In this document: positions 1-33,204 of the stretch, one piece after another
Layout: each line of letters begins with the position of its first letter
How positions within the stretch are numbered: the first letter of the stretch is position 1
Assembly: GCA_022865725.1 (NCBI GenBank)
Contig: JALHTP010000024.1
Span: 1-33,204 of the forward strand
Reading direction: 5' to 3'
DNA length: 33,204 bases
From: Methyloceanibacter sp.
Lineage (GTDB): Bacteria > Pseudomonadota > Alphaproteobacteria > Rhizobiales > Methyloligellaceae
Notes under the pieces: generated by a model
Seen by the model: the letters and a program-made list of their open reading frames with translations, nothing else
What the model was told of the DNA's origin: nothing
Databases searched by the model: none
Made by a program: the position numbers and the translations under genes

Positions 1-582
1 GAGACGGGAGAGACGGTGATCGCGCGGGCGAACCACCGGATCACCTACCCCTCGCGCATCCAGCTCATCGCCGCGATGAACCCCTGCCGCTGCGGCCGCG
101 CGGGAGAGCCCGGCTATGCCTGCCGCCAGGGGAGAGCCTGCGCCGAACGCTATCAGGCACGCATCTCAGGCCCCATGCTCGACCGCATCGACCTCCAGAT
201 CGAGGTGCCCGCTGTCTCCGCCGCCGATCTCGTACTGCCGCAAGCTTCGGAAGGAAGCGCTGAGGTACGGGCGCGCGTCACCCTCGCGCGCCGCATCCAG
301 ACCGAGCGCTACGCCGCGCTCGGCCTCGCGCGCATCCGCACCAACGCCGAATGCGACGGGGCGATGCTGGAGGAGATCGCGGCGCCGGAGCCCTCGGGCC
401 TCACGCTTCTGCGCGATGCCGCCGACGCGCTTTTCCTCAGCGCACGCGGCTATCACCGCACGCTCCGCGTAGCGCGCACGCTGGCCGATCTCGACGGCGA
501 GGGACGCGTCGCCCGCATCCATATCGCCGAGGCCTTGAGCTATCGCGGGGAGACGCTCCGCCGCGCTCAGGTCGCGGCCTAG
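1..582 (+). CDS. ComM/YifB-like Mg-chelatase-family ATPase, C-terminal part (5' truncated by window)
   Basis: ORF open to window start; motifs ANHRITYPSRIQLIAAMNPCRCG and AEALSYRG typical of YifB/ComM C-terminus. Confidence 0.88.
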   Translation, partial: ETGETVIARANHRITYPSRIQLIAAMNPCRCGRAGEPGYACRQGRACAERYQARISGPMLDRIDLQIEVPAVSAADLVLPQASEGSAEVRARVTLARRIQTERYAALGLARIRTNAECDGAMLEEIAAPEPSGLTLLRDAADALFLSARGYHRTLRVARTLADLDGEGRVARIHIAEALSYRGETLRRAQVAA

Positions 583-735
583 CCAGGGTTCTTCCACTAA
601 GCTTATGAATATATTGTATTTTCTCATCTCGCTCACCGGCACGATGGGTCGTCGCAAGCCTTTCTCAAACATTCTCTGCTTGATTGGGGGGAGGGAAGCT
701 GCCGGCAACGACCGGCTTCAAGCGAGCGGCGTCAG

Positions 736-3126
<2,391 letters not shown>

Positions 3127-3304
3127 AGCCGGCCGAACAGCGCCCGGAGATTGTGCGCTTTCCCCAGACTGTCACATAGAGTTCGAATTGGTTTGCTAAC
3201 CGGCCAGTGTTGTGGCCGAATCGGGGTGAACGCGGGTTGGGGGTTGCATCAGTCGCCCGCGGAGTCCCCGGGCCACACACGCCCAACTCTCAATTGGGCC
3301 GATC

Positions 3305-4300
3305 ATGCCGATGAAGCTAAATTCGGGACGCTTTGCGGGCAGATTTCGCGGTGGGGCCATATTTCCAGGATTGATGTTCAAGCCGGGCCAGGGTGGCGGG
3401 CTGCCCTTCATGGGCCGCCGCCGCTTCCCCGTGGGAGCCTTCGGCCGGCGCTTCCAGCCTGCCAAAATCTATGGCCGGTTCGGCTCGCTCGAGGTGCGGC
3501 TCGCCCGCAAGAAAAGCGAGATCCGCCGCGCCCAGCGCCTCCGCTACAAAGTGTTCTACGAAGAGATGTCCGCCATCCCCAGCGCGCTGGCCATGCTGTC
3601 GCGGCGCGACGAGGACGAATTCGACCCAATCCTCGACCATCTCCTGGTGATGGACCGCGGCGACGCCAATGACGGGCGCCGCTGGGGCCCCTCCAAGGTC
3701 GTCGGCACCTATCGCATGCTGCGTCAGGAGGTGGCCGATCGCAATGACGGCTTCTACACCCAAGGCGAATACGACATCGCGCCGCTGATCCGGGCGAAGC
3801 CGGGCTGCAAGTTCATGGAGCTTGGCCGCTCTTGCGTGCTGAAGCCTTATCGCAACAAGCGGACGCTCGAGCTGCTCTGGCAGGGCGTGTGGTCCTATGT
3901 GCGCGAGCATAACGCCGACGTCATGATCGGCTGCGCGAGCTTCGAGGGCACCGATCCCGCGGCCCATGCCGAGGCCTTGAGCTTCCTCTACCACACCGCA
4001 CTCGCGCCGGAGGATTGGCGGGTCAGGGCGCATGAGCATCTCCGCGTCGACATGAACATGATGCCGCGCGAGGCGCTCAACACCCGCGCGGCGCTCAAGG
4101 CGCTGCCGCCCCTCATCAAGGGCTACCTGCGGGTCGGAGCCTTTGTCGGCGATGGCGCCGTGGTCGACCACCAGTTCGGCACGACCGACGTGTTCGTCAT
4201 CATGCCGGTCAAGGCGATCAACACGCGCTATTTCGCTCATTTCGGCGCTCCTGACGAGTTCGCCTCGCCCGTGGCCGCGGAATTCGGGCCGCTGAACTAG
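3305..4300 (+). CDS. GNAT-type acyltransferase, OlsB-like (ornithine lipid / hemolysin-like family)
   Basis: EVRLARKKSEIRRAQRLRYKVFYEEM, FMELGRSCVLKPYRNKRTLELLWQG typical of OlsB-like proteins. Confidence 0.8.
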   Translation: MPMKLNSGRFAGRFRGGAIFPGLMFKPGQGGGLPFMGRRRFPVGAFGRRFQPAKIYGRFGSLEVRLARKKSEIRRAQRLRYKVFYEEMSAIPSALAMLSRRDEDEFDPILDHLLVMDRGDANDGRRWGPSKVVGTYRMLRQEVADRNDGFYTQGEYDIAPLIRAKPGCKFMELGRSCVLKPYRNKRTLELLWQGVWSYVREHNADVMIGCASFEGTDPAAHAEALSFLYHTALAPEDWRVRAHEHLRVDMNMMPREALNTRAALKALPPLIKGYLRVGAFVGDGAVVDHQFGTTDVFVIMPVKAINTRYFAHFGAPDEFASPVAAEFGPLN

Positions 4301-4322
4301 CAACCAGAAGCCCGCATCCGGT

Positions 4323-4351
4323 TTGACGTAGCCGAGGGGCGCTCCTAAATT
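4323..4351 (+). promoter_or_regulatory. Possible sigma70-type promoter of hrcA (TTGACG-N17-TAAATT)
   Basis: Hexamers with 17-nt spacer directly upstream of the hrcA ATG at 4362. Confidence 0.4.
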
Positions 4352-4361
4352 CGCCCCCACC

Positions 4362-5456
4362 ATGCGTCATGCCGACCCCAATGAAGCGCGCGCGGCGGCG
4401 GAAGCCGCCGTCGGCCTCCGCCAGCTTAACGAACGCTCGCGCGAGGTCTTCAAGCGCATCGTCGAGACCTACCTCGCCACCGGCGAGCCGGTCGGCTCGC
4501 GCAATCTAAGCCGCGCTCTGCCGATGACGCTGTCGCCCGCCTCGGTGCGCAACGTCATGTCGGACCTGGAAAGCCTCGGCCTGATCTATGCCCCGCATAC
4601 GAGCGCGGGCCGGCTGCCCACGCATACCGGCTTGCGCCTTTTCATCGACGGACTGCTGGAGGTCGGCGATATCAGCGGAGACGAGCGGAGCCAGATCGAG
4701 AGCCGCATGGCCGGAAGCGGCCGGCGCCGTGCGATCGAGGAGTTGCTCGGCGAGGCCGGCGAGATGCTGTCCGGTCTGTCGGGCTGCGCGGGCATCGTGC
4801 TGGTGGAGAAGCAGAGCAAGACGCTGAAGCAGGTCGAGTTCGTCAATCTTGGGCCGGGGCGGGCGCTTGCCGTGCTGGTCGGCGAGGACGGCGACGTCGA
4901 GAACCGCATCATCACCTTGCCTGAGGGGCTGCCGCTTTCCTCGCTGCAGGAAGCCTCGAACTACCTCAATGCCCGCATCGGCGGTCGCACTTTGACGGAG
5001 GCGCGTACCCGCATCGAGACGGAAATCGATGAGCGGCGCGCCCAGCTCGATGCGCTGACCGCCCGCGTCGTCACCGAAGGTCTCGCCACCTGGTCGGGGG
5101 ACGGCGACGACCGCAAGAGCCTCATCGTCTGCGGGCGATCGCATCTCCTCGAAGACGTGCGCGCCATGGAGGATCTCGAGCGGGTCCGGCTTCTGTTCGA
5201 GGATCTCGACACCAAGACCGACCTGATCCAGCTGCTCGGGCTGGCCGAGCGCGCCGACGGGGTGCGTATCTTCATCGGCTCGGAGAACAAGCTTTTCTCG
5301 CTGTCCGGCTCGGCCTTGATCGTCTCGCCGTTCGAGGATACCGAGCAGAAAATCGTTGGCGTGCTTGGGGTCATCGGCCCGACCCGCCTCAATTACGCGC
5401 GCATCATCCCCATGGTGGATTACACGGCAAGACTGCTGGGGCGGCTCGTCCCTTGA
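4362..5456 (+). CDS. hrcA: Heat-inducible transcription repressor HrcA
   Basis: [40 protein letters not shown] wHTH and HrcA C-terminal motifs; followed by grpE. Confidence 0.96.
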
Positions 5457-5522
5457 TTTTTATCGCCTAACGGTCGATACCCCCGGGAACTTCCCGCCTG
5501 CAACACTTCGCCGAGGCTTCCC

Positions 5523-6200
5523 ATGCCCGACGACAAGACCGATCCCGCTGAGCCGAACGAGGATCAGGCCAAACCTGCCGATTCTCTGAAAGCCGAGGCG
5601 CAAAGCGTAGACGCCGACCCAGGCCGCAAGCTTGGCGCCGATCTCGACGCTTTGCTGGTCGAGAACGCCGAGATGCGCGACCGGCTGCTGAGAACCATGG
5701 CCGACATGGAGAATCTGCGGCGCCGCACGGAGCGGGAAAAGACCGACACGGCACGTTACGCCATCTCCAATTTCGCCCGCGACGTGCTGACGGTCGGCGA
5801 CAATCTCAAGCGCACGGTCGATCACGTCCCGGCCGACGCCGCGGCGCAGGATCCCGCGCTGAAGAGCTTCCTCGAAGGGGTCGAGCTGACCGAGCGCGAG
5901 CTGCTCAACGTGCTCGAGCGCCACGGCGTCACGCGTATCGAGCCGCTCGGGGCACGCTTCGACCCGAACTGCCATCAGGCCATGTATGAGGTGCCGAACC
6001 CGGACGTGCCGGAAGGCACCGTGGTCGACGTGATGCAGGCAGGCTATGTGATCGGCGATCGGTGTCTCAGGCCTGCGCTCGTCGCTATCGCCAAAGGCGG
6101 GGCGAAGCCGGCAAAGCCGCAAGCCGGCGACGGCAATGGGGCCGCGCCGCGCAAAGCCGCCAATGACGATTTCCCCGATGGCGAGCAGCCCGGCGACTGA
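5523..6200 (+). CDS. grpE: Nucleotide exchange factor GrpE
   Basis: [18 protein letters not shown]..., [47 protein letters not shown]. Confidence 0.96.
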
Positions 6201-6207
6201 GGCCGCT

Positions 6208-6846
6208 TCAGTTCGGCGTTGTGACCCGCCGCAAAGTGAGATTGAAGCGGCCGCCTTCGGCAAGGAGATCCGACGTCCCGCCGAGGATGCGGTCGATGCC
6301 GTGATAAGCCAGCCGGTCCTCGCCGCCCAGCACCACCACGTCGCCCGATTTGAGCTCGATCTTCTTGGTCGGGTCCTGGCGCGATCTCCCGCCCACGCGG
6401 AACACTCCCGTATCGCCAAGCGACACCGAGAGCACGGGAGCGGAGAAATCCTCCTCGTCCTTGTCCTGATGCAGCCCCATCTTGGCGTCGCCCGCGTAGT
6501 AATTGACGAGGCAGGCTTGCGGAGGAAAGGGGTATCCGGCCACCGCGCCCCAGACATCGAGCAGCATTGGCGGGATCGGCGGCCAGGGCTTCCCCGTCTC
6601 CGGATGGGTGGCCTGATAGCGATAGCCGCGCTCCTTGTCGGTCACCCAGCCGAGCGGCCCGCAATTCGTCATGCGCACCGACAGCGGATTGCCTGAGCGC
6701 GGCATCGTCGGCGTGAACAGCGGCGCTTGCGCAACGACGCGCCTCAGGGCAGCCAAAAGGGCCATCTGCGCCGCCCGATCGAGCGCTTGCGGAAAATAAT
6801 TCATGCCACCTTTGTTCCACCTCAAGGCTGGCTTAGGCTCTGCCAT
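6208..6846 (-). CDS. alkB: AlkB-type alpha-ketoglutarate-dependent dioxygenase
   Basis: ACLVNYYAGDAKMGLHQDKDEEDFSAPVLSVSLGD (HxD) and KSGDVVVLGGEDRLAYHGIDRI; start chosen at internal Met. Confidence 0.9.
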   Translation of the reverse strand: MAEPKPALRWNKGGMNYFPQALDRAAQMALLAALRRVVAQAPLFTPTMPRSGNPLSVRMTNCGPLGWVTDKERGYRYQATHPETGKPWPPIPPMLLDVWGAVAGYPFPPQACLVNYYAGDAKMGLHQDKDEEDFSAPVLSVSLGDTGVFRVGGRSRQDPTKKIELKSGDVVVLGGEDRLAYHGIDRILGGTSDLLAEGGRFNLTLRRVTTPN

Positions 6847-6872
6847 ATAGCGCATCAGCGGCGGATAAGGAG

Positions 6873-7715
6873 ATGGAGCCGGTGGCGGCAAAGGCGCAGA
6901 AATTGAATCCCGACGGTTATGTGCATGCAAGGGACGTGGAGGAGTATCAGCGCCTGCGCGATCAGGCGTCGATGTGGCAGCATGCGACCGAGGCGGTGCT
7001 CGACCGCGTCGGTCTCAAGGCCGGCATGAGCTGCCTCGACGTGGGCGCGGGCCCAGGCGCGGTGATGCGGCTGATGGCCGATCGCGTCGGCGCAAGCGGC
7101 CGCGTCACCGGCATCGAAATCGATGGCAAGCTCGGGGCCCAGGCGCTGGCCGATCTTCGCGCGCAAGGCGGCGCCACGTTCGCCATGATCGAGGCCAATG
7201 TGCTCGAGCTCGACACCGTGCCAGGCGCCCCCTTCGACCTCACCTTCTGCCGCCTCTTCCTCATGCATATGCAAGAGCCCGTGGCGGCGCTGGAGAAGAT
7301 GTTTCTCTGGACCAGACCGGGCGGCACCGTGGTGGCGCAGGAATTCGATTTCGGCGCCATCGCGGTCGAGCCGACATGCCCCGCCATGGCCGAGTTCAAT
7401 CGCCTGTTCGAGGGCGTGTTCCGGGGTCACGGCCGCAATTTGCGGGCAGGGCGGCAATTGCCCGCTCAGTTCGAGGCGGCAGGTCTCGGCCTCCCCGACG
7501 GCACTTTGGCCGAGGCGAAGTACCTGCCGCTCAAGGAGATGGCGCCAATGTTGATCGGCGTTTACCAAGGGCTGTTCGGGGCAGCCGCCGAGCTTGGCAT
7601 CGCGGATGCGACACGCGCGGAAGGCTTCAAGGCCGACATGGCCGAGGCCGCCGCGGATGGGCGCTATTACTGCCTCACGCCCATTCTCATCGCCGCCTGG
7701 AAGCGCGTGGCGTGA
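6873..7715 (+). CDS. SAM-dependent class I methyltransferase
   Basis: CLDVGAGPGAVMRLMADRVGASGRVTGIEIDG motif I/II. Confidence 0.85.
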   Translation: MEPVAAKAQKLNPDGYVHARDVEEYQRLRDQASMWQHATEAVLDRVGLKAGMSCLDVGAGPGAVMRLMADRVGASGRVTGIEIDGKLGAQALADLRAQGGATFAMIEANVLELDTVPGAPFDLTFCRLFLMHMQEPVAALEKMFLWTRPGGTVVAQEFDFGAIAVEPTCPAMAEFNRLFEGVFRGHGRNLRAGRQLPAQFEAAGLGLPDGTLAEAKYLPLKEMAPMLIGVYQGLFGAAAELGIADATRAEGFKADMAEAAADGRYYCLTPILIAAWKRVA

Positions 7716-7753
7716 CATCTCTGTCACGAGCGCCCTCACCGGCCCTGCTTCTC

Positions 7754-7782
7754 CTTGCGGGCCATAGGGTTGCCTCCTATAT
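7754..7782 (+). promoter_or_regulatory. Candidate RpoH-type promoter of dnaK (CTTG-N18-CCTATAT)
   Basis: Matches the alphaproteobacterial RpoH pattern CTTG-N17/18-CYTATNT upstream of dnaK. Confidence 0.55.
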
Positions 7783-7908
7783 AACCGCGGAACCCCGCCG
7801 GATGAGTCGGCGGGCGCGCCGAATGTTGGGGACCGACGCCACGCCTAGCGCTGCAATGCCGGGTGCCTCTCAAGGGCCCGGACGGTCTGCCAGAAAGAGA
7901 GGTCTGTA

Positions 7909-9831
7909 ATGGCGAAAGTGATCGGTATCGATCTCGGCACTACCAATTCCTGCGTCGCAGTGATGGAGGGGAAGACTCCCAAGGTCATCGAGAATGCCGA
8001 GGGCATGCGCACCACGCCCTCGATGGTCGCCTTCACCGACGACGGTGAAATTATCGTCGGACTCCCAGCCAAGCGACAAGCCGTAACGAATCCCGAGAAT
8101 ACGTTCTTCGCCATCAAGCGCCTGATCGGACGCCGCTACGACGATCCGATGGTCGAGAAGGACAAGAAGCTCGTCCCCTATAAGATCGTCAAAGCCGCCA
8201 ACGGCGACGCCTGGGTCGAGTCGCACGGCAAGCAATATTCGCCGTCGCAGATCTCCGCCTTCATCCTGCAAAAAATGAAGGAGACCGCCGAAGCCTATCT
8301 CGGCCAGAAGGTCGACCAGGCGGTCATCACCGTCCCGGCTTATTTCAACGACGCCCAGCGCCAAGCCACCAAGGACGCCGGCAAGGTCGCCGGCCTCGAA
8401 GTGTTGCGCATCATCAACGAGCCGACCGCGGCCGCTCTGGCCTACGGGCTGGAGAAGAAGGAAGGCAAGACCATCGCCGTCTATGATTTGGGCGGCGGCA
8501 CCTTCGACATCTCGACCCTCGAGATCGGCGACGGCGTGTTCGAGGTGAAGTCGACCAACGGCGACACGTTCCTGGGCGGCGAAGATTTCGACATGCGCAT
8601 CGTCGATTACCTCGCCAACGAATTCAAGAAGGAGTCCGGCATCGATCTGCGCGGCGACAAGCTCGCGCTGCAGCGCCTGAAAGAGGCGGCGGAGAAAGCC
8701 AAGATCGAGCTCTCCTCGACGACGCAGACCGAGATCAACCTGCCGTTCATCACGGCGGACAAGTCCGGGCCGAAGCATCTGACCATGAAGCTCACCCGCG
8801 CCAAGCTCGAGAGCCTGGTCGACGATCTCATCCAGAAGACCATCGGCCCTTGCGCCAACGCGCTGAAGGACGCGGGGCTGAAGGCCGCCGAGATCGAGGA
8901 AGTGGTCCTGGTCGGCGGCATGACGCGCATGCCGAAAGTGGTCGAGACGGTGAAGAATTTCTTCGGGCGCGAGCCGCATAAGGGCGTGAACCCCGACGAG
9001 GTGGTGGCCATCGGCGCCGCCATCCAGGCGGGCGTGCTGCAGGGCGACGTCAAGGACGTGCTGCTGCTCGACGTGACCCCGCTCTCGCTCGGCATCGAGA
9101 CCTTGGGCGGGGTGTTCACCCGGCTCATCGACCGCAACACCACCATCCCGACCAAGAAGAGCCAGGTGTTCTCCACCGCGGAGGACAACCAGAACGCCGT
9201 CACCATCCGCGTGTTCCAGGGCGAGCGCGAAATGGCGGCCGACAACAAGATGCTCGGCCAGTTCGATCTGGTCGGCATCCCGCCGGCGCCGCGCGGCGTG
9301 CCGCAGATCGAGGTGACCTTCGACATCGATGCCAACGGCATCGTCAATGTCGCGGCCACCGACAAGGCCACCGGCAAGGAGCAGTCGATCCGCATCCAGG
9401 CGAGCGGAGGCCTGAGCGACGCCGACATCGATCGCATGGTCAAGGAAGCCGAGAGCCACGCCGAGGACGACAAGAAGCGCCGCGAGCTGGTCGAGGTCCG
9501 CAACCAGGCCGAGGCTCTGGTTCACTCGACGGAGCGAATGCTGAAGGATTACGGCGACAAGGTCCCGGCGGGCGACAAGAGCCTGGTGGAGACCGCGGTC
9601 AGCGACCTGAAAACGGCGATCCAGGGTGAGGACAAGGACGCGATCAAGCAGAAGACCGACGCGCTGGCTCAGACCTCGATGAAGCTCGGCGAGGCCATCT
9701 ATCAAGCGAACCAAGGCCAGGGCGGTGCGGCAGGCGGCGGACCGTCGGCGGCCGATGCCGGTCCCGACGACAAAGTGGTCGATGTCGACTTCGAGGAAGT
9801 CAAGGACGACGACAGCAAGAAGTCGGCCTAA
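7909..9831 (+). CDS. dnaK: Molecular chaperone DnaK
   Basis: [58 protein letters not shown]-term [13 protein letters not shown]. Confidence 0.99.
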
Positions 9832-9847
9832 GCAGAGTGCATGGCAT

Positions 9848-9876
9848 TGGCGCCGGGCGAGAAGAGCCTGGCGCCA
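9848..9876 (+). promoter_or_regulatory. dnaK-dnaJ intergenic stem-loop (11-bp stem, 7-nt loop)
   Basis: TGGCGCCGGGC-GAGAAGA-GCCTGGCGCCA, one G.U pair, no U-tract. Confidence 0.65.
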
Positions 9877-9940
9877 GCGCCCAACACAAGAGGCTTAAGC
9901 GCCGCCAAACTGGACGGCGGTGTAAAGGGCCGGAGGGGCG

Positions 9941-11080
9941 ATGGCAAAACGTTGCTACTACGAGGTTCTCGGCGTGACGCGCGGCGCTCGCGACAGCGAG
10001 GTCAAAGCCGCCTTCCGCAATCTCGCCAAGGAATGTCATCCCGACAGCTGCAACGGCGATCCGAGCGCCGAGACCCGCTTCAAGGAACTCAACGAGGCCT
10101 ACGAGGCGCTGAAGGACCCGCAGCGCCGCGCCGCCTATGACCGCTTCGGCCACGCCGCCTTCGAATCCGGCCCGGGCGGCCCGGGCGGGCACGGCTTCGG
10201 CGCCGATTTCTCGGCCTCGATGTCGGCGATGTTCGACGATCTGTTCGGCGAGTTCATGGGCCAGCGCCGCCCGCGCCAGCGCTCGGCGCGCGAGCGCGGC
10301 TCCGATCTCCGCTACAACATGGAGATCACGCTCGGCGAAGCCTACCAAGGCAAGACGGCGCAAATCCGCGTGCCGACCTCCGTCACCTGCGAAAGCTGCT
10401 CCGGCTCGGGCGCCAAGGCCGGCACCGCGCCCACCTCGTGCCGGACCTGCGGCGGCATCGGCAAGGTGCGCGCGACCCAGGGCTTCTTCACCATCGAGCG
10501 CACCTGTCCCTCCTGCCAGGGACGCGGCGAGACCATCGAGACTCCCTGTCCCTCCTGCAATGGCGCCGGCCGCGTCATGCGCGAGCGGACGCTTTCGGTC
10601 ACGATTCCCATCGGCGTCGAGGACGGTACGCGCATCAGGCTGGCCGGAGAGGGCGAGGCTGGCGTGCGCGGCGGGCCGCCCGGCGATCTTTACATCTTCC
10701 TCTCGATCAAGCCGCACGAGTTCTTCCAGCGCGACGGCGCCGATCTCTTCTGCCGCGTGCCGATCGTGATGACGACCGCCGCCCTTGGCGGCCAGATCGA
10801 GGTGCCGACCATCGACGGTGGCCGAACGCGCGTGAAAATCCCGGAAGGCACCGAGAGCGGCAAGCAGTTCCGCCTCAAGGCCAAGGGCATGCCGGTGCTG
10901 CGCTCCAAGCAGCAGGGCGATCTTTATATTCAGGTCGAGGTGGAGACGCCGAAGAACCTGTCGCGCAAGCAGCGCGAGCTGCTCAAATCCTTCGAGGACG
11001 CCTCGAACCCGAGCACGAGCCCGGCATCGACCGGCTTCTTCGCGCGCGTCAAGGAATTCTTCGAAGGCATCCGCGAGTAG
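9941..11080 (+). CDS. dnaJ: Molecular chaperone DnaJ
   Basis: J-domain, G/F region, four CxxCxGxG-type zinc motifs. Confidence 0.98.
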
Positions 11081-11173
11081 CTTCTACCCTTCCGCTCCGT
11101 CTTTGACGTAAAGTGGTCGAGAAGCCCGTCTTACGCGCGCCTTTCCCAACGCGCGCCCTCAAGCGAGATTGCC

Positions 11174-12280
11174 ATGCAAGGCGAGCCAGTTTTGCGCGAC
11201 CCGCCAAGGACGAGCGCGAAAGCGGCGCAAGCGCCCCAGTCTCGCGACGTGGCGTCGGTAGCAAAGATGACCGCAGTCGCCGTCGGCGTCGTCGTCATGG
11301 CGATCGGTCTCTGGTATTCGCGCACCGCGGTGCTGCTGGCTTTTGCCGGAATCCTGCTGGCCATCGTGCTCTACGGCGCGAGCCGGGCGCTGGCCGATCT
11401 CACCAAGCTGCCGCGGATCCTGACGCTCGCCGTCGTCGTGCTGACCGTCGCGCTGTTCTTCGTTCTGGTGTTCTGGACGGCTGGGCCGACGCTTGCCGAG
11501 CAGGTCGCTCAGCTTGCCCGCGGCATCGCCGCGGGCGCCACCACCCTGACCAAGGAGATCGCGGCCTTCGCCGACCAGGCCAATCTTCTGCAGAATGTCG
11601 ACCTCGTGGAGGTGCTCAGCAAATTCCTGAGCCCCTGGGGCATCGCCACCGGGGCGACGTCGGTCGCGCTCTCCATTGTCGGCCTGTTCAGCGCGGGGCT
11701 GATCGTGCTCTTCTTCAGCATCTATTTCGCCGCCGACCCGCATACTTACGTCCAGCTCGTGGCGCGGCTCGCGCCGGAGGAGAAGCGCCCCGCCACCATC
11801 GAGATGATGTACGAGACCAGCGACCTGTTAAGGCGCTGGCTGATCGGCCAGGGCATCGCCATGGCGCTGATCGGCAGCTTCACCTTTGTGGGCCTCTTGA
11901 TTCTCGGCGTGCCGATCGCCTTCGTGCTGGCGCTGTTCGCCGGACTTGCCGGCTTCCTGCCCTATCTCGGGCCGATCATCGGCGCCATTCCCATGGTGCT
12001 GGTCGCCGGCGGAGAGAGTTTTCACCTGGCGCTTTCGGTTCTTGGCCTGTATGCGCTGATCCAGTTCCTCGAAAGTTATTTGCTGACGCCGCTGATCCAG
12101 GCGCGCGCGGTGTCGATGCCGCCGGCCGTCGTGATCTTGAGCCAGCTCGTGCTCGGCGCGATATTCGGCCTGTTGGGCTTGGCGCTCGCCACCCCGCTGG
12201 CGGCGGCGGCGACCGTGCCTCTGGGTTTTCTGTTCGGCATCGGCCTAAGGGCCGGCAAGGAAAAGGCCGTTAGCCCCTAA
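11174..12280 (+). CDS. AI-2E family transporter (PerM-like permease)
   Basis: Multiple TM helices; GFLPYLGPIIGAIP motif. Confidence 0.87.
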   Translation: MQGEPVLRDPPRTSAKAAQAPQSRDVASVAKMTAVAVGVVVMAIGLWYSRTAVLLAFAGILLAIVLYGASRALADLTKLPRILTLAVVVLTVALFFVLVFWTAGPTLAEQVAQLARGIAAGATTLTKEIAAFADQANLLQNVDLVEVLSKFLSPWGIATGATSVALSIVGLFSAGLIVLFFSIYFAADPHTYVQLVARLAPEEKRPATIEMMYETSDLLRRWLIGQGIAMALIGSFTFVGLLILGVPIAFVLALFAGLAGFLPYLGPIIGAIPMVLVAGGESFHLALSVLGLYALIQFLESYLLTPLIQARAVSMPPAVVILSQLVLGAIFGLLGLALATPLAAAATVPLGFLFGIGLRAGKEKAVSP

Positions 12281-12297
12281 GCGATAAGGAACCGACG

Positions 12298-12876
12298 ATG
12301 CGTCTCTTGTTCTTCGGCGGCAGCACGCGGGAAGGGTCCTTCAACAGGAAGCTTGCCGCGCTTGGCCGCCACATCGCCGAGGCCAACGGCATCGAGGCGG
12401 TGCTGGTCGACCTCAAGGACTATCCGATGCCGATTTATGAAGGCGATCTCGAAGCCAAAGACGGGCCCCCCGAGCGGGCGCGCGCCTTCAAGGCGCTGCT
12501 CGGCGAATATCAGGGCGTGTTCATCGCCAGCCCCGAATATAATTCCTCGGTCACGCCGCTGCTCAAAAACACGCTCGACTGGGTAACGCGGGTGAAAGCG
12601 AAAGGCGAGAGCGGCCTCGAAGTCTACAAGACGCGCGTGTTCGCCATCTCCGGCGCGTCGCCCGGCTATTACGGGGCGATGCGGAGCCTGCTGCATCTCC
12701 GCCAGATCCTCGAAGTCGGCGTGGGCGCCACCGTGATCCCGCAACAGATCGCCGTGCCGCGCGCCATGGACGCCTTTGAGGCCGACGGCAGCCTCAAGGA
12801 CAAGGGGCAGCAGAAACTCTGCACCGATGTGGTCGAAGCGCTGGCGGTCGCCGCCCGAAAGTTCGCTGCGTCATGA
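12298..12876 (+). CDS. NADPH-dependent FMN reductase family protein
   Basis: GSTREGSFNRKLA, FIASPEYNSSVTPLLKNTLDW. Confidence 0.9.
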   Translation: MRLLFFGGSTREGSFNRKLAALGRHIAEANGIEAVLVDLKDYPMPIYEGDLEAKDGPPERARAFKALLGEYQGVFIASPEYNSSVTPLLKNTLDWVTRVKAKGESGLEVYKTRVFAISGASPGYYGAMRSLLHLRQILEVGVGATVIPQQIAVPRAMDAFEADGSLKDKGQQKLCTDVVEALAVAARKFAAS

Positions 12877-13577
12877 CGTTTCCCCGCGACAGGCTCATCG
12901 TGGCGCTCGACGTGCCGAGCGTCGAAGAGGCCGAGGCCCTGATCGAGACGCTCGGCGACGATGTCGGCGTCTACAAGATCGGGATCGAGCTCCTGTTCTC
13001 CGGCGGATTCGCGCTGGCGCAGGAGCTGGCGCGCCGAGAATGTCCCGTCTTCATCGATGCCAAGCTGCTCGACATCGAGGCGACCGTCGAGCGGGCGACC
13101 GCGGCAATCGCCCGCATCGGGGCAGCGTTCCTGACCGTGCATGCGCTCGACAAGAAGACGCTCGCCGCTGCCGTGCGCGGGAGAGGCGACAGCCCGCTCA
13201 AGCTGCTCGGCGTCACGGTGCTCACCAATCTTTCGCCCTGCGACGTCATCGAGCAGGGCATCGACCATCCGCTTGCCGAGCTCGTGTTGCATCGGGCGAA
13301 GCTTGCCAAGGAAGCGGGTTTCGACGGCGTCATCGCCTCGGGGCATGAGGCGGCGCAAATCCGCAAGGCATTGGGCCCCGATTTCTTGATCGTTACGCCC
13401 GGCGTGAGGCCGCAAGGGAGCGACACGCAGGATCAGGCTCGCGCGGTGACGCCCAGAAGCGCCATCGAAGCCGGCGCCGACTATCTCGTGGTGGGACGGC
13501 CCATCACCCGCGCGGCCGACCCGCGTGCAGCCGCTTCAGCAATCGTCGCGGAAATCGCCGCGGCGCTATCCCGCTAA
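12873..13577 (+). CDS. pyrF: Orotidine 5'-phosphate decarboxylase
   Basis: LIVALDVPS, VFIDAKLLDIEATVERA, TPGVRPQGSDTQDQ, GADYLVVGRPI. Confidence 0.95.
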   Translation: MTFPRDRLIVALDVPSVEEAEALIETLGDDVGVYKIGIELLFSGGFALAQELARRECPVFIDAKLLDIEATVERATAAIARIGAAFLTVHALDKKTLAAAVRGRGDSPLKLLGVTVLTNLSPCDVIEQGIDHPLAELVLHRAKLAKEAGFDGVIASGHEAAQIRKALGPDFLIVTPGVRPQGSDTQDQARAVTPRSAIEAGADYLVVGRPITRAADPRAAASAIVAEIAAALSR

Positions 13578-13901
13578 CGCGGCGAGGCGCGCTTCGATAA
13601 GGCGACCGAGCGCGTCAACGTCGCCTTCGATCAAGACTTGCTTCGTCCGCGACTTGCCGCCTTGCGCCACGGACACCGAACTAGGCGGCACCTTCAGCCA
13701 GCGCGCGACGAGGCGTTCCAGCGCTTGATTGGCGCGGCCGTCTTCGGGTAGTGCCCGCACTCGCGCCTTCAGCACCGCCGAACCGTCAAACTCCTCGACG
13801 CCAAGGATCTCGTCGCGCGAAGATTTCGGCGTGAGCCGCACCGGCAGCATGACACCGTTGCCGAGGCGGCGAAGATCGAGCTTGAGGCTCGCTCCGCTCA
13901 A
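13566..13901 (-). CDS. DUF167 (YggU-like) protein
   Basis: [26 protein letters not shown]; convergent 12-bp overlap with pyrF. Confidence 0.88.
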
Positions 13902-14206
13902 AGCCCGGGGGACGGCTGGACGGCCGGCAGGATCCAGCCGAGCAGCACCACGTCGCGGATGAAGAGCATGAACAGAATGAGAATGACCGGCGAGATATCG
14001 ATGCCGCCGAGATTGGGGATGATGCTCCTGATCGGGCGAAGCGCTGGCTCGGTCAGCCGGTAAAGCATGTCGGCGACCGAATAGACGAAGCGGTTTTGCG
14101 TGTTGAGCACGTTGAAGGCGATCAACCAGCTCAGGATCGCGCTCGCGATGACCACCCAGATATAGAGGTCGATGACGAGAACGATGAATCCGATCAAGGG
14201 CACCAT
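13898..14206 (-). CDS. YggT family membrane protein
   Basis: [53 protein letters not shown]. Confidence 0.92.
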
Positions 14207-14330
14207 TAAAGACCTCCTGGGCTAGCCGGGGACCATGTAGCGGAGTGGCGGCGATGAGGGCAAGTCTTCCCTCCCGCCAGGGGAAGAGCCAGTATGGGAG
14301 TCGGTGAAGACGCCCGTTTTGGGCGCTCGC

Positions 14331-14359
14331 TTGACAGGCCTAAGGGGCAATCCCTAAAT
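14331..14359 (+). promoter_or_regulatory. sigma70-type promoter for tRNA-Ala (TTGACA-N17-CTAAAT)
   Basis: Perfect -35, 17-nt spacer, -10-like box 13 nt before the tRNA 5' end. Confidence 0.65.
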
Positions 14360-14372
14360 GCCTTGGAATTAT

Positions 14373-14448
14373 GGGGCCGTAGCTCAGTTGGGAGAGCGCA
14401 GCAATCGCACTGCTGAGGTCGTCGGTTCGATCCCGTCCGGCTCCACCA
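14373..14448 (+). tRNA. tRNA-Ala(CGC)
   Basis: Folded by eye: 7-bp acceptor with the G3.U70 alanine identity pair, CAGCA/TGCTG anticodon stem, loop ATCGCAC (anticodon CGC), TTCGATC loop, encoded CCA; one U.U mismatch in T-stem. Confidence 0.95.
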
Positions 14449-14482
14449 CTACCAATAACCTCGATCAGGCCGAGAGGCGTGG

Positions 14483-15382
14483 TCAGTCGCCGGAAGCGGC
14501 GTCGAACGGCAGGCGCCCGCTGGCGGCCTTGGGCGGGTTGGAGTCTTTCGGCCATTGCAGATTGCCTGCTTCGTCCCGCACCCTGAAGAGCCACCCCATC
14601 ATCGGCACCAGCAGGAAATGCGGCGTGAAATGCTGGGCCAAGACGCAGAGGCGGTTGAACCAGCCCGTCACGATCACCTTCTTGCCGCGCTTGAATTGGC
14701 GGTAGGCGACGCGCGCGAGATCCTCGCTCGTCATCGCCGGCAGCAGCATGACGTAGCGGGAGTTCTCGGCGCCGGCTTTCGCGTGCAGCCCGGTCGCGGT
14801 GGTGCCCGGCGCGAGCGCCGAGACGCGCACGCCCGTGCCCATGGTCTCATAGGAGAGCGCGCGGCTGAACGAGAGGACGAAGGCCTTGGCGGCGGCGTAG
14901 GTGGCCTGATACGGCACCGGCATGAAGCCTTCCATCGAGGCGACATTGAGCACCCCGCCCTGCCCCCGCGCGATCATGCCCGGCAGAAAGCGGCGCGTGA
15001 GGTCCACCACGGCCTGCACGTTGAGATCGATCAGCCGGCGTAGCTTGGCCGCATCCTCGTCCTGGAAGAAGCCGGCCGTCATCGTGGCGGCGTTGTTGAC
15101 GAGACTATCGGCATAAAGGCCGAACCGGCGCAAAGCCTCCTCCACCTCGGCGCAGCCCTCGATCGTGCCGAGGTCGCAGGCGGCAAATTTCACCTCGACG
15201 CCATGGGCCTCGGCCAGTAAGCGGGACGCGGCTTCGAGCTTCGCCTCGTCGCGGGCGACCAGGAGGAGCGCATGACCCTCTCGCGCAAACTCCTCGGCAA
15301 GCGCCCTGCCGATCCCTTGGGTTGCCCCAGTAATGACGATGGCGGGCGCGAACGGCTCCACCCTTTTACCGATAGTGTTCAT
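14483..15382 (-). CDS. Short-chain dehydrogenase/reductase (SDR)
   Basis: VITGATQGIGRALAEEFAREG, LVNNAATM, YAAAKAFVLSFSRAL; start uncertain (15382, 15418 or 15478). Confidence 0.9.
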   Translation of the reverse strand: MNTIGKRVEPFAPAIVITGATQGIGRALAEEFAREGHALLLVARDEAKLEAASRLLAEAHGVEVKFAACDLGTIEGCAEVEEALRRFGLYADSLVNNAATMTAGFFQDEDAAKLRRLIDLNVQAVVDLTRRFLPGMIARGQGGVLNVASMEGFMPVPYQATYAAAKAFVLSFSRALSYETMGTGVRVSALAPGTTATGLHAKAGAENSRYVMLLPAMTSEDLARVAYRQFKRGKKVIVTGWFNRLCVLAQHFTPHFLLVPMMGWLFRVRDEAGNLQWPKDSNPPKAASGRLPFDAASGD

Positions 15383-15581
15383 CGTCGATCCAGACTGCTG
15401 CCCGCGGGCATTTTTCATTGGGAAAAGCCCCTTCGGGCTGGTCAGGAAACCCCTAGCACACAAGCCGGAAAGGCGCATGCACGTCGTTGCAAATGGCTGG
15501 GAAGGCTAGGCGCAAGCGAGGTAGACTAGCGCACGCGCATCTCACGGCGCGTGCGTCGTCGTCCTTCCGGAGAGCCTTCCC

Positions 15582-16568
15582 ATGGCCCCGATTTCTTGTT
15601 TGCGTCTTTCTCTCCTGCTGCCGTTGATCCTCCTCTTCCAGCCAGCCGCCGCCAATGCGGCGCCAAGCCTCGCCGAAGCCGTCAAGCAGGCCGACGCGAA
15701 ATATCTCGAAGCGCCCGATGTCGAGGGCGAAGACAAGTCGCCGAAGATCGAGGTCAGTGGCGAGGAGGAAGACGAGGAGGCGCCCCCGGTCCCGGAGGAG
15801 ATCGCGCAAGGCGCGGTGAAGGCCGTACTGAGCTACACCGAGGAGAAGAGCGAGGACGGCGACACCATGCGCGCGCCGGTCGTCACCGTGTTCGCCGATG
15901 GCAAGGAAATCGCCAAACTCACCGGCGATGCGGGTCTCGGCAGCCCTCCGGTGAGCGTGCAGATCGCCGAGATCGATCCAGGCAATTCCAACCCAGAGGC
16001 GGTGATCTCCTTCTATACCGGCGGGGCGCATTGCTGCTCGGACACGAGCGTGGTCACCAGCAGCCCTGACGGCTCGAGCTGGACCACCGTCGATGTCGGC
16101 GAGTTCGACGGTGGGCCTTTGCTGGCGACCGATCTCAACGGGGACGGACGCTACGAGTTCAAAACCCGGGACAACGCCTTCCTCTACACCTTCGCCTGCT
16201 ATGCCTGCTCGGAGGCGCCGCTTGAAGTGCTCACGGTCGAGAACGGCGCGGTCAAGACCATCACCACGGAGGAGAGCTTCAAGCCGGCGCATGCGGCCTG
16301 GCTCAAAACCATGATCGCGAACGTGCCGGATGAGGACGTGAACGGGTTCCTGGCCGGCTATGTGGGCGAGAAGATCCTGCTCGGCGAGGGGAAGCAGGCC
16401 TGGGGCCTGATGCTCAGTTATTACGACAAGGCTTCGGAGTGGGGGCTTGAGACCTGCGATCAGCCCCTCAACGAGGACGGAGAATGCCCGGGAGAGGAGC
16501 TCACGCTCACCTTCCCCGACGCGCTCGAACGCATGCTTAAGGAAAATGGTTATAAAGTAGAGAAATGA
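15582..16568 (+). CDS. Secreted protein of unknown function with acidic N-terminal linker
   Basis: Signal peptide LSLLLPLILLFQPAAANA; ATDLNGDGRYEF-like motif. Confidence 0.75.
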   Translation: MAPISCLRLSLLLPLILLFQPAAANAAPSLAEAVKQADAKYLEAPDVEGEDKSPKIEVSGEEEDEEAPPVPEEIAQGAVKAVLSYTEEKSEDGDTMRAPVVTVFADGKEIAKLTGDAGLGSPPVSVQIAEIDPGNSNPEAVISFYTGGAHCCSDTSVVTSSPDGSSWTTVDVGEFDGGPLLATDLNGDGRYEFKTRDNAFLYTFACYACSEAPLEVLTVENGAVKTITTEESFKPAHAAWLKTMIANVPDEDVNGFLAGYVGEKILLGEGKQAWGLMLSYYDKASEWGLETCDQPLNEDGECPGEELTLTFPDALERMLKENGYKVEK

Positions 16569-16593
16569 GCCCGAAACGCTGGGATTCCTGGTT

Positions 16594-16619
16594 GGAACCC
16601 GAAAGGATCGGGGCCTGTT
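16594..16619 (+). promoter_or_regulatory. Candidate EcfG/RpoE2-type general-stress promoter upstream of ku (GGAAC-N17-TGTT)
   Basis: Resembles GGAAC-N16/17-cGTT (GGAAC-N18/19-TT). Confidence 0.4.
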
Positions 16620-16622
16620 GAT

Positions 16623-16666
16623 CTGACCCGGCCCCGGGTGAGGCTCGGGTCAGCCTGCGTTTTTTT
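16623..16666 (+). terminator. Intrinsic terminator-like hairpin just upstream of ku
   Basis: CTGACCCG ... CGGGTCAG followed by CCTGCG and seven T. Confidence 0.65.
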
Positions 16667-16683
16667 GTCGAGGAGTAACGAGT

Positions 16684-17565
16684 ATGGCACCCCGCGCCTT
16701 CTGGACCGGCCATTTGCGGCTCTCTCTGGTCAACATCCCGGTCAAGCTCTACCCGGCCACCACCTCGGAGCGCGCCATCGCGCTACATCAGATCCATGAG
16801 CCCTCGGGCCAGCGCATCCGCTATCAGAAGGTCGCGCCCGGCGTCGGACCGGTCGAGAACGAGGAGATCACCAAGGGCTACGAATATGAGAAGGGCAAAT
16901 ATGTCCTGATCGACCCGAAGGAGATCGACGAGCTCAAGCTGCAATCGAAGCAGACCATCGAGCTGGTCCGCTTCGTCGACGAGGACGCCATCGACACGCG
17001 CTATTTCGAGACGCCGTATTATCTGCTGCCCGACGGCGAGCTGGCCGACGAGGGCTATGTGATTCTGCAAAAGGCGCTGAAGGACACCGGCAAGATCGGC
17101 GTCGGTCAGTTCATCCTGCGCGGCCACGGCAACATCGTCGCCATCAAGCCATTGGGCAAAGGCCTGATGCTCGAAGTGCTGCGTCACGCCAACGAGGTGC
17201 GCGCCGCCGAGCCCCTGTTCAAGGATATCAACGAGGTCAAGGTCGACAAGGAAGCGCTCGACCTCGCCAAGGAGCTGATCAAACGCAAGGCCGGAAAGTT
17301 CGAGCCGGAACAGTTCAAGGACGAATACAACGAAGCGGTTTGGGAATTGATCAACGCCAAGCTCGAGCATCGCGCGCCGGAGATCGTGACCGAGTTGCCC
17401 GGCAGCGCCAAGGTGATCAACATCATGGACGCGCTGAAGAAGAGCGTGCAGCAGGGGAAGGGCGGCGCGGCCGCCAAGACCGCCGCCAAGCGCGGCGCCG
17501 CTTCCGCCAAGTCGAGCAACGGCAAGAAGACGGCGAAGGGCGCAGCCAGACGGAAGTCGGCGTAA
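16684..17565 (+). CDS. ku: Non-homologous end joining protein Ku
   Basis: MAPRAFWTGHLRLSLVNIPVKLYPATTSERAIALHQIHEPSGQRIRYQKV; Lys/Ala-rich C-terminal tail. Confidence 0.97.
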   Translation: MAPRAFWTGHLRLSLVNIPVKLYPATTSERAIALHQIHEPSGQRIRYQKVAPGVGPVENEEITKGYEYEKGKYVLIDPKEIDELKLQSKQTIELVRFVDEDAIDTRYFETPYYLLPDGELADEGYVILQKALKDTGKIGVGQFILRGHGNIVAIKPLGKGLMLEVLRHANEVRAAEPLFKDINEVKVDKEALDLAKELIKRKAGKFEPEQFKDEYNEAVWELINAKLEHRAPEIVTELPGSAKVINIMDALKKSVQQGKGGAAAKTAAKRGAASAKSSNGKKTAKGAARRKSA

Positions 17566-17568
17566 GCC

Positions 17569-18252
17569 ATGGCGCGGGGCGCAAGCCGGGACCTGCTCGC
17601 CGAGTACAAGGCGAAGCGCGACTTCGGCAAGACGCCAGAGCCTGGCCCCAAGCGCGGGAAGGCCAAAGGCAACAGCTTCGTGATCCAGAAGCATGCGGCG
17701 CGGCGCACCCATTTCGATTTCAGGTTGGAAAAAGACGGCGTGCTGAAGAGCTGGGCCGTCACCAAAGGCCCGAGTCTCGATCCGGCGCAGAAGCGCCTCG
17801 CGGTCAGGACCGAGGACCATCCGCTCGAATATGGCGGCTTCGAAGGCGTGATTCCCAAAGGCGAATATGGCGGCGGCCCGGTGATGATCTGGGACGAAGG
17901 CACCTGGGAGCCGATCGGCGACCCTGACGAGGGCCTGGCCAAAGGCGACCTCAAATTCCGCCTGCACGGCCACCGGCTGAACGGGGACTTCGTGCTGGTG
18001 CGCATGAAGAAGGACCGCATGGGGGGAAAGCGCGAGAACTGGCTCCTCATCAAGAAGGGCGACGACTACGCGGGCGACGGTTCAGAGCCGACGGAAGATT
18101 TCGATACCAGCGTGAAGAGCGGACGCAGCATGGACCAGATCCTGACCGGCGACTCGGCCATCTGGACCTCCAACAAGGCTCAAAAAAAAACTCCGCCGCG
18201 AGGCCCTCGGGCGGCGCCGGCAAGATCGCGCCAAAAACCCGCCGCACGCTAG
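17569..18252 (+). CDS. ligD: LigD N-terminal 3'-phosphoesterase (PE) domain; zero-frame product ends shortly after an A9 run
   Basis: FVIQKHAARRTHFDFRLEKDGVLKSWAVTKGPSLDP, GVIPKGEYGGGPVMIWDEGTW; frame broken relative to the downstream ligase at 18182-18190. Confidence 0.9.
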   Translation: MARGASRDLLAEYKAKRDFGKTPEPGPKRGKAKGNSFVIQKHAARRTHFDFRLEKDGVLKSWAVTKGPSLDPAQKRLAVRTEDHPLEYGGFEGVIPKGEYGGGPVMIWDEGTWEPIGDPDEGLAKGDLKFRLHGHRLNGDFVLVRMKKDRMGGKRENWLLIKKGDDYAGDGSEPTEDFDTSVKSGRSMDQILTGDSAIWTSNKAQKKTPPRGPRAAPARSRQKPAAR

Positions 18253-20132
18253 TCCCTGAATTCGTCGCGCCCGAGCTCGCCACGCTCGACACCGTGGTGC
18301 CCACGGGGCGCGGCTGGCTGCACGAAGTGAAATATGACGGCTACCGCATCGTCGCGCGCAAGGCCGGCGGCGAGGTCACGCTGTTCAGCCGGAGCGGGCT
18401 CGACTGGACGGTGCGCTTTCCGGCCATCGCCAAAGCGCTTCTCAGCCTTGCCACCGAGAGCGTGCTGCTCGATGGAGAAATCGCCTTCGTGCTCCCCTCC
18501 GGCATCACCGATTTCAAATCGCTGCAGGAGCATATCGACACACCGAACACCGCCATCCGCTATTTCGTGTTCGATCTGCTTTCCCTCGACGGCAAGGATT
18601 GGCGCAAGAAGCCGCTGAAAGAGCGGCGCGCGCAGCTCGCCAAATTGATCTCGGCGAAGGGCGTATCCGACTTCCTCATCTATGCCGATTACGTGGAGGG
18701 CTCCGGCCCGGAATTCTTCGCGCAAGTCCGCGCCATGGGGCTCGAAGGCATCGTGTCGAAGCGGGCCGATCGGCCCTATCTTTCGGGCCTCGGCAAAGAC
18801 TGGCTGAAGATCAAATGCACGCGCGGCGAGGAGTTCGTGATCGGCGGCTATAGTCGCTCCGACGTGAAGGGTAAGCCGTTCTCCTCGCTGCTGCTCGGCA
18901 CTTTCGACGACGGCCAGCTCATCTATTCCGGCAAGGTCGGCACCGGCTTTGACGCGGCCGACTTCGACATGCTGGCGCGAAAGTTCAAGCCGCTCGAACG
19001 CGCCGCCTCGCCCTTCGTCGAGGTTCCGCGCGAGGAGCGCAAGGACGCGGTATGGCTCGAGCCGAAGCTCGTCGCACAAGTGGCCTACACGGAACGGACG
19101 CGGGACGGGCGGCTCAGGCATCCGAGCTTCAAGGGTTTGCGCGAGGATAAGCCGGCGCATGAGGTGCATCGCGAGCGAAACGAGGACGAGGAGGCCGGCA
19201 TGGCCACGACGAGAAGTACCTCCGGCAAGACAGCCAGCGATCCGACCTTCGACGGGATCACGCTGACCAATCCCGATCGCGTGCTCTATCCCGATATCGG
19301 CCTGACCAAGCTCGATCTTACCAAGTACTACGAGGCCGTGGCTCCACTCATGCTGCCTTATGTGGTGAGGCGGCCGATCAGCCTCGTGCGCTGCCCCGAG
19401 GGCTACGCCAAGGAGTGCTTCTTCCAGCGCCACGCCATGAAGGGCATGAGCCAGGCGATCAAGGAAGTCCCCATCGCGGGCGGCGAGAGCAGAAAGAAAT
19501 ATCTCTATATCGACGACGCCAGCGGACTGTTCGGGCTGGTGCAGATCGGGGTGCTCGAGATCCACGATTGGGGCGTTTCGCTCGACCACATCGACCAGCC
19601 GGACCGGCTGGTGTTCGATCTCGATCCCGATGAAGGGCTCGAGCTTGCCACGTTGAAAGCCGCCACGGTCGAGGTGCGGGATTTCCTCGCTGATCTCGGT
19701 CTCAAGAGCTTCCTCAAATCGACGGGCGGCAAAGGCTTCCATTTGGTGGCGCCGCTGACACCGAAACTCGGCTGGGCCGAGGTGAAGCCGTTCGCCAAGG
19801 CGGTCGCCGATGCGCTGGTGAGTGCGCGGCCCGACCGCTATACGGCGAACCCACTCAAGAAGACGCGTGAGAACAAGATCTTCGTCGACTATCTCCGCAA
19901 TCAGCGTGGCGGCTCGGCCATCGTCAACTACTCGACCCGCGCCAAAGCGGGAGCCCCGGTGTCCTGTCCGCTCCGTTGGGATGAGCTGAAGGGGCTGAAG
20001 GTCGCAGCCCCCTATACCGCCAAGACGCTGCCGGCGCGGCTCAAGGCCTTGAAGGGAGACCCGTGGGAGGGATTTTTTTCTACCCGCCAGTCGATTACGG
20101 CAAAGGCGAAGAAGGCGCTCGGCTTCGGTTAG
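18183..20132 (+). CDS. ligD: LigD ATP-dependent ligase plus polymerase (primase-like) domains, -1 frame relative to the PE ORF
   Basis: LigD-like sequence extends upstream of GTG 18294: KIAPKTRRTLVPEFVAPELATLDTVVPTGRGWLHEVKYDGYR. Polymerase part: LTNPDRVLYPDIGLTKLDLTKYYEAVAP, DLDPDEGLELATLKAA, STGGKGFHLVAPL. Confidence 0.92.
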   Translation, partial: KKNSAARPSGGAGKIAPKTRRTLVPEFVAPELATLDTVVPTGRGWLHEVKYDGYRIVARKAGGEVTLFSRSGLDWTVRFPAIAKALLSLATESVLLDGEIAFVLPSGITDFKSLQEHIDTPNTAIRYFVFDLLSLDGKDWRKKPLKERRAQLAKLISAKGVSDFLIYADYVEGSGPEFFAQVRAMGLEGIVSKRADRPYLSGLGKDWLKIKCTRGEEFVIGGYSRSDVKGKPFSSLLLGTFDDGQLIYSGKVGTGFDAADFDMLARKFKPLERAASPFVEVPREERKDAVWLEPKLVAQVAYTERTRDGRLRHPSFKGLREDKPAHEVHRERNEDEEAGMATTRSTSGKTASDPTFDGITLTNPDRVLYPDIGLTKLDLTKYYEAVAPLMLPYVVRRPISLVRCPEGYAKECFFQRHAMKGMSQAIKEVPIAGGESRKKYLYIDDASGLFGLVQIGVLEIHDWGVSLDHIDQPDRLVFDLDPDEGLELATLKAATVEVRDFLADLGLKSFLKSTGGKGFHLVAPLTPKLGWAEVKPFAKAVADALVSARPDRYTANPLKKTRENKIFVDYLRNQRGGSAIVNYSTRAKAGAPVSCPLRWDELKGLKVAAPYTAKTLPARLKALKGDPWEGFFSTRQSITAKAKKALGFG

Positions 20133-20313
20133 CCGCTCCCTCTCGTGTCGCGTTCGCGCCGAAGCGCGACGTGCCGGACGCCATCGCCGTGGTGGACGAA
20201 TCTGGACCGCGGCGCTGATCCTCATGAGCTTATGGCTGCTGGTCACCTGACCATCGCCTTGCCGAAGCCAAAGCTACCGAATAGCTTTGGCACGCAAGGA
20301 CAGATCGATATTT

Positions 20314-20358
20314 GAGCATGATCTTTTCGGAAAACCGGTCTCCACTTTTCCGGATCAT
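20314..20358. repeat. Dispersed REP-like imperfect palindrome (GAGCATGATCTTTTCGGAAAACCGG...CTTTTCCGGATCAT)
   Basis: Arms ATGATC(TTTT)CGGAAAA / TTTTCCGGATCAT; resembles a repeat I recall as common in Rhizobiales intergenic regions. Confidence 0.65.
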
Positions 20359-20377
20359 TCTCCAGGAGGGTCTCGGC

Positions 20378-21898
20378 GTGATCATCGAGTCCCGAGACGT
20401 CCGCGCGTTTCGCGCAGGCATGATCGCCGCTTGCACCTTCGCTCTGCTCCTTGCCGCTACGCCCGCCGACGCCGCGAAGCGGATCGCGCTCGTCATCGGC
20501 AACAACGCCTATGAGAATGTGCCGCAGCTGCAAAAGGCGGTGAACGACGCCGACGCCATTTCCAAGGAGCTCGCCAAGCTCGGCTTCGAGGTGGTCACCG
20601 CGCAAGATGTCGGCCGCCGCGCCATGAGCCGCGCGCTGGTCGAGCTCGAAGGCAAGGTCGGCGCGGGCGATACGGCGCTGGTCTATTTCGCCGGGCACGG
20701 CTTCGCCGTCGACGGCACCAACTATCTTCTGCCGGTCGACGTGCCGGCCGCCAACCCCGGCGAAGAGGGCCTCGTCAAGGATGCGTCGTTTGCGGCAAGC
20801 GGCCTGTCGGACCGCTTGCAGGAAAAAGGGGCGGGAACGGTAATCCTGATCCTCGATGCCTGCCGCGACAATCCCTTCGCGCTCAAAGGCAAACGCTCCA
20901 TCGGCCAGACGCGCGGGCTCGCCCGCATGGACCCGGCGGAAGGCATGTTCGTGCTGTTCTCGGCGGGACAAGGCCAATCGGCTCTCGACCGCTTAAGCGA
21001 CACCGACACCAATCCGAACTCCGTGTTCACGCGCACGTTGCTCGCCGAGATGGAGGTCCCCGGCCTGTCCATGGTGCAGATCGCCAAGAAGACGCAGGCC
21101 AAAGTGCGCGAGCTCGCCGCCAAGGTCGATCATGTGCAGGTGCCGGCCTATTACGACCAGATCGTCGGCGACCTCTACCTCTCGCCCGAAGGCGCCGCAG
21201 AAGCAGGGACCGGCAATGTGGCGAAGCTTCAGGAAGGAGGCGGGATGAGCGTGCTGCCGAAGCAGGAGCAGAAGGTCGCGGCGTTGCCTTCAGCGCCGGC
21301 GCCGCTCGCCAGCTTCACCCGCTCGAACAGCGGCTGGATGGTGAACGTCTCGCTGCCCGAGGCCGCGACCCAATTCGGCTACCGCGTCGGCGAGAAGGGC
21401 GAGTTCACCGATCCCGGCTTCATCGACTCGCTCAACCAGCGCACCGGCGCGCGCATGCCGAAGACCTATTTCGAGATGCCGCTCGACCAGGGCAAGACCA
21501 CGATCTACGTCACTTGGCGCGACAAACGCGGCGAGCAGGCCGAAGTGTTCCCAATCAATTTCGACCCGACCGGAGCGCTGGCCGGGGAGGAGAAGGCGAC
21601 GCTCGAGCAGTTCTGGACGAGCTGGATCGCGTTCCGTGAGTTCCAGGGGATGAAGGTCTATTTCTCCCAGCTCATCACCTATCGCTGCGCGATTCATGAG
21701 GTACGCTACGGCTACAATGACGGTCCGACCGACAAAATCTTCGCCCTGCCGCCTTGCGATCCCGCCGACCCGCATAGCGTGCCTTACGAGGCCAAGATCT
21801 ACATGAACGTGCCGCCGAAGACCGCCTCGATGTCGGTGCACCTCACTTATGTCGACGGCACGAACTCGGCGACGCGCAGCTTCAACGCGCCGAAATAA
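20378..21898 (+). CDS. Secreted caspase-like (peptidase C14 family) protein with uncharacterised C-terminal domain
   Basis: KRIALVIGNNAYENVPQLQKAVNDADAI, YFAGHGFAVDGTNYLLP (His), LILDACRDNPF (Cys); signal peptide; AGGAGGG seven nt before GTG 20378. Confidence 0.88.
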   Translation: MIIESRDVRAFRAGMIAACTFALLLAATPADAAKRIALVIGNNAYENVPQLQKAVNDADAISKELAKLGFEVVTAQDVGRRAMSRALVELEGKVGAGDTALVYFAGHGFAVDGTNYLLPVDVPAANPGEEGLVKDASFAASGLSDRLQEKGAGTVILILDACRDNPFALKGKRSIGQTRGLARMDPAEGMFVLFSAGQGQSALDRLSDTDTNPNSVFTRTLLAEMEVPGLSMVQIAKKTQAKVRELAAKVDHVQVPAYYDQIVGDLYLSPEGAAEAGTGNVAKLQEGGGMSVLPKQEQKVAALPSAPAPLASFTRSNSGWMVNVSLPEAATQFGYRVGEKGEFTDPGFIDSLNQRTGARMPKTYFEMPLDQGKTTIYVTWRDKRGEQAEVFPINFDPTGALAGEEKATLEQFWTSWIAFREFQGMKVYFSQLITYRCAIHEVRYGYNDGPTDKIFALPPCDPADPHSVPYEAKIYMNVPPKTASMSVHLTYVDGTNSATRSFNAPK

Positions 21899-21972
21899 GC
21901 ACCCCTGTTCCCTTTTCGCCCCAGAGACCCTATATCGGTCTTTCCCAGCAACAATCGAAAGGAGGTGATCCA

Positions 21973-22038
21973 GTGTCTCAAGGTTATGGGCCTACGATCC
22001 GGCTAGAGGATGGATCACCAACAGGTTCAATGGCTTAA
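21973..22038 (+). CDS. Putative 21-aa peptide MSQGYGPTIRLEDGSPTGSMA behind a maximal Shine-Dalgarno
   Basis: AAAGGAGGTGATCCA (21958-21972) immediately followed by GTG; SD to start spacing ~7 nt; TAA stop. Confidence 0.45.
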   Translation: MSQGYGPTIRLEDGSPTGSMA

Positions 22039-22118
22039 CGCCTTGAAACCTTAGCCATCCCCCTCCGAAGGTAACCAGTAGGTAACACCAACAGGAGGAG
22101 CCAATGGCCAAAACCCTT

Positions 22119-22152
22119 ACGGTGGCTCGCTTCACGGCGGCCACCGTTTTTC
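22119..22152 (+). terminator. Intrinsic terminator-like hairpin
   Basis: ACGGTGGC-TCGCTTCACGGCG-GCCACCGT followed by T-rich TTTTCTTT. Confidence 0.55.
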
Positions 22153-22188
22153 TTTGGCGCGCGCCCTCCGCAACCTATGGAGGGAAGA

Positions 22189-22485
22189 ATGACACATGCG
22201 TTTTCCCGCCGTCCCGTCACGACTGGCCTTGCTGCGGCCGTGGCAGCTATTCCTGCTACAGCGATAGCGACAGCCGCGCCTCGGATTTCACCAGAGGAGC
22301 GCGTGCGCCGGGCATTGGAGGAGGCGAGGCTAGCCTTCGAAGCATACTACCCCGGCGCCACATTCCATCAGGCGACGTGGAATGAGGCGCGGCCGGACAA
22401 GCTTGCAAGCGACAATTCCGTCGCCTGCCTCTTGGTTATCGCCTCGAGCTACTCAGAAGAAGTGGCCCGCGGCAAGAAGCTATGA
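22189..22485 (+). CDS. Hypothetical protein, Tat-like/secreted N-terminus
   Basis: GGAGGGAAGA SD before ATG; MTHAFSRRPVTTGLAAAVAAIPATAIATA. Confidence 0.65.
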   Translation: MTHAFSRRPVTTGLAAAVAAIPATAIATAAPRISPEERVRRALEEARLAFEAYYPGATFHQATWNEARPDKLASDNSVACLLVIASSYSEEVARGKKL

Positions 22486-22574
22486 CCTCCCTCTGGCCCC
22501 GCGTCCGCATTTGGTACGCGACCAAGCTGGTCGATTTTGCTGAGTGGCTTGAGGGCCGGAAGCGGCGGCGATGA
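22482..22574 (+). CDS. 30-aa peptide MTSLWPRVRIWYATKLVDFAEWLEGRKRRR, ATGA-coupled to preceding ORF
   Basis: Start overlaps the stop of the 22189-22485 ORF; basic amphipathic composition. Confidence 0.5.
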   Translation: MTSLWPRVRIWYATKLVDFAEWLEGRKRRR

Positions 22575-22655
22575 GCCTGCGGGTTAGCGCCCTCGCCCAG
22601 CTTCGTGTATAAAGGTCTCGGCGTCTGGTTTTCCCGGCGCCCCCGCATGCGATAC

Positions 22656-22793
22656 CTAGAACCCCAGTCGCTTCGGCTGGGGTTCTTTATTGGAGGGCAA
22701 TTGATCCTTCCCCACGATAGCAGCGACGAGGAGAGCGACCACCACATTTGCGGCGATCACAGCCAAAAGCACTGTGGAATACAAAAGCAGCAT
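22656..22793 (-). CDS. 45-aa single-TM micro-protein MLLLYSTVLLAVIAANVVVALLVAAIVGKDQLPSNKEPQPKRLGF
   Basis: GGGAG SD before ATG; hydrophobic helix then basic tail; below ORF-track length cut-off. Confidence 0.55.
   Translation of the reverse strand: MLLLYSTVLLAVIAANVVVALLVAAIVGKDQLPSNKEPQPKRLGF
22659..22689 (+). terminator. Intrinsic terminator
   Basis: GAACCCCAG-TCGCTTCGG-CTGGGGTTC then TTTATT. Confidence 0.75.
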
Positions 22794-22866
22794 TGCTCCC
22801 TGAGCAGCATGCTCCCTCGCATTCCACAACTAGCTTTGCGTGAGCTTGGTTCCAGGGGAGCAAGGA

Positions 22867-22897
22867 GGCGTCGGCTTCGGCCGGCGCCCTTTTTGTT
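22867..22897 (+). terminator. UUCG-tetraloop intrinsic terminator (copy 1)
   Basis: GGCGTCGGC-TTCG-GCCGGCGCC then CTTTTTGTTG. Confidence 0.85.
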
Positions 22898-23049
22898 GTA
22901 GGGTCAAACGTTGGTTCCCATCCTCCCGCCAAAATAAGGCGCTCGACAATCGAACTGAAAGGTCCACACTCGACCATCACCGGCCCGCGTCCCCCAGGCG
23001 CCGGTGGCTGAGAGCCTAAGACTCCCGCCTGCAAAGCATGGAGGGAGCT

Positions 23050-23289
23050 ATGGGCTCTCGAAACCCCCCACCCAATTTGTATGACCCGGCGCTGCTAGCC
23101 GCGGTAGAGCAGGCATTCGACGCCACTTGGACGGTGCTAGAGGCTCGCGAGCCGTTTCGCGATTTCGATAAGGACAATGAATTGAAGACTGAGCTGAGTC
23201 ACAAGCTCAACGCTCTTGCTGCCGACGGTGTGACTGATGCCATTGAGCTTCGAGAGTGGGCCCTTGAGGGCTTATCAGGCCATCGGTGA
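23050..23289 (+). CDS. Small hypothetical protein
   Basis: GGAGGGA SD; MGSRNPPPNLYDPALLAAVEQAFDATWTVLEAREPF... Confidence 0.65.
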   Translation: MGSRNPPPNLYDPALLAAVEQAFDATWTVLEAREPFRDFDKDNELKTELSHKLNALAADGVTDAIELREWALEGLSGHR

Positions 23290-23314
23290 TCTCGCCGAGC
23301 GGATTGTGATGCGC

Positions 23315-23515
23315 TTAGCCTTTGGGCCGCGCCGCGCGGGGGTTGTTTCTCTGCTCGCGCGCCATGTTCAAAAGCTGGTCAGAGCGTTTGCCTTTGGTGT
23401 CGATTCCAAGACGCTTTAGCTCAGTCTCAGCATCAGCAACAAGCTGAGCCATTTTCGGCGGGGCTTTGTCCATGCTGTCAGTATGGGCCTTGAGGCGTCC
23501 TGTTTCTAGGGCCAC
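23315..23515 (-). CDS. Small hypothetical protein (GTG 23515 or ATG 23473 start)
   Basis: MDKAPPKMAQLVADAETELKRLGIDTKGKRSDQLLNMAREQRNN; weak SD. Confidence 0.4.
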   Translation of the reverse strand: MALETGRLKAHTDSMDKAPPKMAQLVADAETELKRLGIDTKGKRSDQLLNMAREQRNNPRAARPKG

Positions 23516-23558
23516 GAAAGCCCTGCCACATCGCAGCCCAACCTTCCTTTAGCCCGCT

Positions 23559-23681
23559 TCACTTAATCAGGCACTCAACCCATTCCGCGCCGAGCATATC
23601 GGTCATAGAACACTGACGCCGCACGCTTTGGGCAGCGAACGCGACGATAAGCACTATTAGAAATCCAGCGAGAAGGCGCAT
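23559..23681 (-). CDS. 40-aa secreted micro-peptide MRLLAGFLIVLIVAFAAQSVRRQCSMTDMLGAEWVECLIK
   Basis: AAGGAG SD before ATG; signal peptide; two Cys in mature part. Confidence 0.55.
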   Translation of the reverse strand: MRLLAGFLIVLIVAFAAQSVRRQCSMTDMLGAEWVECLIK

Positions 23682-23791
23682 TGCTTCGCTCCTTCCCCGT
23701 CATGCCGTCCCGGACTTTAGTCTCCGTTGGTCGAAAGCTGAAACTCGAATCAAATTCACCTTCAATGAAGTGTTAATTGGAATGCCTACCG

Positions 23792-24019
23792 ATGGCTCGC
23801 CGCTTTAAACCGCCTTGGACCACCGAACGAATTTCTGGCGGGTATGTCGTGAAGGACGGGACCGGACAGGCGCTCGCCTATGTCTACGCCCGCGAGAAGC
23901 GCGCCGATGCAGACATTGCGAAGGTGCTCACGATGGACGAGGCGCGACGGGTGGCGAGCAGCATCGCCAAGCTGCCGGCGCTGTTAGGCGCGGCGGATCA
24001 ATCAGCCCCTATTTCTTGA
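23792..24019 (+). CDS. Small Rhizobiales-type conserved hypothetical (RRFKPPWTTERISGGYVVKDGTGQALAYVYAREK)
   Basis: Recognised small-protein family pattern; ends DEARRVASSIAKLPALL. Confidence 0.75.
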   Translation: MARRFKPPWTTERISGGYVVKDGTGQALAYVYAREKRADADIAKVLTMDEARRVASSIAKLPALLGAADQSAPIS

Positions 24020-24071
24020 CCTGCACTGATACGCAGAAGGCGCCGCGCGGGGAGGCTGGGCGCTCGCGGGA

Positions 24072-24248
24072 CTAAACGTCCCGAAACACGTTACCGGCAG
24101 CAAGCACTGCATAAGCCACCAACAAAATAGTGAAGCCGGTGCGGCTAAACGGAACTTCGATATGTGCGTAGTGAACGACGACCGCGAACAACGCGAGGAC
24201 GGCTGACGCAATGAAAGTAATCACCTTGGGTGCTGATAGATCAAGCAT
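24072..24248 (-). CDS. 58-aa two-TM small membrane protein MLDLSAPKVITFIASAVLALFAVVVHYAHIEVPFSRTGFTILLVAYAVLAAGNVFRDV
   Basis: GGGGGAG SD before ATG; two hydrophobic helices; missed by ORF track length cut-off. Confidence 0.75.
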   Translation of the reverse strand: MLDLSAPKVITFIASAVLALFAVVVHYAHIEVPFSRTGFTILLVAYAVLAAGNVFRDV

Positions 24249-24347
24249 CGCTCCCCCTTTTCAGCCCGGCCAGTGGGCTTGAAAGGTCAGTTTAGCTTCG
24301 CCCGCACGATAAAGCGATAGTCCATCGGTCGCATGCTTCGGTGATGA

Positions 24348-24378
24348 GGCGTCGGCTTCGGCCGGCGCCCTATTTATG
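24348..24378 (+). terminator. UUCG-tetraloop intrinsic terminator (copy 2)
   Basis: GGCGTCGGC-TTCG-GCCGGCGCC then CTATTTAT; arms identical to copy 1. Confidence 0.7.
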
Positions 24379-24546
24379 TCCGCCATGTCGCAACTGATGA
24401 AGTGCGTGGAGATCTGCCTCCGAAAGCCACACCCACCGCTCGCTGCCGGCTGGCGCCCAAAGATTGCAGGTCAAGCACCCGACAAGGCGTTGGCCGCGAT
24501 TGTCTATCTCGACAAGCTCTTGCTCACAGTTATGACAGCGACCCAT
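24370..24546 (-). CDS. 58-aa zinc-ribbon-like small protein MGRCHNCEQELVEIDNRGQRLVGCLTCNLWAPAGSERWVWLSEADLHALHQLRHGGHK
   Basis: Two CxxC knuckles; true start inside the longer 24370-24960 ORF. Confidence 0.75.
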   Translation of the reverse strand: MGRCHNCEQELVEIDNRGQRLVGCLTCNLWAPAGSERWVWLSEADLHALHQLRHGGHK

Positions 24547-24582
24547 GACGCTACCCTCGCAGGGGGATGTGACCGAATGAGG

Positions 24583-24613
24583 GGAGCTCGCTTCGGCCGG
24601 CGCCCTTTTTGTT
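24583..24613 (+). terminator. Degenerate UUCG terminator (copy 3)
   Basis: GGAGCTCGC-TTCG-GCCGGCGCC then CTTTTTGTTG; 3' arm and tail identical to copy 1, 5' arm mismatched. Confidence 0.5.
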
Positions 24614-24748
24614 GTAGGCGGGTGCGGGGCAATGAGAGGTCCGCTGCGAGGACGGAGCACCCGCTTACACTGCCCCGGTGGCTGCGTGAGCTGTGATACT
24701 ATTCCCCGAAGAGGCGCAAAAACGGTGGGGTGGACAGGGGAGATAAAT

Positions 24749-24874
24749 ATGCGCAATTGCCGAATTCTACTTGTGCTAATCGGAGCTATCGTCGTGCTCC
24801 TGCTAGCTGAACAATCTGCTTCTGCAGATTGCAGTGGATTAAGACGGGGGCCCCTTTCAAGATGCTTGGCGTAA
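24749..24874 (+). CDS. 41-aa secreted micro-peptide MRNCRILLVLIGAIVVLLLAEQSASADCSGLRRGPLSRCLA
   Basis: AGGGGAG SD; signal peptide; short two-Cys mature peptide. Confidence 0.55.
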   Translation: MRNCRILLVLIGAIVVLLLAEQSASADCSGLRRGPLSRCLA

Positions 24875-25032
24875 CAAAGAAAGCTAGCAGAACAGCACAG
24901 GCTAGAAGGAATAGCTAAAGCTGCTTCACACCAAAGAGCCGGGGGTGACAACGCAGACATGCCAATTGATCAAGGGGGAGTTAGTCTGCGGCGCGCCTCA
25001 TCCTCAGTGAGCACGGGCACCCTTTGTCCTCC

Positions 25033-25092
25033 GGACAGATCGCCAGCAACATCGCCAAGCTGCCGACGTTGCTTAAGCCCAAAGCGGATTGA
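25033..25092 (+). pseudogene. C-terminal remnant of a paralog of the 23792-24019 family
   Basis: GQIASNIAKLPTLLKPKAD* resembles RVASSIAKLPALLGAAD of the intact copy; no family N-terminus upstream. Confidence 0.6.
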
Positions 25093-25341
25093 CGGGCGCT
25101 TCAGTCAGAAACGGTAGCCGAATAGTCCAGAGCCACAAGCCGCCCGCTAAGACAGCCCCAATCCGATTTTTTGAACTCAAAGGGGCACCCGTCGGGGCGC
25201 AGCAGCAAAACGCACTTTCACAAAGTCATAAACCGCGGTCGCCGGTCGTCGGAGCCTGGACACTCGCCTCTGGTGAGGCCTAGGCTCCGCGCAAGCGACG
25301 CAAGATCACTTGCGGTCCTTGGTGGACCGCGGTCGACAGGG

Positions 25342-25374
25342 AAGGGCTGCCCTCACGGGCGGCCCTTCTTTTTT
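25342..25374 (+). terminator. Strong intrinsic terminator
   Basis: AAGGGCTGCCC-TCAC-GGGCGGCCCTT then CTTTTTT. Confidence 0.85.
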
Positions 25375-25453
25375 GCGGAGTTCGAGGCCTAAGGACCTCC
25401 CCCGCCGGCTTCATTGAAAGATTGTTCAGACCCTTGGCCGCATTTTAGGGGCC

Positions 25454-26233
25454 ATGGGGGTGAGGGTTGCGTATCTCGTAGCAGGCATTGCCATCGCTGC
25501 ATGCCTGGGGACGCTGGTGGGGTGTGGGGGCGGAGGGACCTTCAACTCCGGCCGGCGCGCGCCCTGGCGCGGCCAGGCCGAGCAAGCCTGCCTCGCAGGC
25601 GGCGCGGTGCAGGCTTCGGCCTACGTCCGCCCCATGGCAGCGATCGACGGGCCCGGTGTTTGCGGGCTGGAGCGGCCGCTTCAAGTCTCGGGTCTGCTCG
25701 GAGGGCGGGTCGGGATCTCTCCTGCGGCGACGATCGACTGCCCGCTGACCGCGGCGCTCGATCGCTGGGTCGCGGCGTCGGTGCAGCCGGCGGCGCGCCG
25801 GTATTTCGGCAGTCGCGTGGTCGAAATCCGGCAGATCGCCTCTTATGGCTGCCGCGGCCGCAACGGCAACAGTTTCGGCAACATCTCGGAGCACGCCTTC
25901 GGCAACGCGCTCGATATGGCCGCATTCCGCCTGGCGAACGGCGAAGACATTGTCGTGGCAAAAGCCTGGTGGCGGGGCACGCAGCGCGAGCGGGCATTCT
26001 TGCAGGAATTGTTCGCGGGCGCTTGCGCGGAATTCTACACCGTGCTCGGACCGGGTAGCGACCGCTACCACTACAACCACATCCATGTGGACCTCCTGGT
26101 CTCCAATGCCAGGAACGGGCGTCACTACTGCCAGCCAGCCCCAGGGCGCGTACCGGTGGCGGAGGCGCCGAGCGATCCGAAAGCCACGGCCTCCGTCAGC
26201 CTGATCCCGTTCGTCGGTCCGGGCACGGACTGA
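25454..26233 (+). CDS. Extensin-like C-terminal domain lipoprotein
   Basis: Lipobox LVGC; SEHAFGNALDMAAFRLANGEDI, YHYNHIHVDLL metal-site-like motifs. Confidence 0.87.
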   Translation: MGVRVAYLVAGIAIAACLGTLVGCGGGGTFNSGRRAPWRGQAEQACLAGGAVQASAYVRPMAAIDGPGVCGLERPLQVSGLLGGRVGISPAATIDCPLTAALDRWVAASVQPAARRYFGSRVVEIRQIASYGCRGRNGNSFGNISEHAFGNALDMAAFRLANGEDIVVAKAWWRGTQRERAFLQELFAGACAEFYTVLGPGSDRYHYNHIHVDLLVSNARNGRHYCQPAPGRVPVAEAPSDPKATASVSLIPFVGPGTD

Positions 26234-26385
26234 CCGAAAAGCTGCACACTGTGGCAGGATCGCAACGTTCAAGCCGCGTAAGACCAAGTATGATTGTCGA
26301 GTCGGGGGGACCGCACCAAGCGAGCGCGAACAAGGCGTGACCGCGGCCATGAGCTTTTGGGCTCAGGCAGATTGGAGGGGCGACG

Positions 26386-26607
26386 ATGGCGGCCGAATCA
26401 TTGGTGCAGATGCTTGAAGAGATCGCCGTCGGCCTCAAGGCCGGAGATGAGGAGATCTATGGCTGGCTCCGCCAGCAGCTCAAAGAGTGCGGCGCCAGCG
26501 AAATCTCCGTCGAGCTTGCCATGGGAGTGATCGCGAGGCTCTTGCCCGAAGAGGCGCAAGGCAATCTCGAGGCGGCCCAACAGCACGCGCGGCGCTGGGC
26601 GCACTAG
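26386..26607 (+). CDS. Small hypothetical protein
   Basis: GGAGGGG SD and ATG; MAAESLVQMLEEIAVGLKAGDEEIYGWLRQQLKECGASEISVELAMG. Confidence 0.6.
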   Translation: MAAESLVQMLEEIAVGLKAGDEEIYGWLRQQLKECGASEISVELAMGVIARLLPEEAQGNLEAAQQHARRWAH

Positions 26608-26614
26608 CCTCCAC

Positions 26615-27643
26615 CTAAAAGAACGTCAGCGGGCGAGAGGCCATAGCCTTGTGAAGCCGCTCCCATTCCGTCTCGCCGCCGGGAAGCCCGAAGCGCAGCC
26701 ATGAAGGATGCTCGGCGAAGCGGCGGACCAGGATGCCGTTCTCGCCGAGATGCTGGAAGAGTTGAGCCGCCTCCTTGGTCCGCGCCAGGCGAAACAGCGA
26801 CGTTCCGCCGACGATCTCGAGTCCTGCTTCAGCCAGCAAGACGTCGAGCCTTAAAGCTGCCTCAGCCAGCGAGGCGCGGGTAGCTGTTTTCCATGCCGTG
26901 TCGGCCAAGGCCTCTGCACCGATGGCGAGCGCCGCGCCGGAGACTGGCCAGGGTCCGAGCGCCGCGGCGATCCGAGCGGCGATGCTCGGCGCCGCAATGG
27001 CAAAGCTCAGCCGCAATCCTGCAAGCCCGTAGAACTTGCCGAAGGAGCGGAGCACCACGATGTTATCGTGCTCGGCCTGAGCGCTGAGACTCGCGCCCTC
27101 GGGCGCGACATCCATGAAGGCCTCGTCGACAACAAGAAGTCCGCCGCGCCGCCGCAAACGGTCGGCGAGCGCGAGCAGCGCATCCTTGGCGACGACGCGT
27201 CCATCGGGATTGTTCGGATTGACGACGATGGCGATGCGGGCGTCTGCGAGCTGCCCGACCTCGGCAACTTCCACCACAGTGTGGCCGGCAAGCTCAGCCA
27301 CGCGTCCATGCTCGGCGTAAGTGGGCGCAAGCACCGCCGCCCGGCCGCGCGCCAGCAGGAAGGCCGTTTGCGCCACCAGAATCTGCGAGCCTGGCGCCAC
27401 CACCACATGGGAGGCTGACGGGGCGCCATAGGCTTTCGCGGCGATCGTGGCGAGATCGGCGAGAGCGGCAGGCTGAGGCAACCGCGTATAGACATCCAAC
27501 GGGAACTCCGCGATCGGATAAGGCTGGGGATTGATCCCGGCCGAAAGATCAAGGAAAGGTTCGGGCGCGCCGGGAAAAAGCTTCCGCGCGGCGCCGAGAT
27601 CGCCGCCATGGGCGAGCGGCGCAGAATGGAGGGGAGGCGTCAT
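26615..27643 (-). CDS. cobC: Threonine-phosphate decarboxylase (aerobic-pathway CobC)
   Basis: HGGDLGAARKLFPGAPEPFLDLSAGINPQPYP; PLP lysine region LRSFGKFYGLAGLRLSFA; GTG 27685 alternative start. Confidence 0.92.
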   Translation of the reverse strand: MTPPLHSAPLAHGGDLGAARKLFPGAPEPFLDLSAGINPQPYPIAEFPLDVYTRLPQPAALADLATIAAKAYGAPSASHVVVAPGSQILVAQTAFLLARGRAAVLAPTYAEHGRVAELAGHTVVEVAEVGQLADARIAIVVNPNNPDGRVVAKDALLALADRLRRRGGLLVVDEAFMDVAPEGASLSAQAEHDNIVVLRSFGKFYGLAGLRLSFAIAAPSIAARIAAALGPWPVSGAALAIGAEALADTAWKTATRASLAEAALRLDVLLAEAGLEIVGGTSLFRLARTKEAAQLFQHLGENGILVRRFAEHPSWLRFGLPGGETEWERLHKAMASRPLTFF

Positions 27644-28607
27644 GGCCGCACCGCTTGCGTTGCTAGCTTTGTTGATCGAGCTCACGGCCGGTTATCCGGA
27701 CCGGCTGATGCAGTCGATCGGCCATCCCGTCACCTGGATGGGCCGGCTGATCGCCTGGCTCGACCGCCATCTGAACCGAGACACTGCCGGCGCGGAAACG
27801 CGCCGCAGGGCAGGGGCCGTGGCATTGCTCGTGCTGCTCAGCGTGGTCGGCGTCGTGGCCTTCGCCATCGAGCAGGTCCTGTTGCTGCTGCCGTTCGGCC
27901 TGGTCGCCGTCGCCATTCTCGCCAGCACCATGCTGGCGCAACGCAACCTGTTCATGCATGTCGCCAGCGTGGCCGATGCGCTCGAAGAGGGCGGCATCGA
28001 CGCCGGCCGCATGGCGGTGGCGCAGATCGTCGGGCGCGATACGGCCATGCTCGACGAGGCCGGCGTCGCGCGCGCGGCAATCGAAAGCTTGGCCGAGAAT
28101 TTCTCCGACGGCGTGGTGGCGCCGACAATCTTCATGGTCATCGCCGGTCTCCCCGGTGCCGCACTGTACAAGGCGATCAACACCGCCGACAGCATGATCG
28201 GCCATCGCAGCGAACGCCACCAGGATTTCGGCAAGACGGCCGCACAGCTCGATGATTTCGTCAATCTCCCAGGCTCGCGGCTCTCGGCGATGCTGATCGT
28301 CGCCGCTGCCGCCATGACCAAGGGCGCCTCGGCCAAAGCGGCCTGGGAAGCGACCTGGCGTGACGGCCCGAAGCACGTTTCGCCCAATGCCGGCTATCCT
28401 GAAGCGGCCATGGCCGGGGCGCTCGGGCTCGCGCTGGGCGGTCCTCGCGCCTATGCGGGCACCGAGATGGATGGCGCTTTCATGGGGAACGGGCGGCGCA
28501 AGGTGGGCGTAGCCGATATCCGCGCGGCGCTCGATCTCTACGCCCGGGCCGACGGCCTCCTCATCGCTATCGTCTGCGTTCTCGCCGCGCTCATCGCGCT
28601 AGGCTGA
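27642..28607 (+). CDS. cobD: Adenosylcobinamide-phosphate synthase (CbiB/CobD)
   Basis: [48 protein letters not shown]. Confidence 0.95.
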
Positions 28608-30051
28608 GCAGCCGGTCAATATCGATATTTGCGGCAAGATGGGCCGCGAGCCTGTCGAGCGTCTCCTCGACCAGCGCTTCGTAAGCGATGGCGGTGCCGC
28701 CAGGCGCAAAGCGGGCGAGCCATGCCGCGCGCTGACGATCGTCCGCAAACAGCCCGTGGATGTAGGTGCCGATCACGCGGCCCGAGGCGGACATCGCGCC
28801 CTCGGCGTTCCCATCGGCAAAGCGGGCGAAGGGGCGCGCACAATCGGGGCCCGCGGTCAGCCCCATATGCATCTCGTAGCCGGTGAATGGCGCGCCGTCG
28901 GAAGAGGTGCCCTCGATCTTATCGAGCCGCTTTTCGTTCGCGAGCGTGGTCTCGACATCGAGCAGGCCGAGCCCGGATGCCGACCCGCGCGGCCCTTCGA
29001 CGCCCTCGGAGTCATGGATCGCGCGGCCGAGCATCTGATAGCCGCCGCACAGCCCGAGCACGGTGCCGCCGTGGCGAAGATGCGCGGCGATGTCGATGTC
29101 GAAGCCTGCCTCGCGCAGCGCGGCGAGATCGGCAATGGTCGCCTTGGAGCCGGGAAGGATGACGAGATCGGCATCGCCGGGCAGCGCTTGGCCCGGGCGT
29201 ACGCGCACAAGATCGACGCTCGGCTCGGCGTCGAGCGGGTCGAGATCGTCGAAATTGGCGATATGCGGCAGGATGGGGACCGCGATCTTGATGCGCGCCC
29301 CCTTTTTCACAGGCCGCGCCGCATCGAGAGCGAGCGCATCCTCAGCTGGCAGAAGCCGCGCGCCGGGGAAGAAGGGAACGAGGCCGAGCACCTCCCAGCC
29401 CGTGGCAGCCGCGATCAATGCCATGCCGTTGGCGAAGAGCGCAGGGTCGCCGCGGAATTTGTTGACGAGGAAGCCCACGATCAGCGCGGCATCCTCGGCC
29501 TCGATCACGGCCTTGGTGCCGACCAGGCTGGCGATCACGCCGCCGCGGTCGATGTCGCCGATCAGCACGACGGGCACGTCGGCGGCGCGGGCGAAGCCCA
29601 TATTGGCGATGTCGTTGGCGCGGAGATTGATCTCCGACGCGCTGCCCGCGCCCTCGACCAGCACGATGTCCGCCTCGCCTTTGAGCCTGGCGAAGCTGTC
29701 CAGCACGAACGGCATCAGCTCAGGTTTGAGGCGTTGATAGTCGGCGGCCGAGGCTCGGCCATAGACGCCGCCTTGCACCACGATCTGCGCGCCGATTTCG
29801 CTTTGCGGCTTGAGCAGCACCGGATTCATATGCACGCTGGGCGCCACGCGGGCGGCGCGCGCCTGCAGCGCCTGGGCGCGGCCGATCTCGCCGCCGTCCT
29901 CCGTCACCGCCGCATTGTTCGACATGTTCTGCGGCTTGAAGGGCAGCACCTTCAGCCCGCGCGCGACCAGCGCCCGCGCCAGCCCGGCCACGATCAGCGA
30001 TTTGCCGACATCGGAGCCCGTGCCTTGGAACATGAGCGCGCGGGCGGGCAT
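28591..30051 (-). CDS. cobQ: Cobyric acid synthase
   Basis: [59 protein letters not shown]. Confidence 0.97.
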
Positions 30052-30055
30052 AAGA

Positions 30056-30673
30056 TCAGAACTCGATGCCTTCCTGCGCCTTCACGCCGGCCGCGAAATG
30101 GTGCTTCACCAGCGTCATCTCGGTGACGAGGTCGGCGGTTTCGATCAGCTCAGGCTTGGCGTTACGCCCGGTGACCACGACATGGAGGCCTGGCCGGCGC
30201 GCCTTGAGTGTGGCGATCACCCGGGCGAGATCGAGATAGTCGTAGCGGAGCGCGATATTCAGCTCATCGAGGATGACCAGGCCGAAGCTCGGGTCGGCCA
30301 TCAAGTCTTCCGCCTTCGCCCAGGCGCGCTCAGCCGCTTCGATGTCACGGGCGCGATCCTGGGTCTCCCAGGTGAAGCCCTCGCCCATCGTGTGCCAGGA
30401 GATCTGGTCGCCAAATTTCAGAAGTGCGTCGCGCTCGGCCGTGTGCCAGGCGCCCTTGATGAATTGCACCACGCCGACGCGCTTGCCCCTTCCGAGCATG
30501 CGGAGCGCGAGGCCGAAGGCCGCGGTGGACTTGCCCTTGCCGGTGCCGGTGTGGACGATGAGGAGTCCCTTCTCGACGGTCTTGCCGGCGACCTCCTCGT
30601 CCTGCACGGCTTTGCGCTTCGCCATCTTGGCGCGATGACGCTCGGCGTCCTTTTCGTCGACGGCCTTGGTCAT
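30056..30673 (-). CDS. cobO: Cob(I)yrinic acid a,c-diamide adenosyltransferase
   Basis: [39 protein letters not shown]. Confidence 0.96.
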
Positions 30674-31206
30674 GGGCCTTTCACCGGAACCGGCAGACCC
30701 GCGACCATCATGACCACGCGTGTGGCCCGCGCCGCCAGCCTTTGGTTGAGGATGCCTTGCTTGTCGCGAAACCGGCGCGCGAGCGCGTTGTCAGGCACGA
30801 TGCCGAGGCCGACCTCGTTGGAGACCAACACGACCCCGCCATCCAGGCTGGACAAGACGGTTTCCAGATATTCGATCTCCTGGTCCATGTCGGCCTCCGC
30901 CAGCATGCGGTTGGAGAGCCAGAGGGTCAGGCAATCGACCAGCACCGCCGATCCTGCCGGCACAGCCGCAAGAGCCTTGGCAAGATCGTGCGGCGCTTCG
31001 ACGGTCCGCCATGCGGCATCGCGCCTTGCCCTGTGAGCCGCTATTCGTTCGGCCATCTCGTCGTCCATTGCCTCGGCCGTCGCCACATAAATCCAAGGCG
31101 GCGGATAGGTCGCGATCAGCCACTCGGCATAGCGGCTCTTGCCTGAGCGCGCGCCGCCGAGCACGAGGGTCAACAGCCCCTGCCCGGCGGCGTCACGACG
31201 TGCCAT
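30670..31206 (-). CDS. cobP: Bifunctional adenosylcobinamide kinase/guanylyltransferase
   Basis: LTLVLGGARSGKSRYAEWLI; VLVDCLTLWLSNRM; VLVSNEVGLGIVP. Confidence 0.95.
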   Translation of the reverse strand: MARRDAAGQGLLTLVLGGARSGKSRYAEWLIATYPPPWIYVATAEAMDDEMAERIAAHRARRDAAWRTVEAPHDLAKALAAVPAGSAVLVDCLTLWLSNRMLAEADMDQEIEYLETVLSSLDGGVVLVSNEVGLGIVPDNALARRFRDKQGILNQRLAARATRVVMMVAGLPVPVKGP

Positions 31207-31209
31207 GGC

Positions 31210-31938
31210 TCAGCTTGCGTGGACGAAGCGTCCCCGGAACAGCCCGGCCATTCCGCCGAGCAGCACCCAGAACAGGAGGGTCGTCACCACCACGGCGACG
31301 ACGAAGCTGTGATGCAAACCCTCGGGGATCGGCGTCGCGAAGCTTGCCGGCTGCGGCGCGCCGATCAGATGCGGCACTACCAGCAGAGCAATCGCGGCAA
31401 GGACCGCGACAAGAGACCGCTGATAAACCAAGAGGCCGAGAGCAATCGCCGCGCAGAGCGCGGTTGCGACCCACCAAAGCTGACGCGGAGCAAGTTCCGC
31501 CGCCGGCATGGCTGGAAGCTCGGGCGGGAGGCCAAGGCCTGGCGCGAGCGTGAACACGGCAAAGCCGGCCAAGCCCCAGAACACGCCTTGCCGCCAATCC
31601 TTGATGCCGCCGAACAATTCGCTCGCGGCGATCAGCAGAAGCGCGAAACCGATGCCGGTGACGATGTTGGCGGCGACCGAGAAGGCCGTCCGCTCGAAGC
31701 CGTCGGCAGGGGCCCAGCCTTCCTCCTCGGCTGCCCCGGAAGCTGCCTCGCCATGCGAATGCGCCGACGCGGCGGCCTGGTCGCCATGGTCGTGGGCAGG
31801 CGCTCCGGCGCCTTGCTCATAAACCTCGGCTTTGAGGATGAGCGGAACGGTGGTGAGCTGCTGCGCGACCGTCATGCCAAGTCCGGCGATGGCGCCGGCG
31901 ATGGCTGCAACGAGAACGATGTTGCGAAAATAATCCAT
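31210..31938 (-). CDS. cbtA: CbtA, predicted cobalt transporter subunit
   Basis: Multi-TM protein with His-rich loop following a CbtB-like ORF in a cob operon. Confidence 0.88.
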   Translation of the reverse strand: MDYFRNIVLVAAIAGAIAGLGMTVAQQLTTVPLILKAEVYEQGAGAPAHDHGDQAAASAHSHGEAASGAAEEEGWAPADGFERTAFSVAANIVTGIGFALLLIAASELFGGIKDWRQGVFWGLAGFAVFTLAPGLGLPPELPAMPAAELAPRQLWWVATALCAAIALGLLVYQRSLVAVLAAIALLVVPHLIGAPQPASFATPIPEGLHHSFVVAVVVTTLLFWVLLGGMAGLFRGRFVHAS

Positions 31939-31950
31939 GTCGCGCCCTCC

Positions 31951-32148
31951 TTAGTGGCAAGGAAAGGACATCGAATGGCGATAGTCGTGCGCGGCGTTGT
32001 GCACCGCCTCGATGTGGGAAAAGCCCACACCGCCGACGATGAAAATGCCGAGCAGGGCGGCGGCAAAGATCGAAATGACGCGCGCGGTCGTCAGTGCGAT
32101 GGCGGCGTCGTTGGCGCCACCGGCAAATTTGGTCGGTAACATGCTCAT
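31951..32148 (-). CDS. cbtB: CbtB, predicted cobalt transporter small subunit
   Basis: Single TM plus FSHIEAVHNAAHDYRHSMSFPCH C-terminal His motif. Confidence 0.9.
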   Translation of the reverse strand: MSMLPTKFAGGANDAAIALTTARVISIFAAALLGIFIVGGVGFSHIEAVHNAAHDYRHSMSFPCH

Positions 32149-32193
32149 CTTGATCCCCCTGCGCCCTCCACCCGAGGGCACGGTTAAGGTTGA

Positions 32194-32372
32194 GCCGACG
32201 GCAGGTCTCCTGGCTCGCGGGTCAAAGCCTTCCCTCGGCCTTCCCGGAGCGGATGGCTCCAGTGGCAGGTGGAGGGGCGCTCGCCGCTTACAGTTGCGGG
32301 GGCAGCCGCGGAATTGGGTAAACCCTCACCGCGTTCCCTTTTACGTCCCGCCTCATGCGGGAACCGACGACG
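32194..32372 (-). promoter_or_regulatory. Cobalamin riboswitch upstream of cbtBA-cobPOQ
   Basis: Reverse strand contains AAAAGGGAACGCGGTGA..., GCTGCCCCCGCAACTGTAAGCGGCGAGC, CCGCGAGCCAGGAGACCTGCCGTCGGC. Confidence 0.95.
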
Positions 32373-32377
32373 CGAGG

Positions 32378-32405
32378 ACTATAGCTGCCTTCCCGCGCTT
32401 CGCAA
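32378..32405 (-). promoter_or_regulatory. Candidate promoter for minus riboswitch (TTGCGA-N16-TATAGT)
   Basis: Spacing predicts a start near 32372, at the riboswitch 5' edge. Confidence 0.45.
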
Positions 32406-32425
32406 GCGCGCAGACCCAGAGCGCA

Positions 32426-32455
32426 TTGACAAAGCGGCTGGTGGCCGCCTTAAGT
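32426..32455 (+). promoter_or_regulatory. Candidate promoter for plus riboswitch (TTGACA-N18-TTAAGT)
   Basis: Perfect -35; predicted start near 32462, at the riboswitch 5' edge. Confidence 0.5.
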
Positions 32456-32462
32456 GGCCCCG

Positions 32463-32633
32463 ATCGACGGTCTCTCGAATGAGAGCGAAGAGGGAACGCG
32501 GTACGGGGTGTCCCCTAAATCCGCGGCTGCCCCCGCAACTGTAAGCGGCGAGCCGGAGTCACAGAGCCACTGGGGAGGACCCCGGGAAGGCGGCGAAGGC
32601 TGAGACCCGCGAGCCAGGAGACCTACCGTCGAT
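32463..32633 (+). promoter_or_regulatory. Second cobalamin riboswitch, upstream of DUF1636 gene
   Basis: P1 ATCGACGGT/ACCGTCGAT; GAGGGAACGCGGT; GCTGCCCCCGCAACTGTAAGCGGCGAGC; CCGCGAGCCAGGAGACC. Confidence 0.96.
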
Positions 32634-32760
32634 TCTGGTCGCTCGCCGGGCGGGGTGCCTCGGAGCGGTTGGTTCGTTGGCGGCCGGTCCGGCTTAAGGG
32701 CATGTCCGCCGTCACAGCACCCTTGAAGTCGCGGCGAACCATTTTAGGAGCGGCGTCAGG

Positions 32761-33186
32761 GTGACTCTCTCCGACACCGAAGAGGACGAGGATCGAGCAA
32801 TCGAGGCGGCAACCTCGATGACGATCTATGTCTGCATCACCTGTAGGCGCGCCGGCGATCCCGAAGACGGCGTGCGCCCCGGCCTGCTCCTGGCGCGCGC
32901 GACGGCCCGCGCCGCCGACGGCACTGGCGTCGTCGTGCGGCGGGTCCGCTGCTTGGCCAATTGCAGCCGCGCTCTCAGCGCGGCGATCAGGCGCAAGGAG
33001 GGTTGGACTTACATATTCGGCGGGCTCGACGAGGGGCGGGATGCCGAGGCGCTGATCGAAGGCGCGAGGCTTTTTGCGCGAGCGAGCGACGGCCTCATGC
33101 CCTGGCGCGGGCGTCCTGAGATTCTGAAGCGCGGGCTGATCGCGCGCGTGCCCCCCATCGATTTCGAGGAGGAGGAGCGCGAATGA
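32761..33186 (+). CDS. DUF1636 family predicted metal-binding protein (cobalamin-locus associated)
   Basis: TIYVCITCRRAG ... VRRVRCLANCSRALSAAIRRKEGWTYIFGGLD; alternative start ATG 32818. Confidence 0.85.
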   Translation: MTLSDTEEDEDRAIEAATSMTIYVCITCRRAGDPEDGVRPGLLLARATARAADGTGVVVRRVRCLANCSRALSAAIRRKEGWTYIFGGLDEGRDAEALIEGARLFARASDGLMPWRGRPEILKRGLIARVPPIDFEEEERE

Positions 33187-33204
33187 GCGCGCCGCTTGCC
33201 CGCA
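33183..33204 (+). CDS. Start of next ORF, ATGA overlap with DUF1636 gene (possibly cobW; truncated)
   Basis: ATGAGCGCGCCGCTTGCCCGCA at window end; identity is positional inference. Confidence 0.4.

Follow-up and report, generated by a model that had tools for sequence, protein, structure and literature searches.

What might be the function of a short reading frame whose start codon directly adjoins a complete complement of the 16S rRNA 3' end and which itself carries a copy of part of the anti-Shine-Dalgarno (anti-SD) sequence? Such an arrangement lies on the forward strand of the window analyzed here, a stretch of 33,204 nucleotides from a Methyloceanibacter draft genome. A preliminary description had reported a 15-nt full-length SD, the GTG at 21973, a 21-amino-acid ORF, and a 9-nt anti-SD copy, all of which were confirmed in the sequence. 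The SD, AAAGGAGGTGATCCA (21958 to 21972, +), is the exact complement of the 16S 3' end and is followed at once by the GTG of a 21-codon mini-ORF (21973 to 22038, +) that ends with a TAA stop at 22036 to 22038 and whose length is conserved in the family. The mimic TGGATCACC (22011 to 22019, +) pairs over 9 bp with 21964 to 21972, and this helix is contained in the minimum free energy (MFE) structure that RNAfold predicts for the window RNA. TGGATCACC has only two sites in the window, the SD and the mimic, where 0.15 would be expected, and all other window matches to the 15-mer have at least 3 mismatches. In the 2.76-Mb draft assembly, from which the 16S gene is seemingly missing, GGAGGTGATCCA occurs a single time.

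Layout and family of the element

The RNA lies downstream of a probable promoter (21907 to 21936, +), with a -35-like TGTTCC at 21907 to 21912 and a -10-like TATATC at 21931 to 21936. The family profile shows enrichment of TTG 48 to 50 nt and a weak A/T-rich stretch 21 to 26 nt upstream of the SD, and conservation sets in sharply 8 to 9 nt before the SD; transcription of the window RNA probably starts near 21943 to 21949. The 5' leader CAACAATCG (21949 to 21957, +) is kept family-wide and provides the first positions of the Rfam match described below. The SD is near-invariant among relatives, an apparent conservation that is inflated because some of the sequences were gathered by a pattern that includes the SD; the downstream statistics are unaffected by this. 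A hairpin 3' of the mimic, AGGTTCAA...TTGAAACCT (22023 to 22051, +), appears in predicted folds, and its stem is retained with paired changes in L003, the locus of the closest relative (genome G001, 84% identity). The mimic also has its own competitor: the overlapping GGATGG (22008 to 22013, +) pairs in the MFE structure of 22000 to 22160 with CCATCC at 22055 to 22060, a state that may arise when the SD is unavailable, and both strands are retained in L003. An intrinsic terminator, evident in sequence and fold, consists of the stem ACGGTGGC/GCCACCGT and a T run (22119 to 22151, +). With its putative promoter and intrinsic terminator, the window element is a stand-alone unit of roughly 180 to 210 nt.

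The 3' part of the RNA, shortly 5' of the terminator, holds a second strong SD, AGGAGGAG, with an ATG (22093 to 22106). The frame that it opens has 93 codons and reads through the terminator, and the predicted fold pairs this SD with CCCCUCC at 22060 to 22066. The second SD and ATG were not seen in other relatives; L003 ends upstream.

A search with positions 21890 to 22200 gave matches in 18 of 41 related genomes, the match shrinking to the 5' core with distance. The relatives share a common plan of (u)CAACAAyCG-AAAGGAGGTGATCCA-(G/A)TG-TC, a short ORF, and lastly a hairpin and T run. The window copy matches Rfam family RF01867 (CC2171), a Caulobacter sRNA widespread among alphaproteobacteria, with 38.9 bits (E value of 6.9e-7) over model positions 1 to 159, the full length, and the match ends in the terminator hairpin. 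This score is under the curated gathering cutoff of 75 bits, and the copy is thus classed as a divergent homolog, short of a formal Rfam hit. Most order-level relatives likewise score below the cutoff, and same-genus relatives reach 96 bits; in Rfam, seven loci from the genus and order exceed the cutoff, and others fall below it. Position in the genome agrees with the score. In the genus the RNA lies 3' of LigD, a caspase-domain gene also being upstream in G016, G001, and the window, and the window shares with G013 (96 bits) and G016 (72 bits) a neighborhood of LigD and caspase-domain genes upstream and the gene at 25418 to 26233 downstream. By score and genomic position, the window element is a divergent positional ortholog of CC2171. 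It has in common with that RNA the same 5' core, the terminator, and the full model length, and has a weak candidate for the long-range P1 helix, but its middle and 3' half are rearranged and it carries a contiguous UGGAUCACC mimic. The caspase-domain (Peptidase_C14) protein encoded directly 5' of the RNA (20312 to 21898), beside the LigD gene, has a signal-like N terminus. The roughly 3 kb that separate the RNA from the downstream gene (22177 to 25400) are missing in same-genus relatives, in which that gene lies directly 3' of the RNA.

RF01867 matches were found in about half of the order genomes (151 of 298) and a fifth of the class genomes (49 of 240), and all 23 genomes with a match in a phylum sample come from this order or this class. 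Among the carriers are Methylobacterium, Microvirga, Bosea, Devosia, Caulobacter, Brevundimonas, and Phenylobacterium; a Mesorhizobium copy, MH_s33, has been detected by RNA-seq. Rfam files the family as an sRNA gene, its model is without the SD:ORF helix described below, and Rfam 15 added one covarying pair. No functional study of RF01867/CC2171 or of the sequence motif was found in the open literature searched. Identity with CrfA/SisA or RusT was rejected, these being other RNAs, and so was a repeat or mobile element, as the RNA is single copy in the window genome and nearly always single copy elsewhere.

The preliminary description had counted a leader peptide among the possible readings, and a cis-acting leader or attenuator would here control the ORF that begins at 22177, which lies on the same strand directly 3' of the terminator. 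Across the family, a terminator-like hairpin is present in 151 of 171 relatives (median distance of its end from the SD, 164 nt), and the downstream gene shares the strand of the RNA in 78 relatives and lies on the opposite one in 86. With orientation random, the RNA is not a cis leader, and an RNA with its own terminator and random downstream strands has no conserved gene to lead; neighbor genes vary between lineages, and the next ORF in the window (22177 to 22485) has no Pfam match. A leader peptide is accordingly not supported, the peptide body being near neutral as well, and control in cis, rejected on the strand statistics and largely refuted, is in our judgment very improbable. Still further from probable, to the point of being negligible, is a coincidental match or a piece of a 16S rRNA gene. 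The 15-mer does equal the complement of the 16S 3' end, but no 16S sequence flanks it, and it is conserved across the class as a unit with the start codon, ORF, and terminator, which refutes this explanation.

The mini-ORF and its pairing with the SD

Among 224 distinct relatives, of which 180 start with GTG and 44 with ATG, the first in-frame stop falls after 19 to 28 codons in 93%, compared with 13% and 16% for the other two frames. The mini-ORF, typically of 20 to 27 codons, is by these counts real and maintained. The same cannot be said of the peptide. From codon 5 onward pN/pS is about 0.75 in 40 independent close pairs, in which purifying selection on the peptide was not found, and substitutions at codon positions 1, 2, and 3 number 63, 81, and 73, with no third-position bias. 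Between L003 and the window, the block AGAGGATGGATCACCA is retained and read in a different frame; both 9-mers are kept in this closest relative, the downstream one again in a different reading frame. The substitution data indicate that the peptide body is nearly neutral and almost free to change, and a conserved peptide was rejected on pN/pS and the frame changes.

Two groups of sequences stood apart. A clade with 14-codon ORFs (L207, L210, L213, L215, L216, L217, and L231) has a near-constant peptide, VS.TKRCHLAGIAR, with the SD partner at codons 9 to 14, and this peptide may be more constrained than elsewhere. Six Azospirillum loci (L085, L096, L103, L137, L138, and L165) have the same full-length SD with ATG-TCTCA, followed by ORFs of 57 to 59 amino acids with a signal-peptide-like N terminus; they probably encode a separate small exported protein, not homologous to the RNA, and were excluded from the analysis.

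The ORFs pair with their own SD more strongly than randomized sequences do. In 171 nonredundant sequences the mean pairing energy was -16.4 kcal/mol, versus -12.3 kcal/mol for dinucleotide shuffles (Wilcoxon, 4e-28), and -16.3 versus -13.5 kcal/mol under synonymous-codon randomization (Wilcoxon, 8e-26), a conservative test in that its codon usage was that of these ORFs pooled. With the SD as bait the excess was -2.7 kcal/mol; the reversed SD gave -0.26 kcal/mol, and shuffled baits gave values from -0.7 to +0.7 kcal/mol. The window ORF alone did not reach significance in the synonymous test (p 0.2). The segment that pairs differs by clade: most sequences use CUGGAU plus GCCUC at about codons 14 to 18, the window uses its contiguous mimic, the 14-codon clade uses CGCUGGGAUCGCC, and the MSSG/MSNE clade uses GGAGCAGCCUCC. 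The partner also covaries with the start codon, GTG going with CUGGA and AUG with UUGGA. CTGGA is present in 84 of 122 GTG-start ORFs and 5 of 31 ATG-start ORFs (Fisher, 1e-7), and TTGGA in 3 of 122 and 13 of 31, respectively (Fisher, 3e-8), P values that exaggerate independence because start-codon type tracks clades. Where SD position 15 is a G, CGGAU is commoner than UGGAU, as in L225 with AUCCGAUGA against UCAUCGGAU.

The pairing between the SD and an internal mimic that the preliminary description had proposed thus proves to be complementarity by selection, as seen in synonymous randomization, clade-specific partners, and start-codon covariation. Relatives lacking an exact TGGATCACC have another SD-complementary segment that covaries with the start codon, which answers the refuting condition set in the preliminary description, a loss without compensation. 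Taken together, these comparisons show that selection, and not chance, maintains the pairing of an ORF segment with the SD and start codon; an RNA unoccupied by ribosomes would then be able to shut off its ribosome site.

A second, interleaved helix

A long-range helix, P1, joins codons 2 to 5 to the strand directly 5' of the terminator and corresponds to the long-range helix in the Rfam model. The paired strands are UCAUUGUC/GACAAUGGA in the MSHC group, UCAAUGUC/GACAUUG, UCAUUUGUCG/GGACAAAUG (Caulobacter zeae, L121), UCAUAGU/ACUAUG, AGUGGGAU/AUCUCAC, and AAUGAGAUU/AAUCUCAUGG in others. Cross-clade alignments were poor in the middle, and anchored counts were therefore used instead of R-scape. 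Counts with the 3' strand anchored at the terminator gave 6 or more of the 7 pairs in 76% of sequences and all 7 in 52%; with partners swapped, these shares were 31% and 9%. In the window, the candidate 5' strand GGTTATGG (21982 to 21989, +; codons 4 to 6) forms its best duplex with the candidate 3' strand CCAATGGCC (22101 to 22109, +). Its energy of -8.8 kcal/mol is no better than the average of swapped partners, so that P1 is weak here and strong in the family.

The SD:ORF and P1 helices interleave and are mutually exclusive in nested folding (r = -0.86), and they would have to be alternatives or form a pseudoknot. P1 usually beats the SD:ORF helix in full-length folds, in which the latter exceeds a probability of 0.5 in only 22% of sequences; in the full-length fold of the window the SD:ORF helix wins, with 0.69 versus 0 for P1. 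The SD partner lies about 40 nt and the P1 3' strand about 140 nt downstream of the SD. The SD could for this reason be closed early in transcription, with an exchange following later.

A proposed translation-gated RNA and its alternatives

Across relatives, comparison at the sequence level shows a maintained ORF, an SD:ORF helix, a P1 helix, and a stand-alone unit. For these features we favor, with confidence that is evenly balanced, a divergent CC2171 ortholog acting as a translation-gated stand-alone RNA. Both helices would be opened first by a 30S subunit caught at the SD and afterwards by the translating ribosome, and without ribosomes the RNA would close. Translation may in this way determine how stable the RNA is or how far its anti-SD-like C-rich segment is exposed, and it would be the act of translation that counts, not the peptide. 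The catalogued sRNA RF01867 thereby acquires a concrete, testable hypothesis, in which ribosome binding gates a stand-alone RNA, and the analysis adds to the Rfam record a maintained mini-ORF with a body selected to mask its own full-length SD and a second, interleaved covarying helix. A bolder version, which we advance only tentatively and regard as rather unlikely, makes the family a class-wide ribosome-sensing RNA. The full complement of the 16S 3' end would capture free 30S subunits in competition with the internal 16S mimic and the interleaved helix, a pseudoknot or two-state switch; the fold, acting in trans, would reflect free ribosomes or the state of translation, and the peptide would be a by-product. 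As background, 75% of Caulobacter genes start without an SD, and two earlier predicted Caulobacter noncoding RNAs were reported as translated, left unnamed in the main text of that source (PMC4117421).

The main rival to a translation-gated RNA is an ordinary trans-acting sRNA or sponge, with a GGAGG-rich stretch titrating anti-SD-type sRNAs (alphaR8/SisA-D, UUUCCUCCCU) or a CCUC-rich mimic repressing mRNAs, and with incidental translation of the ORF. Caulobacter indeed has sRNAs of this anti-SD type, along with CrfA, a G/A-rich RNA that acts as their sponge (PMC12559287), and the RNA studied here is stand-alone with an intrinsic terminator; yet a sponge would leave unexplained both the kept length of the ORF and the part of the start codon in the covariation, and we think it rather improbable. 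We lean further away from a small mRNA for a functional micropeptide (MSHC...TWxLAS) whose SD:ORF helix only tunes expression. Conserved ORF length and start context, together with the near-constant 14-amino-acid peptide of one clade, would suit it, but the pN/pS value and lack of third-position bias would not, nor would peptides that are unrelated between clades and a mimic that is in another frame in L009 and the window; the conserved MSHC codons are accounted for by the P1 helix. This leaves the micropeptide an unlikely explanation.

The favored reading, a translation-gated RNA, has partial parallels elsewhere. In principle it resembles the DUF1127 upstream ORF attenuator of Sinorhizobium meliloti, in which a short ORF has early codons that pair with its ribosome-binding site, so that ribosome arrival determines RNA structure (PMC12218461). 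That ORF is a cis leader working with Rho on a downstream gene, whereas the window unit is stand-alone with an intrinsic terminator; among attenuator traits, the CC2171-type RNA has the pairing of ribosome-binding site and codons and lacks a consistent same-strand downstream gene. CrfA and SisA-D (alphaR8) of Caulobacter offer pairing of G/A-rich with CCUCC-type sequences in sRNAs of the same class, but between separate RNAs and, in the available part of the report, with no ORF described (PMC12559287), whereas the window SD and mimic reside in one ORF-bearing molecule. Extended SD motifs of Staphylococcus aureus likewise show unusually long SD:anti-SD pairing, also with weak start codons and small ORFs; they belong to another phylum, and an internal anti-SD mimic of this kind is not described in the accessible portion of that source (PMC13009471).

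Elsewhere in the window, a divergent pair of cobalamin riboswitches about 70 nt apart was found at 32183 to 32383 (-) and 32451 to 32644 (+), each scoring above 130 bits.
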